From the IMG/VR virus record IMGVR_UViG_3300023116_000045, positions 1-61,981 of that record: a stretch of 61,981 nucleotides of DNA. The stretch is one strand, 5' to 3'. Source of the stretch: a virus. Position 1 is the first letter of the stretch, and each line of letters begins with the position of its first letter. Shown in pieces: positions 1 to 61,981 of this stretch. Below the pieces are notes generated by a model. It saw nothing but the letters and a program-made list of their open reading frames with translations. It was not told the DNA's origin and searched no databases. The position numbers and the translations under genes are program-made.

Positions 1-100
1 ATATCATTGTGAGAGTAAAGATCAAGAAGATCATAACTGTGAAGACCATAAAACCCACACCAGCGGGTATGATCCAGTCTGGCATGGGTTCATGCTTCAT
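1..100 (-). CDS. small hydrophobic membrane protein, 3' end outside window
   Basis: Starts at an ATG at 100 that overlaps the stop of the preceding gene (ATGA) and runs off the left edge after 33 codons. After a short polar start (MKHEPMPDW) the rest is one hydrophobic stretch (IIPAGVGFMVFTVMIF...), so a single membrane span is likely. The family is not recognised. A photosystem or high-light-inducible peptide was considered, but no diagnostic residue is visible. Confidence 0.6.
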   Translation of the reverse strand, partial: MKHEPMPDWIIPAGVGFMVFTVMIFLIFTLTMI

Positions 101-216
101 TCTTTCTCACACGCTTTTCTAGCGATACCAGCATGAATGTAAGCAGGAGCAACTAAACCGTTGCAAATCCACTCTAACTCACGGGTCTTGAGATTACAAC
201 AAATGCGATAAGTCAT
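97..216 (-). CDS. 39-residue hypothetical protein
   Basis: Short gene coupled at both ends by ATGA overlaps: its ATG overlaps the stop of the gene at 216-485, and its TGA overlaps the start of the membrane peptide gene. The product has two adjacent cysteines near the start (CC in MTYRICC) and a basic C-terminal half. The perfect nesting in a coupled chain is the main evidence that it is translated. Function unknown. Confidence 0.6.
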   Translation of the reverse strand: MTYRICCNLKTRELEWICNGLVAPAYIHAGIARKACEKE

Positions 217-485
217 CAGTCTAACCAACTGTCATTGGACTTAAGTTTGCGGACACTTGTGAATCCAGTCGGAGACACATGTATGCCAAACCCGTCGAAA
301 TTGCTGCTGTTCCTAATAACCCAACTCTCAGGACCAACTTCGAGAAGTACACTGCCCATTGCTTCAGAATTGGATAGAGATTCTGCATAACGTCGTTGAG
401 CACGAGATAGACTAAGATGGCGGGATGGTTTATTCCAAAACTCATTGTTTGTTTCTCCAAATTCAATAACTTTGTACAGGATCAT
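216..485 (-). CDS. 89-residue hypothetical protein
   Basis: ATG at 485 overlaps the stop of the gene at 482-697 (ATGA), and its own TGA overlaps the next start, so it belongs to a translationally coupled string. The protein is soluble and of mixed composition, with no motif I recognise. Confidence 0.7.
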   Translation of the reverse strand: MILYKVIEFGETNNEFWNKPSRHLSLSRAQRRYAESLSNSEAMGSVLLEVGPESWVIRNSSNFDGFGIHVSPTGFTSVRKLKSNDSWLD

Positions 486-697
486 TTGTAGTTGTCAAGA
501 ACACGGTTGAGATCATCAATCGCAGCAAAGAGTGCGGACCTGGCATAACCAACGGCAAAAGGTGCTTGCTTTTGGTAATCTTGAATGTCAGCATCATAAT
601 CTACACCATCACAGACATCAAATGCCTTACGAAGGTCATCAATAGTCCGCTGAATCTTGACCTGATCCATAACTTCCATAGTTTGTGTGTTGTTCAT
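482..697 (-). CDS. 71-residue hypothetical protein
   Basis: Helical, acidic product (TIDDLRKAFDVCDGVDYDAD...). The ATG at 697 lies only 9 bases after a copy of the boundary repeat TGAGCCTGCACATTGT (707-722) and has no Shine-Dalgarno sequence. An in-frame ATG at 679 would put the repeat 27 bases upstream, closer to the 23-24 bases seen at four other copies, so the true start is uncertain. Function unknown. Confidence 0.65.
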   Translation of the reverse strand: MNNTQTMEVMDQVKIQRTIDDLRKAFDVCDGVDYDADIQDYQKQAPFAVGYARSALFAAIDDLNRVLDNYK

Positions 698-706
698 ATC
701 AGAGAG

Positions 707-722
707 ACAATGTGCAGGCTCA
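707..722 (-). repeat. boundary repeat copy 1 (TGAGCCTGCACATTGT)
   Basis: One of six near-identical 16-base elements sitting between the stop of one gene and the start of the next. This copy matches exactly and is preceded by the stop codon and GAAGATTTAC, a flank shared with the copy at 4674-4689. Confidence 0.8.
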
Positions 723-730
723 GTAAATCT

Positions 731-1303
731 TCAGAAGGTGAACTTGGTAGGTTCTCCACAGAACTCAGTGACCTTGTTTGCGATACTCGTGGCAGAGATG
801 TCAGAAGCAACGGTGTATGCTTCCACCTCCAACCTGATGTCTGCCATATCCAAACCATCTTCTTCCAGATCGTCAATCAAACCCATCAGTTGTTCTTTAG
901 ACCAACTAGACTTAGTGAGGAAGGAGATGAGTGAATCTTCATCATGAAAAAGGTTTGCAAGTTTTCCATCTCCCATGCGACCTTCGTTGCAATCTTGTAC
1001 AACATGATGACCCTCATGACGTAGAGTGTCTAGATCATTTGCAGTCCAGGAGACTTGTTTCCCATCCCAAACCTTTGCGTTATCTTGACAAATAACCAAC
1101 CTTCTTTTGTAAGTATAATATGCGCCACCACCGCGTGAATCTTCATCACAAACGTCGGGTGTGTTGACCTTCATCGTTATACCAACATCTTGGAGTGCGT
1201 TCCACAAACCTTGGTGTTCTTCAAAGGTACCATTTGGACCAGCGAGTGCGGGAGTTGCAGTAGCAGAGAGTGCCAGAATGGCACCAGTGAGAACTTTTTT
1301 CAT
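731..1303 (-). CDS. exported protein with HEGHH zinc-protease-like motif
   Basis: A 190-residue product starting MKKVL with a classic signal peptide: basic N-terminus, hydrophobic core, and a PALA cleavage site at about residue 21. Residues 96-100 read HEGHH, which fits the HExxH zinc-binding signature of metallopeptidases. Cysteines at 52, 72 and just after the motif would suit an exported, disulfide-bonded fold. The open frame continues upstream to 1429, but that extension only translates the boundary repeat, so the ATG at 1303 was chosen. It may act in the periplasm on host envelope or peptidoglycan. Peptidase activity is inferred from the motif alone; a third zinc ligand is not obvious. 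Confidence 0.65.
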   Translation of the reverse strand: MKKVLTGAILALSATATPALAGPNGTFEEHQGLWNALQDVGITMKVNTPDVCDEDSRGGGAYYTYKRRLVICQDNAKVWDGKQVSWTANDLDTLRHEGHHVVQDCNEGRMGDGKLANLFHDEDSLISFLTKSSWSKEQLMGLIDDLEEDGLDMADIRLEVEAYTVASDISATSIANKVTEFCGEPTKFTF

Positions 1304-1327
1304 TAAAGTGTGTCTTATGTTAGTGGA

Positions 1328-1343
1328 ACAATGTGCGGGCTCA
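1328..1343 (-). repeat. boundary repeat copy 2 (one mismatch)
   Basis: Reads TGAGCCCGCACATTGT, one base different from the other exact copies. It lies 24 bases upstream of the ATG at 1303 and follows the stop of the membrane protein gene at 1353-1688 by about 10 bases. Confidence 0.8.
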
Positions 1344-1352
1344 GAAAATATG

Positions 1353-1688
1353 TCAGAGACCGTTTTGTTGAACTTCAGGACGAACCAGTTCCATCTTATT
1401 GAAGGAATTGTCTGTTTCGTACTCTTCAATCATGGGTGCCATTACAACGCCAGCAACCATTAGTTGACCAACAAGTAGAACAGGAGCGGCAGGGATACCA
1501 AGAATAACCCACGGAGTCCACTTACCTTGGAGTCCACGGATTGCACCCCATGATGCTAAAGCACCGAGAGGACCAGCAGTGAATAATCCAATCATTCCTG
1601 CGATACCTTGTTCAAAACCAGTTACAGTCTGGCGTACCATCACACGCTCTTCATTGTTAGTGATGGGATCAGGAAGTGTTTGAGTCAT
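1353..1688 (-). CDS. membrane protein, two predicted spans
   Basis: 111 residues with two hydrophobic stretches: one Gly/Ala-rich (GIAGMIGLFTAGPLGALASW) and one after GKWTPW (VILGIPAAPVLLVGQLMVAG). The ATG at 1688 was chosen because it sits 23 bases after a boundary repeat; an upstream TTG would translate the repeat itself. Function unknown. It is next to an exported protein, so an envelope role is possible. Confidence 0.65.
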   Translation of the reverse strand: MTQTLPDPITNNEERVMVRQTVTGFEQGIAGMIGLFTAGPLGALASWGAIRGLQGKWTPWVILGIPAAPVLLVGQLMVAGVVMAPMIEEYETDNSFNKMELVRPEVQQNGL

Positions 1689-1711
1689 AATGATAATCTC
1701 GTACCAATGGG

Positions 1712-1727
1712 ACAATGTGCAGGCTCA
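1712..1727 (-). repeat. boundary repeat copy 3
   Basis: Exact TGAGCCTGCACATTGT. The first three bases are the stop codon of the gene at 1725-1886, and the repeat ends 23 bases before the ATG at 1688. Confidence 0.85.
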
Positions 1728-1886
1728 ATCTTTGTTAGAAACCAAACGAACAGCAGTAATCTTGGCACCAGGATTGCGTGCCTCCATTAGTTTCTTTGCC
1801 GCTGCCTGAGTTACAACACCAGACACCTCAATGTCGTGTGAGGTGTATCCGTTGCCACCGTGAATGTGCCCTTTGTAAGTTGCCAT
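1725..1886 (-). CDS. 53-residue hypothetical protein
   Basis: ATG at 1886 two bases after the stop of the 354-residue gene upstream. The product begins MATYKGHIHGGNGYTSHDIE and ends in a basic, Ala/Lys-rich helix. Its TGA stop is embedded in boundary repeat copy 3. Function unknown. Confidence 0.65.
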   Translation of the reverse strand: MATYKGHIHGGNGYTSHDIEVSGVVTQAAAKKLMEARNPGAKITAVRLVSNKD

Positions 1887-1888
1887 AA

Positions 1889-2953
1889 TCATCTAATGAT
1901 GTCGATGTCTTGTTTATCACCCCACAACTCAAGTTGAGTCCTAAGGTTCTTGTTTGATACAAGTTTATCATACCTTTTTGCTGCTTTCTTTCTCCACCAT
2001 TCGATTGCATCATCTTTGTCATAATCAAAGAAACCCATATAAGAACGCTTGCGCTCTGTGAGTGACTTTGCATGTTCAATCGCTGCGTTAAACTCTTCCA
2101 ACTTGCCCTCATCTTGCAGTGACTTCTTCACAATGGAGATCATCTTTGTTTGGATCTTGAGTTTCTTTGATGACTTGTCTGCTGAGATGAGTCTTTCACC
2201 ACCGTTGGCATTGTTATTGAACCACCAGAACATTTCATTGAAATAATCATCATGAAACAGGGGCAAGAAGTTGCTTTCAGTGTCACCAACGTGACGAACA
2301 AATGGTTTCAGACCATCATACATTGACACACCTTTGGTAGATCCATAAAGCGATGTTGTCTCGAAATACTTTAGATCAGTGCCATACTTCTCATCGAACT
2401 GTTGTTTCAGGTAACTGGAAGATGCAAGCAGACACAATAACTTACCACCCAGGTAGTTGTAACCAAATGGTTGTACTGGAACGATGTTAAATCCCATCAC
2501 AAACTCTTTGTTTATCTGTGACAGTGACAATACCTTACCGAAGTAATCATTGCGTGGTTTGGAATTAATCGTGGGTGACCCAAATCGCACCACACCAACT
2601 ACCTTATCGGTAGTATCTTCAGTCACAATCCACTTCAGTGTGCGACCAGGAATTGCTTCTTCGATTGCATTGGATGCAGTCAAGTTCAGAACCTCAGAGT
2701 ACATCTGCTGCGTGTACTTACTCTTAGGTTTGTTAGACGTGTCCACCACATGAATGGAGAACTTCATGTCATTGGGATGGACAGAAAAGTCAGAGAAGAT
2801 GTCATCCTCAGGACCAAAGAGTGTGCCCGAGGACTTATCCAACCTGCTCTGCTTTACATGACGAAAGTATTCATCAATGCGGTTAAACTGTGTGTAATAT
2901 GAGATGAACTGGTCCGCTGCCCAAACAGCATCTTCAGGTGTCAATGATGCCAT
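1889..2953 (-). CDS. conserved phage protein, possibly DUF4338/GNAT-like
   Basis: 354 residues. The centre contains the order WIVTEDTTDKVVGVVRFGSP, then RNDYFGK, then a predicted strand-helix run ending LLCLLASSS, then TTSLYGSTKG. This succession (substrate-specific strand, RD-Y-G segment, Leu-rich helix, T-S-x-YG-x-S) resembles the DUF4338 (DruA-type) layout, which has an acetyltransferase-like core. The resemblance is from memory of the pattern and unconfirmed. Catalytic residues cannot be assigned. A plausible sigma70-type promoter lies just upstream (2978-3006). Confidence 0.55.
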   Translation of the reverse strand: MASLTPEDAVWAADQFISYYTQFNRIDEYFRHVKQSRLDKSSGTLFGPEDDIFSDFSVHPNDMKFSIHVVDTSNKPKSKYTQQMYSEVLNLTASNAIEEAIPGRTLKWIVTEDTTDKVVGVVRFGSPTINSKPRNDYFGKVLSLSQINKEFVMGFNIVPVQPFGYNYLGGKLLCLLASSSYLKQQFDEKYGTDLKYFETTSLYGSTKGVSMYDGLKPFVRHVGDTESNFLPLFHDDYFNEMFWWFNNNANGGERLISADKSSKKLKIQTKMISIVKKSLQDEGKLEEFNAAIEHAKSLTERKRSYMGFFDYDKDDAIEWWRKKAAKRYDKLVSNKNLRTQLELWGDKQDIDIIR

Positions 2954-2977
2954 AACGAAGAGTGAACCACAGTGTTT

Positions 2978-3006
2978 ATTGTATCAGTTTGCCATCCTTT
3001 TGTTGA
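2978..3006 (-). promoter_or_regulatory. putative sigma70-type promoter
   Basis: On the minus strand, TCAACA (-35, 4 of 6 matches), a 17-base spacer and TACAAT (-10), ending about 24 bases before the ATG at 2953. It overlaps the end of the upstream basic-protein gene. Confidence 0.4.
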
Positions 3007-3589
3007 CTCTTCTCTTAATCTCCTGAGGACCAACTGTCTCGCCTTTCTTCTTTGCCTTGTCTCTTTCTTGGTCAGACATGATACCTTTCAGTTTCTTTTC
3101 ACCTGCTCTTCTGAGTTTAACTTGCTCAGGTCTGCTGTACCCTGTGGGTTTGGCAGGTTTGTAATCAGGAGAGACTGGTTTCTTTTCCTTGGCAGGTGTA
3201 TCTTTCTTCAAAACTTCAGATGCACTCTTTGCTTGCTTTTCGCCACGCTCTCTTGCTTTTCTCTCAAGATATGCCTTGCGTTGTGCTTCTTTAGGTGACA
3301 ATGCTGCTGCACCTCTTTCACCCTTAGGCATGGCAGGTCCACCAGCCTTACCTGTGCGAGTTTGACCAATATCTTTACGATCTTTCTGTGTGACTGGTGC
3401 TGTCTTACCACCACCGATTGCCTTGACTCTTTTACCAGTTCCTGGTTCTTGTCTACGCTTTGCTCCTATTCTTCCGCCCTCACCTGCTTGTCTCACAGAG
3501 GAAGAACCTTGGAGAGCAGGATCTAAACCACGTCTCTTAACTTGGACGACTTCGTTGATGCGTTGAACCAGAGACTTCTTGCCTAACAT
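2984..3589 (-). CDS. lysine/arginine-rich disordered protein
   Basis: 201 residues from the ATG at 3589; a TTG at 3598 is also possible. Extremely rich in Lys, Arg, Gly, Pro and Gln, with repeated charged blocks (KAYLERKARERGEKQ) and no hydrophobic core, so it is probably unstructured and able to bind nucleic acid. A late-promoter-like box lies 20 bases upstream (3610-3618), hinting at late expression and perhaps packaging with DNA. No family recognised. Confidence 0.65.
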   Translation of the reverse strand: MLGKKSLVQRINEVVQVKRRGLDPALQGSSSVRQAGEGGRIGAKRRQEPGTGKRVKAIGGGKTAPVTQKDRKDIGQTRTGKAGGPAMPKGERGAAALSPKEAQRKAYLERKARERGEKQAKSASEVLKKDTPAKEKKPVSPDYKPAKPTGYSRPEQVKLRRAGEKKLKGIMSDQERDKAKKKGETVGPQEIKRRVNKRMAN

Positions 3590-3609
3590 GACACACAATA
3601 AACCAGTGT

Positions 3610-3618
3610 ATTATTTAT
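3610..3618 (-). promoter_or_regulatory. late-promoter-like box ATAAATAAT
   Basis: Resembles the T4 late consensus TATAAATA. It ends 20 bases before the ATG at 3589 and overlaps the stop of the gene at 3611-3766. Confidence 0.5.
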
Positions 3619-3766
3619 CTTTAGTCGCTGCCAACTGCCTCTCCAACTCAAACTTAACCTGTATCAGATGATTAGAAAAGAAACCAGAGAACTGATTACC
3701 ATAAAGTAAGTCCCATGCCTTCTGAATGTGATCCTTTGCTTTAGTCAGTCGTTCGCGTTGGTTCAT
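3611..3766 (-). CDS. 51-residue helical hypothetical protein
   Basis: Begins MNQRERLTKAKDHIQKAWD at an ATG (3766) overlapping the stop of the KxDG gene (ATGA), which decides the start. Amphipathic and probably all-helical. Coupling suggests it is made together with the KxDG protein. Function unknown. Confidence 0.65.
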   Translation of the reverse strand: MNQRERLTKAKDHIQKAWDLLYGNQFSGFFSNHLIQVKFELERQLAATKDK

Positions 3767-4650
3767 TGGAAGCGTCCATTGTTGAAGTTTTGGAAGGCGA
3801 AAGTAGGTCTGTCCACTAACTTGAAACTGGCATCCAAGGTGTGCCACACATATCCTTCAGCAGGAACTTTGCGACCTGCAAGATAAGCAGTGGGAGAATT
3901 GTAGACGATCAAAGAGTTCATCAGATCCTCCTTGATGTCAATCGTGAGCATGTAAAGATTAGCAAGATGAGGACAACCAACGATGTCAGTCAGGATCTGG
4001 TCGTTGAGATGCTGACCGTCACGAATGACAGCGTTAATTGCCTTCTTTGCTTCTGCTGCTTCCTTATCATCAAGGAACCCAATCACGTCAGGATTACTAA
4101 CGTTAGGTGCTCCAACGGTAAGGCGTTTCTTGTCAACAAATGGCTGCACATACAAGCAGTCTTTGTTGCTCGGGATGTCATCAACGATGGGGAAAGCAAC
4201 TGCATCTTTGAGTGTAGGTCCTTCGTAGTAAGTGTGCGGTGCAACGACAATCTTTTCCTGAATGGGTTCAGGGAAGACATACTCAATGGTGTTGGGTTTT
4301 AGAGTGTCAATGCCACACCCATAACCAATAAAGTCACCTTGATAGATACCCTGAGTGAAGGGAAGATACTTCCAACAAGCAGTCAGAACAGCAGCGAGTT
4401 CTGGTTGCTCACCATAATAAGTCTTGATGTCTTCGATAGAATAACAGATCTTGATCTTACGCTTGTTGAACACAGACTTGGTGCCAACAAACTCATCACC
4501 AGTGGCAGGATCGACACCCCAAACGATAGCAGGACTGCCATCCATCTTTACACTGATGTGCTCTGCTTCATCGAAGAGAGACTCAAGAACCCACAGATTA
4601 CCTGTGAGGATTAGATCTTCAGGGTGTTCGAGATGTAGGTTCTTAGTCAT
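3763..4650 (-). CDS. KxDG-motif protein, ligase/nucleotidyltransferase-like
   Basis: 295 residues. Residues 35-38 read KMDG, followed by SPAIVWG, which matches motif I (KxDG) of the covalent nucleotidyltransferase family (DNA and RNA ligases, capping enzymes). Further on, GIYQGDFIGYG (about 130-145) could be the Glu/Asp motif, but a canonical motif V (KxK) is not evident; only VDKKR near residue 173 is similar. It may be a divergent or non-catalytic relative, as in phage DUF6267-type proteins. The ATG at 4650 lies 23 bases after a boundary repeat and a weak AAGA. It is coupled to the 51-residue gene downstream. Confidence 0.6.
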   Translation of the reverse strand: MTKNLHLEHPEDLILTGNLWVLESLFDEAEHISVKMDGSPAIVWGVDPATGDEFVGTKSVFNKRKIKICYSIEDIKTYYGEQPELAAVLTACWKYLPFTQGIYQGDFIGYGCGIDTLKPNTIEYVFPEPIQEKIVVAPHTYYEGPTLKDAVAFPIVDDIPSNKDCLYVQPFVDKKRLTVGAPNVSNPDVIGFLDDKEAAEAKKAINAVIRDGQHLNDQILTDIVGCPHLANLYMLTIDIKEDLMNSLIVYNSPTAYLAGRKVPAEGYVWHTLDASFKLVDRPTFAFQNFNNGRFQ

Positions 4651-4673
4651 AATCAAGTCTTCGTATCAAGGGA

Positions 4674-4689
4674 ACAATGTGCAGGCTCC
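4674..4689 (-). repeat. boundary repeat copy 4
   Basis: Reads GGAGCCTGCACATTGT (first base differs). It is preceded by TGAAGATTTAC, including the stop codon of the upstream gene, just as at 707-722, and ends 23 bases before the ATG at 4650. Confidence 0.85.
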
Positions 4690-4697
4690 GTAAATCT

Positions 4698-4904
4698 TCA
4701 CGCCTCAGTCTCTGCCATAACTTTGCCAGCGTTGGAAGGACCAACCCATACCTTACCGTCAGCATAATATTGACGGACGTGAGAACGACGGAGTTCGACC
4801 AGTTCGTTGTATCGTGCTTGTTGTTCACGAGTGTACTGGAAGTTCTGTTTCTGCCAGTCTTTCCGCAGTTGCTGAAGTTCCAGGAGAGTTTCGCGTTGAA
4901 TCAT
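4698..4904 (-). CDS. 68-residue hypothetical protein, helical N-terminus
   Basis: Gln/Leu/Arg-rich helix (LLELQQLRKDWQKQN...) followed by VWVGPSNAGKVMAETEA. The GPSNAGK stretch is only loosely P-loop-like and probably too close to the C-terminus to be one. The start at 4904 lies 24 bases after a boundary repeat. Confidence 0.6.
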   Translation of the reverse strand: MIQRETLLELQQLRKDWQKQNFQYTREQQARYNELVELRRSHVRQYYADGKVWVGPSNAGKVMAETEA

Positions 4905-4928
4905 AATGTTGTTTCTTACAATGAGGAG

Positions 4929-4944
4929 ACAATGTGCAGGCTCA
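4929..4944 (-). repeat. boundary repeat copy 5
   Basis: Exact TGAGCCTGCACATTGT. Its first three bases are the stop codon of the gene at 4942-5172, and it ends 24 bases before the ATG at 4904. Confidence 0.85.
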
Positions 4945-5172
4945 GAAAATCTTTTTCTTCATCGTTTTGTTGATGAATGTCTTGGCAGACGAGAAGTTCT
5001 TGCAATACTTTACCACAACACCGTGGTGAATAATGGCAAGTTGATGTCTGCTGCCAATCACAGGAATGGCAGCAATCATGTTCTCATCTTTCCAGTTCTT
5101 ACCAATAATAAACCCTGGCGATCCTGGTTTAGCGTCCAAGATCGTTGGGTGTTCATATTGTAGAAACTTCAA
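4942..5172 (-). CDS. 76-residue hypothetical protein with TTG start
   Basis: No upstream ATG exists in frame before a stop. The TTG at 5172 overlaps the upstream stop as TTGA, mirroring the ATGA junctions elsewhere, so TTG is taken as the start. The product (MKFLQYEHPTILDAKPGSPG...) ends in a basic tail MKKKIF. No family recognised. Confidence 0.6.
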   Translation of the reverse strand: MKFLQYEHPTILDAKPGSPGFIIGKNWKDENMIAAIPVIGSRHQLAIIHHGVVVKYCKNFSSAKTFINKTMKKKIF

Positions 5173-5348
5173 GAGAAATAATAATCAGGGACAGACAGGT
5201 TCTCCACATAGGCATCAGCACTTTCTCCACCTTCAAGTTGAAGAACTTCTGCCCAATCAATCTGATGCGGATCAAACTCATGATCAAACACTTCAAGGTC
5301 CAACGTGATACGATAACGGGTCTTCTGAGGAAGGTAAGTCATGCCCAT
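5169..5348 (-). CDS. 59-residue acidic hypothetical protein
   Basis: ATG at 5348 with AGGAG 8-9 bases upstream; the stop overlaps the TTG of the next gene. The frame stays open 19 codons further upstream with protein-like content (DDWQYWGYNDS) up to an in-frame TAG inside a hairpin at 5414-5431, but offers no ATG or GTG, so a longer form with a non-standard start cannot be excluded. Acidic, function unknown. Confidence 0.6.
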   Translation of the reverse strand: MGMTYLPQKTRYRITLDLEVFDHEFDPHQIDWAEVLQLEGGESADAYVENLSVPDYYFS

Positions 5349-5413
5349 GAGAGGAACTCCTGTGATTACTGAATCATTGTAACCCCAATATTGCCAGTCG
5401 TCCAGCCCCTTGT

Positions 5414-5431
5414 GACACTATGGATAGTGTC
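5414..5431. other. perfect 8-bp inverted repeat (hairpin)
   Basis: GACACTAT-GG-ATAGTGTC. On the minus strand it directly follows a TAAATATAAAG stretch and precedes the 59-residue gene. On the plus strand it is followed by TTTATATTT. It could be a transcript-end hairpin for the nucleotidyltransferase gene (stop at 5439) or a leader structure. Confidence 0.5.
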
Positions 5432-5438
5432 TTTATAT

Positions 5439-6152
5439 TTAGTACACAGACAAGTTTTTATCAGTTACATCCTTCAGGTAAGAATTTAATCTGTCAATGG
5501 CTCCAGTGTTTCTCAGTCCTTTGAACACAAGATTACCCTGTGCAAATTCACCACCTTTCTGAATGGATTGTCTTCTCAGTTTGAAAACTCTTTCCTTGAT
5601 CCACTTCAGTTGCTCTGGATTAGCAACACCAGTGTCAATAATCTCATCAATCTCTGCTTCCAGATCTTTCACTCTGGACTGGATGACTACATCATCACCC
5701 TTGGGTGCTTCAGTGCTGGGTTCTGTAATCCATCTACCTTTCTCTAACGAATAACGTCCCTGTCTTGCTGGTTTGGGATCATCAACGTCTTCAGCATAAA
5801 CTTCAACTTCAGTGCCAAAGATGGTGACATCCTGTTCATATGACCACAACTTCTTTCTTGCTCTCAGATAATCATCCAACAGTTCCTCACACTCACTGAC
5901 CTTGGACTTGTCAACAATCAAGTGTAGATCAAGATCAGACTGTGAGTTATAAAGATAAGAGGCATTACCACCTACCAGGTGCATATCTTCGATCGCTTCT
6001 TTGGGGATACCGATAGCATCTGCCCAGTAATTACCAATCTTCAGCAGACCCTTACGCACCTCAGGCTTCAGGGTTTTGCCATCCCAGAACTTAGGATTGA
6101 GGGTGCGTTCTTTATCCTTTTGTTCACGGATAAAGACATTTAGAGTCTTCAT
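5439..6152 (-). CDS. Pol-beta-superfamily nucleotidyltransferase-like protein
   Basis: 237 residues. Residues 61-77 read GG-NAS...SDLDLH: the GG-x-S turn followed by D73-x-D75 is the metal-binding signature of the Pol-beta nucleotidyltransferase superfamily, and a third acidic strand (EVEVYAED, about 115-122) fits. The C-terminal third is helical and charged. It may adenylylate a protein or RNA, or be a conserved cyanophage protein of unknown target. It overlaps the upstream membrane protein by 4 bases, with a late-promoter-like box 20 bases before the ATG. Confidence 0.7.
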   Translation of the reverse strand: MKTLNVFIREQKDKERTLNPKFWDGKTLKPEVRKGLLKIGNYWADAIGIPKEAIEDMHLVGGNASYLYNSQSDLDLHLIVDKSKVSECEELLDDYLRARKKLWSYEQDVTIFGTEVEVYAEDVDDPKPARQGRYSLEKGRWITEPSTEAPKGDDVVIQSRVKDLEAEIDEIIDTGVANPEQLKWIKERVFKLRRQSIQKGGEFAQGNLVFKGLRNTGAIDRLNSYLKDVTDKNLSVY

Positions 6153-6364
6153 TTCTGGAGTTCACACTGATTATTATTTATCCACCACACATTGTTCCAG
6201 TGTCTTACTGCGTTAGAAACAATGGCCACATTAGTGACAAAGTAAGTGATGAGTATAACAGTGCGTATGAGAGCAACTGTGTCTGCCTCTTTGTCATTTT
6301 TACCTGCCTTTTCTCCTAATGCCTTTGCCCAAAGTCTCCAAATCGTTTTCTTTTTCTTACTCAC
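6149..6364 (-). CDS. small membrane protein, GTG start
   Basis: 71 residues. The basic N-terminus (SKKKK) is followed by one hydrophobic span (TVALIRTVILITYFVTNVAI), as in a signal-anchor protein. The start is a GTG overlapping the upstream stop as GTGA; the stop overlaps the nucleotidyltransferase start as ATGA. Function unknown. Confidence 0.6.
   Translation of the reverse strand: MSKKKKTIWRLWAKALGEKAGKNDKEADTVALIRTVILITYFVTNVAIVSNAVRHWNNVWWINNNQCELQK
6173..6181 (-). promoter_or_regulatory. late-promoter-like box ATAAATAAT
   Basis: Lies in the end of the membrane protein gene, 20 bases before the ATG of the nucleotidyltransferase gene at 6152. Confidence 0.45.
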
Positions 6365-6798
6365 AGGGGTTCTTCTTCTCCCAGGTTCAGATGTAATTTA
6401 TCTGTCGGAACAAATGGGTCCATACTGCCTGGAAGAACGATGAGAGGTACAGTCTGTCTTGGCATGAATGGTGGCAATTTCTTTTCATCAGGCCAGACTT
6501 CATCCAACTCTGCCTCAATCTTTTCAGTTAGACCATCATTATTGCAATATTCACAAGGAAAAGCAGGATAAACAGGTAATGGAGGGAGAGGATTGTTGAA
6601 ATACTCATCCCTCACCGCTTGCATAATGTGTTTGGGAGTTCCATAGAAACCATGGTTCTCCCACAAACAATCAAGATAACGAATGTCATCACGTTCAGCA
6701 TCAAATGTGACAGCATCACAATATCTAAGAATGTCAGGTGTAACTTCAACTCGTCCACCGCCCCATCCAGCGGGAACTTCCATAATAAAGGGTACCAT
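6361..6798 (-). CDS. 145-residue hypothetical protein
   Basis: ATG at 6798 forms a TGATG overlap with the previous stop; the GTG one codon earlier would give a GTGA junction and is equally possible. The protein has a CEYC pair in the middle, a Pro-rich stretch (NNPLPPLPVYPAFP) and an acidic C-terminus. No known family. Confidence 0.6.
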   Translation of the reverse strand: MVPFIMEVPAGWGGGRVEVTPDILRYCDAVTFDAERDDIRYLDCLWENHGFYGTPKHIMQAVRDEYFNNPLPPLPVYPAFPCEYCNNDGLTEKIEAELDEVWPDEKKLPPFMPRQTVPLIVLPGSMDPFVPTDKLHLNLGEEEPL

Positions 6799-6959
6799 CA
6801 CCCACCTCTTTCTTTTAATGAACGAACAAGATAAGAAGTAAAGTCTTCCATCTTGCTTGGAACTACAAACTGTGGACCATCATTGATTGCCTTTTTGAGT
6901 GCTTCCATGTCCTCCCACTCTTCTTCGGTAAGAGTAGTGTTGGCCCCTTGTTTTGTCAT
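6798..6959 (-). CDS. 53-residue hypothetical protein
   Basis: Small acidic and helical protein (MTKQGANTTLTEEEWEDMEA...) from an ATG at 6959. Its stop overlaps the next start. A sigma70-like promoter lies about 20 bases upstream (6981-7008). Confidence 0.55.
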   Translation of the reverse strand: MTKQGANTTLTEEEWEDMEALKKAINDGPQFVVPSKMEDFTSYLVRSLKERGG

Positions 6960-6980
6960 AGATGTTTTGAATGTGTTGAA

Positions 6981-7008
6981 ATTCTAACATCTTATTTACA
7001 GAAATCAA
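6981..7008 (-). promoter_or_regulatory. putative sigma70-type promoter
   Basis: TTGATT, a 16-base spacer and TAGAAT, ending 21 bases before the ATG at 6959, in a 78-base intergenic gap. Confidence 0.4.
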
Positions 7009-7037
7009 CTGTTCTTAAGAGTGTCTTTAGATTGTCG

Positions 7038-7196
7038 TCACTGACGGTAACATTGAATTGCGTCAGCATTAACATTACGACAAACAAACTCCATGTTATC
7101 CACCTTTGTAACAACAAAGTAAGTCATCAGAGCAAGGTAAAAGTTCATGATGACGAACCACATTGTGACCAGTCTAGGATTGCGAATTAACTTCAT
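7038..7196 (-). CDS. 52-residue membrane protein
   Basis: Basic N-terminus (MKLIRNPR) and a long hydrophobic span (LVTMWFVIMNFYLALMTYFV), then a short tail with two cysteines. It overlaps the end of the upstream 44-residue gene by 23 bases. Unknown function. Confidence 0.6.
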   Translation of the reverse strand: MKLIRNPRLVTMWFVIMNFYLALMTYFVVTKVDNMEFVCRNVNADAIQCYRQ

Positions 7197-7308
7197 TGGT
7201 GCTCTTCTCAAGTTGCTTCAGTGCAGCAATCAGTTCAGGTGTCTCTTCCCAGGTCCACACTTCTTCGTGACCTTTGCTATCAATCTTTTTGAATTCTTTA
7301 GTTGCCAT
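7174..7308 (-). CDS. 44-residue hypothetical protein
   Basis: Charged, soluble (MATKEFKKIDSKGHEEVWTW...), starting 2 bases after the stop of the next gene upstream. Short but in a tight gene chain. Confidence 0.5.
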   Translation of the reverse strand: MATKEFKKIDSKGHEEVWTWEETPELIAALKQLEKSTNEVNSQS

Positions 7309-7310
7309 AA

Positions 7311-7496
7311 TCAATCGTTCTTGTGGTCTCTAATTAGTATAACATCCTTGTAGGATTCTGGGAACACTACAAGAAGAGGGTAATCCCTACCCTTTACTGC
7401 CCGACCCTTGATCACAATGTACTTCTCATCAATAAAAGACACGATTCCCTTGTGATGTTTGTAGATAACTTCATCTCTGAGGTTAAATGAAAGCAC
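7311..7496 (-). CDS. 61-residue hypothetical protein, GTG start
   Basis: The frame is open to 7547, but a GTG at 7496 gives a compact 14-base overlap with the upstream stop and a product beginning (M)LSFNLRDEVIYKHHKGIV. That is a small beta-rich, SH3-like pattern (KGIVSFIDEKYIVIKG). The start is a judgement; no family is certain. Confidence 0.55.
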   Translation of the reverse strand: MLSFNLRDEVIYKHHKGIVSFIDEKYIVIKGRAVKGRDYPLLVVFPESYKDVILIRDHKND

Positions 7497-7770
7497 GTTC
7501 GAGTGGGTTGAGGTTGAGGGGCATGGAGGTGAAATCACGGGTGCCATCGACAGCGACCTCTTTACCTATTGTTTTTGCGTTAACTGGGGCAAAGTACTTC
7601 CCGTCTCTGGTTCGATAGAATCCCCAGATTGAACGCACGCATTCACCACCAGCAAACACATAATCGTACTCATGGTACAACCAAATTGCCAGATATCCGC
7701 TCTTGAACGATTCAACTTCATAGTGATATCCTTTGGGTGCGGTATGCGGGAACGATTCAGGAAGTTTCAT
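7483..7770 (-). CDS. 95-residue hypothetical protein
   Basis: Aromatic-rich protein (GYHYEVESFKSGYLAIWLYHEYDYVF...) starting at 7770, 8-9 bases after a divergent boundary repeat and without a Shine-Dalgarno sequence. No known domain. Confidence 0.65.
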   Translation of the reverse strand: MKLPESFPHTAPKGYHYEVESFKSGYLAIWLYHEYDYVFAGGECVRSIWGFYRTRDGKYFAPVNAKTIGKEVAVDGTRDFTSMPLNLNPLERAFI

Positions 7771-7778
7771 AACAATGG

Positions 7779-7795
7779 GTCAATCTGCAGGCTCA
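7779..7795 (-). repeat. boundary repeat copy 6 (divergent)
   Basis: TGAGCCTGCAGATTGA, two mismatches to the consensus. The TGA is the stop of the upstream gene, and the next ATG is 8-9 bases away, the short spacing also seen at copy 1. Confidence 0.7.
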
Positions 7796-8023
7796 AAAAG
7801 AAGGGTCGCCTACAGGTTCTTGAGTTCTAACAAGATGTTCTTGCATTGATGCCTTCTTATTATGAAGATAATCAAGAATCTCTTGGCGAAGTGCCATCAG
7901 TTCATCAAAACATTCTTGTTCTCTTGATGCTGCCCGAAGTTCAAAGTCGGGTTTGTAAACGCTCTCGATAAAGAGATCGAGAGCTGCCTGTTCTTTTTCC
8001 GAAGGGATCATATCAGTCATCAT
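7793..8023 (-). CDS. 76-residue helical hypothetical protein
   Basis: Acidic, all-helical (SEKEQAALDLFIES...). Tandem ATGs at 8023 and 8020 overlap the end of the upstream coiled-coil gene. Its stop codon forms the first bases of repeat copy 6. Confidence 0.6.
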   Translation of the reverse strand: MMTDMIPSEKEQAALDLFIESVYKPDFELRAASREQECFDELMALRQEILDYLHNKKASMQEHLVRTQEPVGDPSF

Positions 8024-8162
8024 AGAACTTGTTCTGATCGAGTTCCATTTCGACCAACTCGATGACTCTCTTCAGTTTCTCAATCTCAGTCTTTTGTTCT
8101 TCGATTGTTGCTTGGAGTTCGTCGATGTGCTTTTGCAGATCTTGAACGAATTGATCGGACAT
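8013..8162 (-). CDS. 49-residue coiled-coil protein
   Basis: ATG at 8162 preceded by AGGAG, after a late-promoter-like box (8181-8189). Almost the whole product is a heptad-patterned coiled coil (LQKHIDELQATIEEQKTEIE), so it probably forms dimers or trimers. Confidence 0.65.
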   Translation of the reverse strand: MSDQFVQDLQKHIDELQATIEEQKTEIEKLKRVIELVEMELDQNKFYDD

Positions 8163-8180
8163 GGTTTTTTCTCCTATCGT

Positions 8181-8189
8181 GTTATTTAT
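8181..8189 (-). promoter_or_regulatory. late-promoter-like box ATAAATAAC
   Basis: Overlaps the stop of the exported protein gene and lies 18 bases before the ATG at 8162. Confidence 0.45.
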
Positions 8190-8464
8190 CCCCAGACATC
8201 GGGGCAAAGTTCTCGTGACCATTCAGCACCTAGGACAACGCCACGTTCTTGACGTTCACCATAATGGTTGACATAAGTTGGTTTCTCACCAAGAACAATC
8301 GACGCATCAATTGCCAACTCCATTGCTCGATCATTTCCAACACCACGCCAACGTGCTTCACAGTAAGTGTCAGCAAAGGTACCAGGACGAAGACGTGACT
8401 CAGCAAGTGCTGCTGATGGAACTAATGCTGCTGCAAGAGCAAGACAACCAAGTAGTTTCTTCAT
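8186..8464 (-). CDS. small exported protein
   Basis: 92 residues starting MKKLLGCLALAAALVPSAALA, a clear Sec signal peptide with an ALA cleavage site near residue 21; an ATG four codons earlier is also possible. The mature part (about 70 residues) has two cysteines that could pair. It is the second exported protein in this cluster. Likely periplasmic, role unknown. Confidence 0.65.
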   Translation of the reverse strand: MKKLLGCLALAAALVPSAALAESRLRPGTFADTYCEARWRGVGNDRAMELAIDASIVLGEKPTYVNHYGERQERGVVLGAEWSRELCPDVWG

Positions 8465-8485
8465 AAGAAATCTCATTCGATGTTA

Positions 8486-9289
8486 TTATCTTAACCCACC
8501 TGGAACCTTGATGTCAGTTGCAAGACCCAGTTTCCCAAGTGTCACAATGTGCAACCAAGTCATATCAAACTGATAAGGCAAGATGCCGTGCTTTGCAGAC
8601 CAGGGGTACATATGGTGATTGTTGTGCCATCCTTCCCCGAAGGTAAAGATTGACACTGGTCCATTGTTTCGGGAGTTATCTCCTGAATCAAATTCTTTAT
8701 CACCAAACATGTGTGTCAGAGAGTTGATAGTCCAGGTTGCGTGGTAGGCAAGAACAAGTCTCACAACTATCCCCCAGATGACATAAGACCAACCCCCCAA
8801 CACATAAAGTATAACACCAAGGATGACCTGTGGGATGACAAAGTTTTGATTCAACCACACATAATAAGGGTCCTTTTGTAAGTCCTTGGTGAACTTATCG
8901 ACGTGTTCCATTGCAGGAACGTTGTGTAACATCCAACCCATGTGTGACCACCAGAAACCCTTATTGCTGTCATGGTGGTCTACATCAGTGTCAGAGTATT
9001 TGTGATGATGACGATGTAATCCAATCCAGTCGATTGGACCGTGTTGCATTGCTAATGTTCCACAAGTGACCAGAAATCTCTCTAACCATCTGGGTGTCTT
9101 GAAAGAACGGTGTGAAACTAATCTGTGGAAACCAGTTGTGATTCCCCAACAAAGTGTGATGTAATACAGACCCAACATCCAAAGTACACCACCCCATGAA
9201 AAGAACTGGGGCAGGAACGCCATGAGTGCCAATACGTGCAGGGCAATCATAAACAGCGTTGTACTCCAGTTTACATCTGTAAGATTCAT
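8486..9289 (-). CDS. acyl-lipid/acyl-CoA desaturase, DesC-like (delta-9 type)
   Basis: 267-residue di-iron membrane desaturase that would put a double bond into fatty acyl chains of host lipids. The three histidine boxes are intact: HRLVSH (55-60), HRHHH (92-96) and HNNHH (222-226). Hydrophobic spans precede box 1 and lie between boxes 2 and 3. The length fits bacterial and cyanobacterial delta-9 desaturases. It is an auxiliary metabolic gene, presumably altering thylakoid or plasma membrane fluidity during infection. A stable UUCG hairpin masks its ribosome binding site (9295-9308), so translation is probably controlled. Delta-9 regiospecificity is inferred from family resemblance. Confidence 0.9.
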   Translation of the reverse strand: MNLTDVNWSTTLFMIALHVLALMAFLPQFFSWGGVLWMLGLYYITLCWGITTGFHRLVSHRSFKTPRWLERFLVTCGTLAMQHGPIDWIGLHRHHHKYSDTDVDHHDSNKGFWWSHMGWMLHNVPAMEHVDKFTKDLQKDPYYVWLNQNFVIPQVILGVILYVLGGWSYVIWGIVVRLVLAYHATWTINSLTHMFGDKEFDSGDNSRNNGPVSIFTFGEGWHNNHHMYPWSAKHGILPYQFDMTWLHIVTLGKLGLATDIKVPGGLR

Positions 9290-9294
9290 AAGTT

Positions 9295-9308
9295 ACCTCC
9301 GAAGAGGT
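9295..9308 (-). promoter_or_regulatory. UUCG hairpin sequestering the desaturase ribosome binding site
   Basis: ACCTC-TTCG-GAGGT forms a 5-bp stem closed by the very stable C(UUCG)G tetraloop. The 3' arm contains the GGAGGT Shine-Dalgarno sequence, 5 bases before the ATG at 9289. TTAAATAC just upstream resembles a late promoter. Confidence 0.7.
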
Positions 9309-9310
9309 AT

Positions 9311-9709
9311 TTAATCTGCCTCAATGTCGTTAATGACAGTCCAACCTTTTCCATCACCAGAGGACTGAAGAAGCATCGTGCACTCCTCAAATGGGATGCC
9401 ATAATCAGCAACCCGAGTCTCAAACAAGTTGGTGATCATGTCACCCTCATCATCTGTAATGTGCCACTCAGCAACATATGCTTTGGTGTTCTTGTAAGTG
9501 TCAAGAACCTTAGGAGACACTTTCTCACCCTTACGCTTACGTTCTTTCTTCAGTTCCTTTGCTGCTTTCTTACTCAGTTTCATGAGTCGCTTATCAAAAG
9601 TCTCAGCAGCATCACGACGAAGTTGATTGAGTCTGTCGTAGTTCAGTTCGTACTGGATGCCATCCATTTCCCAACGGTCAACATCATTTTCAGTTGGTTG
9701 AAAATCCAT
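9311..9709 (-). CDS. 132-residue hypothetical protein
   Basis: Highly charged centre (KLSKKAAKELKKERKRKGEK) flanked by acidic termini, and a C-terminal half with beta character (VAEWHITDDEGDMI). It is preceded by a sigma70 promoter with a perfect -35 (9733-9762), so it and the desaturase downstream may have their own early promoter. Not recognised. Confidence 0.65.
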   Translation of the reverse strand: MDFQPTENDVDRWEMDGIQYELNYDRLNQLRRDAAETFDKRLMKLSKKAAKELKKERKRKGEKVSPKVLDTYKNTKAYVAEWHITDDEGDMITNLFETRVADYGIPFEECTMLLQSSGDGKGWTVINDIEAD

Positions 9710-9732
9710 ACCAATAATTAAGTCACCGAAAT

Positions 9733-9762
9733 ATTATACATCGTCACCCAGCAATTTGTCAA
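9733..9762 (-). promoter_or_regulatory. sigma70-type promoter
   Basis: TTGACA, an 18-base spacer and TATAAT: both hexamers match consensus exactly. It overlaps the end of the 69-residue gene and ends 23 bases before the ATG at 9709. Confidence 0.7.
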
Positions 9763-9943
9763 GATCAGCAATCACTTTCTCCACAGTGTAAGCACCAGTT
9801 GCGTTCTTACGGCGTTCCATTTCCTCCTCAATCTTCTGAGTAATGGAAGCATGACGACGAATCTCTCCACCCATGCTCATCATCTTCTTTGTTTGGCTCA
9901 TGCAGAATTGCAACTGCATCAGTTCCATGTCATCAAATTCCAT
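9734..9943 (-). CDS. 69-residue helical hypothetical protein
   Basis: Met-rich acidic N-terminus (MEFDDMELMQLQF) and helical remainder. Overlaps the end of the preceding gene by 11 bases. Unknown function. Confidence 0.6.
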   Translation of the reverse strand: MEFDDMELMQLQFCMSQTKKMMSMGGEIRRHASITQKIEEEMERRKNATGAYTVEKVIADLDKLLGDDV

Positions 9944-10082
9944 TAGTCAAACTCTCCAAATAATTTTGAACGCAATTGATAAAATCCTCTTCTGTCCAGT
10001 CGTTGAGGATCTTTTCTGTGGGATCGTTTTCATCCCACGAGATAATAAATTTGTTGTCGCTTTCTTGAGTAACTTCAATCAT
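9933..10082 (-). CDS. 49-residue acidic hypothetical protein
   Basis: ATG at 10082 overlaps the end of the 125-residue gene; the stop lies inside the next gene. Product MIEVTQESDNKFIISWDEND..., acidic. Supported by tight packing only. Confidence 0.55.
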   Translation of the reverse strand: MIEVTQESDNKFIISWDENDPTEKILNDWTEEDFINCVQNYLESLTNGI

Positions 10083-10452
10083 CAGTCAAATGGTCCGCAC
10101 ATGCCAGCGTATCACATTCATTCTTGTATTGCAACTCATAAGGTGTGAGTGCTTCATTCAATGCTTCCAAAACATTTTCTTTGAAAGAACGATAAGGAAT
10201 GAAGAGTTCATCATCCTCAGTCTTGTAGTCCTGGTGCGTCTCTTTGAACTTACGATCTACATCGTACAGGAGATTATTCACGATGTCATTGATCACCTCA
10301 ATGGACTTTGGTGTGATTGAGTGCCAGTCATAACCAGGGAACATATCATCCTTGACACGATCTAGAAGTGCTTTCTTACAATGCCATTGACTATCAAAGA
10401 TTTGGGTAAATGCTTCCCAGTCATGTTGGGATTTGAAATGTGGGATACTCAT
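10075..10452 (-). CDS. 125-residue hypothetical protein
   Basis: Acidic, mainly helical protein (FTQIFDSQWHCKKALLDRVK...) with three cysteines spread through it. No recognised domain. Confidence 0.65.
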   Translation of the reverse strand: MSIPHFKSQHDWEAFTQIFDSQWHCKKALLDRVKDDMFPGYDWHSITPKSIEVINDIVNNLLYDVDRKFKETHQDYKTEDDELFIPYRSFKENVLEALNEALTPYELQYKNECDTLACADHLTDD

Positions 10453-10461
10453 TGTTTTTCC

Positions 10462-10641
10462 TCAGTCATAGTAGGTGTTACAATTTCCGTAATTTAGATA
10501 ATGCCAGAACAAGTTTCTCATTCGTTCTTCATTCTCAAATCCATGAATGTGCGGCCACATGTAATTACTCCAAGAATACACACAATACTCAAAGAGATGG
10601 ATTGAAGTATAGATGTTCCACTTCTTCCAGGTGTCAGTCAT
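10462..10641 (-). CDS. 59-residue Tyr/Trp-rich hypothetical protein
   Basis: ATG at 10641 overlaps the upstream stop (ATGA). Exceptionally aromatic (WKKWNIYTSIHLFEYCVYSW), which could suit a membrane-interface or small binding protein. Unknown. Confidence 0.55.
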   Translation of the reverse strand: MTDTWKKWNIYTSIHLFEYCVYSWSNYMWPHIHGFENEERMRNLFWHYLNYGNCNTYYD

Positions 10642-10787
10642 CGACACTCATCCATTCTAGGATCATAATTATCTTTCTCAATAGTAGATTTGAGTAGTTC
10701 ATACTCATTAAGACGAGCACGATAGTTTTGGATAATGTCTATCACACAATAACCAAAGGCAAATCCTGCCATAATAGTAGTAATCAT
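10638..10787 (-). CDS. 49-residue membrane protein
   Basis: ATG at 10787 with GGGAGG upstream, overlapping the zinc-ribbon gene stop as TGATG. One N-terminal span (MITTIMAGFAFGYCVIDII) and a charged cytoplasmic tail. Confidence 0.6.
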   Translation of the reverse strand: MITTIMAGFAFGYCVIDIIQNYRARLNEYELLKSTIEKDNYDPRMDECR

Positions 10788-10939
10788 CAATCTCCCTCCC
10801 AACAACCAAACCAACCAGTTGGATAAAGTGTTTTGTAACAATCGAGACAATACTCATCTTGGTTTGTATTGTCTCTTTTATCAATCTTGTTGCAGTTCTG
10901 ACAGATAATCTGTTCTCTATACAACACCCACTCCTTCAT
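10787..10939 (-). CDS. 50-residue putative zinc-ribbon protein
   Basis: Two CxxC knuckles, C13/C16 (CQNC) and C31/C34 (CLDC), spaced as in small zinc ribbons. Such proteins often bind nucleic acid or RNA polymerase, so a role in altering host transcription early in infection is possible but unproven. The start at 10939 was chosen as the first ATG giving a modest overlap with the upstream gene. Confidence 0.6.
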   Translation of the reverse strand: MKEWVLYREQIICQNCNKIDKRDNTNQDEYCLDCYKTLYPTGWFGCWEGD

Positions 10940-11258
10940 CCACGTTGGTAAAGAACTCTTCGACTTCTTCGTAAGTTGGCTTTTTGATTTCATAACTATA
11001 ATCTGATTCATGTGGGTGTTGTTTGAGAGCAACTACAGTGTTGTTCCATGCTCTCTTGGATGCAGTGTCGTACTCAGAGACAAACACTTTCATGTAAGAC
11101 TTCAGTGCATCTACACCCGAACGAATCTCATCCTGATTGTTCTTCTCCACTGCCTCATCAATGAATTCAACAAGTCCTGTGATGGTGGTGATGTTGTTGA
11201 ACTTGTCTTCCAGTTCACTCATCACTTCCCAAACTTTCTGATAGTTGAGACAAGACAT
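10917..11258 (-). CDS. 113-residue acidic helical protein, first gene of the early operon
   Basis: ATG at 11258 with AAGGAG 9 bases upstream, and a strong sigma70 promoter 55 bases upstream, making this the first gene of the leftward cluster. Acidic, helical throughout (MSELEDKFNNITTITGLVEF). An acidic early protein could be a DNA mimic or polymerase modifier, but nothing specific is visible. Confidence 0.7.
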   Translation of the reverse strand: MSCLNYQKVWEVMSELEDKFNNITTITGLVEFIDEAVEKNNQDEIRSGVDALKSYMKVFVSEYDTASKRAWNNTVVALKQHPHESDYSYEIKKPTYEEVEEFFTNVDEGVGVV

Positions 11259-11312
11259 TGCTTTGCTCCTTAAAGTACTCTAGAGGCCCCTGACTGAACC
11301 TGGACAAGCCAG

Positions 11313-11341
11313 ATTGTATCAGGATTCTCTAAGGTTGTCAA
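11313..11341 (-). promoter_or_regulatory. strong sigma70-type early promoter
   Basis: TTGACA, 17-base spacer, TACAAT: a near-perfect host-type promoter facing the left-hand early cluster. The -35 abuts a 7-bp inverted repeat (AAGCACA...TGTGCTT, 11340-11361) that might bind a regulator. Confidence 0.85.
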
Positions 11342-11385
11342 GCACACGTTATTATGTGCTTATGGGTGGTAGACCTCATACAGAC

Positions 11386-11417
11386 ATAATAAAACCCCTC
11401 TGAGGGTCTCAGAGAGG
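11386..11417 (-). terminator. intrinsic terminator of the late structural region
   Basis: CCTCTCTGAG-ACC-CTCAGAGGGG forms a 10-bp stem (one G-U pair) followed by TTTTATTATG. It lies 27 bases after the last late gene (stop at 11444) and insulates it from the early promoter. The rest of the 185-base gap 11259-11443 holds only that promoter and its inverted repeat. Confidence 0.85.
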
Positions 11418-11443
11418 TCAATGGTGAGGTTTTTAAAGTGTCC

Positions 11444-11836
11444 TTAGAGTGCTCTAAAGGCAGTCAGTGCCTCTGCTCTCTTAGTATCTGCTGCTGTTCT
11501 CTTGGTGGCAGCGGTGTCAGTGTCTCCACCTTCTTCTGCTGTCATGGCTTCAGAATAAAGAGTTTCTGCTTCCGAGTAAGGAGTCCAGACAGAATTGAAT
11601 TCTGCTTCAGTCAGGACTTGTCTTGCTTTCTTACCAGAAGCGTCATCCGTTACATCTGTGGTAGCACCATCTTCAGCAACAGCCAGCATTGCGTCAACAC
11701 CATCTGAGTCTGACAACCAGCACTTTACATCCAGTCCAGCGATTTCCTTCCAAGGATGTCTCTTATATCTGGGTTCAGATGAGGTGCATACTGCGGCACC
11801 CGTTTGATCGCAAACGTAGTAATGTTTAAGATACAT
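11444..11836 (-). CDS. 130-residue acidic Ala/Thr-rich protein
   Basis: The N-terminus MYLKHYYVCDQTGAAVCTSS is followed by a GLDVKCWLSDSDG segment and a low-complexity acidic Ala/Thr/Glu tail that looks helical (AAADTKRAEALTAF-type). It is the last gene before the terminator and is preceded by its own late-promoter-like box (11854-11862), so probably a late or virion protein. Not recognised. Confidence 0.65.
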   Translation of the reverse strand: MYLKHYYVCDQTGAAVCTSSEPRYKRHPWKEIAGLDVKCWLSDSDGVDAMLAVAEDGATTDVTDDASGKKARQVLTEAEFNSVWTPYSEAETLYSEAMTAEEGGDTDTAATKRTAADTKRAEALTAFRAL

Positions 11837-11850
11837 TGTTACACCTGTTT

Positions 11851-12519
11851 TTAGTTATTTATGTCAATTCCATACTTTTGAGAAAGATCTTTATTGATTT
11901 CTGCCATCGTTGGCCATCCTTGAACCTCTGCCCAACAGACCATTGAGTATCTGATTCCCTTGGTTACAGGTTCTACACCATGCTTGTAATGATGATTAGA
12001 TGGGAAAGCAACTAACATTCCTGCTTCTGGTCTCACTCTCACACCCAAATCAGGGAACACAAAGTCACCACCTTCATAACCATCGTTGATGAAGAGAACA
12101 AAGGATAAATCTCTGTCCACTGATTTCTTCCAAATCAGTTGATCATCTGGTGTTCTCCACAATGATTCACCATCAATGTGTGGTTGATAGTGACCACCAG
12201 GACTATAAGAGAGAAGTTGTGGAACCTCACTCTGATGAACCTGAACCTCATAAAATGGATTGATGACCTCTTTAACGACGTTCTTCATCAAATCTTCAAT
12301 CTTAGGAAAGAGTGGACCCAGATCCACAATCTGAGTGTCTCTGACTTTCTTATCCACTCTCCAGTGAGTTTCACCAGTTTCATTAGATTTATCAGGATCA
12401 AAGACGGATAAGTCGTGCTTCGAAGAAGCATCCATGTGATCTTTGATCTCTCTCAAACCAAGTTCACTAATCACATTTCTCCGAATGAGGATGTGAGACA
12501 AAGGATTTTCAATGGTCAT
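11851..12519 (-). CDS. 2OG-Fe(II) oxygenase, prolyl 4-hydroxylase-like
   Basis: 222 residues with the jelly-roll oxygenase signature in order: H114-x-D116 (HYQPHID), YEGGDFVFPD, then RPEAGMLVAFPS, H180 (KHGVEPV) and R190 for 2-oxoglutarate. All key residues are present, so it should be active, hydroxylating a protein side chain with O2 and 2-oxoglutarate. The P4H-type layout suggests proline, though phage members can act on other targets. It directly follows a kelch-repeat giant gene, whose repeats carry a conserved proline (xPSAxL), an attractive but untested substrate. Confidence 0.85.
   Translation of the reverse strand: MTIENPLSHILIRRNVISELGLREIKDHMDASSKHDLSVFDPDKSNETGETHWRVDKKVRDTQIVDLGPLFPKIEDLMKNVVKEVINPFYEVQVHQSEVPQLLSYSPGGHYQPHIDGESLWRTPDDQLIWKKSVDRDLSFVLFINDGYEGGDFVFPDLGVRVRPEAGMLVAFPSNHHYKHGVEPVTKGIRYSMVCWAEVQGWPTMAEINKDLSQKYGIDINN
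11854..11862 (-). promoter_or_regulatory. late-promoter-like box ATAAATAAC
   Basis: Embedded in the last codons of the hydroxylase gene, 17 bases before the ATG at 11836. Confidence 0.55.
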
Positions 12520-12531
12520 AATGTGTTTTTC

Positions 12532-12541
12532 TTTATTATAA
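12532..12541 (-). repeat. post-kelch 10-mer TTATAATAAA, copy 1
   Basis: Identical 10-mer found right after each of the three kelch-repeat genes and 12-21 bases before the next start codon (here the hydroxylase). The TATAAT core could be a promoter element. Confidence 0.6.
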
Positions 12542-12542
12542 T

Positions 12543-15455
12543 TTAGATGACGTTGGAATCATACCTTCCACCTTGACTTTGTGCGCTGGCAGAGGCACCA
12601 TAACCCGTTCCTGATGGAAGGGACGCTGCTGTTTGTGAGTAAGTTTCTGTGGAATAATCTAGCCTCTGAGTAGCAGTTGTATAAGATGGAGTGTTACCGC
12701 CAGTGAAGTGTCCTGCCGATCTATTTCCTGTGCCGAATCCTCCAAAGATATTAACAGGATAATTTGATATTCTAAAAAGTGTATCCGTACTGTAGATTAG
12801 TTTCATCACTTCACTGGTCGCGGATGGAGTCGAACCACCTACGAAATAACCTGCACCAGGATTACTCATTCCCATAGCATATGTGCGAGGTCCTGGCAAA
12901 TCTGCAGATGGTGTTCTTGCCACTGTTTCATCTGTCATGTTGATTTTATCAATGTCAGTTCTTCTGTTTCCACCACCAGTTGAACCACCAGCAACATAAC
13001 CAGCAGTAGGACTTGCACAAGCAGTAATTCCGTACTTTGCAGCAGAAAGTGTTGCAGGAATCACTCCTGTTGAATCGGTTGAGAACACAAGTTTATCTAT
13101 TGTGTTTCGTGGGGCAGCGGGAGTTGTGTACCCCCCTGCCCAGAGTGCCTTTGTTGAATCACCAGCAACTTGACCACCAAAGAGATATCTTGCTTGACTC
13201 AATGCTGCACCAGGAACTGCCGTTACTGTGTCATCCGCATACAGTAACTTATCCATTGTTGCTTTATTGATAGGACCAGAGAGTGCTCCTCCACCAAAGT
13301 AAGCAGCAGTTTTACTTGAGTTTCCACCACCATAACCTCTAGCTTCTGTTAAATCTGTGGTTGTTGTTAGTGTGTCTGTTGTAAAGTCAATCCTATAAAC
13401 CTTTTCTCTTGATGGGCTGGCATTACCACCAAGATATCCAGTATTAGGTACATTTGAAATCATTGAACGATTTCGTGTAATCGTTGCCAGTGGTTTTGTT
13501 GGGAGATCTTGATCCTGACTGCTACATCCAGTGACATAACGACGAGGAGTGCTCATGTTGCCAGATGGAACACGGAAATTTGTCAATGTTGCGTAATTGA
13601 TCTTGTCACAGTTAGTTGTGTATGACGAACCATTATATCCACCCATACTGTAACCATTTTGTGTGTTTCCAGTTGCACCGTTTGCCTGGCCTCCTGCGGG
13701 GATTGATATCAATGCCTGAGAGGAAGGAATGAGTTCGAATGATTCAGTAGCAAAATTCAATCTCCTACACTGACTTGTTCGTGGTGATCCTCCCCCTTGC
13801 ACGACACCATCAGTGGCATTAGACATTCCACCCACATAAGCACGAGGTACTGGATCAAAGGCAAACGGAGAGAGATTAACAGTTTCGGTTGCATAAACAA
13901 GTCGATCGACTGAACTGTCAGGACTGGTGGATCCCGAGAGAAACCCAATGTTCTTGTTGCCCATTCCTGCAGGGATGCCCCTGGTCTTCGTCAACCGCGT
14001 GGGTGCTTGAGATCCAGTGTCAGTTGCCCAGGTTAGTTTTTGAACTGATGAAAGATATGGACCTCCTGGACCCTGACCACCGCACATATAACCTGCTGTG
14101 CTGTTTTGAAGCCCAGCACCATAACCAGATGCTTGAGGAATGGCAGCTGAAGGAACTTCAAAAGTACAATCAGCAGAATAAGATGTTCTTTCAACTGTTG
14201 TGTCCGATGTAGATCCAATCCAATTTGCATGTTCTGGTGTGCTCCCCTTTCCTGGAGCCGACTTGTTTCTTTTTGTGTAAGCTGAAGGAACAGCAACTGT
14301 CGTATCGGTTGCATAATTAATTCTATCCATCACGGTGTATCCAGCTGGTGGACCACCAACAAAGTATCCAGTTCCGTAACCTTCAGTTGCAGCAAATCCA
14401 TTCAGGTATGTTCCACGAGGTTCACCCTGTTTACCTTTAATGTTTCTCTTCTTTGCTCCATTCAGTTGACCTGACTGCTGAGAACTCGCTCCACCAGCGC
14501 CTGATGCTGGATCTGCTAAACCTCCAGAAATCGTTGTTACAGTTCCAGTTGTATAATTAATTTTTACAATATCAGATACAGGAGTAGAACCTGGTCCACC
14601 CATGAAGAAAGCATTTTCCTCAGTTCCACATGCAGTCATGCTGTTTTTAGCAGTTGGAAGATTTGATCCAGGTGCCGTTGACGTTGTGCCTGTAGAGAAG
14701 GTCAATTCGTAAGTTTGAGCCGTAATCCCCCCTGGAGTGTTGCCTCCAGTAATATAAGCTTTTGTGGAATTTCCTACTGCTGAGGGATCTGCTGTTGCCG
14801 TTCCCAAGCTGGGAGCAGAAGATCTGGTTTCTGTGGTAAATTGAATTTTATCAACAGATGCAGAATAATTACTATCATATCCACCAAAAAGAAATCCATA
14901 TTCTTGATTACTTGCGCCTGTGAGCACTCTTCTTGCAGGACTGATATTTGCACCAGGAATACCAGCGATTAAGTCTGTGGCAAAGGTAAGTTTGTCACTC
15001 GTGGCTAAGTTTCCAGTGTTATAACCACCACAGAAAAAACCAAAACCAATGTTTCCTACTGAACCCATACCAAAACGTTGGGGACCCAATAGAGCAGGAA
15101 TTCTTGCGACAACATCCGTTGCATAAGTTACTTTGTTAACCGTTGATCTAACTCCTGCTGGTGCGGTGTAACCATAACCACCAGCCTGATAAGCAGCTTC
15201 TCCATTTCCTACAGCAGCCGTGGAACCAGGATTATCGTCTATTTTAGAGGCAAGAACAGTAGAAGTTTCTGTTGCATAATCCAACTTCTGAACGTGAGAA
15301 TAAGCATTCCCCGCAGGGTTTGATCCAGCAATGTGATATCCAGTGTTGTGCGAAAACTCCTGGTCAATAAAAGACTCATCGGGATCTATATAAGTTCCAT
15401 TGAGAAAATTATTTCTTACTGTCTTAAGAGTAAAAACGCCTCGTGACTCTGCCAT
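12543..15455 (-). CDS. giant kelch-like repeat protein 1 (970 residues)
   Basis: Starts MAESRGVF, a start shared by two paralogues. The rest is 18 degenerate repeats of about 50 residues built on (G/A)Yx(x)GG ... (D/E)K(L/I)xY(A/S)TxT ... PxAxL ... R. They fall into three blocks of six, separated by non-repetitive linkers near residues 330-355 and 645-670. The di-glycine followed by aromatic positions is the kelch pattern, so three six-bladed beta-propellers are inferred. No signal peptide; ends SNVI. A virion fibre or surface protein is likely because of late promoter control (box at 15506-15514) and proximity to fibre genes. Ligand unknown. Confidence 0.75.
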   Translation of the reverse strand: MAESRGVFTLKTVRNNFLNGTYIDPDESFIDQEFSHNTGYHIAGSNPAGNAYSHVQKLDYATETSTVLASKIDDNPGSTAAVGNGEAAYQAGGYGYTAPAGVRSTVNKVTYATDVVARIPALLGPQRFGMGSVGNIGFGFFCGGYNTGNLATSDKLTFATDLIAGIPGANISPARRVLTGASNQEYGFLFGGYDSNYSASVDKIQFTTETRSSAPSLGTATADPSAVGNSTKAYITGGNTPGGITAQTYELTFSTGTTSTAPGSNLPTAKNSMTACGTEENAFFMGGPGSTPVSDIVKINYTTGTVTTISGGLADPASGAGGASSQQSGQLNGAKKRNIKGKQGEPRGTYLNGFAATEGYGTGYFVGGPPAGYTVMDRINYATDTTVAVPSAYTKRNKSAPGKGSTPEHANWIGSTSDTTVERTSYSADCTFEVPSAAIPQASGYGAGLQNSTAGYMCGGQGPGGPYLSSVQKLTWATDTGSQAPTRLTKTRGIPAGMGNKNIGFLSGSTSPDSSVDRLVYATETVNLSPFAFDPVPRAYVGGMSNATDGVVQGGGSPRTSQCRRLNFATESFELIPSSQALISIPAGGQANGATGNTQNGYSMGGYNGSSYTTNCDKINYATLTNFRVPSGNMSTPRRYVTGCSSQDQDLPTKPLATITRNRSMISNVPNTGYLGGNASPSREKVYRIDFTTDTLTTTTDLTEARGYGGGNSSKTAAYFGGGALSGPINKATMDKLLYADDTVTAVPGAALSQARYLFGGQVAGDSTKALWAGGYTTPAAPRNTIDKLVFSTDSTGVIPATLSAAKYGITACASPTAGYVAGGSTGGGNRRTDIDKINMTDETVARTPSADLPGPRTYAMGMSNPGAGYFVGGSTPSATSEVMKLIYSTDTLFRISNYPVNIFGGFGTGNRSAGHFTGGNTPSYTTATQRLDYSTETYSQTAASLPSGTGYGASASAQSQGGRYDSNVI

Positions 15456-15457
15456 CT

Positions 15458-16279
15458 TTAGAAATACCTATGGTTAGAATACTTCCAGTATTCAAGATTC
15501 TTGTAGTTATTTAGAATCTCCCCACTCAATACTTCTTCAGGTTTTCTTGATTTCTTCTCTAACTTTCTTCTCACATGGTGCATGTTGTTGAGATTCCATT
15601 GATGATCTGACTCTCGAACTGGGTTGTCAATTCGATCAAAATCATGCTGGAACGAATCCATCTCAAGAAACTCATAAATTCTGTCCATTGTTTGTTGTGG
15701 TGAGGACATCAAATCCTCATATTCCACAAACAACATGTGTTTCTTATGATCCCCACGACGAAATGCCTGTGATTGTGCCCACAATGCTTGATGAACGATA
15801 CCATCTGGACCCATAAGAAATCTACAACGATTGTCATCGTCAATGTGACAGTTATGTTCTTTTAGATGTTGGTCAATGAATGAAACTTCGTCACCATTGT
15901 GATGAATCAGGGTAATAAAAGATGTGAGAATATCCGCAACATCTCTGACAGGACAGATAATCTTTGGGTTTGGTGTAATGTATGTCTTAATTCTTTCAAT
16001 ATTATTTACCCATGCTCTGCAATGGTCAATGACCACAGGTTCTTCAGTGTCAAAGTAATAATTGTCAATAACATTAGAGATTAATTTGTGAGCAGACTTA
16101 GGTTTTGGGTAAGCAAGATACTGTTCACTGGTCAAGAAATACTGATCAGTGTAATACATCAGTTCCAGAATAGGACTGACAGGTTCTGTGTGAATGTTTG
16201 GGTTCTGGTTGAGTATGCTTTTCAATAAGGTGCTTCCTGCTCTTGGAAGACCTGCCATAAAATGATATGTTTTACTCAT
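15458..16279 (-). CDS. PAPS-dependent sulfotransferase
   Basis: 273 residues. The 5'-phosphosulfate loop is seen at residues 9-19 (AGLPRAGSTLL) and the 3'-phosphate site at about 111-121 (VRDVADILTSF, with R112 and S120), the two hallmarks of the Sulfotransfer family. It would move sulfate from PAPS to a hydroxyl or tyrosine on a protein or glycan. The start is the ATG forming TGATG with the upstream oxygenase stop. Between two kelch giants and beside glycosyltransferases, its target may be those proteins or their glycans. The gene also houses the late promoter of the next kelch gene. Confidence 0.85.
   Translation of the reverse strand: MSKTYHFMAGLPRAGSTLLKSILNQNPNIHTEPVSPILELMYYTDQYFLTSEQYLAYPKPKSAHKLISNVIDNYYFDTEEPVVIDHCRAWVNNIERIKTYITPNPKIICPVRDVADILTSFITLIHHNGDEVSFIDQHLKEHNCHIDDDNRCRFLMGPDGIVHQALWAQSQAFRRGDHKKHMLFVEYEDLMSSPQQTMDRIYEFLEMDSFQHDFDRIDNPVRESDHQWNLNNMHHVRRKLEKKSRKPEEVLSGEILNNYKNLEYWKYSNHRYF
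15506..15514 (-). promoter_or_regulatory. late-promoter-like box CTAAATAAC
   Basis: Inside the 3' end of the sulfotransferase gene, 50 bases upstream of kelch gene 1. Confidence 0.5.
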
Positions 16280-16899
16280 CAATCAAACCATTCGGTTGGG
16301 TTGAAGAAGAACAATTGAACCAGTCTTCCATTCTCAAAACGATCACCAAAATTATAATTGTGTGAGTGCCACAGATCAGACCTGAAGACCACCATTCGAT
16401 TATACTTCATGGGTGACAGCAAGTATCTGGTCCACTTTGATCTATCCAATCCCTCTCCATAAACTGTTGTCCACCAGGCTTCTTTTTCTTGTGAATATCC
16501 CCACAGTTTTGAAATCTCTGGTGTTCTGGCACAAGATTCCATTCCAGTTTTATTGTGTTTCCAGAATGATGTGCCACCCTCATCGACACATTGTTCGGGT
16601 GGATTCAAATAACAAACAGCACCAAACTCCCAGTTGGGGTCAACATGAACATCCTGTTTGAAACTGTCATTTTCCAATGAAATTCTGAAATATCCATTGT
16701 TTGGAGCAGGAGTGAGTTTCCTGTTCAGAAGAGTTTCAAATGCCTGATGAAGTTCAGGTGGATAATAGTTCTGACGTGAGTTTCTACCAGGATATGTGTA
16801 ACTATCCTCTGGTTGTGGATAATCTGCTGTGAGTGCTGTATGACGAACTTCATCGGGATTGGGATGAAAATCATCCACAATAATAATACTTCTCTTCAT
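16279..16899 (-). CDS. 2OG-Fe(II)-oxygenase-like protein (DUF6445-like)
   Basis: 206 residues. H85-x-D87 (HVDPNW), GGTSFWKHNKTG (about 109-119), YNRMVVFRSDLWH with H178, and R192 in GRLVQLFFFN give the full Fe(II) and 2-oxoglutarate set in the order typical of DUF6445-type oxygenases. Likely hydroxylates a protein or other polymer. It is coupled to the sulfotransferase by TGATG and lies directly after kelch gene 2, behind the shared TTATAATAAA element. Confidence 0.75.
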   Translation of the reverse strand: MKRSIIIVDDFHPNPDEVRHTALTADYPQPEDSYTYPGRNSRQNYYPPELHQAFETLLNRKLTPAPNNGYFRISLENDSFKQDVHVDPNWEFGAVCYLNPPEQCVDEGGTSFWKHNKTGMESCARTPEISKLWGYSQEKEAWWTTVYGEGLDRSKWTRYLLSPMKYNRMVVFRSDLWHSHNYNFGDRFENGRLVQLFFFNPTEWFD

Positions 16900-16907
16900 G
16901 TTTTCTG

Positions 16908-16917
16908 TTTATTATAA
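16908..16917 (-). repeat. post-kelch 10-mer TTATAATAAA, copy 2
   Basis: Overlaps the region just after the stop of kelch gene 2; the next ATG is 8 bases downstream after CAGAAAAC. Confidence 0.6.
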
Positions 16918-16918
16918 C

Positions 16919-19912
16919 TTACAGGACGTTTGATTCGAGTGGTTGAACGACACCATTTTCACGAGGATTCATACTTGAGGCACCTGCTCTGTACTGAGGA
17001 GCATCTGCAGATGGAAGTTTCTCCGCAGTCTCCGTTGCATAAGAGAATTTATCAGTTGATGATATGGAACTGTATGCTGGAGAACCATAAAGACCAGCTG
17101 GACTGATTCCAGCAACCCAATATGCCTCACGTTCAGTTGCAGCATATTGTGTAGAGGCCCTACCTAAAGTGACCACTCCAGCAATACTCCTAGAAGTGTC
17201 AGTTGCAAAGTCCATAAAGTAACCAGAGAGGGGAACAGGATTTGGAGAACCAGGGTTTTGTCCCGTTCCAATATAACATCCCTTAGACATTCCAGCCATC
17301 TGACCAACCTGTCGTAGATCAGATGTGTTTAGAGTGCTGCAAATTTGCATTGTATCGGTGGAATATGTGAGTTTATCATATTTTGTGACAACACCAGGAA
17401 CACCTGAATCTGATCCACCGCCGAAATAACCCTTATCTTTTCCACCACCACCTTGGAAATAATATCGACCACTGCTAAGATTGCCTGATGATGGAAGAGT
17501 TGACCAAGTTCCAGGAGTGAAGGGCAATTTGAGAGTGCTTGATTGCTGACTCCCAATATAACCAGCAACATAATAACCAGCAGATGGTGACGAACTATAA
17601 CCACCACCATAACGACCAGTCCCAGGCATGTTTGATGATGGAACATTGACCATCGTCTCGGTCGAATAAGTAACTCTGTCCGTGGTCGAATAAGCAGTGT
17701 ACGCTGGTGGTCCAGTGTATCCACCACAAGTCCAACCATAAGTTGTGTTACTAAAACCAGCAAGATAATTGCTTCTCGCAAGAGTGTTTCGAGCTGGACT
17801 GCTCGATCCTGTTTCTGTGGAGAATGTAAGTTTGTCTGTTGAAGATGAAGCACTTGGAGCTCCACCTCCATTCATCAAAGCAAAATCAGGTGCACTTGAA
17901 TATGCAGAGGGAAGGAAACTGTTATAAGTTGTGGTCTTAGGAACATGAAGACTGCGGTGGTTCTCCATTGTTCCAGTAAATGCTGCGTTATTGGTTCCAC
18001 TTGGAACTCCAGCGCCTGCATAATCAATGTTAGCTGTGTGAACAAGTGAATACTGTTCAGTTGCGTAATTTAGTTTTTGACATATGGAATTATACTGCCA
18101 TCCACCAACTGCGTAACCATGAGTTGATGAGTTTCCTGCCTGATCAACGTTATAGGTGTTAAGGTAAGGTGTGTAAGAAATTGCAGTGATGCTGTCAGAA
18201 ACTGTATCAGTTGAGAACTGAATTTTGACAGCATTTGTCAGTGGACCTGGAGAACCCAAGGAGAAATAACCAAATTCTGGTCCAGACATTCCAGCAATGT
18301 ATGCTCTATTTGCTGGAAGGTTTTGAACGCGACCCACTGTTTCTGTTGCATAATCAATTCGATCAACAGCACTGTTTGCTGAAGGAGTAATACCTCCTGC
18401 ATAATAACCATGTGACTTCATGGTACTGACAGAACCCAGGTGATACTTAGATGGAGTTACAAAAGTAGTTCCTGGAAGAAGAGTAGCCGTGTCAGAACCA
18501 AATGAGAATTTATCAACAGAGGACTTTGGACCAGGAAGACCACCAGCAGAATAACCAGCATTCTCTGATGTACAGATTGCTGCGTCATATTGAGCGTTGT
18601 TCATGTTAGCAGGAACTCTTGCAGTCGTCTGATCTGCTACAGTAAGTTTATCAATGCTACTGTAATCAGATGCTCCAGACCCCATTGCTGCATAGACTGC
18701 TTTGGAGCTTGCCATGCCCTGACAAGCTGCTCTTCCTATGTAAAGCGAAGCACCAGGATTTCTTCCCAGAGTATCCGTGGTGAAGTCCATCCTGCTGGTG
18801 TGTGAGAGGTTACCATAACCTCCCATGTAGTAAGCAGCCTCATCAAACTGCTCAAACTTCAGGTTTTGTTCTCTCGCAATATAACCTGAGTGCGTAAATG
18901 CTTTACCTCTTGGACAAGCAGCAGCCCCATTATATCTCGTGGCAGTCAGATTGCCGCCAGTGGGGACGTTCGATGCAGTGTCATCAGAGAATTGAATCTT
19001 AGTAAAGTTACTAAAGTTACTCGCAGGTCCATTGCCACCACCAAAGTAACCGTGAGTTGAATTTCCAGCACCTTGCATGTTTGACCCAACGTTTCTCAGA
19101 GAATTAGCTGAAGGGAGAGTGCTTGTTGTCTCTCCTGAGAAAGTAAATTTAACAACAGTAGACTTGTGTCGAGTCGAGACTGGACCACCATCATTACCAC
19201 CACCAATGTAACCAGCAGCATCACCTGAAGCACCATAAACAGCTCTTAGTTGTGCGACATTGGCACTAACTGCCTCTCTTGTGTCCGTCGCAAAGGTTAC
19301 TTTCTCAACATTACTGGTAATTGGTGTTTCTCCACCACAGATATAACAAGCAGTTTGATTTCCAATCGCAGCATGTCCATTTCTTGCCGTGTTCAGAGCG
19401 GAAGATGGACTTTGTGTTACTGTGTCATGTGTAAACACCAATTTGTTTACAGTGGTGACATTACTCGGGGTGCTGCCCGCGCAAATATAACCATATTCAT
19501 CAATTGCAGTTCCAGCCGCATCCGATGTTCCTGTAGGAAGATTAGATGCAGGTGCTTTTGTAAGGGTGTCTGTTTGATAAGAAAGTTTTTCTACACCAGA
19601 GTAAAAAGCTGCTGGACCACCATATCTTCCACCAGACCAATAAGCATTAAATCGATTACCAAATCCACACAACGTACGGTTTGTGGCAGTTAGATTTGCA
19701 CTGGGAACGAGAACCGTTGTATCATCAGTAAAAGTCATCTTGTCAAGACTACTTACATCTGACGGAGTTGATCCACCAGCAAAGTACCCAACATTGGGAG
19801 TTCCCGAGAACGGAAAGTTCTTAACAAAAGATGCACCAGGATCTACCCAGTCACCGTCCTCTTGGGCGAAACGGATATCTTGTAAACTGAAAACACCACG
19901 GGTATTAGCCAT
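16919..19912 (-). CDS. giant kelch-like repeat protein 2 (997 residues)
   Basis: Paralogue of the other two giants: begins MANTRGVFSL and ends SNVL. I count 18 (G/A)YxxGG-type repeats, again 6+6+6, with linkers near residues 335-365 (FEQFDEAAYYMGG) and 660-690. Each repeat carries DK(L/F)(T/S)(F/Y)xTxT and a PSAxL-like proline. Late-promoter-like box at 19944-19952. Its start overlaps the end of the short oxygenase-like gene by 8 bases. Three six-bladed propellers and a virion location are inferred, not shown. Confidence 0.75.
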   Translation of the reverse strand: MANTRGVFSLQDIRFAQEDGDWVDPGASFVKNFPFSGTPNVGYFAGGSTPSDVSSLDKMTFTDDTTVLVPSANLTATNRTLCGFGNRFNAYWSGGRYGGPAAFYSGVEKLSYQTDTLTKAPASNLPTGTSDAAGTAIDEYGYICAGSTPSNVTTVNKLVFTHDTVTQSPSSALNTARNGHAAIGNQTACYICGGETPITSNVEKVTFATDTREAVSANVAQLRAVYGASGDAAGYIGGGNDGGPVSTRHKSTVVKFTFSGETTSTLPSANSLRNVGSNMQGAGNSTHGYFGGGNGPASNFSNFTKIQFSDDTASNVPTGGNLTATRYNGAAACPRGKAFTHSGYIAREQNLKFEQFDEAAYYMGGYGNLSHTSRMDFTTDTLGRNPGASLYIGRAACQGMASSKAVYAAMGSGASDYSSIDKLTVADQTTARVPANMNNAQYDAAICTSENAGYSAGGLPGPKSSVDKFSFGSDTATLLPGTTFVTPSKYHLGSVSTMKSHGYYAGGITPSANSAVDRIDYATETVGRVQNLPANRAYIAGMSGPEFGYFSLGSPGPLTNAVKIQFSTDTVSDSITAISYTPYLNTYNVDQAGNSSTHGYAVGGWQYNSICQKLNYATEQYSLVHTANIDYAGAGVPSGTNNAAFTGTMENHRSLHVPKTTTYNSFLPSAYSSAPDFALMNGGGAPSASSSTDKLTFSTETGSSSPARNTLARSNYLAGFSNTTYGWTCGGYTGPPAYTAYSTTDRVTYSTETMVNVPSSNMPGTGRYGGGYSSSPSAGYYVAGYIGSQQSSTLKLPFTPGTWSTLPSSGNLSSGRYYFQGGGGKDKGYFGGGSDSGVPGVVTKYDKLTYSTDTMQICSTLNTSDLRQVGQMAGMSKGCYIGTGQNPGSPNPVPLSGYFMDFATDTSRSIAGVVTLGRASTQYAATEREAYWVAGISPAGLYGSPAYSSISSTDKFSYATETAEKLPSADAPQYRAGASSMNPRENGVVQPLESNVL

Positions 19913-20324
19913 CTTTTACAACGATTCTCTGGAAAAGCATACTGTTATTTAGATTATCCCCATAACCTTTACCATAAGAATGAGGGAGATTTCCTCTAAA
20001 CAACACCATCCTGTTGTATTTTGCTGTGATGTTACCATATTGTTTTCCTTCTGGGGTGAAGAACTTGAGTCCATGTTCACCCCAACCACACAAAGGAAGT
20101 GTCAAATAAATGACAGCAATCCACTGGTGGTTTGGAAATGATACAATCTCATCAGTCCCATTGACTTCATTGGTTGCCGAAACAATCTGAATTGGATGTC
20201 TCAGCAACTGTGAAATCTTACCACCAGTCTCTTCTGTAATCCGACACTCATTATCAAGGAAACTTTTATGATATGGAAAAGGAATATCATAAAAGTCATC
20301 AACTACAATGACCTGTTCGCTCAT
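19905..20324 (-). CDS. short oxygenase-like protein, probably degenerate
   Basis: 139 residues with the same frame as the DUF6445-like gene: start MSEQVIVVDDFYD, then IYLTLP, then YNRMVLFRGNLPH (H115) and a late R133. The H-x-D iron ligands are missing: the equivalent place reads FPNHQWIA. It is therefore probably not a working oxygenase, or it uses altered ligands. It sits between the glycosyltransferase fusion (ATGA overlap) and kelch gene 2. Confidence 0.6.
   Translation of the reverse strand: MSEQVIVVDDFYDIPFPYHKSFLDNECRITEETGGKISQLLRHPIQIVSATNEVNGTDEIVSFPNHQWIAVIYLTLPLCGWGEHGLKFFTPEGKQYGNITAKYNRMVLFRGNLPHSYGKGYGDNLNNSMLFQRIVVKDG
19944..19952 (-). promoter_or_regulatory. late-promoter-like box CTAAATAAC
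   Basis: Within the end of the short oxygenase-like gene, 31 bases upstream of kelch gene 2. Confidence 0.5.
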
Positions 20325-21196
20325 TCTTCCTTGAAACCTTGACCAGCATTGAAGTAACTTTGACCCAGTTGCTTCTGCTCTTCTGCTGCCTTCAGTGTTC
20401 CTTGACCCATGTCCTTACCAGAGATCTTCTCATAACCTTTGAGAACTTTGGATTGCAGGTCTTGAATGAACTCCAGTCGTCCTTCTTGAGTGAGAAGTTT
20501 ATCCATTGGCAGATAACCTTCCTTCAGTTCATTCTGACCATCAACAATGGAAGGACCAGAAGCACGACGCATTGCCTGGAGGTTACCACCACTGATACCA
20601 GTTTGTGCTGCCATCAGGTCATCCAGTGCCTGCTCAGCAAGGCGAGTATCCCAATAGTTCTCATTCTCTGCCAGGAACTGTTCTCTGTCAGGAATCTTAC
20701 CACCATTACGCTCAATCAATGCATCAAGCATCTTATCCAGGTGCTCCATCTGGTGCAGACGATCACGAATCTCAAGTTCAGAAGACTTCAGATAGTGAGT
20801 CATTGACAATTCATCCAAATCATACCAGCAGAGTTTCTGGTGTCCACCACCAGGACCACCTTGCTCCCACATGATGGGTTTCGACTTATCTTTATCATTC
20901 CACTTGTATTCAAACTCACGAACCTTTTCCTTCATCTCGATGAGTTTGTACATGTAACCAGTTGCCATCCCACGACGCTCTTTGAGGATGTGCTCAAAGG
21001 AAACAGAGATGTTGTGAGTGTTCAGACCAATGAACTTCTCAAGTTGGAAGTTGGTTCGACCCTGAGCCATCTCCCTGTCACTCTCATCCCAACGAAGAAC
21101 ATTATCAAAAGCAAGACGAAGATACTCCTCGTCATTCACCGCTTGTTGAGCATTGATTGGTGTATAAGTCAATGCAGTGGAATTATCCGTAGTCAT
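20321..21196 (-). CDS. possible internally initiated C-terminal product of the fusion
   Basis: 291-residue in-frame product starting at the internal ATG (21196), which has a Shine-Dalgarno-like TGGAG at proper spacing. Rich in charged helices (REFEYKWNDKDKSKPIMWE; LEIRDRLHQMEHLDKMLDAL). This looks like the original stand-alone gene onto which the glycosyltransferase gene has run in frame. Not a separate locus if the internal start is unused. Confidence 0.4.
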   Translation of the reverse strand: MTTDNSTALTYTPINAQQAVNDEEYLRLAFDNVLRWDESDREMAQGRTNFQLEKFIGLNTHNISVSFEHILKERRGMATGYMYKLIEMKEKVREFEYKWNDKDKSKPIMWEQGGPGGGHQKLCWYDLDELSMTHYLKSSELEIRDRLHQMEHLDKMLDALIERNGGKIPDREQFLAENENYWDTRLAEQALDDLMAAQTGISGGNLQAMRRASGPSIVDGQNELKEGYLPMDKLLTQEGRLEFIQDLQSKVLKGYEKISGKDMGQGTLKAAEEQKQLGQSYFNAGQGFKEE

Positions 21197-22117
21197 AGTA
21201 TCTCCAGTGATGTTGTGAATTAAAGTTTTCCAAGAGTGTGCGATGGTCTTCCAATTATATCTTTCAACGATATAATCAGAGATGTTTTTTGAGACTTGAT
21301 CATAATAAGGTCGTTCCTTGTCAAAAAAGTCAAGTGCCTTACAACATGTCTCAGTGAAGTTATTTAGAAAGTTTTCTGTGACCTCCCAACCCTTTGTTGT
21401 GTTCTTTCCCTCAATGGGAACCACACTGGCATGATCCTGACCAGCAACTTCTGCAAGTGCTCCAATGTTAGTAATGATTGGATAAGCACCACACCTCATT
21501 GCCTCACACATTGCCTGGCAGAATGTTTCCTCCCAAATGTTTGGATGAACAAAGAAAGCAGACTCCTGATAATGCTTGACCAGTTCATCCTGAGTCACAG
21601 CAGATGAATACTCAACACTTGGATTGAGTTTCAGTTCCTCATACAATTCAATGTAAGGATCATTCAATGGTCCATAAAGAGACATTGATGAGAAGATCTT
21701 AAACTTAGTGTCAGGATGTCTCTCAAGAATGCGAGGAATGATTTGTGATAACACTGCCAACCCTTTGTAAGGGATGGAGGTGTAAATCATTGTCTTTGTT
21801 TTATTCGCGGAGTGAGTGAAGATGTCATAAATGCCAACAGGAATGACAGTAATCTTATCCGCTGGAACATTGTGAAACTTCACAAACATTTCTTTGTTCC
21901 ACTCAGATGGTGAAACAATGTGATTCACCAAGTTGTGATCAAAGTTCAGAAACAGTGGTTGATCAAAAGCATGATGTGCCCACAGAATCTTATAAGGATG
22001 ATCTGATTTTCTCAACTCTTCTGGGAGATGAGAAACAAACACGTTGGGTGGGAATTGATAATGTTCTGCCAAACGAACATAACACTTTTCAGTTCCGCCT
22101 GTAATTGGTTCTGCCAT
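20321..22117 (-). CDS. GT4 glycosyltransferase fused to a cyanophage protein of unknown function
   Basis: 598 residues in one frame. Residues 1-307 are a GT-B/GT4 glycosyltransferase: GGTEKCY near the start, VSPSEWNKE, then KTMIYTSIPYKGL and the nucleotide-sugar signature FVHPNIWEETFCQAMCEAMRCG. The usual first strand of the N-terminal fold is almost absent. From about residue 308 (MTTDNSTALTYTP) the sequence becomes a charged, helical protein unrelated to glycosyltransferases, resembling stand-alone cyanophage proteins. An internal ATG at 21196 has TGGAG 6 bases upstream, so the second half may also be made alone. The enzyme probably glycosylates a virion protein or other local target. Confidence 0.75.
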   Translation of the reverse strand: MAEPITGGTEKCYVRLAEHYQFPPNVFVSHLPEELRKSDHPYKILWAHHAFDQPLFLNFDHNLVNHIVSPSEWNKEMFVKFHNVPADKITVIPVGIYDIFTHSANKTKTMIYTSIPYKGLAVLSQIIPRILERHPDTKFKIFSSMSLYGPLNDPYIELYEELKLNPSVEYSSAVTQDELVKHYQESAFFVHPNIWEETFCQAMCEAMRCGAYPIITNIGALAEVAGQDHASVVPIEGKNTTKGWEVTENFLNNFTETCCKALDFFDKERPYYDQVSKNISDYIVERYNWKTIAHSWKTLIHNITGDTMTTDNSTALTYTPINAQQAVNDEEYLRLAFDNVLRWDESDREMAQGRTNFQLEKFIGLNTHNISVSFEHILKERRGMATGYMYKLIEMKEKVREFEYKWNDKDKSKPIMWEQGGPGGGHQKLCWYDLDELSMTHYLKSSELEIRDRLHQMEHLDKMLDALIERNGGKIPDREQFLAENENYWDTRLAEQALDDLMAAQTGISGGNLQAMRRASGPSIVDGQNELKEGYLPMDKLLTQEGRLEFIQDLQSKVLKGYEKISGKDMGQGTLKAAEEQKQLGQSYFNAGQGFKEE

Positions 22118-22120
22118 GAT

Positions 22121-22768
22121 TTAATAAATGTGATAACCAGTGTGATTCAATTTAATTTCTCGGTCTAACCATGTGTCATAACCAACTTCTGTTGCTCTAC
22201 GGAAGAATGCTTTATCCTCCGAGAGAAAACCATCTCCAATTTTCATTTCAGCGAAGTAATGATAAGAGTTATTCATTTCACCTTCAGTGTGAGGATCCTC
22301 CGAGTGGTAATCCGATGGTGTGTATTTTAGACCAGGATAACGTTGTGCGATATCCGTAAAAACTCTGCGATGAATGAGAACAAATCCCATTCCGTTGCCA
22401 TCAATTTTGATTAAGTTTCTGTATCTTTTTTCTGGATAAGAGAAATTTACACAATATCTTGGTGGCAAGACTTTCATCGGATAAGCAGCAGATACAATGT
22501 GCACCTGATACGACAATAATTTTATCACATCCTGAGCATCAAAACCGATGTCACTGTCCAGAAAGAACAGATATTCAAAATCCGTGTTGTTGATAAAGAA
22601 GTTGGCAACTCTGGAGCGAGCGTGACCAATCAGAGAAGAATTAGAAAGCGTGAGAAGTCCATGTGGAATGTTGTTTCTTACAAATGCCTTTGCAAGATTG
22701 AACAAACCAACAGTGGTCTTCTCACTAATATTGCCTCCCCCACAAGGGAGACCAATCATCACACCCAT
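22121..22768 (-). CDS. GT-A-fold glycosyltransferase-like protein
   Basis: 215 residues starting MGVMIGLPCGGGNISEKT. FLDSDIGFD at about 67-75 supplies the DxD nucleotide-sugar and metal motif, and SLIGHARSRVANFFI before it fits the GT-A donor-site order. SAAYPMKVLPP and a C-terminal LDREIKLNHTGYHIY follow, as in small phage GT2-like proteins. Directly after kelch gene 3 and before the GT4 fusion, so the two enzymes may act in sequence. Confidence 0.75.
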   Translation of the reverse strand: MGVMIGLPCGGGNISEKTTVGLFNLAKAFVRNNIPHGLLTLSNSSLIGHARSRVANFFINNTDFEYLFFLDSDIGFDAQDVIKLLSYQVHIVSAAYPMKVLPPRYCVNFSYPEKRYRNLIKIDGNGMGFVLIHRRVFTDIAQRYPGLKYTPSDYHSEDPHTEGEMNNSYHYFAEMKIGDGFLSEDKAFFRRATEVGYDTWLDREIKLNHTGYHIY

Positions 22769-22782
22769 AATATCTGTTTTTG

Positions 22783-22792
22783 TTTATTATAA
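22783..22792 (-). repeat. post-kelch 10-mer TTATAATAAA, copy 3
   Basis: Third identical copy, between kelch gene 3 and the GT-A gene, 14 bases before the ATG at 22768. Confidence 0.6.
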
Positions 22793-22797
22793 CCTAC

Positions 22798-25755
22798 TTA
22801 TAAGACGTTGGAAGTATATGCTCCTGCATTGACTCTTCCACTTACTCCAATTACACCGTAACGTGTTCCACTCAAGGGTTCTGCAAATGTTGTTGTCTCT
22901 GTTACATAATCTAATTTGTCAACTGTTGACACAGAACCAGGAACACCACCAGCGAAATATGCTTTTGTAGCATTTCCTGTTGCTCCTATATTCCAACTAC
23001 TTCTGCTTAAAGATGCTCCAATTAGTTGAGTAGTGTCTGTTGAATAATTGATTTTATTGATGTCAGATAATCCAACATATGAACCAGTATAACGAAGTCC
23101 ACCACCATAATATCCTTGTGTGGCATTTCCTGCCATGGCACCAACATAACGAGTTCCATTCAATGCAGCACTTGGAGTTACTGAAGTTGTATCAGTGGAG
23201 AATATCAATTTGTCCACAGTGCTGAGTGGTACAGAGCCTGGTACTACACCTCCACACATATACATTGCAGAAGAACTTGCTCCAGCTCTTGGTGAATCAC
23301 GATTACCACTTAGAGCAGCACCAGGAACAGTAGCAGTGGTTTCATCTGAGAAAGTCAACTTCTGTGTTGTTGCGACAGGACCAGGAGCACCACCAGAGAA
23401 ATATGCAGCAAGTGAACTACTTGCTCCGCAGGAATTCTGAAGAGAAACTGGTGTATTAGCACCAGGAACAGGTGCTACATTTTCTGTTGCAAATGTTAAT
23501 TTATCTACTCTTGAGTGTCTGTAATAAGTGGGTGCAACATAACTAAGTCCCATAGCAATGTATCCAGCAGTGCTACTTGACCCAGAAGCACCAATGTAAC
23601 GGGCAATACTGAGTTGACCAGTGAATGGCAATCTAGTATCTGTTTCAAAATTATACTTACCAATTGAACTGAGGGGTGATGTTGATCCAGGACCACTTCC
23701 TCCAGCCATGTATCCAAAATTAGGAATCCCTGAAGTTGAAAGTGACTGGTTCAGTGTTGGAGTTTCTTGTGGTCTGAATATTGTTCTGTTTTGTTCACGA
23801 CCAGAAGCCGCAGAGTTTGAAAAATAAGGGAAACACATGTCAGAAGTGTTTCTGTAGAAAGTGTCACTCGCAAAGGACATTTTATCAATTGACGAGAAAC
23901 CAGTTGTACTTGGTGCAATGTTCCCACCAAAACAATAACCTGTGGTTTGGTTTCCTGTTCCAGTAAAATATGCAATATTTGTTTGTGTTCTGTCTGCTGT
24001 TGTCTGTCTTTGAGTTGTCTCACTTGCATAAGTGAGTTTGTCTGTGGAAGAATAGTTGGGACCTGGACCATCTCCTGCAACAATGTATCCTGCAGTCTGA
24101 TCACCCAAAGAACCTGGTTGGGTTCTGGGAACACTCAGGTTTGCACCAGGAACTCTTACAGAACTTTCAGTGGAGAAAGTGAATTTATCAACAGTAGAAT
24201 AAATTGTGGGTCCTGGAGTAACGCCACCACAAGCATAAGCAGCAGTTGAATCGGAAACACCAGCCTTGAAACCAGCAGCGATTGAGAGGTTATTTGTGAG
24301 CAATTCAGACGTGTCTGTCGCTAAATCAACACTTATGCAGTTGTTAGTATATGCACCAGGTTTTGATCCACCCAACACATAACCTGTTTTATCTGAAGCT
24401 GCTCCACTGCCAACAGATTGTGGTTGAGCCATCTTAGCTGGAATGTTGGCACTTGTTTCTGTGGCATAATTGAGTTTGATGATATCACTCAATGGTCCGA
24501 TTCCACCCACAAAATAACCAAATTGATTATTTGAGAATGGAGTCTTTCCATTTGCTGCTGGAGTTGAGAGTGTAATGTCAGCACTGGGGATTCTTGATGC
24601 TGAGTCATTAGAAAATTGGATTCTGGTAACCCCAGTGTCATGTCCACCTGGTGATGAGCGATATCCGTTCTGACAATATCCGTGTACTGGTCCGTGTTTT
24701 TGACTTGGATTGTGTTGTGAGAAATCATCAAAATATGATGGAATTGTTCTTGACTGACCTTTTGGAGTAACAGCAGAATAATTGTATCTTGTGGCAGTCA
24801 GGTTCGCACCAGGAACATTTGTTTTGGTGTCATCCGCTGCATTAATCGTACACATCGTGTTGATGGCAGCTCCAGAACCTTTTCCTCCTGCAAAATAAGC
24901 AAGAGATGAAGTAGCTGCTCCACCATTATACTGCAGTGAAGCAGGCAGTGAGTTTGCTGAGGGAAGAGTGGGAGCAGCACCAGGAGTTTCGGTGGAAAAA
25001 GTGAATTTATTGACTGTGCTGTAAAATATTGGTCCTGGTTCGACACCACCACTTATATAACCGATTGTGTCCGTTGAAGCTCCAGTTACACCACCCCTTG
25101 AACCAGGGAAGGTGGAAGGAATTGCTGTTGTCGTATCCGTTGCAAAAACAGTCTTTTCAGCACTGTTAACATAACCACTACCATCATATCCATTCGTGAC
25201 GTAACCAGCATCTTGAGTCGCAAGTGCTCCATGAATGTTTCTTTGAGTGATCAGGTTAGCACTTGGAAAACGGAAACTGGTGTCAGTACCAAAGATGATC
25301 TTATCAACAACACTGACATAACTACTTCCATTATATCCACCAGTGGAGTATCCATGAGTGTCGTTTCCAAATCCTCTAGCATCTTGAATAACTGAGGTTA
25401 AGTTTAGACCTGGAGTTTTGGCAATAGTTTCAATTGAATAAAGAAGTTTGTCGCACGATGAAATCAGAGGAGTTCTTCCACCAATATAATATCCTGCTTT
25501 ATTTGAACTTACAGATCCATGTGTCGATCTGACACCTGTCAAATCTGCAGAGGGAAGTAATGCTGTTGTATCATCAGTAAAATTACACTTATCAATACTA
25601 CTTATTTCTGATGGAGTTGTTCCACCAGCAAAATAACCAGCATTTGGAGTTGTAGCAAAGTTAGCTGCAAATGCTGTTCGAGGATCAACCCAAGATCCTC
25701 TTGCAATTCTTTGATAGGCTCGTGATAACCCGAAAACGCCTCTTGTATCTGCCAT
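22798..25755 (-). CDS. giant kelch-like repeat protein 3 (985 residues)
   Basis: Begins MADTRGVFGL and ends SNVL like its paralogues. 18 repeats of GYxxGG ... DK(L/F/I)xFxTDT ... PxAxL type, in three sets of six; linkers near residues 335-370 (SYFDDFSQHNPSQKHG) and 650-690 (EQNRTIFRPQETPTLNQ). No late-promoter box is seen directly upstream, so it is probably transcribed from the fibre operon. The first gene of the kelch/tailoring module in transcription order. Confidence 0.75.
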   Translation of the reverse strand: MADTRGVFGLSRAYQRIARGSWVDPRTAFAANFATTPNAGYFAGGTTPSEISSIDKCNFTDDTTALLPSADLTGVRSTHGSVSSNKAGYYIGGRTPLISSCDKLLYSIETIAKTPGLNLTSVIQDARGFGNDTHGYSTGGYNGSSYVSVVDKIIFGTDTSFRFPSANLITQRNIHGALATQDAGYVTNGYDGSGYVNSAEKTVFATDTTTAIPSTFPGSRGGVTGASTDTIGYISGGVEPGPIFYSTVNKFTFSTETPGAAPTLPSANSLPASLQYNGGAATSSLAYFAGGKGSGAAINTMCTINAADDTKTNVPGANLTATRYNYSAVTPKGQSRTIPSYFDDFSQHNPSQKHGPVHGYCQNGYRSSPGGHDTGVTRIQFSNDSASRIPSADITLSTPAANGKTPFSNNQFGYFVGGIGPLSDIIKLNYATETSANIPAKMAQPQSVGSGAASDKTGYVLGGSKPGAYTNNCISVDLATDTSELLTNNLSIAAGFKAGVSDSTAAYACGGVTPGPTIYSTVDKFTFSTESSVRVPGANLSVPRTQPGSLGDQTAGYIVAGDGPGPNYSSTDKLTYASETTQRQTTADRTQTNIAYFTGTGNQTTGYCFGGNIAPSTTGFSSIDKMSFASDTFYRNTSDMCFPYFSNSAASGREQNRTIFRPQETPTLNQSLSTSGIPNFGYMAGGSGPGSTSPLSSIGKYNFETDTRLPFTGQLSIARYIGASGSSSTAGYIAMGLSYVAPTYYRHSRVDKLTFATENVAPVPGANTPVSLQNSCGASSSLAAYFSGGAPGPVATTQKLTFSDETTATVPGAALSGNRDSPRAGASSSAMYMCGGVVPGSVPLSTVDKLIFSTDTTSVTPSAALNGTRYVGAMAGNATQGYYGGGLRYTGSYVGLSDINKINYSTDTTQLIGASLSRSSWNIGATGNATKAYFAGGVPGSVSTVDKLDYVTETTTFAEPLSGTRYGVIGVSGRVNAGAYTSNVL

Positions 25756-25764
25756 CAGTCACAC

Positions 25765-26613
25765 CTACGAAGTAATTTGTTTGCCAGAGCACTGAACGGC
25801 AATCGTTTCTGGCTGCCCGACCTCCACTTTGATGATGTCGTTGACTCCCATTCTCTTTTGTTTATCCATAATCTCAACACTTCCGTATTTCGGAATGATC
25901 AAGTCTTCAACCAGATTCGTGGTTACAATTCCATTGGTAAGACTTACTGTGACTGGATAAGATCCATCATCAGTTCTGTTGACACAACGAATTGACTGAA
26001 TGACACTTGGATAAGTTGTGGAAGTGAAAACACCAACTGCGGATGTTGTTCCAAGTCCAACTGTGCTTACTCCAACACCAAAGTAATCTGTGCTTGTCTC
26101 TGCATCATAAGTGATAAAACCTTTCAGACCATCATCAACACCATTTCTGTCGTAATCTGTGCTTCTCAACAGAATTTTATCACTTGGTCCAAGAACTTGT
26201 GGTTGTTCCAACAATTCGATTCCAGTTCCTGGTGGCACTGGAATATTATAAGCGAAGTAACTGACCTGTCCTCCACCATAACCAGTGTCAAAGTCAAATG
26301 CTCCAATGACATTAATTTCAGTGGTTGCTGATGCAACGTTGGTCACAAAGATTGATGAAACGAGATATTGCTCTCCTGCTGTTGCTGGAAGTGTCAGAAC
26401 CGTGGTTCCAATTCCGATCGGTGTTACAGCAACCGTTGTTGTAATTCCTGTGTTAAAGTCACCTGACCCGCCTCCTCCAGAGACACCCGTCAGGTTTGAA
26501 CCATCACCATAAAACTCGTTAGCGGTAACCGAAGATGAGGCAGAAACATTTACCGTGTTGGTAATGTTCCTACTATTATCAATAACGGTTGTTCCCGAAA
26601 TCTGAATTGCCAT
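25765..26613 (-). CDS. tail-fibre-type structural protein
   Basis: 282 residues. The N-terminus MAIQISGTTVIDNSRNI and the ANEFYGDGSNLTGV segment are modules recurring in phage fibre proteins, and related (A)(T/F)xFxGxGSxL modules appear in two neighbouring genes. The C-terminal two thirds look like a beta-sandwich receptor or tip domain (DKILLRSTDYDRNGVDDG; VSLTNGIVTTNLVED). Late box at 26644-26652. Confidence 0.65.
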   Translation of the reverse strand: MAIQISGTTVIDNSRNITNTVNVSASSSVTANEFYGDGSNLTGVSGGGGSGDFNTGITTTVAVTPIGIGTTVLTLPATAGEQYLVSSIFVTNVASATTEINVIGAFDFDTGYGGGQVSYFAYNIPVPPGTGIELLEQPQVLGPSDKILLRSTDYDRNGVDDGLKGFITYDAETSTDYFGVGVSTVGLGTTSAVGVFTSTTYPSVIQSIRCVNRTDDGSYPVTVSLTNGIVTTNLVEDLIIPKYGSVEIMDKQKRMGVNDIIKVEVGQPETIAVQCSGKQITS

Positions 26614-26643
26614 CTTCGTGCTTCCACTCGGCGTTTACTTTTA

Positions 26644-26652
26644 GTTATTTAT
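26644..26652 (-). promoter_or_regulatory. late-promoter-like box ATAAATAAC
   Basis: 30 bases upstream of the ATG at 26613; flanking ACATAAATAACTAAAA is the same as at 11854-11862. Confidence 0.55.
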
Positions 26653-26654
26653 GT

Positions 26655-27695
26655 CTAACTTACGTTGAGAGTGGAAGTAACAAAGATGTCCGTGGTTGTT
26701 CTACAAACGTAGTAAAGTGCAGACTTGGCACTTGCGGTTGCTGTGATGGTTGGCGCAGTCCCATCAACAAACGACCAGTACGAGCCGAACGCGACGGTTC
26801 TTCCACCCGTTCCATCTTGAGTGATGAAAATTACACCAGACTGACCTGCTGTGATGTTGGAAGGATTGTTCAGTGTCAAACTTCCAGTCAGTGTCATTGA
26901 GAAGTTATTTGCTGTCCCAAGGTCAATTGCAAAACTTGCACTCTTGTTGCCTAAAGAACTGATGTTGGCAGATGCCTTACCTGTCAGTGCAAGGTGTGAT
27001 CCATTGAATGTGAGGTTTGATTCTCCATTCAAGTTGGTTCCAGAACCACCAGTGATGACTCTGTTGTCTGCATTGTTTGTCAGTGATGCAGAACCAGTTG
27101 CACCAGTGGTTCCTTGTGTTCCAAGGATACCTTGAATGCCCTGAGTACCTGTGGTTCCTTGGGTTCCAGTTCCACCTGTTGTACCTGTTGTTCCTTGAGT
27201 ACCAGTTGTACCTTGAATACCTTGAGTTCCTTGAATACCCTGAATGCCCTGAGTTCCTTGAGTGCCAGTGGTTCCTTGGGTTCCAGTTGTTCCTTGAGTG
27301 CCAGTAATTCCTTGAGTTCCTTGAGTGCCTTGGATACCCTGAATACCTTGAACACCCTGAAGTCCATTGACAGTGGTAGGATCTACCCAATCAATATCTG
27401 CTCCATCAGTCTTTAGAACATAACCACTGACACCTAAACTTCCACCAGCATCCTTGATACCACCATTGAACTGAGCAGCACCTGTAAAAGTAGAGCTGCC
27501 CTGAACATCAAGGTTATTTCTTGCAGTAACAATACCAATGGAGTCAATGTTAGTTACATCTTCATAAGTCAGAACACCAGCAACATTCAGGTTCCCACTG
27601 ATAGTACCAGAGGTTGCTGTAACAATACCAACGTTCATGTCGTTGGTGGCATTGATTGTTGTAACGAAACCTGCGAGTACTCTTGCTCTGGTCAT
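26655..27695 (-). CDS. collagen-like tail fibre protein
   Basis: 346 residues. N-terminal fibre repeats (GIVTATSGTISGNLNV; NLDVQGSSTFTG), then about 90 residues of Gly-X-Y triplets (GIQGTQGTTGTQG pattern) that should form a collagen-like triple helix. The triplets use Gln, Thr and Ile and contain no proline, so prolyl hydroxylation cannot stabilise this helix. The last 100 residues (SFAIDLGTANN ... ITQDGTG ... WSFVDGT) are paralogous to the end of the gene at 30747-32237, suggesting a shared tip domain. Confidence 0.75.
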   Translation of the reverse strand: MTRARVLAGFVTTINATNDMNVGIVTATSGTISGNLNVAGVLTYEDVTNIDSIGIVTARNNLDVQGSSTFTGAAQFNGGIKDAGGSLGVSGYVLKTDGADIDWVDPTTVNGLQGVQGIQGIQGTQGTQGITGTQGTTGTQGTTGTQGTQGIQGIQGTQGIQGTTGTQGTTGTTGGTGTQGTTGTQGIQGILGTQGTTGATGSASLTNNADNRVITGGSGTNLNGESNLTFNGSHLALTGKASANISSLGNKSASFAIDLGTANNFSMTLTGSLTLNNPSNITAGQSGVIFITQDGTGGRTVAFGSYWSFVDGTAPTITATASAKSALYYVCRTTTDIFVTSTLNVS

Positions 27696-27718
27696 CTTAC
27701 CTATCCTTTAGTGGTTTA

Positions 27719-28249
27719 TCAGGTGTAATCTGAAAGATTAGGCCAATTGGGAAGCAGTGTGGTTGTGTAACCAACAATCGAAGAAGTGCCAGCACCTGTG
27801 ACAAGACTCTGAAGTTGACCAACATCTACAGTAGCAGAAATCATTGCTTGTCTTTCTGCACAAACAGATCTTACTTCTGCTCTGAATGATGTAATACCAA
27901 CAGGAATTACTGCACCAGTTTCTGCATTTCTGGTGATGTACCAATCAGTACCATTAAGAATCGTCCAGGAATTATCCGTCTGTTGATTATTGAACAGAGT
28001 TTTCAGTCCTGTGGTTTTTGCTGCTCCAACTCCAACATCATCAAGAAGTTTTGGTTTGAGATTATTATCATCATCATAACCATCCCAAAACACAGTGTTG
28101 TATGATACAGGATCAGCAACCTCAGTAATCCCAATTGCTTCTTTCTCTGCCAAAGTTGTAAGATTCAACCAATTAGCAGGATACTGAGTTCCATCAGTTC
28201 CAGTAAATGGTCTTCCAACCACTAATTGTTTTCCGTCTAATACAAACAT
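27719..28249 (-). CDS. 176-residue tail-fibre-associated protein
   Basis: Begins MFVLDGKQLVVGRPFTG; the C-terminal half reads WYITRNAETGAVIPVGITSF then RAEVRSVCAERQAMI, a pattern common to small proteins encoded beside phage fibre genes, some of which are assembly chaperones or fibre tips. Which it is cannot be told here. Late box 16 bases upstream. Confidence 0.6.
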   Translation of the reverse strand: MFVLDGKQLVVGRPFTGTDGTQYPANWLNLTTLAEKEAIGITEVADPVSYNTVFWDGYDDDNNLKPKLLDDVGVGAAKTTGLKTLFNNQQTDNSWTILNGTDWYITRNAETGAVIPVGITSFRAEVRSVCAERQAMISATVDVGQLQSLVTGAGTSSIVGYTTTLLPNWPNLSDYT

Positions 28250-28265
28250 GGGAGGTATGTTTTTA

Positions 28266-28274
28266 GTTATTTAT
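28266..28274 (-). promoter_or_regulatory. late-promoter-like box ATAAATAAC
   Basis: At the end of the LamG/SPRY gene, 16 bases before the ATG at 28249. Confidence 0.55.
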
Positions 28275-30733
28275 CAGTTGGCATTTGCATATTCAAATGG
28301 TTTCTCAGCAAAAGCAGCAAACACATAAGGATAATCACCACCATTTAGACCTTGCGTGGATGTGTACCACATAAAACCATTTGAGTAAATGTCAAAAGAG
28401 CTTCCACCAGTCCCTGGATCATCAATTTCAGCGTTTGTCAGATTTGGACGTTGTAACTTTGTTGAGACATTATAACTATTTCTTGCCCCATCTGTGAAGA
28501 ACATTTCTTGACCAGTTGTGTATGCCTGAGTCATAATCCACTGAGGTTTAAACCCACAATGAACATACGTTCCTCTATCATTTGAACCGTTACCTGTGTA
28601 GAGGCCTATGCGAGAAAATCCCTCTACCTCATGGAAACACCAAGCCACATAATTGTATGCTTGACCTGTTCCTGCACCATTTCCGATTGTAAAGGTTGTT
28701 GAATTTGGTGAAGTGTTATTGAACAAACTTGTGCCTGTTTCTGTACCAGTGCTTGGCAATAGGAGACATTTGGTGTTGCCAAGTTGTTCATGATAAATTC
28801 TCATGTTTGTACCTCCCCTGTTCCTATTACGAATAAAAATCAACTGTGGAGCAGAGTTCAAACCGTGTCCCACGGTCCTACCAGCAGTGTTGTCTGCAGT
28901 ATATGTTACGATGCTTATGCCAGCTGTCGTATTGGCTGAGACAGTTGATGCCAGAGTTCCATCGGTGTTACTAACTGTACCATTTCCTCCCAACCAACAA
29001 TGTCCAAAATATTGGTCTGGTGGAGAACCACTCGAAAGACCGTTAGCATCACGACCATCTGTGCTTCCTGTTGTTACACCAAAACCATCTGATCTGAACT
29101 CATCCAAATAACCACGAGAGTAGTTTGTGTGTTCTGTGTCTTCATTATTGGAGAACAGAGCTTTTCCTGCTCCACGAATATTATCATACCAATGCCAGTT
29201 AGCACTTCCACTAAATCTACTCTTAAGAATCACCAGATCTGGTTGAAAATTCAATCCACCAATATCCTGGTTTGCTGCTCCACCTGTGGAATTTCCAGTC
29301 CAAAGTGCAGTCTTTTGGTGATTAGTACCATCAGCAATAGCGGGAGTACTAAAATTATCAGAACTAAAAGTTTTATAACCAGAAGGAACAGTGTATGAGA
29401 AATCTCTCTGACCAAAGTTCACATCAAGTCTTGCACTGCCATTATCCTCACACAAGAAATAAGGTGTCCAAATTGCAGTGGTGTCCATTCCACTAAAGGC
29501 TTGTCCCTGGGATGTCCCGTTCTTATAAAAAGTTATTGTCCCATTATCAGCATCAAAAGCAACACCAATTATATCTCCTGCCGAGTTCCAGCTCGCTCCA
29601 TATGCTGAGCCAGATGTGTTTACTTTTTGCCCGTCATCCGACTTGTACATGTAAACGCGAGAACTTGTTTCTTGATTCCAACTCGAAGTGGTGGCATCTT
29701 TGATGTTATAAACACCAATTTTTGAATTAGTTCCTCCACTATTCCTAAGTTCCCAATACCACTTGCCACCTCTATGAATTGCCCACGTCCCGTGAGTTGC
29801 AGTCCAGTTACCACTATATGATTGTCTTGGTTTTAGACCCAAGTTTCCATCTTGCATCTGGTAGGTCTCGCCATAACCAGCATACCAGATTGTATATGGA
29901 CTAAAGGTGGGAAAACTGCTGGTCGGCGTGTCAGTGACAACTCCAGTGTCTACTCCAGAAGTGGTAATGTTAGTTGCACTCCAATGATGTCCATTTCCAC
30001 TGTGGTCATGCCCAACACCATTGGCTGCAGTGGGATCCATTTTCAAATAGTACCCATTTGTGCCATATGATCCAGTATATTTTTTTGGGATCCACTGTCC
30101 AGTTATACTATCAGTTTCCCCAAATTCTGTAGGGCTAAGAGTTGATCCATCAACAAAGTGAACCTCGGTGATATATCCATCAAAGGGACTTGAACTACAA
30201 CCTGTGTAAGAGTCACCAATTGACCAGCGACTTTGCCCATTGACATAACTAGGTGTTTGACCACTTGGACCTTGATTATAGTCAGTTACCACTTCATTGT
30301 TGATATAAATGATGTTAGAGGATGATCCAGTGTTTCCACGCCAAACTACATGATACCATTTTGCCACATCACGTTGCTTGTCCTTTATATTACCAGAATA
30401 AGATCCGCCGTTAAAACTAAAACTGTTTCGGATTGCAGTAGTTCCGTGTTGAGGATCTGCGATCAAAAAGTATTCTGTGTTTGCACAAGACCCACTTGGA
30501 GTCCACATCATCATATGAAGGTCATTTCCCCAAGTGGAATACTGAGCATCAGCACCACGTTTCATCCAGAATGAAAGAGTCCAGGCACTGCTGGAGTTGT
30601 TTGTTCCACTACTATTGTCATAAGTAAGGCGAGATGGTTTACTTGCAATAAACCTCAAAGCATAATCAATGGTATAACCACCTTGGTTTGCTGCACCAAT
30701 AAGTGCTGAATTGACTTCATTAGGTAATCCCAT
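28274..30733 (-). CDS. LamG/SPRY-type adhesin, tail fibre
   Basis: 819 residues. Residues about 25-215 look like a concanavalin A/LamG domain (WTLSFWMKRG; KWYHVVWRG; FDGYITEVHFVDG). Residues about 300-420 look like a SPRY domain (KWYWELRNSGG ... GDIIGVAFDADNGTITFYKNG). The C-terminal part (PDLVILKSR, NYVAWCFHEVEGFSRIGLY, FAAFAEKPF) is typical of cyanophage adhesins. Probably the host glycan-binding fibre. Start at 30733 has AAGGAG upstream. Confidence 0.8.
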   Translation of the reverse strand: MGLPNEVNSALIGAANQGGYTIDYALRFIASKPSRLTYDNSSGTNNSSSAWTLSFWMKRGADAQYSTWGNDLHMMMWTPSGSCANTEYFLIADPQHGTTAIRNSFSFNGGSYSGNIKDKQRDVAKWYHVVWRGNTGSSSNIIYINNEVVTDYNQGPSGQTPSYVNGQSRWSIGDSYTGCSSSPFDGYITEVHFVDGSTLSPTEFGETDSITGQWIPKKYTGSYGTNGYYLKMDPTAANGVGHDHSGNGHHWSATNITTSGVDTGVVTDTPTSSFPTFSPYTIWYAGYGETYQMQDGNLGLKPRQSYSGNWTATHGTWAIHRGGKWYWELRNSGGTNSKIGVYNIKDATTSSWNQETSSRVYMYKSDDGQKVNTSGSAYGASWNSAGDIIGVAFDADNGTITFYKNGTSQGQAFSGMDTTAIWTPYFLCEDNGSARLDVNFGQRDFSYTVPSGYKTFSSDNFSTPAIADGTNHQKTALWTGNSTGGAANQDIGGLNFQPDLVILKSRFSGSANWHWYDNIRGAGKALFSNNEDTEHTNYSRGYLDEFRSDGFGVTTGSTDGRDANGLSSGSPPDQYFGHCWLGGNGTVSNTDGTLASTVSANTTAGISIVTYTADNTAGRTVGHGLNSAPQLIFIRNRNRGGTNMRIYHEQLGNTKCLLLPSTGTETGTSLFNNTSPNSTTFTIGNGAGTGQAYNYVAWCFHEVEGFSRIGLYTGNGSNDRGTYVHCGFKPQWIMTQAYTTGQEMFFTDGARNSYNVSTKLQRPNLTNAEIDDPGTGGSSFDIYSNGFMWYTSTQGLNGGDYPYVFAAFAEKPFEYANAN

Positions 30734-30746
30734 TTATATTTTCTCC

Positions 30747-32237
30747 TTAACCAAGTGCAAGAACTGAAGTTGTAATAATCATATCTGTATCCTGAACATG
30801 ATAAGCAAGGACACTGGTGGTTCCAGCACCTGCTGTAATGATTGGTGGTGTTCCATCAACAAAATTCCAGTGGCTCTGATAGGCGAGTGTACGAGAGCCC
30901 GTTCCATCCTGAGTAATCATGATGACACCAGACTGACCAGGTTGAGTGTTCGTTGGATTATTTAGAGTGATGTTTCCAGCGATGGTGAAATTATAATTGT
31001 TTCCAGTGCTCATGTCGATTGCAAAACTGGAACTCTTAGATCCCAAGTTGTGAACACCAGAAGCAGAGTTACCAACAACATAAAGATCCATGCTGGTGGT
31101 TGATGCTGAACCAACTCTCAGTGTGGAATCAGCAATGATGCTTGTTGCTTGATGAGTTGATGCAACCAGAAGACCTGAAGATGCATTGTAAGTTAGTCTG
31201 TCAGAGTCAGTCTTGGGTGCTTGGTTACCTGTTGCTGATGTTGCAAACACAGGGAAACAAGTGGTATCCGATGACTCATCTGCCAGAGTAATGTTGGTTG
31301 CATTAGTGGCAGTTGTTGCTGATGTGGCACTGGTAGCAGTATCAGCATTACCAGTTACATCACCAGTTAGGTCACCAACAAATGATGTAGCAGTTGCAAC
31401 TCCAGTGATGTTTACACCACCAGAAGTGGTGGCTAATTTAGTGGAACCATAGTGAGCAAGGTTTACCGATCCTGTTGATCCAACGCATTGAATATACGTT
31501 GTTACGCCACCAGAACCATCATCAGTTTGAAGATGAATATCGCTGTCGTCTGTATGCTGGGTGACATATAGTCCACCAGTAAAGTTTTGAATGAGCGAAT
31601 TAGCACTATTGTGCGACAATCTAAGGTCGTTGCCAGCACCGATGTTTAATACATCATTATCACCAAGATTTACATTATCAGTGAAAGTCGCAACGCCAGT
31701 AACATTCAATCCCGTGGTGTTACCATTGATGTCAATTCCACCATTGAGATCAACATTACCAGTAAATGTCGAAACACCAGAGGCATTGACTTGAGAGGCA
31801 TTGAGTTGAGTTCCACTGAACGCTGTAGCAACCAGTGTTCCCGCTGCTGAATCAAAGGTTAAGTTAGCGTTCGTTCTAATGTCAGTGGTGCCTGTTTGGT
31901 CAACAGTAAATCCAACAAAACACTGTGTGTCTGTTGTTTCACTTCCCAAAACAACGTTGTTTGCAGACGTAGCAGTATCTGCGTTACCTGTAACATCACC
32001 AGTAACGTTTCCTGTGACGTTGCCAAAAATGGTTCCAGAGACATAAAGGTCAGTGGTTCCAACCGAAACTGCTCCAGTCAGAATTCCTGTCTGACCGAAG
32101 TTTACCTGTTCAACGTAGAGGTTGGTGACTCCAATCGAAACACCACTCGTTACAACACCAACAGTTGTAAGACCAGAGATAATAGGACCACCACTGTTGG
32201 TTCTGTTGGTGATCTGATTGACTCTAATTACTGACAT
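30747..32237 (-). CDS. long tail fibre protein with repeats
   Basis: 496 residues of fibre-type repeats (GVSTFTGNVDLNG; GVATFTDNVNLGD; TGDVTGNADTATSA) and a C-terminal tip paralogous to that of the collagen-like fibre (SSSFAIDMSTGNNY ... MITQDGTGSRTLAY ... WNFVDGTPP). Late box 17 bases upstream and GGGGAGGAG ribosome binding site. Confidence 0.7.
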   Translation of the reverse strand: MSVIRVNQITNRTNSGGPIISGLTTVGVVTSGVSIGVTNLYVEQVNFGQTGILTGAVSVGTTDLYVSGTIFGNVTGNVTGDVTGNADTATSANNVVLGSETTDTQCFVGFTVDQTGTTDIRTNANLTFDSAAGTLVATAFSGTQLNASQVNASGVSTFTGNVDLNGGIDINGNTTGLNVTGVATFTDNVNLGDNDVLNIGAGNDLRLSHNSANSLIQNFTGGLYVTQHTDDSDIHLQTDDGSGGVTTYIQCVGSTGSVNLAHYGSTKLATTSGGVNITGVATATSFVGDLTGDVTGNADTATSATSATTATNATNITLADESSDTTCFPVFATSATGNQAPKTDSDRLTYNASSGLLVASTHQATSIIADSTLRVGSASTTSMDLYVVGNSASGVHNLGSKSSSFAIDMSTGNNYNFTIAGNITLNNPTNTQPGQSGVIMITQDGTGSRTLAYQSHWNFVDGTPPIITAGAGTTSVLAYHVQDTDMIITTSVLALG

Positions 32238-32254
32238 CGTTCTTTCTCCTCCCC

Positions 32255-32263
32255 GTTATTTAT
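32255..32263 (-). promoter_or_regulatory. late-promoter-like box ATAAATAAC
   Basis: Overlaps the stop of the S74 fibre gene, 17 bases before the ATG at 32237. Confidence 0.55.
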
Positions 32264-34181
32264 TGTTGAGTTGTGATTCTAAATGCTCAACTCTCGTGGA
32301 GAGTTCTTTCACCGCTTCGATCAGAACACCGACCAAACCATTGTAATTGACAGACTTAGTTCCATCATCAGACCTGGTAGAAATCAGTTCTGGAAGGATT
32401 TCTTCAACCTCTTGTGCGATAACACCGACAGAGGGGATGTCTAACTCTCGCCACCTAAACTTCACACCTCTTATCTGGTTGATAATGGTGACCGCATCAT
32501 CAATGCTTCTAATGTCTGTCTTCAGGTTGACATCAGATGTGGAGTTGACGTTAGTTGCTGCCAGTGTTCCAGTTGAAGCATTATAAGTCAGTGCACTGGA
32601 GTCGGTCTTAGGTGGTAGATTACCCGTTGCTCCTGTTGCAAACACAGGGAAACAAGTGGTATCCGATGACTCATCAGCAAGAGTGATGTTAGTTGCGTTG
32701 GTCGCTGTTGTTGCGGTTGTTGCGGTTGTTGCGGTTGTGGCATTACCAGAGAGACTGCCACTAAATGTGGTTGATGTGAGTGTGTTGGTGCTTGGGTTAT
32801 AAAGTAAAGTGGAATCACTGTTAAGTCTGTTATAACCACTCGAACTTCCAGAGAACACAACATAATGATTGGCAGCCGTTGTGTTATCAACATCAACTTG
32901 AATGTTGGCAGAATTAGTTGCTGAACTCGCTGTTCCCGTTACATTACCAGTTAGATTACCAGTTACATTACCAGTTACGTTAGCGGAAACACTTCCACTT
33001 ACTGTCAGAATGTTAGTGAATGGATTGTAAGTCAGTCCAGCATCAACCAGATTACTCAGATTTCCTGAAGTTCCTGAGAAGAATGAAACATATTGAGAAG
33101 TGTTGGTACCGTCAGCAGTAACAACAACCCTTGTCGCTGTTGATGCTGTTCCAGTTAAATTGCCAACGAAGGTTGTGGCAGTGACAACACCAGCGACATT
33201 AATATCACCAGCAACGTCGATGCTGCTGTTGGCATCAATATTGTCTGTGAATGTTGAAACACCAGAGACAACGATGAGTCCGTCGTTGAATGTTGAGAGA
33301 CCAACGAATGTTGAAACACCACTGACAGTAATGGTGCTGAACTCTGGAGTCAGGTCAACACTTGGTGGATCAAGAAGTCTGAAGAGGTCAGTAACCAGAG
33401 TCTTACCAGCACCAACGGTAACTGTAACACCTGGGTCGAAGAGAAGTGTTGGCTCTTTGACAACAATGAACGAGGAGTCGATACCAGCGTTCGTGTCGTC
33501 CAGAGTCATACTCTCTGTGACGGTAACGTTGGGGTCAATGTAAGCGAATGGTGAGGTCAGTCCACTGGGATAATCAATGACCGTACCAACACCTGCTCCA
33601 CCACCACCTTCGATGCTGATGTCAACTGTGGTTCCATTTGTCTTGAAGGTGTTACCAACTCCGATAAAGTTGAGTTGAGTAATTCCAACACCAATCGTGG
33701 TTCCACCAGATTGAATTCCAACTGCTGAAACAAAGTTTGTGCTAACTCCTGAAAGTCCTGAACCAGCACCACTAAACGAGGTGGCAGTGACAACGCCAGT
33801 TACATTGATTCCAGTGGTGTTAATGGCAACGTTAGCACTCAGTTTAGCAGCGGTTGCGTTAATGCTTCCGTTGTGAATGAAGAGTGATGTTCCTCCAGAA
33901 CCAACGATCTCCAGTTGGTGCGTCGGTGTCGCACTGTTAATTCCTATTCGTCCGTTATCGCTGTCTGCTGCGATAACTGTGCCACCGACTCCAACTTCAA
34001 ATCGACTCTGTGTGGTAACGATACCAACGAACAGACCGTCAACTGCCGCAATTCCTCCACTGACACCTAAGGTCGCTGAAGGTTCTGTGGACGCAATACC
34101 AACTTTGTTACTCTGAGCGACAATGAGGTCATCAGCAACCTCAAGTCCGTTCTTGACGACAAAATTCTTATTGACTGCCAT
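32256..34181 (-). CDS. tail fibre with C-terminal S74 intramolecular chaperone
   Basis: 641 residues. Fibre repeats (GVSTFVGLSTFNDG; GNVTGNLTGNVTG) are followed by a final ~100-residue Peptidase_S74 domain: TSDVNLKTDIRSID, then VKFRWRELDIPSVGVIAQEV, ending in a coiled coil (LSTRVEHLESQLNNK). In this family the domain trimerises the fibre and cuts itself off at a Ser just before the conserved Asp (here in TSDVNLK). The TSD is present, so cleavage is likely. Confidence 0.85.
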   Translation of the reverse strand: MAVNKNFVVKNGLEVADDLIVAQSNKVGIASTEPSATLGVSGGIAAVDGLFVGIVTTQSRFEVGVGGTVIAADSDNGRIGINSATPTHQLEIVGSGGTSLFIHNGSINATAAKLSANVAINTTGINVTGVVTATSFSGAGSGLSGVSTNFVSAVGIQSGGTTIGVGITQLNFIGVGNTFKTNGTTVDISIEGGGGAGVGTVIDYPSGLTSPFAYIDPNVTVTESMTLDDTNAGIDSSFIVVKEPTLLFDPGVTVTVGAGKTLVTDLFRLLDPPSVDLTPEFSTITVSGVSTFVGLSTFNDGLIVVSGVSTFTDNIDANSSIDVAGDINVAGVVTATTFVGNLTGTASTATRVVVTADGTNTSQYVSFFSGTSGNLSNLVDAGLTYNPFTNILTVSGSVSANVTGNVTGNLTGNVTGTASSATNSANIQVDVDNTTAANHYVVFSGSSSGYNRLNSDSTLLYNPSTNTLTSTTFSGSLSGNATTATTATTATTATNATNITLADESSDTTCFPVFATGATGNLPPKTDSSALTYNASTGTLAATNVNSTSDVNLKTDIRSIDDAVTIINQIRGVKFRWRELDIPSVGVIAQEVEEILPELISTRSDDGTKSVNYNGLVGVLIEAVKELSTRVEHLESQLNNK

Positions 34182-34217
34182 CGGGTTTCACTCTCCACCC
34201 TGTTAGTTTTAGTTATA

Positions 34218-34226
34218 GTTATTTAG
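34218..34226 (-). promoter_or_regulatory. late-promoter-like box CTAAATAAC
   Basis: 36 bases upstream of the S74 fibre ATG at 34181. Confidence 0.5.
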
Positions 34227-35891
34227 TTAAGTATCGAGTTGAATTGTGACCGAGGAATTGAGTGTTGTGTTACCACCCAGGTTTGTTTCAACGATGGTTA
34301 CCGAACCATCACTGTAACCACTTCCTCCTCCACCACCTGAACCAGATGTTCCACCTTGACCACCAACGGCTCCGTTTCCTCCGTCACCACCAAGGTTCAC
34401 ACCCTCACCTCTTGTGTTGGAGATTGTGTAACCTGGTTTGAATCCACGGATGACCTCATCACTTTCACTAATGGTGGTTCCATCAACAGCAACAAACTGA
34501 ATCTTAGAAGAACTGTTGTTAGAACAAGCAGAGATTCCAAGGTCAGTCCAATAACTTCCCTTCGAACAGGAGATTGTTCTTCCTGCATCAGGAATCGATG
34601 CTCTGGTGTCACCAATCTGAAGAGTAATGTCAGAGGCGTGAAGGTTAGAACCAAAGACTCCATTCAGACCCAATGTTCCAATCGTGGGTGCTTCACCACC
34701 TGCACCTGCTCTTCGTCCATCACCTGTCTCACCATCAACGTTAACTCCGCCACCGTCTCCACCAGCACCTTCAGTTCCAGCATCACCACCAGATCCAACA
34801 ACCAGAATGAGGTTAGAACCACGATAAAGGAAGATTGCTGAATCGTTAGCAACACCAATCAGTGTGTATTCCGTGTCCTCTTCGAGCGTCGTGGTGATGA
34901 CCGAAGTTCCACCCTGTCCACCATCAAATGCTGTGTAAAGGGCAAGGTTATCATCAGTTGCTGAGTAAACAACATAACTTCCACCTGCTGTTGCTGCCAG
35001 TGTCATCTTGACATTGATGTCCTTCTCCAAAGCGTAGAAGGTAATCAGACTATAATCAGCACCCAAGGTGTCACTGTTGATTGTTTGTGCTCCAGCATCC
35101 AGGTCAAGAATTCCTTCAGCATAACGATTGTCTGGTGAGAATCCTTCCAGTTTGATTCTGTTACGAGGAGCAACACCTGTGAGATCCACAACAGTTGAGT
35201 TCGCTTGAACTCTTCCAGCATCAGTGTCCACATAAGCAATAGACTGAACTGTGGAAACACCAACTTCTGTAATCTCGAAAGTCAAAGTTGTCGAACCAGT
35301 TCCACTGATAACAGGGTCACTCTGGTCAGAAAGAGTTTCACCATTTCTTGTCCAGTTCTGAGTGATGGGTCCAAATGTGCTGTCAGACAAAGCAGGAATT
35401 GCTCGAATCTCTGCAAGTTCTTCCACAGCAGCAGTGGTGTCCACTGGTTGTGTTGTAAAGGAAATGGTTGGGAAGACAGTAACTGCTGCTGAATCTGAAC
35501 TCAGAGGTGAGTTGACTGCATTACCAGTTGACTTTGCTGCTCCTGCCTCACCATAAGCAGAAGCATTGTAAGTTGCCTGAAGATAAAAACTTCTTCCATT
35601 ATCATCTGGACTGGACAGATTACTCAGTGTGAGTGTTGTTGTTCCTGAACCAGAGATGTTTGCTCCATCCTCTAGAGCAGTGGAACCTTCATACCACTGA
35701 TAGGAGATTGTCCCACTGTTTGTTGCGTTTTCATTGTTCGTAAAGGACGCTGTTGCAATTCCAATGAAGGTTGCAACTCCAGCAAGAGTTGCATTGGATG
35801 CTGATGGGTCTTCTGAGAAAGAAAGGATAGGACCATTCAAATCCAGAGAAGTTTGAAAGGTCCTGAAGTTATGAAACGCTAAAGGACTCAT
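34227..35891 (-). CDS. Ig-like and glycine-rich virion protein
   Basis: 554 residues. Two Ig-like segments: about 45-140 with ISYQWYEGSTALEDG and FYLQATY, and about 140-240 with QNWTRNGETLSD. The C-terminal half has two Gly-rich stretches (GSGGDAGTEGAGGDGGG; GGDGGNGAVGGQGGTSGSG) around a domain with two cysteines (ISCSKG, ISACSNN). Ig-like domains of tailed phages usually bind surface carbohydrates weakly. ATGA overlap with the 1935-residue gene makes it the next gene translated. Confidence 0.65.
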   Translation of the reverse strand: MSPLAFHNFRTFQTSLDLNGPILSFSEDPSASNATLAGVATFIGIATASFTNNENATNSGTISYQWYEGSTALEDGANISGSGTTTLTLSNLSSPDDNGRSFYLQATYNASAYGEAGAAKSTGNAVNSPLSSDSAAVTVFPTISFTTQPVDTTAAVEELAEIRAIPALSDSTFGPITQNWTRNGETLSDQSDPVISGTGSTTLTFEITEVGVSTVQSIAYVDTDAGRVQANSTVVDLTGVAPRNRIKLEGFSPDNRYAEGILDLDAGAQTINSDTLGADYSLITFYALEKDINVKMTLAATAGGSYVVYSATDDNLALYTAFDGGQGGTSVITTTLEEDTEYTLIGVANDSAIFLYRGSNLILVVGSGGDAGTEGAGGDGGGVNVDGETGDGRRAGAGGEAPTIGTLGLNGVFGSNLHASDITLQIGDTRASIPDAGRTISCSKGSYWTDLGISACSNNSSSKIQFVAVDGTTISESDEVIRGFKPGYTISNTRGEGVNLGGDGGNGAVGGQGGTSGSGGGGGSGYSDGSVTIVETNLGGNTTLNSSVTIQLDT

Positions 35892-38800
35892 GAGAAGTTC
35901 TGACCTCCGATAACACCGTACAGAGTGGTTCCTCCGTCAAATGTCATGAACGAGTAAACATCAACTGCTCCTGCACTTGAGGTGACTGTTGGAGCAACTC
36001 CTCCAGGCCAACGGAGTCCGATTGTCGAACCACCCGTTGTTCTGAAGTCATCAACGTCAATTGAGTAAGCTGTTGAGGAATCCTGAATGATTTGAAGAGT
36101 GAATGTGGTTGCCGAGGACGAAGGAACATTCTGAAGAACGAAGTAAGAGACATCTGAATCTGTGGTCAGAGTAAATGTCTGAGCGACAGACAAGTCAATA
36201 GTAACGGCACCACCGCTTGCGGTAACTGCTTTTGGAATCTCATAATAAGTCTTGAGTCTCAGTGCTCCTTCAACATCCAATGCTGCACTTCGTGCGAGTG
36301 TGGTTCCAATTCCAACACCATCGGAGGTGACCGTAATCTTGTCACCACTGTTGTTGACATCCAGTGTTGTTGCTGTAACGACACCAGCGTTAATTGAACC
36401 CGAAGACGAATCCAACCTGAATCCTGTTGCCGTCGTCACACCCGAGAGAACAGCACCACTGTTGATGGTGATGATTCCTTGGAGATAAGCGTCGTTAGCA
36501 ACGTAAAGGTCAGTTCCACCTGTTCCTGGAGTTCCGACTGAGAGTTTGAACTCTGTGCTTGGGAACGTGGTTCCAATTCCAACAATCTTATTGTTGATTG
36601 GATAAATGGTGCTGATTCCTGCCCAGAGACTGTCGTTCTGGAGGTTAGTCAGACCCGAACCATCACCAGTGAATGCTGTCGCAACGACAACACCATCAAC
36701 TCTCAGTTTCTGACCGTTTGCTGTGGTTCCGATTCCAACTCCATCAGCGTCAACGGTGAACTGAGTTGAACCAGCACCAACCTTGAAGGATGCATCACCT
36801 GGGTCATCAGTTGCAACACCGACCTTATTGAAGACAGCATTGGTTGTTCCTGTGTCAATTCCAACATTACCGAATGGGAACCAAGAATTATCAGTGGTGT
36901 AAACCCATCCAACAATTCCGCCACTTACTGGGTTACCGTTGAAAACAACGTCTCCTGCGTTACCAGCAACAGTTGGAGTTGCAATTCCAACAGTGTAGTT
37001 TCTGGAGATTGTTGCACTTCCTTGCAGATAAACCGAGGTTGCTTCGATACCGTCAGCAGAAGTTGAGGTCAGTTTTCTTGTAAAGACAACTGGTCCATCG
37101 AACTCAGAAACGTTGTCGTTATAAAGACCACCACTGACCTTGATGCTGGTCTTAGTGATAATTTCATCAGTATTGACGAGATCGAGGTCAACCTGACTCG
37201 TCAGTGATGAGTAATCTTGTCCAGTGTTAGTTGGAACTGGTGTGTCAATTGCAGAAGACTTACCTGTCGATCTGTCAATCTTTCTGTTACCGATGAAGTA
37301 ATCACCGTTAGCGTTGTAACCAGCATAAGAGTTAGAACCACCACCAGATTCGATTGACTGAGCAAGTCTTTCAGCAGTGGAGGACAGTTGTGTCTGTTGG
37401 AGACGTGGGAGTGCTGTTGCGTAATTACCAGCACCATAACCAGGATACTCAAAAGAGTGTGCGTTAGCAGTAACTACTGATGGAGATCTCAGTTCAACTG
37501 GTTGAACTCTAATTCTCTTAACAACAGATCCACTATCGTGAGATGTTGCAACCGTTCCGAAGAGACCTCTGAAGACTGCGACTGGGTTGGTCGAAACAGT
37601 CGTCTTGATTCTCATAATTTCATCATCGATTCTCAGATAATCACCGATGTTGAAGTCAAAGTTGGTGAGGTTCTGAATCGTAAGTTCAGTTACTGAAGAG
37701 TCAGCAACAGAAGCAGAGATAACAGTTGAGATTCCAGCATAAACATTATGGAATCTTCCACCAAAGTTCTCATTAACGAAATTAATTGTTCCATCCTGTG
37801 CTGTGAGTCCAGGATAATAAGCTCTCTGTGTTCCAGAAACTGCAGGACTCAGTGTCGAGACACCGATGTTGACAACGAAGGTTGAAAGTCCAACGTTCTG
37901 AGTAACAACGAATGTTCCGTTGTAAAGATCACTCGAAGCACCACCCAGAGTGATTGCGTTATCGACTCTCAAGCCGTGTGGTTGAACAGTGGTAACTGTT
38001 GCCAATCCAACTGAGGTGTTGACAACAAAGTCGGAGATGTCCAGTTTAGGACCAGTCAGAAGTGCGTAAGCATTTGCTGTGACGTTAGCACCAACTCCAG
38101 TGATTGAGTTAGTGTAAACAGGACTTACAGAAGAAACTTCAACTGCTTCTGCTGTTGAGATTCCAGTGATTCTGTAAAGTTGGTTATAACCAGCGTAACC
38201 TTCAGATGTTACACCAGCAACACTGATTGTGTCACCAACGTTATCGGTGATCGCAGCAACCGTTACAGTCGCTGTGGAGAATCCAGTTGTGGTTGCTGTT
38301 CCCGTAACATTCAGGACATCACCAACAACATAATTCGTACCACCACTCATAATCTTCAGAGCAGTAATCTCACCAGAAGCATTGACTGTGATTCTTGCCG
38401 TTGCGTTCTTACCAGTTGCTGAGTTTGTCAGAGTTGCGTTATAAAGGTTCTCAGCAGATCCAGTTCCGTTACCATAAGCAGAACCAGCGTCAGTGATTGT
38501 CAGTGATGTAATCGCATTCAGACCATGATCATGAGAGGTGTAAATGGTGTGTGCTGTTCCAGCTGCTGTGGAAACAATGTCAGTGATCCCAACACCAATT
38601 CCGAAGTCAACATAAGCCTTATTGAATGCTTGTTTCGTGATGCTGTTTCTGTGCTCATCGACAACAACACGACCAAGAAGATTAGAGTCAGCATAAGTGG
38701 TTGATGCTGATGGATCGGAAGATGGATTGTCCTGGTCATATTGAGGATAAAGTTCCTCAACAGGAGCAGAGAAGGAGAATGAAGCAGCGTCGTTGAAAGG

Positions 38801-41695
38801 AGCAATCGCTGGAGTGTTGGTCGAATCAACGATGGTCAGATAATAAACACCATCTTGAATTCCAGTTACATAAGGAATGATGTTCTGAACATCATAAACA
38901 TAGAAGTTGTTTGATGCTTCAACTCTCTGATAAGTTGGCAGAGAAGTGGTTCTTTCCGAAGTGTTATTCGAGAACGCACCAGGATCATCATAATCATTAG
39001 TTACGGTGAACTGGTTTGCGCTGTTAATTCCAGTAACCGTGAAAGTTCCGTTGAAACCAGAGTTACCAATTGCAGTGGTGTTGTTAGCACTGGTGACATT
39101 GGCAATCTTGACCTTTGAACCAACTGACAGACGGTGAGGAAGTTCTGTGGTGTAATTAGCAACGTTAGCTGACCAATCAGCGTTACGGATGAAACTAAAG
39201 TTTCTGAGGTCCGTCACGTTGTTCATCGTGACACTGCTTGGGTTGAACTGAAGCGCAACCTCAGTGTTGTTTGCACCTGTTACATCATTCGACTGTTGAA
39301 GAATGTAATCCTTTTGAGGTTCTCTTGCTGAAGTAATTCCACTTCCAGAAGGAACAACATAACGAGCACGATAAATCTTATCAGCAAGTTGTCTGGTGTC
39401 TGGTTTTCTGGTGATGTAAGTTCTTGGTGTTGCATCTCCGAGAGAAGCAGTTCCGAGAGCACTAATGGTTGGATAAAGTGAGTTGTCGGTTGCTGCTGTT
39501 GCAACGTTGACATACCACTGTGACTGTGAGGAGTCCCACTGAATTGGGTGACCGATGTCACCAGCTCTCTTGTCACTAACACGAGACTCAACTCTCAGGT
39601 TACCACCCAAGTTGTTGATAACCAACTCATTACCGTTGAGAGCATCATTGTAAGAGATCGCAACCTGTGCCTGGTTAGCGTTCAGACCAGAGGTGATTGC
39701 ATAATAAACCTTATTACTTTCAAGTCCATCAGGAAGACGAGCATTATCGGAGAGAACTCTGATTGACTCACCATTAATGAACTGGTGATCCTCTTTGAAC
39801 GTAATGGTGTTGGAGGAGATGCTGTTACCAGTTGAGACGTTAACACCGATGTTAGAAACCTTGACCGATGTCACTTGGTTTGAATCCTTATGCGTGTTCG
39901 GCATAACGATTCGAGCATAATAATTGGTGTCGTTGATTGTCGTGTTCAGACGATCACCTGTCTTTGCTCCAAGTCTGTAACCCTGAACGATTGTTCTTGG
40001 AGCAGCAGTTTGAGTTGTCTTCTGGTGGAGATAAAGTCTTGAGGTTGAACCAACACCAACAGTTGTGCCAACATCAATGGCATCATATTCCAGATTGATG
40101 TTTGATGCAACGTTGAACTCAGGTGGAACGATGTGAGAGATGTAACCAACGTCATCTCTTGCATATGCCTCATCTCTGAAACCTGTGGAATACAGAGACT
40201 GTTGACCGAAGTTTGAGTTGGACCCATTAACACTAACACTACCACCACTCTCAGTTACATACTGCTGTGAGTAACCAATTCCGAAACAAGAATCAACTTG
40301 TGCATAAGACTTATTAGCAACCTTAACGAAGTAGTTGTAATAAGCAGGTTTGTAAACTGCATCTGGATCACTGTTCAGATTCGAAACGGTTGACGAATCA
40401 TCAAAGGTTCCAGTGGTTGAGTTGTATCTCAGGAAAGCGTTGTTGTCATTCTGAAGTGAGATTCCAGTAAACTCATTGAGGAGAACGGATTGGAATCCTT
40501 TGACCTTCGCGCCATCCGCAAACAGACCACACATACCATAAGACGACTTTACAGTTGTCTTGGCAACATAAGGTGAAGATGAGACTGTGCTGTTAATTGC
40601 CAGTTCAACTGCGGTACCAGCAACAGTGGGTGAGGTGTCAACTGGTGCTGTTGGTGTGGCATAAGTGAAGACCTTAGTGCCATTAGCGTTGACAGTGACA
40701 ACAGAGTCAACAATGAATGTTCCATTGTAAACACTCTCACTTACACCACTAACAACGATTGGTGTGTCAACGTTGATTCCATCAATCTCATCAGTCAGAG
40801 TGATGGTTACCGCTGTTCCTGAAGCAGTGATAGTACTGATTCCTGCTCTTCCAGAGATAGGAGCAACGATGCGATACTCATCAACTTTTGGTTCAATGTC
40901 AACACCAGCGTTTGGATAATTTGGTGAGATGCCGCGACCAGACTTCGAACCATAAAGAAGACCGACCTTCTCATAATAAATGTCCAGATCAGTTCTGGAG
41001 GTGTAGAAAGTGAGGAATGAGTCGTCAATGTCCGTTGAGTTTACACCATCAGCATATTCAAATGCCGAGAGTTTGTGGTGAGAGAAGTTTGGGACGTAAG
41101 TGTTGGTTGTGTAATCCTTATAGACCGTGCCGTAGGGGTCACCATCCAGAATCGAAACACCTTCAATGTAAGAACCACCAGTCAGACGGAAGACAGCACT
41201 TGTGGTGATTGCTGAGTTCGCTGGATCTGGAACATACTTTGGTCTAATTCTTGTCTTTCTGGGGTCCATTCCAACGATGGAGACACCACGAGGAACAATA
41301 ACACCACCGTAAATGCTGTTCGCTCTGACGAGAACGTTCGTATTATCCTGAAGATCGAAGTTAGATGCCGTGGTCAGTTCAGGGAAAGAAGAAGTGCTCG
41401 AACCATCTCTCTGGCGGAAGATTGATCCATCAGGAATCCAACCAGGTCTGTTGTCTACAACATAATCTGCTGGTTGAAGAACAATTGTGGTTTGAGCAAA
41501 ACGATCATTGTCAAGACCAACTTGATATGAAAATCTTGCTGCCTCAAGTAGTGCCCTCTGAATTGAGAGGAACGGACGAGATTGGGAGTTACCAGTGTTC
41601 TCAACACTGTCAGTTGCGTCCAATCCGTTTGGGTCAACATAAAGAACATTTCCACGGACGTTCTTTAGAAAATTATCCAGACGACTTAATGGCAT
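35888..41695 (-). CDS. giant virion structural protein (1935 residues)
   Basis: The largest gene here. The N-terminus MPLSRLDNFLKNVRGNVLYV, then SRPFLSIQRALLEAARFSYQ and GVDVRR-like GRGISPNYPN segments, is a start I associate with a very large conserved cyanophage structural protein. The middle is beta-rich with repeated GTFVVTQN and FTVTNDYDD-like strands. The C-terminus carries fibre modules (VVATAFTGDGSGLTNL; GVGIGTT repeated). Probably a baseplate-attached fibre or adhesin. The exact T4 counterpart (gp10-like?) is not certain. Late box at 41723-41731. Confidence 0.7.
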   Translation of the reverse strand: MPLSRLDNFLKNVRGNVLYVDPNGLDATDSVENTGNSQSRPFLSIQRALLEAARFSYQVGLDNDRFAQTTIVLQPADYVVDNRPGWIPDGSIFRQRDGSSTSSFPELTTASNFDLQDNTNVLVRANSIYGGVIVPRGVSIVGMDPRKTRIRPKYVPDPANSAITTSAVFRLTGGSYIEGVSILDGDPYGTVYKDYTTNTYVPNFSHHKLSAFEYADGVNSTDIDDSFLTFYTSRTDLDIYYEKVGLLYGSKSGRGISPNYPNAGVDIEPKVDEYRIVAPISGRAGISTITASGTAVTITLTDEIDGINVDTPIVVSGVSESVYNGTFIVDSVVTVNANGTKVFTYATPTAPVDTSPTVAGTAVELAINSTVSSSPYVAKTTVKSSYGMCGLFADGAKVKGFQSVLLNEFTGISLQNDNNAFLRYNSTTGTFDDSSTVSNLNSDPDAVYKPAYYNYFVKVANKSYAQVDSCFGIGYSQQYVTESGGSVSVNGSNSNFGQQSLYSTGFRDEAYARDDVGYISHIVPPEFNVASNINLEYDAIDVGTTVGVGSTSRLYLHQKTTQTAAPRTIVQGYRLGAKTGDRLNTTINDTNYYARIVMPNTHKDSNQVTSVKVSNIGVNVSTGNSISSNTITFKEDHQFINGESIRVLSDNARLPDGLESNKVYYAITSGLNANQAQVAISYNDALNGNELVINNLGGNLRVESRVSDKRAGDIGHPIQWDSSQSQWYVNVATAATDNSLYPTISALGTASLGDATPRTYITRKPDTRQLADKIYRARYVVPSGSGITSAREPQKDYILQQSNDVTGANNTEVALQFNPSSVTMNNVTDLRNFSFIRNADWSANVANYTTELPHRLSVGSKVKIANVTSANNTTAIGNSGFNGTFTVTGINSANQFTVTNDYDDPGAFSNNTSERTTSLPTYQRVEASNNFYVYDVQNIIPYVTGIQDGVYYLTIVDSTNTPAIAPFNDAASFSFSAPVEELYPQYDQDNPSSDPSASTTYADSNLLGRVVVDEHRNSITKQAFNKAYVDFGIGVGITDIVSTAAGTAHTIYTSHDHGLNAITSLTITDAGSAYGNGTGSAENLYNATLTNSATGKNATARITVNASGEITALKIMSGGTNYVVGDVLNVTGTATTTGFSTATVTVAAITDNVGDTISVAGVTSEGYAGYNQLYRITGISTAEAVEVSSVSPVYTNSITGVGANVTANAYALLTGPKLDISDFVVNTSVGLATVTTVQPHGLRVDNAITLGGASSDLYNGTFVVTQNVGLSTFVVNIGVSTLSPAVSGTQRAYYPGLTAQDGTINFVNENFGGRFHNVYAGISTVISASVADSSVTELTIQNLTNFDFNIGDYLRIDDEIMRIKTTVSTNPVAVFRGLFGTVATSHDSGSVVKRIRVQPVELRSPSVVTANAHSFEYPGYGAGNYATALPRLQQTQLSSTAERLAQSIESGGGSNSYAGYNANGDYFIGNRKIDRSTGKSSAIDTPVPTNTGQDYSSLTSQVDLDLVNTDEIITKTSIKVSGGLYNDNVSEFDGPVVFTRKLTSTSADGIEATSVYLQGSATISRNYTVGIATPTVAGNAGDVVFNGNPVSGGIVGWVYTTDNSWFPFGNVGIDTGTTNAVFNKVGVATDDPGDASFKVGAGSTQFTVDADGVGIGTTANGQKLRVDGVVVATAFTGDGSGLTNLQNDSLWAGISTIYPINNKIVGIGTTFPSTEFKLSVGTPGTGGTDLYVANDAYLQGIITINSGAVLSGVTTATGFRLDSSSGSINAGVVTATTLDVNNSGDKITVTSDGVGIGTTLARSAALDVEGALRLKTYYEIPKAVTASGGAVTIDLSVAQTFTLTTDSDVSYFVLQNVPSSSATTFTLQIIQDSSTAYSIDVDDFRTTGGSTIGLRWPGGVAPTVTSSAGAVDVYSFMTFDGGTTLYGVIGGQNFS

Positions 41696-41722
41696 CTTCT
41701 TCGCACGGTGAGTCTATTATGA

Positions 41723-41731
41723 GTTATTTAT
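41723..41731 (-). promoter_or_regulatory. late-promoter-like box ATAAATAAC
   Basis: 27 bases before the ATG of the 1935-residue gene and immediately after the hairpin at 41741-41768. Confidence 0.55.
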
Positions 41732-41740
41732 CGCATAGCA

Positions 41741-41768
41741 AAGGGCACCCAGTTTCCTGAGTGCCCCT
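41741..41768 (-). terminator. GNRA-loop hairpin, probable terminator
   Basis: GGGCACTCAG-GAAA-CTGGGTGCCC: a 10-bp stem with one G-U pair and a GAAA loop, followed by a weak TTTG. Placed between a small upstream gene and the late box of the 1935-residue gene, it would separate two transcription units. The short U-run makes termination uncertain. Confidence 0.6.
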
Positions 41769-41793
41769 TAGCGACTTCCTTCACACCCTATAG

Positions 41794-41961
41794 TTATAAC
41801 CCTTTTTCGAGCATATATTCAACTGTGTTTGCCACATCATTCATCGCATCACGAAGGTCTGGTCTTTGACCAGATTCCATCTTAATGATGGGTCTCTCAT
41901 CCTGACAGAGAGTCCATCTCCATTGACCCATGTGTTGACAGTACCAGAGATTGATTTTCAT
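41794..41961 (-). CDS. 55-residue hypothetical protein
   Basis: MKINLWYCQHMGQWRWTLCQ..., ATG at 41961 four bases after the stop of the next gene upstream. Two cysteines and three tryptophans in the first 20 residues; C-terminal helix. Last gene before the hairpin at 41741-41768. Confidence 0.6.
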   Translation of the reverse strand: MKINLWYCQHMGQWRWTLCQDERPIIKMESGQRPDLRDAMNDVANTVEYMLEKGL

Positions 41962-41964
41962 AAG

Positions 41965-42144
41965 TTAAAACAACCAGAGTTGATCTTCCTTCGTGGGATT
42001 GTAAGTCTTAGGATGAAACACACAGTACTCATTAAATGTAATCTTCATTTCCTTTTCTGTCAAGTTGCAGTTCTTGGCAGCAGTGGGAACATTCCACTTT
42101 GCCTTAAACAACATTTCCATTGACTTTCTTGTTTCAGGTCTCAT
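41965..42144 (-). CDS. 59-residue protein, possible helix-turn-helix
   Basis: ATG at 42144 with AGGAAG upstream and an 11-base overlap with the fibre gene. The stretch PTAAKNCNLTEKEMKITFNE has helix-turn-helix spacing. Basic N-terminus. Could be a small late DNA-binding or assembly protein; not assigned. Confidence 0.6.
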   Translation of the reverse strand: MRPETRKSMEMLFKAKWNVPTAAKNCNLTEKEMKITFNEYCVFHPKTYNPTKEDQLWLF

Positions 42145-42886
42145 TCTTCCTCCACTTAGTTTCTCTGCGATCGTAGTCCCATCCACCAATCAGGAAGAAC
42201 TCATTGTTTCCTGGATAATCATCGGGACTGTCGCCCTCATAAACCACATGAAGTTTTTCATCGTGGTCACAAGGATTGATCCAACGTGCTGCCCAAACTT
42301 CATAATAACAATGAATGGTGGAAGCATTTCCAGACTTGACTTTGATCCTCTTACCCCATTCAATTCCATCAACAATCAAATCCTGAGAGGTTCCAATCTG
42401 CGTCAAAGTGACAGTGATTGTTTCTGGATCAACAAGACCCTCCCAATACTCGGGAAGATTGATGATGTTTGTGTCCTTCATGGTTCCACGAATGTAGATA
42501 CCTGCTTCTGGACCCTCAGCAATAACGTGACGAACACGTTTCTTCTCATCCTTCCAGTGAGGAACGTCGAAAGCACCACCGATTGCCTTTGCTGTCGTTG
42601 CACTCCCGTTGAAGATAGGAGCAGTCATTGACTGCGAAGCAGTAACTGTTTGTGTTGTGTTGATAGTGCCCGTAATATTAATTAGTCCAGCACCAGTCAG
42701 TTGTTCATTTAACAGAATGCGGTCAACTTGAAAGTAAGAATGATAATAAAGAGGACAAGCATCTTCTGGGTAATCAGTGTCACCCGTCATCGCTTTCAAA
42801 ATATAATCATATTCAGTATTGGGGGAACCTCCAACAAAATTGGTACAGTCTTTATTACCAAATGATTGTGTTTCAAATCCTGCCAT
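42134..42886 (-). CDS. fibre/tip protein A of a tandem pair
   Basis: 250 residues. The C-terminal 130 residues (FDVPHWKDEKKRVRHVIAEG ... IYIRGTM ... LPEYWEGLVD ... IHCYYEVWAARW) are clearly homologous to the end of the next gene. The DVPHxxxxxxRLRHxxxEG pattern recurs at the tips of cyanophage fibres. The N-terminal half differs between the two. TAATG coupled. Confidence 0.7.
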   Translation of the reverse strand: MAGFETQSFGNKDCTNFVGGSPNTEYDYILKAMTGDTDYPEDACPLYYHSYFQVDRILLNEQLTGAGLINITGTINTTQTVTASQSMTAPIFNGSATTAKAIGGAFDVPHWKDEKKRVRHVIAEGPEAGIYIRGTMKDTNIINLPEYWEGLVDPETITVTLTQIGTSQDLIVDGIEWGKRIKVKSGNASTIHCYYEVWAARWINPCDHDEKLHVVYEGDSPDDYPGNNEFFLIGGWDYDRRETKWRKNET

Positions 42887-43671
42887 TATGAGTTCTCCTT
42901 AACGTCGTAGTGATAACCTGAGATGGAATACTGATCATTGTCTCCTGGATAATCTGCTGGTGTTGTTCCTTCATATTCAGGAATCAGTTTCTCACCATCC
43001 TTTCTCTCAGCAAAGACATGATAATAACAATGAATGGGAATGCCACCTTGAGATTGTAGCACAATTCTTTCTGGCTCCACTCTCTTAACAATGATGTTCT
43101 GATGAGCACCGATGGGTGTCAGATTTACTGTGATGGAAGATTGATCCACAAAGTCCTGCCAGTAATCAGGAAGAGGAATCTCATTTGTGTTCTTTATTTT
43201 ACCACGTATATATACGTCATTGTAAGGTGCTTCTGGACAGGTGTGTCTCAGACGATAACCTTCCTTACTGGGGTGTGGGATGTCAAAGTTCTTTTTGGCA
43301 GAGAGGATGTGACCACCACACCGTGACATCACTTCTCCCTGTGCAATCAGGTTGCCGCCAACATTCACATTCTGATTTGTGTCAACTGTCCCCAGGAGGG
43401 CAGTATTACCAGCCACAGCAAGATCATATGGGTTGTTAATACCAGTGCAAAGAGCACCAGGGATAAATGGTTGTTCTTTGAGGTCACTGTTATTCACTCC
43501 AGAGATCATTACAGTTGCCCAAACATTTGGGAATGCACCTGGAGTACCAGTAATGCTGGGTCCTTCAATGTAAGCAGAACCACGAACCTCTTTGGGTCCA
43601 CGTCCTAATGCTTCTGGTTTTCCCTCACCAACGAATAATCTTTTACCGACGTATAAATCAGGTACCTTCAT
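42886..43671 (-). CDS. fibre/tip protein B of a tandem pair
   Basis: 261 residues ending in the same tip domain as protein A (FDIPHPSKEGYRLRHTCPEA ... VYIRGKI ... LPDYWQDFVD ... IHCYYHVFAE). The N-terminus (KVPDLYVGKRLFVGEGKPEA) differs. The pair looks like a duplication followed by N-terminal divergence or domain swapping. Confidence 0.7.
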   Translation of the reverse strand: MKVPDLYVGKRLFVGEGKPEALGRGPKEVRGSAYIEGPSITGTPGAFPNVWATVMISGVNNSDLKEQPFIPGALCTGINNPYDLAVAGNTALLGTVDTNQNVNVGGNLIAQGEVMSRCGGHILSAKKNFDIPHPSKEGYRLRHTCPEAPYNDVYIRGKIKNTNEIPLPDYWQDFVDQSSITVNLTPIGAHQNIIVKRVEPERIVLQSQGGIPIHCYYHVFAERKDGEKLIPEYEGTTPADYPGDNDQYSISGYHYDVKENS

Positions 43672-44258
43672 TGTTTGTTCTGCTCCTCATTTGTTGATCC
43701 ACCCTTAGATCCTTTGTTAGTTGTTGCTCCATCAGCAGCATCGACAAGACCACCATAAAGATTTAGAATTGCTCTGCCGATAACTTCAACATTCTTTTCC
43801 GAGAAGATCTTAGTTGAAACCTCTGACTTGATGTCAATGGTTTGAGCATCAAGAGTAATCTTTTCGTTTGAGTTGATTGTAACATATCCATTCTTATTAT
43901 CCTCTCCCTTTGCGATGATTTCAACGTTCTTCGCTTCGATCTTGAGAGTACCTTTGGGGCAGCGAAGATGAATGTCACCTTTCTTGGCATCCATAAAGAT
44001 GGCAGGTTGTCCTTCTTCTTTTTCAGTGAAACCCTCACCTGCTTGAACCTGGAAAGATCCAGGTGAAACACACATTGTTCCAAACTTTCTGTGCTTCTTT
44101 CCAGTTTGATCCAGAGTAATGTAATGATTCCAATGCTTACCATCACGAAGCATCACAGAAGATTGAACATTATCCTGATGAAGATGCCCAAATTTGATTT
44201 CACCGTCTGCTGTTCCGTAGCGAACCTGGTGGTAATTCTTTTCTGCTGATTCTGACAT
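43668..44258 (-). CDS. gp5C-like baseplate spike protein
   Basis: 196 residues. The central part has alternating short strands (GDIHLRCPKGTLKIEAKNVE; YVTINSNEKITLDAQTIDIK) typical of the triple-stranded beta-helix needle of T4 gp5 and VgrG. The N-terminus contains GTADGEIKFGHLHQD. Directly downstream of the gp5-like OB-fold gene with a TAATG junction, so the spike appears split from the hub. Confidence 0.65.
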   Translation of the reverse strand: MSESAEKNYHQVRYGTADGEIKFGHLHQDNVQSSVMLRDGKHWNHYITLDQTGKKHRKFGTMCVSPGSFQVQAGEGFTEKEEGQPAIFMDAKKGDIHLRCPKGTLKIEAKNVEIIAKGEDNKNGYVTINSNEKITLDAQTIDIKSEVSTKIFSEKNVEVIGRAILNLYGGLVDAADGATTNKGSKGGSTNEEQNKQ

Positions 44259-46594
44259 TAGACTTTACCTACACAATCGATAACAGTGACAATCTTGTCT
44301 TGAAGTTCTGGGTTGGCAACTTCATCTTCTCCAACTCTCTGGACACAGAACTTAGGAAGAAGTTCAGCATTGAACCCAGTTGCAGATCTGACAAAGACTT
44401 TGGGAAGTTCTTTAAATCCTTCACCACCTTCTGTGACTTGAACTTTAATAATTCTTCCTTGCTCATCAACTTCAATAGCAGCTGCTGTTCCAAGATCAGG
44501 TTGAATAACAACTTCATCTCCTGGTTGGTAAGCAATTCCTGCCTCAGCAATAATAATCTCACAGAGATAAAGAATAACGGGATAAGAACCATCGGAAGAT
44601 GATGGATAAGTTCCTTGTGTTCTTCCAGGACACCCTGTTTGTGGTGTCGTAAATCTTCCTGGTTTCTGAACGACGTGAGTGCTGCATCCTTTAATTGTTT
44701 CGCCACCAGTGGTGGGATCATTTTCAATGGGTTCTGTTATCACTTCACTGCAGCATGGTGTATTTACAATGTCACCTGGTTGAACTTCGATGACATTTCC
44801 AGGCGGAATGGGAACTTCAATAATTGGTCCACTGATGTCACCACCACCTGGGTGAGTGATTTCGGTGTCGTTCTCACACTTCCACTCTCTTCCATCACCG
44901 CCCGTGCATCCGTTAGGTGCTGGAAGATAATCTGTTCCGCCCTGTTCGACTACGATGTCAATAATGCCGCCGTCTTCATCAACAAGAGGATAGAATACGC
45001 CATTATTGCCATTTCCACAATCATCATAAGCGTAACCATAAGTGTTGTTCGCGTCATAACCGCTCCCAAACTCAATAGCATCATAACCGATAATTGCTCC
45101 ACCCGCAGAAATGATCAGATTTCCTAATGCCCCAGAACCAGAACCAATCCATCTTGCCTCTGGTGGTCCACAAGGTCTTGCGCCTGTGTCGCAACCAGGA
45201 TTATCAAAGATGTTATTGAGAGCATCACCAAAACCAGTGAAGGAATTCATAACATCATTTGCCTGACCCAAGATCCCCTGGAGTTGGTTGGCACTGTTGG
45301 CAACGTTAGAGGCACCATTCCAGATACTCCACTCGTTTACTCTGCCACACTCGTTGTCTTCTTCACACTTCAAGAATGAGAAAGGATCCTGAAGGATGGT
45401 GCTGATAAGATCTTCACCAACTCCAACACCATCAACCAAGGATCCGATTCCAGACAAAGCAGAGTTAATTTGACCCTGAAGACCACCCAACAATGCTCCC
45501 AACAAATTACCCATGGCATTGTTGACAAAGCACTCAGTTACATTAATGACTCTCTCTGCTGCTGCCTCCAGAAACTGACAGATAAGATTTTCAAGTTGAC
45601 TAATAATCTTTTTAAAGATGCAAGCAATCTGATCATTGGCATTCTCAACTTGCTTCTTCAGTTGTGGTCTTTCACTGGGATGAAGTAAGTCATATTTCTT
45701 TTTCAGAGTGTTGTTTGTCTCTCGGAGAACCTTTTTCTCCATCTGTTCAATAATGTCTTTGAACAGAGAGGCCATCAGTTTGCACAATTCTCTGGTCAGG
45801 GATCGAATCATATCATCGATTCCCATCTCACCATTGGTCAGAGCATAACGATAATCATACTTAGATCTCTGGAGTTCCTGAAGTCTTTGGATGCCATTCT
45901 GAAGTTCCTTTGTGATCCTCCGAGTGTCCATCGGTTCACAATCTTTTGTCTTGGCAACGGGATCTGCCTTCTTACCTTGCCATCTTGCGTCCCAACTTGC
46001 CATGTCAACAAGGACATTACTGCCAAGCATGTCCTCAATGTAATAGTTATTGGTATATGCTGCTGTGATCCCATCATCTGGAATGGCAACCTCACCGCCA
46101 CCAGGATATGCCCTTACTGTGTAAGAAGCGATCTTCTCTTCTTCAGTGTAACCACTCTTCGGTTTGAATGCCTCACAATCCGATGATCCTGTTGATTTGG
46201 AAATTGCCTGATACTGGTTATAACCAATGACACCGACAATAATGGGAACCTGACCCTCAGGACCATCAAAGAAATATCCTTGAACAAAGTTTCCTTGTGC
46301 AAGGTTGGCACTTGCGAACGAAGATCTTCCTCCACCACCAGCGGTTGGTGGATACTGAACGTAAGCCCATGGCAGTTCATCATCAGCGACTTCATTGCAG
46401 TCATCTGTGTGATATCCCATGATGCGAACACGGTATCTTTCACCGAAACCGCGCATCTCATCATTACTTTGAACGGGTTTACCTGGAATGTTTTCTTTCC
46501 AAGTTTCCTCTTTAGCAATCTGTCCGATCCACCAGGTGTATCCGCCGCGGCCAAGGAAGCGTGGATTAAAAGTTGCTGAATTAGTCTGATCCAT
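44258..46594 (-). CDS. gp5-like baseplate hub protein
   Basis: 778 residues. The N-terminal ~130 residues form an OB-fold-like domain (WWIGQIAKEE; RYRVRIMGYHTDDC; LPWAYVQYPP; GNFVQGYFFDGPEGQVPIIV) as in gp5 and VgrG hubs, the part that joins tail tube to spike. A long helical middle (KKKYDLLHPSERPQLKKQVE) and a Cys/Gly-rich C-terminal region follow. No lysozyme motif here; that activity is in the gene at 47892-50003. Confidence 0.7.
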   Translation of the reverse strand: MDQTNSATFNPRFLGRGGYTWWIGQIAKEETWKENIPGKPVQSNDEMRGFGERYRVRIMGYHTDDCNEVADDELPWAYVQYPPTAGGGGRSSFASANLAQGNFVQGYFFDGPEGQVPIIVGVIGYNQYQAISKSTGSSDCEAFKPKSGYTEEEKIASYTVRAYPGGGEVAIPDDGITAAYTNNYYIEDMLGSNVLVDMASWDARWQGKKADPVAKTKDCEPMDTRRITKELQNGIQRLQELQRSKYDYRYALTNGEMGIDDMIRSLTRELCKLMASLFKDIIEQMEKKVLRETNNTLKKKYDLLHPSERPQLKKQVENANDQIACIFKKIISQLENLICQFLEAAAERVINVTECFVNNAMGNLLGALLGGLQGQINSALSGIGSLVDGVGVGEDLISTILQDPFSFLKCEEDNECGRVNEWSIWNGASNVANSANQLQGILGQANDVMNSFTGFGDALNNIFDNPGCDTGARPCGPPEARWIGSGSGALGNLIISAGGAIIGYDAIEFGSGYDANNTYGYAYDDCGNGNNGVFYPLVDEDGGIIDIVVEQGGTDYLPAPNGCTGGDGREWKCENDTEITHPGGGDISGPIIEVPIPPGNVIEVQPGDIVNTPCCSEVITEPIENDPTTGGETIKGCSTHVVQKPGRFTTPQTGCPGRTQGTYPSSSDGSYPVILYLCEIIIAEAGIAYQPGDEVVIQPDLGTAAAIEVDEQGRIIKVQVTEGGEGFKELPKVFVRSATGFNAELLPKFCVQRVGEDEVANPELQDKIVTVIDCVGKV

Positions 46595-47892
46595 CAGAAT
46601 CCTCCCTTCTTACCAAACGAGTCTCTGACCAACCCAAGACTGGTGAAACAATCATTGCTTGTAATGCGATGACAGACGTGAGCGACCATATATTTACCAC
46701 CAGTTTGTTTGTTTTTCTCTTTGTTTTCTTTTGCCTCAACCTCTGGGAACGTACACTCAATCATATCTCCTGCCTTAATGCTGAAGTCACCAGGAATAAT
46801 CACATTTGTTTGAACGGTGAACATCTGATTATATCTCATAATGGTCTGAACCATTGTTTCTTCAATCTTGTAATTGTCCTCTGGTTGTTGTTTGAAGTTA
46901 TCCAGTTGCTCATCACCTTTACCTTTTGGATTCACACCGTGATCCTTCAACATATGAAACAGACGACTGGGTTGTGAAATGAATTCTTTATTGACGTTGA
47001 TGTAATCTTTGCCTGCATTCTCTGCAGATCCCTCTTGTTCTTGAATGTCAAAATCAACTTTCTTATATTCCATTTTGTAAAAATCAAAGAAGAGAGACCT
47101 GTTGTTATAAGCACCAAAGGATAAGTTCTGTTCCATGTCAATATCGCTTGCGATCTCATATGAAACGATGTTTCCATCATATTCTGGTGGCAGATCACCT
47201 GTGTTATTATAAATGAATTTCTTAGTTGCGTCTTTTCCAAACAAATCATCAATGGACTTGAAGAACATTCCATCACGAGTCTGGAAGAATAAGAATCCAC
47301 CAGTCTTTTCTGCACCCTTTGTTGGCACTGCTTTGGATGCCAGGGTGGTTACAACATAAAATGGTTTGCGAGTGTTACCATAAAAGTTGTATTCAAATGA
47401 TGTTTCATCAACTTCAACACTTGCAGTTGTCTTAAGAACATCATTCAAAATTTCTTCAACATTGTCTGAGATCTTACCTTCATATCTCTTTGTAACTCTG
47501 GCAGATTCATTCAGAAAGAATTCTTTTGATGCAAATTCAAGAACATAAAGTTCTTGTTGTGTTCCTGGAGAACCATTTCTTACATTCTTGACGTAAAGAC
47601 CACCAGGGATTTCAATTTTATTCTTTTCCTCAGACGCATCAGAAACTTGAATGTTTGTTTTCTCACCACCACGAATGGGAAGGTCGTCTAGGACACCCTT
47701 TGATTCTTTGTCAATATCATTACCAGTTTCCAACACAATCGCTTTCGCTGTGATGAAATTGGAAAGAACGCTCTCGTAATAGTAATATTCCTGAATACCA
47801 TTGGTCAAGTCAATTTGCTTACTCCCTTCATTAGAAGTAATCGTAAATGACTTTATATCACCAGGTCCCGATTGTGGTTTTTGATTTGCCAT
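46594..47892 (-). CDS. gp27-like baseplate hub protein
   Basis: 432 residues: MANQKPQSGPGDIKSFTITS, GIQEYYYYESVL, LEFASKEFFLNESARVTKRY, and a C-terminal FSIKAGDMIECTFPEVEA. The order of strands and the position directly upstream of the gp5-like hub gene (TAATG) match the gp27-type hub ring in T4-like phages and related contractile tails. Confidence 0.7.
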   Translation of the reverse strand: MANQKPQSGPGDIKSFTITSNEGSKQIDLTNGIQEYYYYESVLSNFITAKAIVLETGNDIDKESKGVLDDLPIRGGEKTNIQVSDASEEKNKIEIPGGLYVKNVRNGSPGTQQELYVLEFASKEFFLNESARVTKRYEGKISDNVEEILNDVLKTTASVEVDETSFEYNFYGNTRKPFYVVTTLASKAVPTKGAEKTGGFLFFQTRDGMFFKSIDDLFGKDATKKFIYNNTGDLPPEYDGNIVSYEIASDIDMEQNLSFGAYNNRSLFFDFYKMEYKKVDFDIQEQEGSAENAGKDYINVNKEFISQPSRLFHMLKDHGVNPKGKGDEQLDNFKQQPEDNYKIEETMVQTIMRYNQMFTVQTNVIIPGDFSIKAGDMIECTFPEVEAKENKEKNKQTGGKYMVAHVCHRITSNDCFTSLGLVRDSFGKKGGF

Positions 47893-50003
47893 TACATTTG
47901 ATAAAGGGATCCGAGTCTGCTAGCACGAGACCACATATTATTATTTAACCCACCTGAAGAAGTTGCTCCCGCAGGTTTCTGTTGCATTGGTGGGGTGTTA
48001 TCGATGGGAACAGGGATAACTTTTGGTTTCGGTCTCTGATAAGAAGGAGTTGTGGAAACACTTTGTGCTCTGGTGTCACCTGTGGACGGACTAATCTGAA
48101 CTGTTCCAGACTTTGCTCCTCTGATGTCACCGTGACCTGTTCGCCCAATCTCTTTACCTTGAGCATCATACATTACAACGTAAGCACCATATCTTCCACC
48201 AGAACCATACTGAACAGATCCACCTGCTTCTGTTGGGACAAAGATCTCTGCTCCCTCTGCAGATTTGCCGAATCTAGTTTCACTTGCTTGTGGAATGTAA
48301 TAATCATAAGAAGCATAACCAGCACGAGGAGCGTGAGCACCAGCAGCTGCTTGAAGAAGTGCTGCCTTCTCTTGATAACTCATTGTGTGATCGTATCTTC
48401 TGCCAGCAACTGCCTGATTGGAGAACTCAATGACTCTTCCTTGTTTGGCATATGCCATTGACATCTGGTCAAAGTATTCAACTTTCTTCTGCATTGAAAG
48501 TTCTGATTTCAGTTTAGTGTCAATGTGATACTCGGAACTTCCACCAATGAAACGACTTGCTCCAGTCTTCAGTCCAGTTGCAAATGCTTGACCAGCTTGC
48601 CCCTGCTGCATTGGCGGAACATCATCAATGGTGGTTCTTCTAAACTGAACTCCAAATTTACTTTTTCCACCTCTAATTATGTTTGCTTCATCAGTTCTTC
48701 TGTGCTGGTTGAGTCCTTTACCATCTGGTTGCATGTCGTGCCTTCCAAGACGATTCTCAATGTCATCAGCCAACTTATTGTAATTACCAGTCTTGATACC
48801 TTCCATCACAAGTGCTTTGGTCTTACTATCAAGACTTCCATAGTTGAAAACGATAGATTCCAGAGCAGCCTTCACATTATTGGGAAGTTTGTTGTAATTT
48901 TCTTCTCCAATCTGTCTTGTAAGTCTCCCTCTGTGCTCTCTGATGTGTGCCTCTTTAATTTGGAGTGCCTCTTCTTCAGTAATCACATCTCCCATCTTAA
49001 CAGCGCCTTGGAGTCTAAAACCCTTAGGATAATAAGTTGCACCCATTCCAATGGTAGGAATTCCTTTTGAATCTTTATATGCTTTTGTTCTAAGTCCCTC
49101 ATAATTCTTGAGAAGTTTTGCCAAATTTCTATCATAAGTGGCATCAGGAGCAGATCCAGGTCCCAGTCTTCCGCCAGGTGCTGGGCGACTTCTGGTTCCA
49201 CCTTGTTGCATTGGCGGAACATCATCAATGTTTCCACTAGACAAATACTTTACTTGTCTTTCGAGTTCTGGGAACATTCCTTCAAACTCTCTGAGTTTTT
49301 CTTTGAGAGTGTCCAATCCTGCTTTAATTGGTGGGAAAGCAGCAATTTCTTTCACCATCTTTGCGCCTTGATTTGCAGTCCACTTGAGGAAACTCCAAAC
49401 AGGAACAAGAACCCAATCTTTTAGAGCATTCCACACAGGTTCGATTACATCTAAAACTTCACCAACAATTCTCTTGATTGTCTCATACTGCTCGACAAGG
49501 AAAGTAACAAGAGATCCCAGTGCGACATTAAACACAAACCTCTTGAACATTTCCAAGAAATTCTGTGCTGGTTTCTTTACAAAACCGAGGGCAGCACCAG
49601 CAACTGCACCTGCAGCAGTACCCAACATATTGCGCTTGGCAATAACCGCTGCTTTTCTTTTCTTTTCCGCTGTTTGTTTCTTGAAACCAACAAAAGACTT
49701 CAGACTTGCCTCAAGACCTGCGGCACTCTGTGCAACATTTTCCAGTGCATTATCCAGGTTAGGATTTCCAGTCTTAGAAACTTTGGGTTTTGCGACTGGA
49801 ACAATAGCAGTTGTGGAAACAGCACCACCAGTCGCATAACCCTCACCTGGTTTGTAATCTGGTCTTCGGTAATCAGCAGGTGGTAATATCTTCTGTGCCA
49901 TCTGCTGTCCAGACTGTGGTTGCTCAGGAGGTTTTGGTGGTTTCTTACCGCCACCCATTCCCTTGGCAATTCCTCCAATAATGCTCGCAATTCCTAATGC
50001 CAT
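47892..50003 (-). CDS. tail protein with lysozyme domain
   Basis: 703 residues in modules. Residues 85-245 are a helical, membrane-active region resembling the neighbouring tape-measure-like protein (FKKQTAEKKRKAAVIAKRN; KKPAQNFLEMFKRFVFNVAL). Residues about 290-460 are a T4-lysozyme/GH24 domain with E302 (YEGLRTKAYKD), D311 and T317 (GIPTIGMGATY). The C-terminal domain contains HAPRAGYASYDYY and GAYVVMYDAQGKEI. A linker motif, IDDVPPMQQ, occurs three times between modules. It likely opens the peptidoglycan during DNA entry. Confidence 0.75.
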   Translation of the reverse strand: MALGIASIIGGIAKGMGGGKKPPKPPEQPQSGQQMAQKILPPADYRRPDYKPGEGYATGGAVSTTAIVPVAKPKVSKTGNPNLDNALENVAQSAAGLEASLKSFVGFKKQTAEKKRKAAVIAKRNMLGTAAGAVAGAALGFVKKPAQNFLEMFKRFVFNVALGSLVTFLVEQYETIKRIVGEVLDVIEPVWNALKDWVLVPVWSFLKWTANQGAKMVKEIAAFPPIKAGLDTLKEKLREFEGMFPELERQVKYLSSGNIDDVPPMQQGGTRSRPAPGGRLGPGSAPDATYDRNLAKLLKNYEGLRTKAYKDSKGIPTIGMGATYYPKGFRLQGAVKMGDVITEEEALQIKEAHIREHRGRLTRQIGEENYNKLPNNVKAALESIVFNYGSLDSKTKALVMEGIKTGNYNKLADDIENRLGRHDMQPDGKGLNQHRRTDEANIIRGGKSKFGVQFRRTTIDDVPPMQQGQAGQAFATGLKTGASRFIGGSSEYHIDTKLKSELSMQKKVEYFDQMSMAYAKQGRVIEFSNQAVAGRRYDHTMSYQEKAALLQAAAGAHAPRAGYASYDYYIPQASETRFGKSAEGAEIFVPTEAGGSVQYGSGGRYGAYVVMYDAQGKEIGRTGHGDIRGAKSGTVQISPSTGDTRAQSVSTTPSYQRPKPKVIPVPIDNTPPMQQKPAGATSSGGLNNNMWSRASRLGSLYQM

Positions 50004-50006
50004 GGT

Positions 50007-51821
50007 TTATGAAGGTGAGTTGTAAACACCAGAGGTCATAAAGATGTTATCGTTCGTCAGATCGACCGCAGAGAACGAGGGTGCTTCCTGTTGGTCAGCC
50101 GAAGCACCAGCAGTCATTCCACCATTTGCCATAGCAGCTTTCAGTTCTTCCATCTGAGAAACAGTTGATCCACCACCAAAATAATCAACAGCGGAAAGAT
50201 TCATTTCCTGCAACTTTTGTGTTTGTAATTGGGTTCTCTTGATGTCACCAGTAATTTTGCTGTAAGTGGCATCTTTCTGTGCAGTGGACTTAATGTCAAA
50301 TGAAGGTGGTTTCACGGAAGGAATTCCAAGTTCATGATCAAATTCCAGTTGAGATACATCATATCCCTCAAACATTCCACCTGGTTGAGTAGATTTCAAG
50401 ATTTCGGCATCAACTTGTGCCTGGGTCATGCCGCTGCCATATGTGGCTTCTTGTAAATTTGCACCTAGGTTTGACAATGCTCCTGAAAGACCAGTTCCAG
50501 GTTTCTCAAAATGAGTATCATCTTTTTCTACTCTTCCCTCACGCATCTGAAGTTGTTTCAAATCTTGATCTGTAATTCCCAACTTTTGGAACAACTCAGT
50601 CACTTTCTTCTGTTGTTCTGCTTTCTTCTTCTCCAGTTCGGGAATTACTTTATCAAATCTGATATCACCACTTGCTTGTGCTTGTTTCTTATTATAAAGA
50701 TCATCATTGATGCGTTTCTGTTCCTTCATCGCATCCATCAAATCATCAAATGGTTTGCTCTGCTGTTGAATAACTTCAGATGACATTCCACTCATTGTCA
50801 TAAAAGTTTTTCTTTCTTCTCTCAGATCCTGAATGTCTGAGAATGAGAACTGATTTCCTGCCGCTGTTGTTCCTTTTCCACCGATGAGTTCTTGACCTGC
50901 AAGTTCAACCTTTTGACCAACATCTGCGATTGCTTTTGTTCCTGCAATAATTCCCAATCCAGCAAGAACAACTGGATTTGTTGCCAGTGAAACAACAAGA
51001 CCCAAGAGTGTAGTGGTAAGAGAAATAAGAGTTGTGATCAATCCAGCAAGTTTTATTCCAATTCCAATACCCAGGAGAGCAATGATTCCTGTCATAATCT
51101 TGCCCATATGTTCTTCAAGGAAATTGAAGACTCCCAAGACCTTATCTTTATTTCCTTCGTCAGTCAACCATCCAACAACTGAACCAGCAGCAACGTTTCC
51201 AAGGAATGTTTTAATTCTGTCAAGAATTCCCATTGCTGGTTTCTTGACAGTGTTAATCACTGGGGAGGTCAATCCTCCAATAAGATCTTTTGCTCCCTTT
51301 AATCTATCTTTTTCTTCATCCTGTCTTTTTGCGGTGACAGCACCTTGTCTTTGTCTCTCGGCAGTTTGTCTCTCAACACCCAGAAGTTCAGTTATTGATT
51401 TCGCAACATTATTAAGTGAATTAGCAACAGCGTTGAGTGAATTTGCAATGACATCAAAGACAGATTTCTTCTGTACTTGTTGCTGTTGTTTATTCTTTGC
51501 ACTTGACGACAGAAGAGTCTGTCCAACCGTGAGTGCTCCTCCTCTAACACCAACACTTCCAGGCAATGCCTTTGGTGAGATGAAGGACTTCGCAGCATCA
51601 ACGCTTGGTTTCCTCGTTCTTCCAGTTCTCCCTGCTCTTACTTTCTTTACTTCTTCAAGGAGAGTGAGAATTCTGTCATCTCCAGCACCCTTAGTCTTAA
51701 ACTGAATGGTTGTGATTGCTTCCTTCAGCGCACTCAGATAACCCTCCTCGGATGAAATGTCATCCAGGTCGAATCCCATCTCCATTAGGATTTCGATTGG
51801 GTCAGCTGCAACCTTAGCCAT
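50007..51821 (-). CDS. tape-measure-like tail protein
   Basis: 604 residues. The central hydrophobic span (MTGIIALLGIGIGIKLAGLI onward, about 235-295) and long amphipathic helices are usual in tape-measure proteins. Positions 125-215 (VERQTAERQRQGAVTAKRQD; FLGNVAAGSVVGWL) resemble the lysozyme-bearing neighbour, indicating an ancient duplication. It directly follows the gp26/frameshift pair, the place a tape measure usually holds. May correspond to gp29. Confidence 0.65.
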   Translation of the reverse strand: MAKVAADPIEILMEMGFDLDDISSEEGYLSALKEAITTIQFKTKGAGDDRILTLLEEVKKVRAGRTGRTRKPSVDAAKSFISPKALPGSVGVRGGALTVGQTLLSSSAKNKQQQQVQKKSVFDVIANSLNAVANSLNNVAKSITELLGVERQTAERQRQGAVTAKRQDEEKDRLKGAKDLIGGLTSPVINTVKKPAMGILDRIKTFLGNVAAGSVVGWLTDEGNKDKVLGVFNFLEEHMGKIMTGIIALLGIGIGIKLAGLITTLISLTTTLLGLVVSLATNPVVLAGLGIIAGTKAIADVGQKVELAGQELIGGKGTTAAGNQFSFSDIQDLREERKTFMTMSGMSSEVIQQQSKPFDDLMDAMKEQKRINDDLYNKKQAQASGDIRFDKVIPELEKKKAEQQKKVTELFQKLGITDQDLKQLQMREGRVEKDDTHFEKPGTGLSGALSNLGANLQEATYGSGMTQAQVDAEILKSTQPGGMFEGYDVSQLEFDHELGIPSVKPPSFDIKSTAQKDATYSKITGDIKRTQLQTQKLQEMNLSAVDYFGGGSTVSQMEELKAAMANGGMTAGASADQQEAPSFSAVDLTNDNIFMTSGVYNSPS

Positions 51822-51987
51822 TTTGACGCATCTTTTCGTTTTCTTCTTCGATGTGTTGCTGGAGAAGTGCTACATAAATGTCCCTTTCCCAGGGCATTAG
51901 ATTCTCAATCTCAGTCAAAGAGTATTTATGGTACTGTAGGAGGGCAAAATTAAGTTTGAAGTAATTTTCCAGATCCATATGGATCAT
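51814..51987 (-). CDS. 57-residue tail chaperone-like protein (gp51 position)
   Basis: MIHMDLENYFKLNFALLQYH ... ENLMPWERDIYVALLQQHIE. The LMPWERxIYxxLL motif is typical of the second tail-assembly chaperone in many tailed phages. Its frame is -1 relative to gp26, and the two can be joined at a TTTTTTC slippery site just before the gp26 stop, so it may be made mainly as a gp26 fusion. By order it occupies the gene 51 position. The independent ATG at 51987 has no good Shine-Dalgarno sequence. Confidence 0.7.
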   Translation of the reverse strand: MIHMDLENYFKLNFALLQYHKYSLTEIENLMPWERDIYVALLQQHIEEENEKMRQNG

Positions 51988-52002
51988 ACCTATGCGAAAA
52001 AA
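51972..52002 (-). promoter_or_regulatory. putative programmed -1 frameshift site
   Basis: T-TTT-TTC slippery heptamer at 51996-52002 in the gp26 frame, 10 bases upstream of the perfect palindrome GATCCATATGGATC (51972-51985), which can fold as a small hairpin. A -1 slip bypasses the TAG at 51990-51992 and continues into the 57-codon frame. Confidence 0.6.
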
Positions 52003-52709
52003 GACTGCAAACCCTCCAACACGACAGAACTCTTTACACCAGTCTTTGGATTAGTCACCTCAACGGTGTGACTCAGTTTCGGCATTGTGTCAAAGAACTT
52101 TTCAATCTGCTTAAACTGAGAGGAGTTCATTTGTTCTAAGAACTCAACCAATTCTTTCTTAGTGCAGTCTTGTGCTGCCCAAACTTCTTCCTCGTTGTAG
52201 ATCTTATCGATGCAGGATGCAATCAGTTCAAATGATTGGTCCAGTGTGGCATCACCGCCAAAGTCAAAGTTATTCTTAATGAATTGATCAAGAGATGGAT
52301 ACTTCATATCCATCATCAAAGTGTCATCCAACTGAATTCTCTTATTGTGGTCCTCACTTTCCTGAACCTCAATCTCTTCGATGTCAAGAGTGATGTCAAT
52401 TGGAGTTACTCCGTCATCAGGAGCAGTGATGGTCACATCAACAATCTCACCAACAGACTTCGCACGAATATTAAGAAACAAGAATTCAATGTCAAAGGTT
52501 GGAAGAGTCTCAATCTTTACTCCTCTGGATTGGATGCAACCTTTCAGAACCTGCTTGATTGCGGTTGTGATTTGCTTTGTATCTTGAGTCTCCAAAGCAA
52601 GAACCAGAAGTTTCTCTTCCTTCACCAGGAAGGGACGATATTTGATTGTCTTCTTTGTCGAAGGCAGTTTCAACTCATAAGAAGGAGTTGCAATTGTTGG
52701 TAAAGGCAT
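51990..52709 (-). CDS. gp26: gp26-family baseplate hub/assembly protein
   Basis: 239 residues. The N-terminus (LPTIATPSYELKLPSTKKTI then YRPFLVKEEKLLVLALET) is the T4 gp26 (T4_baseplate) family start, and the helical C-terminus ends PKTGVKSSVVLEGLQSFFA. By position, upstream of the tape-measure-like gene and with a frameshift signal at its end, it behaves like the first tail chaperone (lambda gpG role). Late box 17 bases upstream. Confidence 0.8.
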   Translation of the reverse strand: MPLPTIATPSYELKLPSTKKTIKYRPFLVKEEKLLVLALETQDTKQITTAIKQVLKGCIQSRGVKIETLPTFDIEFLFLNIRAKSVGEIVDVTITAPDDGVTPIDITLDIEEIEVQESEDHNKRIQLDDTLMMDMKYPSLDQFIKNNFDFGGDATLDQSFELIASCIDKIYNEEEVWAAQDCTKKELVEFLEQMNSSQFKQIEKFFDTMPKLSHTVEVTNPKTGVKSSVVLEGLQSFFA

Positions 52710-52726
52710 TATGTAAGATCAGGTGA

Positions 52727-52735
52727 GTTATTTAG
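52727..52735 (-). promoter_or_regulatory. late-promoter-like box CTAAATAAC
   Basis: 17 bases before the gp26 ATG; overlaps the stop of the gene at 52732-53406. Confidence 0.55.
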
Positions 52736-53406
52736 CCGATGACACTCCGTTCACAAACGTAACGAATGTAGTCCAGTCTAACTGAGTAAGACAGTATCTG
52801 ACTGTTATTATAAGATACTACAGAGGGAATGATTGAGAGTGGGAAAGCACCAACGAAGGTGTAATCCAGTCTGTAAGAGGGGGTGTCACCGAGACCAAAA
52901 GTTCTGTTGAGATTATCAACATTCTTCTCGAACTTTGTGATGTAAACTTGATCCGAACGATAAGACTTCGGATAATTCATTCTGTAGTTTGCATACCTGT
53001 CAACATAAGCATTCTGGTCTTGTGCGTTCTTTCCAGCAATGAAATCAATCCACCCCTCAAAGAACTGAACAACATCATACTTATAATTCACATTGAATGT
53101 GAATTGAATTGCTTCATCATATGCTTGTCTGTATGCCATTTTCTCAGACACACCGATGTAATCATTGGCAACATCGATTGTGCTCAACTTATGACCTGGG
53201 AGTCTTGTCTCAGTGCACTGCAGTTCGATTCCCTCACCATCTGCTGCATAATTGACACCTCTTTCATTCAGATAAGCAGCAACCAGAGCAGGTGGTTGAA
53301 TCTTAACTGTGAAGACAGAAGTTTGTGCGAGATTTAGAAATCGACTGGTGAGTTCTGTCGTTCCAACTCTGCGTGGTCTTGGCGCACCAGATCCTGTGGA
53401 TGCCAT
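52732..53406 (-). CDS. tail-tube-fold baseplate protein (gp54/gp19-like)
   Basis: 224 residues. Opens with GTTELTSRFLNLAQTSVFTV, contains LPGHKLSTID and AIQFTFNVNYKYDVVQFFEG, and ends SYSVRLDYIRYVCERSVIG, the strand order of T4 gp19/gp54 tube-type proteins. The gp54 assignment is favoured because it sits by baseplate genes (gp48 is close by on the other strand); gp19-like tube is the alternative. Confidence 0.65.
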   Translation of the reverse strand: MASTGSGAPRPRRVGTTELTSRFLNLAQTSVFTVKIQPPALVAAYLNERGVNYAADGEGIELQCTETRLPGHKLSTIDVANDYIGVSEKMAYRQAYDEAIQFTFNVNYKYDVVQFFEGWIDFIAGKNAQDQNAYVDRYANYRMNYPKSYRSDQVYITKFEKNVDNLNRTFGLGDTPSYRLDYTFVGAFPLSIIPSVVSYNNSQILSYSVRLDYIRYVCERSVIG

Positions 53407-53407
53407 T

Positions 53408-53415
53408 TATAAATA
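53408..53415 (+). promoter_or_regulatory. T4-type late promoter TATAAATA
   Basis: Exact T4 late consensus on the plus strand, 28 bases before the gp4 ATG. It sits back to back with the minus-strand box at 53430-53438. Confidence 0.75.
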
Positions 53416-53429
53416 TGGATACTTATGTG

Positions 53430-53438
53430 ATTATTTAG
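53430..53438 (-). promoter_or_regulatory. late-promoter-like box CTAAATAAT
   Basis: 23 bases upstream of the tail-tube-fold gene start at 53406, forming a divergent pair with the plus-strand TATAAATA. Confidence 0.5.
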
Positions 53439-53443
53439 TGGGT

Positions 53444-53938
53444 ATGGCGGAGAGTTGTAAATCACTTTTCAAACCGAGTAACCCATCTAAGTATCAGGGA
53501 AACCCAAATAACATTATTTGTCGTTCATCCTGGGAACGACGCTTTTGTATGTGGTGCGACACAAATGAAAGTGTCCTTCAGTGGGCAAGTGAAGAGTTTA
53601 GCATCCCTTACATAAAACCAACTGATGGGAGAGTTCATCGTTATTATCCTGACTTCCTCTGTAAGGTAAAACAAGCAGACGGAACAATCAAAAACTGGAT
53701 TGTTGAGGTGAAACCAAAGAAGCAGTGCTCTGCTCCTGTTCAGGGTAAAAGAGTCACTAAATCTTATCTTTATGAGTGTGCTCAATATGCTGTCAATCAA
53801 GCAAAATGGAAAGCAGCGGAAGAGTTTGCTCTTGATAATAATGCAGTCTTCAAAATCATCACAGAAGAGGAGTTGGGTTTAGATGGCAACAAACGTCGAA
53901 ACTCTAAAACAAGAAGAGTACCTCGGAAGCGAAACTGA
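53444..53938 (+). CDS. gp4: head completion protein gp4 (TnsA-like fold)
   Basis: 164 residues. SSWERRFCMWCDTNESVLQW, then RYYPDF and WIVEVKPKKQ, is the gp4 (gp50/65) signature, with the E...D...ExK order of a TnsA/PD-(D/E)XK-like nuclease fold. It finishes DNA-filled heads before tail joining. The frame is open upstream of 53444, but ATG-GCG-GAG there follows the late promoter at correct distance, so it was chosen. Overlaps the next gene by 56 bases. Confidence 0.85.
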   Translation: MAESCKSLFKPSNPSKYQGNPNNIICRSSWERRFCMWCDTNESVLQWASEEFSIPYIKPTDGRVHRYYPDFLCKVKQADGTIKNWIVEVKPKKQCSAPVQGKRVTKSYLYECAQYAVNQAKWKAAEEFALDNNAVFKIITEEELGLDGNKRRNSKTRRVPRKRN

Positions 53939-54287
53939 CAGACTTGGAACAGGTGAGGCTGATCGCATCACTAACATGGGTGGAACACCCGACGATAGGA
54001 TGACTGAGTTGTTGGAATTGTTAGACCATTATGAGGTTGCACCCACTGTTGGGAGATATTATACCTTTATATATAGTGCAAAAACACCAGGAATTCGATA
54101 TGATGAATTTCCACTCATTGCTTGCACTGGTGTTTACCCTTGGGGGTTTAGTGGATTGAACTATCACTGGGGTGATTTTCACAATTACACTTGGGAAGAA
54201 TTGGGAAGTTATCTTTACCTCATTTATCCCAACGAACTGGAAGAAGCAAGAACCATTCCATATCAGAAAATTGTTCTAAATAGGTAA
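53883..54287 (+). CDS. conserved structural or assembly protein, 134 residues
   Basis: Starts inside the end of gp4. TFIYSAKTPGIRYDEFPLIA, then GVYPWGFSGLNYHWGDFHNY, TWEELGSYLYLIYPNEL: a compact conserved pattern known to me from T4-like cyanophage genomes without an assigned role. Context (gp4, gp48, gp53) points to baseplate or neck assembly. Confidence 0.7.
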   Translation: MATNVETLKQEEYLGSETDRLGTGEADRITNMGGTPDDRMTELLELLDHYEVAPTVGRYYTFIYSAKTPGIRYDEFPLIACTGVYPWGFSGLNYHWGDFHNYTWEELGSYLYLIYPNELEEARTIPYQKIVLNR

Positions 54288-54304
54288 AAGACCAGTTCTT
54301 ATAA

Positions 54305-55744
54305 ATGGCAACAACCATCGCATCATCAAGAATATGGAATGGTCTTAAGGTAGACGAGACCACCTACATCGAGACTGGAAAGATTGAACTCAACTCGACT
54401 GGTGGGTCATTGCTTGCCTCATCGAGTGATTACAACTGGGAAATCGAAGACACAGAACTCTTCACAAGACTTTATAACAACAGAGCAAGATATCAAGCAC
54501 AACTGACAACCACAGAATTCGAAAAAACATTCTTCAACGAAGGGAAAAATCTCTTCAACGTTGATCGTGCTGCTGTCCTCAACGACAAGTCAAATTATTC
54601 AAACCTGATCGCAGCAGATAATAATCAGTTGCAGTTTTTTAACAACAAAATTCCTGGTCTGCAACATCCAATAACTGGTCAAGTCGTAAACAATGACGGA
54701 TCATTTACAGATGGCAATCCTTTTGGTCAACCTCCACAGTCTCTAAACAATGGAGTTCCAACTGAATTCGGGACTGCCTCACTTCCTAATGATCAACTAA
54801 AAGTTGGTGCAGTTCCAGGTCAAGACACTGAGGGAACTGTTGATCTTCCAGGAGGAAGGGCAGCAAGAAGTGGTGGGTTCCAAAGTATGAGATATCCCAT
54901 CAACACCAGTGCTCAGTTCCCTGGTGATTACCTCAAAATCACTTCTCACAAGTATAAAGCAAGAGGAGCAAGAAACCCAAATTATGTTCCAGGAAGTGCG
55001 ATTGGTGGAACCGCTCAAGACAGACTTGGAACAGCAATTGGAAGCGTTCTCCTCCCACTTCAAGCAGGATTAGCAGAAAAGAATGTTGTTTCTTATGAGG
55101 GAGAAACTCTGAACTTCATCGAAGCGGCATTTGGTGATGCTGCTTTTAAAATGATCGACATTGGTTCTGACAATCCAGCAAACGTGGTTGGAATGGCAAA
55201 AGCAGGAGTCAACTCCCTCATGGGAAGTTACAAAAAGGCAGCAGAAGACCCAGGACTAAAGAATTATCTGCAGGCATACTTTGCTGGACAGGCAATTGGC
55301 AAAAACCTCAGAAGACGACTGACTGGTCAAATTGCCAACCCAAACCTTGAGTTGTTCTTCAAGTCACCAACACTCAGAAACTTCGCTTTTACGTTTAAAC
55401 TGACACCCCGTGAAAGTAGGGAAGCAGCGGAAATCAAGAGAATCATCAAATTCTTCAAAAAGAGTATGAATCCAAGAAAATCAGGATCTGAGGCATTCCT
55501 CTTCACTCCTGACATTTTCCAACTTCAGTACATTTATCAGGAGTCGGGACAACACCCATTCTTGCACAAATTCAAACCAGTTGCTCTAACGAGTTTTGAC
55601 GTGAGATACGGCAATTCGACCGAATACATGACTTATGGTGAAGATGGTTCGATGCCAACTTATCAAATTTCCCTGGCATTCAAAGAACTTGAGCCTCTTT
55701 ATGATAATGACTTTGACACCGAATCAGACGATATGGGGTTCTAA
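54305..55744 (+). CDS. gp48: baseplate tail tube cap gp48
   Basis: 479 residues. The C-terminal third (LELFFKSPTLRNFAFTFKLT, PRESREAAEIKRIIKFFKKS, then FDVRYGNSTEYMTYGEDGSM and YQISLAFKELEPLY) is the gp48 core that caps the hub and nucleates the tail tube. The N-terminal 200 residues contain a variable, Gly/Asn-rich insertion. CTAAATAGG about 20 bases upstream might be a weak late promoter. Confidence 0.85.
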   Translation: MATTIASSRIWNGLKVDETTYIETGKIELNSTGGSLLASSSDYNWEIEDTELFTRLYNNRARYQAQLTTTEFEKTFFNEGKNLFNVDRAAVLNDKSNYSNLIAADNNQLQFFNNKIPGLQHPITGQVVNNDGSFTDGNPFGQPPQSLNNGVPTEFGTASLPNDQLKVGAVPGQDTEGTVDLPGGRAARSGGFQSMRYPINTSAQFPGDYLKITSHKYKARGARNPNYVPGSAIGGTAQDRLGTAIGSVLLPLQAGLAEKNVVSYEGETLNFIEAAFGDAAFKMIDIGSDNPANVVGMAKAGVNSLMGSYKKAAEDPGLKNYLQAYFAGQAIGKNLRRRLTGQIANPNLELFFKSPTLRNFAFTFKLTPRESREAAEIKRIIKFFKKSMNPRKSGSEAFLFTPDIFQLQYIYQESGQHPFLHKFKPVALTSFDVRYGNSTEYMTYGEDGSMPTYQISLAFKELEPLYDNDFDTESDDMGF

Positions 55745-55747
55745 CCA

Positions 55748-56416
55748 ATGGCACAGTATTTCGATTACGTTCCTAACTTTGAGTACGTCAGTCGCCTGAC
55801 TGATGCCAAAAAGATCAATGATTACGTTGAGGTCAAAAACCTCTTCAAGCGTGGAATCATTCGTTCTGACATTTTTGAGAATCTGGCATATTTCAACAAA
55901 TATAAGATTATTGGAGATGAGCGTCCAGATGAGGTTGCGAACAAGATTTACAATGATTCCGATCTTGACTGGTTGGTGCTTCTTTCCAATAATGTGATCA
56001 ATCAGGTCGAAGAGTGGCCTTTGGACCAACAGTCTTTCCAGAACTATTTGGTCTCAAAGTACGGATCTGAAGAAAACATCTATGCAGTTCATCATTACGA
56101 AAGTGATGAAATCAAGGATTCTGTCGGAAGAGTTGTTTTCCCTGGAAAACTCGAAGTTCCACAAAACATCTCAATTACCTACTATGACAGTGGATTGGGA
56201 GAAGAGAGAATTTCGACTTCTTTCACTTATGCGGTGACTAATTACACTTATGAAGAAAGGAAGCAAAATGACAGAAGAAACATTTATGTAATCAAAGCAG
56301 AATATGTCGGATTAATTATTGACAACCTTGAAGAGATAATGCCTTATCAACAGGGATCCTCACAATACGTTTCTCCATCGGTTACACGCGGAGATAACAT
56401 CAGATTATACACGTAG
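55748..56416 (+). CDS. gp53: baseplate wedge protein gp53
   Basis: 222 residues. RPDEVANKIYNDSDLDWLVL then LLSNNVINQVEEWPL and FQNYLVSKYGSEE are the gp53 signature (LysM-like wedge protein that fastens wedges round the hub). Starts 3 bases after gp48. Followed within 25 bases by a strong bidirectional terminator. Confidence 0.85.
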   Translation: MAQYFDYVPNFEYVSRLTDAKKINDYVEVKNLFKRGIIRSDIFENLAYFNKYKIIGDERPDEVANKIYNDSDLDWLVLLSNNVINQVEEWPLDQQSFQNYLVSKYGSEENIYAVHHYESDEIKDSVGRVVFPGKLEVPQNISITYYDSGLGEERISTSFTYAVTNYTYEERKQNDRRNIYVIKAEYVGLIIDNLEEIMPYQQGSSQYVSPSVTRGDNIRLYT

Positions 56417-56432
56417 AAAAAGTAATAGGCAC

Positions 56433-56466
56433 AAAAAATGCCCAGAAAAAATTTCTGGGCTATTTT
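56433..56466. terminator. bidirectional intrinsic terminator
   Basis: GCCCAGAAA-AAA-TTTCTGGGC, a perfect 9-bp stem with TATTTT on the plus side and ATTTTTTG on the minus side. It ends the converging gp53 and gp32 transcripts. The gap 56417-56488 holds nothing else. Confidence 0.85.
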
Positions 56467-56488
56467 GAAATCAAAAGCTGATTTTCCC

Positions 56489-57412
56489 TCAGGATTCAGC
56501 CAACTTAGCGAAGTAACTTAGTGCATCGTCCTCACTGTCAGCGAGTGATGTCTGAGGGACACCATAGTCACTGTCGTCTTCAACCTCAACCTTCTTCTCA
56601 AAGGTGGGTTGATAAGAACGCTCCTCCAGTTCAGCAGGAGTCACTTCCTGACGGACAGGTGCAGTGACGTTGCGGTTGAGCACAGCGTTGAGACGACGCT
56701 CCAGGTCTTCATAAGACTTGAAGTTGGATGCTTCAGTGAAAGCAGTCAGGGAATACTCTTTATTCCACAGTGCTTCCAGAGCATCATCATCTTCAAGCAG
56801 AGGACCAGCGGATGCGAACTCAGACTTATCGTAGTTCCAGTAACCATCCTTCTTCACGATCTTCAGTTTGAAGTTGGCACCCTGCCAGAAGTCGAAGGGG
56901 TTGATGGGAGTTTCATCATCAAACTCAGGCTGCATTGCCTCCATGATCTTGTCAAAGATCTTCTTACCAAACTTGAACAGAAAGACTTTACCTTCGTGCT
57001 GAGGATTGGCAGGATCCTTCACAACATAAATGTTGGCATAATAAGACAACTTACGCTTTTGCTTACGGGCAATCTCTTTGTCAGAATCCAGTCCAGAATT
57101 CCAAAGAGTGCGGTTGTATTCTGCCAGCGGATCCTTTTGACCCAGCGTGGTCAGAGAATTCTCAATGTACCAACCACCAGGACCTTGGAAGGCATGACTC
57201 CATACCTTTGCCCAGGGGAGGTCTTCACCGTTAGGTGCGGGCAAGAAACGGATGACGGCAAACCCGTTGCCAGTCTTGTCCATTTCGGGTTTCCAGAGAC
57301 GCTCGTCTGCCCCAGACGAACTTTGTGGATTATTAGACTTCTCAACTTCCTTGACCAGTTTGGCGGTCAGTGAACCGAGAGAGGATTGCTTTTTCAGATT
57401 AGAAAACGACAT
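56489..57412 (-). CDS. gp32: single-stranded DNA-binding protein gp32
   Basis: 307 residues. The basic N-terminal part for cooperative binding (MSFSNLKKQSSLGSLTAKLV), an OB-fold core (NGFAVIRFLPAP; WAKVWSHAFQGPGGWYIENS; WQGANFKLKIVKKDGYWNYD) and an acidic C-terminal tail (VEVEDDSDYG...DSEDDALSYF) are all present. It coats ssDNA in replication and recombination and recruits the gp59 loader encoded nearby. The leader has a hairpin that might serve autoregulation, as in T4. Confidence 0.9.
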   Translation of the reverse strand: MSFSNLKKQSSLGSLTAKLVKEVEKSNNPQSSSGADERLWKPEMDKTGNGFAVIRFLPAPNGEDLPWAKVWSHAFQGPGGWYIENSLTTLGQKDPLAEYNRTLWNSGLDSDKEIARKQKRKLSYYANIYVVKDPANPQHEGKVFLFKFGKKIFDKIMEAMQPEFDDETPINPFDFWQGANFKLKIVKKDGYWNYDKSEFASAGPLLEDDDALEALWNKEYSLTAFTEASNFKSYEDLERRLNAVLNRNVTAPVRQEVTPAELEERSYQPTFEKKVEVEDDSDYGVPQTSLADSEDDALSYFAKLAES

Positions 57413-57438
57413 GTGTGTACCTATTAGTTAAGATTTGG

Positions 57439-57470
57439 CCTTTGTGTACTCCATTATTATGTCACAAAGG
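57439..57470 (-). other. gp32 leader inverted repeat
   Basis: CCTTTGTG ... CACAAAGG, a perfect 8-bp stem with a 16-base AU-rich loop, about 27 bases before the gp32 ATG. No U-run follows, so it is not a plain terminator. It might be an operator for gp32 autoregulation or a transcript-end hairpin. Confidence 0.5.
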
Positions 57471-57484
57471 TTAGGATCGCTCAA
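57456..57484 (-). promoter_or_regulatory. putative sigma70-type promoter for gp32
   Basis: TTGAGC, a 17-base spacer and CATAAT. The predicted start point falls in the loop of the leader inverted repeat, so transcripts from here would lack its 5' arm. Confidence 0.4.
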
Positions 57485-57803
57485 TTGATCCTCTCATTTC
57501 ATCCAAGACTTTCGTCATGTTATTGAAGACATAAGCAATGTCAACATCGGGAGGGAAACCAAGGTCTTGTGCAGACCTCATGATGTTTTCCTTCATTGAC
57601 TTTGCTTCAGGGTCATCAGACAGACTCATCCTTGTGTAAAGGACTTGCTGTTTTTTCAGGAGATTACTCAGCAACTCAACGTGCTTCATCTTCTCCTCTT
57701 TATCCATGGAAGGGAATTTGAATACCATTCCATAGATCTCCTCTTGAAGTCTTGCGATCTCCTCCATCTCTTGTTGTACGATGTCGGATTCAAAAAATGT
57801 CAT
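57471..57803 (-). CDS. DUF1825 family protein (cyanobacterial type)
   Basis: 110 residues matching the cyanobacterial DUF1825 pattern: FFESDIVQQEMEEIARLQEE then FPSMDKEEKMKHVELLSNLL, LYTRMSLSDDPEAKSMKENI and LGFPPDVD. Highly conserved in cyanobacteria but of unknown function; its presence between gp59 and gp32 suggests acquisition from a host and a link to replication or transcription. ATGA overlap with gp59. Confidence 0.75.
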   Translation of the reverse strand: MTFFESDIVQQEMEEIARLQEEIYGMVFKFPSMDKEEKMKHVELLSNLLKKQQVLYTRMSLSDDPEAKSMKENIMRSAQDLGFPPDVDIAYVFNNMTKVLDEMRGSIERS

Positions 57804-58408
57804 TGTGTCAGCACGACCTCCTTAAGGATCTTTTTATAATGGAATACATCGATATTTAGGAATGGAGAATACTTTTCCATTCGCATCGAGAGAAATTCCC
57901 ACACAGGATCTTGGAGTTTCTTATCGAAGTTCTTCTTGAACCCTAAGATCTTTTCCAACAGAATCAGAGTCTCCAGAGAGACGTTGTTCTGCAGGTGTTC
58001 TCTTATTATAACAGGATGTTTTGTCCCGTCAATGGAAAAAACAGAATCAAAGTTCTTATCTCCAAACAAATCGGATGTCTGTTCTTTGAAGTGATAAGAA
58101 AGCGATTGCATTCGCTTCTTCCATTCTGTGAAGTTTGCTTCTCCTGTCTGAATCATCTCTCCAATCCAGAGAGTCTGTGGATCAGTGCAGGAGACAAAGT
58201 TAGAGACAAAAAAGTCAACAACTTCCTTGTCATCTTTCTGACGACTCAGTTTCTCAAACCAGAAACGATCTTTACGTTTGTAGAAAGAGTTTATTGTTGC
58301 ACGAGACTTACCACAATATTTGTGGTAATCATACTTCTGTTTTGTGAAATGGTTCTTGAGCGAGAGATATTGTTTGTAGGCGTCGAAGGGAGACACTTTA
58401 GGAATCAC
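57800..58408 (-). CDS. gp59: gp59 helicase loader
   Basis: 202 residues. FDAYKQYLSLKNHFTKQKYD, YHKYCGKSRATINSFYKRKD and RFWFEKLS are the N-terminal gp59 signature; the rest is helical. It binds gp32-coated forks and loads the replicative helicase. Coupled by ATGA to both gp33 upstream and DUF1825 downstream. Confidence 0.9.
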   Translation of the reverse strand: MIPKVSPFDAYKQYLSLKNHFTKQKYDYHKYCGKSRATINSFYKRKDRFWFEKLSRQKDDKEVVDFFVSNFVSCTDPQTLWIGEMIQTGEANFTEWKKRMQSLSYHFKEQTSDLFGDKNFDSVFSIDGTKHPVIIREHLQNNVSLETLILLEKILGFKKNFDKKLQDPVWEFLSMRMEKYSPFLNIDVFHYKKILKEVVLTQ

Positions 58409-58668
58409 AGGGGCAACTTTGCGTGGGATGTACGACGCAAAAGGTTCAGAGTCTGTGCCTCTGCCTTCAGTTTCTCTTTCAATGGTTTAGAAATGAGTTT
58501 GGGAACTGATTCCACTTCGATGTTATTCTTCTCACAGAAAAACACAATCGCATCAATGTAACTCATTCCTCCATCGGTGTGAGCGATCTTCTCAATCTCT
58601 TCTGTGAATCTCTTGGAACAATAAAACTTGTTCTCAAAGAGTTCTTCCAGGTTCTGTTCTTCAGGCAT
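58405..58668 (-). CDS. gp33: gp33-like late transcription co-activator
   Basis: 87 residues from the ATG at 58668 (8-base overlap with the nuclease gene). The pattern RFTEEIEKIAHTDGGMSYID, FFCEKNNIEVE, SKPLKEKLKAEAQTLNLL with a hydrophobic C-terminal end (KLPL) fits gp33, which links RNA polymerase to the sliding clamp at late promoters. Its position beside gp59 is the same as in T4. Confidence 0.75.
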   Translation of the reverse strand: MPEEQNLEELFENKFYCSKRFTEEIEKIAHTDGGMSYIDAIVFFCEKNNIEVESVPKLISKPLKEKLKAEAQTLNLLRRTSHAKLPL

Positions 58669-59329
58669 ACTCTCGCAACTTAAACTCAACAAACTCTCTA
58701 ATATACTTGTCGAGAAGCTGGATGTACTTTCCTTTGTCTCGCTCTTCATAAACAACGCACTCTCCGTCCTCACAGGACATGATAATAACAAACTTCTTTA
58801 CGATTATACCAGTTAATTCGAAAAGCATACAGGCATATGCTGCACACTGAACGAAGTAATCATCAATCCACTCCCGAGGTTTTGGTTTCTTCGATGTCTT
58901 GAAGTCAATGATGGCAAGTTCGCCATTGTGTTCTGCAATGCAGTCCACGGTCCCAGCAATACCAAGTTGCAGACTGTAAAGAGACTGCTCAATGGCATGG
59001 ATGTTATCAATCTCATCCAACTTTGGTTTTGCTTGACTGAAAAGGAACTGCGAAAGAGGTTGGACCTCAGGCAGTTCCTGATTCAGAAGATAATTCTCAG
59101 CCAAGGTGTGCATGTCGGTTCCCCGACTGGTTGCTTTCTTGGTGATCTTATTTGCTTCTTCCTCTCCAACACGTTCACGCCACTTACGAAAGAACTCCCG
59201 TTTGATGTGACTGATCACAGAGGTAACAGAAACCAACTTCTGTCCATCAGGAGCATCATAATAACGAACCCCATCAATGGTCTGTCGATCCAATGTTGGG
59301 ATGTCAATGTCAACGTGTTTGAAGGTCAT
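58661..59329 (-). CDS. PD-(D/E)XK (RecB/Cas4-like) exonuclease
   Basis: 222 residues. H74 and E78 (MHTLAENY), D129 (GTVD), D142-x-K144 (IIDFKTSKK) and Q161...Y165 (QCAAYACM) complete the RecB-type nuclease signature. No cysteine cluster, so unlike Cas4 it lacks an iron-sulfur site. Probably a DNA exonuclease for recombination or host DNA breakdown. ATGA coupled to phoH. Confidence 0.8.
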   Translation of the reverse strand: MTFKHVDIDIPTLDRQTIDGVRYYDAPDGQKLVSVTSVISHIKREFFRKWRERVGEEEANKITKKATSRGTDMHTLAENYLLNQELPEVQPLSQFLFSQAKPKLDEIDNIHAIEQSLYSLQLGIAGTVDCIAEHNGELAIIDFKTSKKPKPREWIDDYFVQCAAYACMLFELTGIIVKKFVIIMSCEDGECVVYEERDKGKYIQLLDKYIREFVEFKLREYA

Positions 59330-60087
59330 AAACCGAGTTGTAATTTAGCCATGATGTATTCTTTCACCAAACCACTTCTGCAGATGTCCTCTGCTTGGAA
59401 CTCAACAACATCAAAGGAAGGCATTGCTTGGATGATTCTCATGAAGTCCATGATGCCAGTCTTTTCAGTTGTCTTCACCAAGTCTGTTTGAGTTGCGTCA
59501 CCGCAGAACATGATCTTAGAATCGATACCGATTCGGGTGATGATGGAATCGAGTTCGTGGAAGTTCAAGTTTTGGAACTCATCCACAATGATTATAGCAT
59601 TGTCGAAGGTGGTTCCACGAATGAATGAGGTGCTCCAGAAACTAATCGTTCCCTGTGCCTTCAGATTATTATACAACATTTCAAATGCTGCATCATCAGG
59701 CATCTCAAACATGTACTTTACCATATTCTTGTAGGGAATTTGATAAAGTGAAGATTTGTCTTCATGATCACCAGGAAGAAAACCAATTTCACGGGTAGCG
59801 ACAAGAGACCTAACGATATAAATCTTTTCGTAAGGGGACTTGGGGTCCAGAACCTCTTTAATTGCATTGTAAAGTGTGATGAATGTCTTGCCCGTTCCTG
59901 CACACCCGTAAGCAACCAGGTTTTTATCTAACTTATAACTCTCGAAATACTTTTCTTGATTTTCGGTAAGCGGTTCAATCTTTTTCATGTAATCAAGATT
60001 GATTGGCTTCTTTCTCTTCATTGTTTTGTTACTCATTCCGAAGGGAACAGGGTTAGTCGTGATACCTGCTTTTGCTTTTCTTGGCAT
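59326..60087 (-). CDS. phoH: PhoH-like ATPase
   Basis: 253 residues. Walker A GCAGTGKT (61-68), Walker B IIIVDEFQN with D169/E170, and FCGDATQTD as sensor/arginine region define PhoH. Common in marine phages whatever the host phosphate state; exact role unknown, RNA-linked ATPase activity is likely. No Pho box was identified upstream; the gene follows a short gene within 4 bases. Confidence 0.9.
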   Translation of the reverse strand: MPRKAKAGITTNPVPFGMSNKTMKRKKPINLDYMKKIEPLTENQEKYFESYKLDKNLVAYGCAGTGKTFITLYNAIKEVLDPKSPYEKIYIVRSLVATREIGFLPGDHEDKSSLYQIPYKNMVKYMFEMPDDAAFEMLYNNLKAQGTISFWSTSFIRGTTFDNAIIIVDEFQNLNFHELDSIITRIGIDSKIMFCGDATQTDLVKTTEKTGIMDFMRIIQAMPSFDVVEFQAEDICRSGLVKEYIMAKLQLGL

Positions 60088-60090
60088 TGA

Positions 60091-60342
60091 TTAGTCGTAG
60101 TGTTTGAGTGTACTTCCTGGTTGTTTCTTTGCCTTACTGATTACATCCTTCCATCCTGGGTGTTTGGTGTACATCTTACTGAAGGGATCACCCATCTCAA
60201 CTCCCAAGCAAGGAGAGTTAGTGGCATCGTAATACCTTTCCCACTCTGGGTTATCAATTTTCCACTGGTCCCAATCATTGATAGACATGACGACTTCCTT
60301 GTGTTCGCCAGTCTCCTTATTTCTCACAGGATATGTTGCCAA
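60091..60342 (-). CDS. 83-residue conserved hypothetical protein, TTG start
   Basis: The frame extends into thyX, but a TTG at 60342 has GGAGG at ideal spacing and gives (M)ATYPVRNKETGEHKEV..., so TTG is chosen. Contains DWDQWKIDNPEWERYYD and GDPFSKMYTKHPGWKDV. Ends 3 bases before phoH. A protein of this form between thyX and phoH; role unknown. Confidence 0.65.
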   Translation of the reverse strand: MATYPVRNKETGEHKEVVMSINDWDQWKIDNPEWERYYDATNSPCLGVEMGDPFSKMYTKHPGWKDVISKAKKQPGSTLKHYD

Positions 60343-60361
60343 AATAATTCCTCCAGGTTTT

Positions 60362-61003
60362 CTATTTAGTTTCTCCCCAAGCAGCCTCAGCAATCACTGG
60401 GAACTGTTCGGTAAAGATGCGCTTACACTCAAGGGCAATGTCCATGTGTTCCCTCTGAGTTCCATTGGCAGATCTCAGGTCAATGTAGTGCAACCAGGAA
60501 CGGAGAGAGCCAGACATATATAGACGAGTGGGACAAGCAAGAGGTAGAACAAACCGAGCACACTCTTTAGCAATTCCATCATCCAACATCTCCTGATAAA
60601 GTTTCATCGACTGGTCGAAATGATCCTTCATCTTGAGTCGATAATGATGAATCAGTTCGGGATCCACATCATCAATAGAGTTTTGACGATTCTTGGTGTC
60701 TTGGCGTCGCAGTTCTGGAATGGGGATCGTCTCTGAGAGTAGGGAACTATCAGCATAGCGTTGTGAGAACTCTTGATAGGTGAAAGATCTATGACGAAGA
60801 ATTTGAGCTGCCAGACCCCTGGTGGTTTCAATCTCCAGAGTCATGAATGCCTGCTCAAAAATGCTCCAGTGCTTGTGCTTAATGCAGTAACGAAGGAGTC
60901 CAGCAAAGTTTTCATTATTTTGGTTTGCTGGATTAGACACCCTTGCACAGTAAGCACAATGCTCTTCTGCGTTAGGAGTATATGAGATCAGTTTTACATT
61001 CAT
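60362..61003 (-). CDS. thyX: flavin-dependent thymidylate synthase ThyX
   Basis: 213 residues with the ThyX motif RHRSFTYQEFSQR (residues 70-82), fitting RHRxxSxxxxSxR closely (Thr-Tyr in place of the middle Ser region). The C-terminal RSANGTQREH contributes substrate-binding residues. It makes dTMP from dUMP using FAD and NADPH for phage DNA synthesis. Coupled upstream by ATGA. Confidence 0.95.
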   Translation of the reverse strand: MNVKLISYTPNAEEHCAYCARVSNPANQNNENFAGLLRYCIKHKHWSIFEQAFMTLEIETTRGLAAQILRHRSFTYQEFSQRYADSSLLSETIPIPELRRQDTKNRQNSIDDVDPELIHHYRLKMKDHFDQSMKLYQEMLDDGIAKECARFVLPLACPTRLYMSGSLRSWLHYIDLRSANGTQREHMDIALECKRIFTEQFPVIAEAAWGETK

Positions 61004-61167
61004 TTGGTTTTCTTACGAATTTGTTTAAGTGATTTCAATTCAATCTTGATGTTTTGGTATGCCGTCTCTGCATCTATCTTACCACCTAACTCCATTGCAC
61101 AAATCATTTCCACCCGAGTACCAAAGTGTTTCAGTGCCTCCTCAAAGGAGTTGAGTTGATCATACAT
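61000..61167 (-). CDS. 55-residue hypothetical protein
   Basis: MYDQLNSFEEALKHFGTRVE...; ATG at 61167 overlaps the previous stop by 8 bases; an upstream ATG at 61200 is possible. Helical with basic C-terminus. ATGA coupled to thyX, so perhaps related to nucleotide metabolism. Confidence 0.6.
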   Translation of the reverse strand: MYDQLNSFEEALKHFGTRVEMICAMELGGKIDAETAYQNIKIELKSLKQIRKKTK

Positions 61168-61411
61168 TCCTGTATCTTCCGTAGTCTGTGTAATAAGCAT
61201 TATAAAATGCCACCACACCAGCACTGATCTCATTCCCCTGAGACACCCAGTCATGGGCACACTCATAAATGGATTCACTGCTGTGCTTTGGTGACCCATC
61301 TTCATTTAGGTCACTTCCAAACTGTCTCAGGAGAATGCCGAGAACCTCCTCTCTGAGTTTCATTCTCTTGTCAGAGTAACGCCAATCAGTCAGGGTATCC
61401 GTCGTCATCAT
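61160..61411 (-). CDS. 83-residue hypothetical protein
   Basis: Tandem ATGs at 61411 and 61408 behind GAGG; 26-base overlap with the acidic gene upstream. Helical centre (KLREEVLGILLRQFGSDLNE) and aromatic end (GVVAFYNAYYTDYGRY). Not recognised. Confidence 0.6.
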   Translation of the reverse strand: MMTTDTLTDWRYSDKRMKLREEVLGILLRQFGSDLNEDGSPKHSSESIYECAHDWVSQGNEISAGVVAFYNAYYTDYGRYRNV

Positions 61412-61550
61412 CCCATACCTCATCGTAATCTGAAAGTTTTGGTCCTTGGTAATTCGTGTATGATTGCACATCCGAGTAAACCTCAGACTCCAATGCATCC
61501 ACCAGGAGTTTGAGGTTCCTCACAATGATTTTGAGTTTGTCTTTTTCCAT
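61386..61550 (-). CDS. 54-residue acidic hypothetical protein
   Basis: ATG at 61550 abuts the U-run of a terminator hairpin. Basic start (MEKDKLKIIVRNLK) and very acidic end (DEVWDDDDGYPD). First gene of the thyX-gp32 leftward group after the promoter/terminator junction. Confidence 0.6.
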   Translation of the reverse strand: MEKDKLKIIVRNLKLLVDALESEVYSDVQSYTNYQGPKLSDYDEVWDDDDGYPD

Positions 61551-61575
61551 AAAAAAAGGGAGGATCTCTCCTCCC
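61551..61575 (-). terminator. intrinsic terminator with GAGA loop
   Basis: GGGAGGA-GAGA-TCCTCCC then seven T. Ends the transcript from the DUF4278 gene. Its last T touches the next start codon, and the -10 of a new promoter lies directly upstream. Confidence 0.85.
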
Positions 61576-61584
61576 ATTATAACA
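61576..61584 (-). promoter_or_regulatory. extended -10 promoter TGTTATAAT
   Basis: TGnTATAAT extended -10 box; -35 is weak (TTACAA at 17). The predicted start lies in the terminator hairpin, so new transcripts would lack the hairpin's 5' arm. Confidence 0.5.
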
Positions 61585-61591
61585 CCTATAC

Positions 61592-61759
61592 TTACTTGTT
61601 GTAAGTATGTCCGCGATAGCAGAAAGTGCCGTGAGTCTCAGATGGTTCGTGACCACAGAGTTCATAATCGACACCACGATAAGAGGTGGCGTGAATCTGT
61701 GCGTCGTGCAATGCAGATTGCTTTTCGATCTGCTTACGAATCAGATTGAGTGTGTTCAT
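61592..61759 (-). CDS. DUF4278-like small protein
   Basis: 55 residues with AGGAG before the ATG at 61759. The end reads ATSYRGVDYELCGHEPSETH then GTFCYRGHTYNK: two YRG(V/H)xY units, the hallmark of DUF4278, a short cyanobacterial and cyanophage family of unknown function. Confidence 0.7.
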   Translation of the reverse strand: MNTLNLIRKQIEKQSALHDAQIHATSYRGVDYELCGHEPSETHGTFCYRGHTYNK

Positions 61760-61979
61760 GATTTTGCTCCTGAAGAATGAGATTTTTAGGCCCCGTTCCT
61801 TCAGTCGTTTGCGGATTATGGTCTTCCTTACAGGAAGGATCTGTTCCTTCCCATGTTCTTGTCACAAAGTCCAGCTTTTGACTGGCATCAAGCAACTCTG
61901 AACGTAGGATCCTTTCTCTCATCCATGCTGACTGCTCACAATTGAGGTAGTGATCAGGATCAACAGGTGCTCTTTGAGT
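61734..61979 (-). CDS. partial hypothetical protein, 5' end outside window
   Basis: Open from the right edge to a stop at 61734 (26-base overlap with the next gene). The readable part starts TQRAPVDPDHYLNCEQSAWM and has a helical RILRSELLDASQKLDF stretch, then a polar, low-complexity tail. The true start is beyond the window. Confidence 0.55.
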   Translation of the reverse strand, partial: TQRAPVDPDHYLNCEQSAWMRERILRSELLDASQKLDFVTRTWEGTDPSCKEDHNPQTTEGTGPKNLILQEQNHEHTQSDS

Positions 61980-61981
61980 GA

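Follow-up and report, generated by a model that had tools for sequence, protein, structure and literature searches.

The gp26-type gene of a T4-like marine cyanophage and the 57-codon open reading frame (ORF) behind it very probably constitute a single gene for a tail assembly chaperone, whose two parts would be joined by a programmed -1 ribosomal frameshift. The slip site is retained in nearly all loci compared, its codons run against the genes' own usage, and the -1 frame is conserved in relatives where no start codon could open it. The window, which is the whole stretch analyzed, is an IMG/VR virus record 61,981 bases long; its relevant features are collected in Table 1.

Table 1. Features at and around the gp26 junction in the window.
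Feature	Position	Strand	Description
703-aa protein	47892..50003	-	Contains a phage lysozyme domain; follows in the same gene run
604-aa tape-measure-like protein	50007..51821	-	TM-like segments; start overlaps the -1 ORF end by 8 nt
-1 frame C-terminal domain ORF	51814..51987	-	57 codons from first ATG; phrog_634
Hairpin GATCC-ATAT-GGATC	51972..51985	-	10 nt downstream of heptamer; probable stimulator
gp26-type gene, short form	51990..52709	-	239 aa; PF12322 (T4_baseplate)/phrog_150; stop TAG 51992-51990
Slippery heptamer T TTT TTC	51996..52002	-	Last codons ahead of GCA-TAG; conserved among relatives
GGAGGG, Shine-Dalgarno-like	52012..52017	-	9-10 nt upstream of heptamer; probable stimulator
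Tail-tube-like protein	52732..53406	-	PF23849, phrog_45; just upstream of gp26

Architecture of the junction

Inspection of the minus-strand 3' end of gp26 reveals GAG GGT TTG CAG TCT TTT TTC GCA TAG, followed by GTATGATCCATATGGATCTGG. The heptamer T-TTT-TTC lies here in the zero-frame register needed for tandem -1 slippage, and reading after a slip becomes TTT TTT CGC ATA GGT ATG ATC CAT ATG GAT CTG, which enters the 57-codon ORF. The predicted fusion product has 298 residues, with its -1 part beginning at the slip site. The first-pass annotation had described these same elements, namely a gp26 frame ending CAG-TCT-TTT-TTC-GCA-TAG, a canonical -1 heptamer from which a slip reads CGC-ATA-GGT-ATG into the 57-codon frame, and a palindrome ten bases downstream. 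All are present on the minus strand, with the palindrome GATCCATATGGATC beginning 10 nt past the heptamer.

The genes follow in the order tail tube, gp26, small ORF, tape measure, and the location of the pair just upstream of a tape-measure-like gene, as originally remarked for the window, is conserved in relatives. In HTVC008M, phiM12, RHph_I1_18 and R11Z, the proteins at the syntenic position have tape-measure PHROG matches. A phmmer comparison of the 604-aa window protein with the tape measures of relatives gave no match, so that a tape-measure role is suggested by its location and its TM-like segments. The lysozyme domain of the neighboring 703-aa protein sits inside a longer protein that adjoins the tape-measure-like gene, and this protein may be the tail-tip lysozyme of the phage.

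Conservation of the slip site among relatives

Taken without its conservation, the heptamer could still be a chance occurrence; TTTTTTC occurs 9 times in the window versus 22 expected from shuffling. The first-pass annotation had proposed an alignment of the junction in other cyanophages as a check of its reading, and had named a slip site lost in relatives as evidence against it; both slip site and frame proved to be conserved. In 80 IMG/VR loci of close relatives (66-75% identity, tblastn/pattern retrieval), NNT-TTT-TTC-NNN-stop together with a small ORF in the -1 frame is found in 80/80. A wider set of 145 distinct loci retains an in-register T-TTT-TTN in 141, where 131 loci carry TTTTTTC one codon ahead of the stop and the rest carry TTTTTTC, TTTTTTT, TTTTTTA or TTTTTTG at 0-9 codons. 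Carriers include Pelagibacter phage HTVC008M, P-HM1, Sinorhizobium phiM12 and phiM9, Rhizobium RHph_I1_18, Delftia PhiW-14, Stenotrophomonas Mendera, Desulfovibrio phage 7757, Aeromonas phiAS5 and the KVP40-like Vibrio phage R11Z. This conservation and the internal codon control described below place the slip site well above chance. All loci were retrieved with a few queries and share ancestry, and because the 145 are not phylogenetically independent, p-values overstate the evidence.

Four of the 145 loci are exceptions. One (L181:1201-1899), an HTVC008M-like gp26, shares 99% identity with a normal copy but meets an early zero-frame stop far from the gene's end, which probably reflects an error of assembly. 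The remaining three, from Ackermannviridae or similar phages, have N-TT-TTC.

Within the Ackermannviridae (loci L204, L205, L206, L203 and L100), the last 12 nt of gp26 carry N-TT-TTC-AT[TC]-stop in place of the full heptamer. The gene pair keeps its -1 extension in these loci, with a conserved F-H-L-[IM]-F-E directly past the junction, and N-TT-TTC is possibly a non-canonical slip site. The -1 ORF of Klebsiella KP6F1 and Salmonella SFP10 lacks a start before +32 nt and is unannotated.

Codon choice at the slip site

A Phe-Phe pair is conserved at the gp26 end and TTT accounts for 70% of Phe codons, so a heptamer arising as a mere by-product of protein sequence and A+T-rich codon use has to be weighed. 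The same genes provide an internal control. At the main slip site the pair is written TTT-TTC in 131/131 loci, as opposed to 1/143 of the other Phe-Phe pairs, 96 of which are TTC-TTT. The base preceding the two Phe codons is likewise invariant, since the codon 5' of the pair always ends in T, be it AGT, TCT, GAT, GGT, AAT or GCT (Ser, Asp, Gly, Asn, Ala). The control contradicts chance Phe-Phe codons as the source of the motif, and we regard the by-product explanation as improbable to the point of being negligible.

The protein encoded across the slip adds a further constraint. The -1 codon spanning the slip (C|GN) encodes Arg in 128/131 loci, and the overlapping zero-frame residue is A, G, V, E, D, S or I. 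With Arg nearly invariant and the zero-frame residue variable, the -1 reading is under protein selection upstream of both the gp26 stop and any start codon.

Expression of the small ORF

The -1 ORF remains open for 143-203 nt beyond the stop in 140/140 loci measured. Termination at the gp26 stop followed by reinitiation would produce the small ORF separately, and the window offers ATGs shortly past the stop, at 51987 and 51978, in a permissive GTATG context; in 107/140 loci, the window included, the -1 frame has an ATG no more than 30 nt past the stop. Against this, 28/140 loci lack any ATG, GTG or TTG in that frame as far as +30 nt, and the Desulfovibrio phage has no start codon in its entire -1 ORF. 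The conserved block FFRIALLHxxLxxYYExNFAL starts at the slip, also in the 28 start-less loci, and its Arg and other residues upstream of any start codon would be left unexplained by reinitiation. The same is true of slip-site codons held against the gene's own preference and of T4, where both parts are fused. Given the start-less loci, the small ORF cannot in general be expressed by initiating separately, and we reject purely independent initiation. Reinitiation as the source of the small ORF is unlikely on these grounds, although the ATGs at 51987 and 51978 leave room for some separate or coupled initiation in the window.

By the comparison of loci, the cyanophage "gp51" ORF is no gene of its own and would supply the C-terminal end of the long chaperone form. 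Elsewhere the -1 frame ORF is annotated as gp51 or as baseplate hub assembly catalyst. The records examined set its start inside the domain (syn9, C48C1), call it hypothetical or omit it, and none of these annotated records presents the pair as one joined gene. In many deposited T4-like phage genomes the gene at this junction is therefore probably listed with a wrong start or left out.

Flanking elements

Two elements flanking the heptamer are probable stimulators. Upstream, the GGAGGG element falls on a Glu-Gly codon pair, and AGGG is used at the matching pair in 110/126 loci versus 36% expected from codon use, a bias whose p-value takes no account of shared ancestry; other Glu-Gly pairs in the same genes use AGGG in 11/37 cases. 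Downstream, local RNA stability peaks just past the stop, with a mean of -6.4 kcal/mol per 32 nt compared to a background of about -1.7. The five-pair stem GATCC/GGATC covaries (for example GGTCC/GGACC, GGTTC/GAACC and AATCC/GGATT), with 25 double-change cells versus 3.5 in shuffles and no slid register near this count. No Rfam family matched at the junction. Since the hairpin in the single window sequence is unremarkable (z -0.34) and its position is not retained in distant families, its role is one that we infer.

These elements also bear on whether RNA polymerase, and not the ribosome, slips on the T run to reach the -1 frame. The run has six Ts, and seven in some relatives, which would suit polymerase slippage. 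Efficient transcriptional slippage, however, generally takes more than six Ts; in most relatives position seven is still C and the run has not lengthened, and the Shine-Dalgarno-like bias and the hairpin suit ribosomal slippage. We consider polymerase slippage very improbable.

Relation to T4 gp26 and gp51

The short form matches PF12322 (E 7.7e-75) and phrog_150 (E 7.7e-81), and the small ORF matches phrog_634 (E 3e-27) and corresponds to phrog_150 positions 241-280. T4 gp51 (249 aa) spans these parts, matching phrog_150 over 13-280 of 282 positions as well as phrog_634, and its sequence is continuous where the cyanophages slip. T4 gp26 matches PF12322 and only the first part of phrog_150; its gene ends GAG-TTC-TTT-GAG-TTA-CTA-TAA and has no slip site. 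T4 gp51 is, on its predicted domain content, a natural fusion equivalent to the long form. T4 needs no slip, since each of its two forms has a paralogous gene of its own. In the window record one PF12322 gene is present, followed by its -1 ORF, and no second PF12322 copy was found. The label "gp51-position gene" first given to the small ORF holds as a statement of position, but T4 gene 26 lies on the minus and gene 51 on the plus strand, in divergent orientation.

Among the loci compared, the two-gene, opposite-strand state occurs only in T4-type Straboviridae. Frameshift forms are found in other Straboviridae (phiAS5, R11Z), and the two-gene state consequently looks derived. In a tree of the shared domain, T4-type gp26 and gp51 form two separate supported groups, as duplication predicts; several long branches make the deeper placement unsure.

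The T4-type paralogous loci (L083, L098 and L192-L201) have gp26 and gp51 on opposite strands, with the C-terminal domain on gp51. One T4-type gp51 gene (L200:2001-2746) is broken near codon 120, a long way from the chaperone junction, by one change of frame that is either a sequencing error or a real mutation.

Searches beyond the family gave little. A PDB sequence search with the gp26 alignment returned nothing convincing (MtrB at E 0.009), and Foldseek found no significant match in the PDB, where the HK97 TAC 2ob9 ranked fifth (E 1.5, probability 0.18). NCBIfam matches were weak and far below cut-offs. Foldseek matches in BFVD were mainly the gp26/gp51 family itself and unnamed phage proteins, and BFVD consequently gives no independent tie of gp26 to lambda-type chaperones.

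Proposed mechanism

Most ribosomes would end at TAG and yield the 239-aa short form, and we infer that at T-TTT-TTC a minority step back by one base, with tRNA-Phe re-pairing from TTT-TTC to TTT-TTT. The slip is probably aided by the internal Shine-Dalgarno-like GGAGGG and the short hairpin. The slipped product would be the 298-aa long form, which acquires the C-terminal domain ...FF-RIG-MIHMDLENYFKLNFALLQYHKYSLTEIENLMPWERDIYVALLQQHIEEENEKMRQNG. Going by lambda gpG/gpGT, the short form may serve to coat the tape measure protein, and the long form to recruit tail tube or hub subunits.

A wider joint reading can be proposed, which we hold to be evenly balanced between right and wrong. Here the junction would be a complete three-part recoding signal, made up of the internal Shine-Dalgarno-like GGAGG, T-TTT-TTC and the covarying hairpin, and frameshifting would be ancestral to the whole T4-like superfamily. 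The two genes of T4 would stem from a duplication within Straboviridae in which one copy fixed the long form and the other the short, and the Ackermannviridae junction would work at a shortened, non-canonical N-TT-TTC.

Comparison with known systems

In phage lambda, G/GT is made as a short form and a long form extended by a -1 frameshift (Levin 1993; Xu 2013, 2014; review PMC5009743). The junction described here shares the predicted short and long forms, a slip site just ahead of the short-form stop and a location between tail tube and tape measure genes, as in the lambda order V-G-T-H. It differs in its heptamer, T-TTT-TTC, and in belonging to a contractile-tailed T4-like phage; the likeness is one of predicted architecture.

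An earlier listing (PMC3004832) counts T4 gp26 and gp51 among the hub assembly chaperones and gives gp51 as essential and of unknown function. As far as the citing papers (PMC10885494, PMC12846349) convey, Vladimirov, Gautam and Davidson (2022, Virology 566:9-15) treat T4 gp26/gp51 as tail-chaperones and describe poly-T slip signals in T4-like phages. The cyanophage proteins are homologous to the T4 pair (PF12322, phrog_150), with T4 gp51 matching the long form; in contrast to T4, with its two divergent paralogous genes, one slip-site gene would here provide both forms. The first-pass annotation had proposed placing T4-like gp26/gp51 in the tail-chaperone class, which gene order, the G/GT-like short/long architecture and gp51 as a long form favor, with the reservation that T4 itself has no frameshift at this point.

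For Vandenendeviridae and Andersonviridae, a tail chaperone with a -1 frameshift at a GTTTTT motif has been described on comparative evidence only (PMC12846349). The shared features are a poly-T slip at the end of a short chaperone ORF, the -1 frame and a location ahead of the tape measure gene. These are other phage families, likened by signal layout, and the motif is T-TTT-TTC here versus GTTTTT there.

The -1 frameshift of E. coli dnaX, a cellular gene, uses an A-AAA-AAG heptamer with a Shine-Dalgarno-like element about 10 nt upstream and a hairpin downstream. The cyanophage junction presents the same succession of upstream element, heptamer and hairpin; dnaX differs in its heptamer and in a far stronger hairpin.

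The literature examined contained neither the evidence on the Shine-Dalgarno-like element and the hairpin nor the internal codon control or the -1 ORFs that lack a start, some of which Vladimirov et al. 2022 may cover. Frameshifted tail chaperones are a kind already known, to which this junction adds the scale of the evidence, probable stimulators and a gap in annotation.
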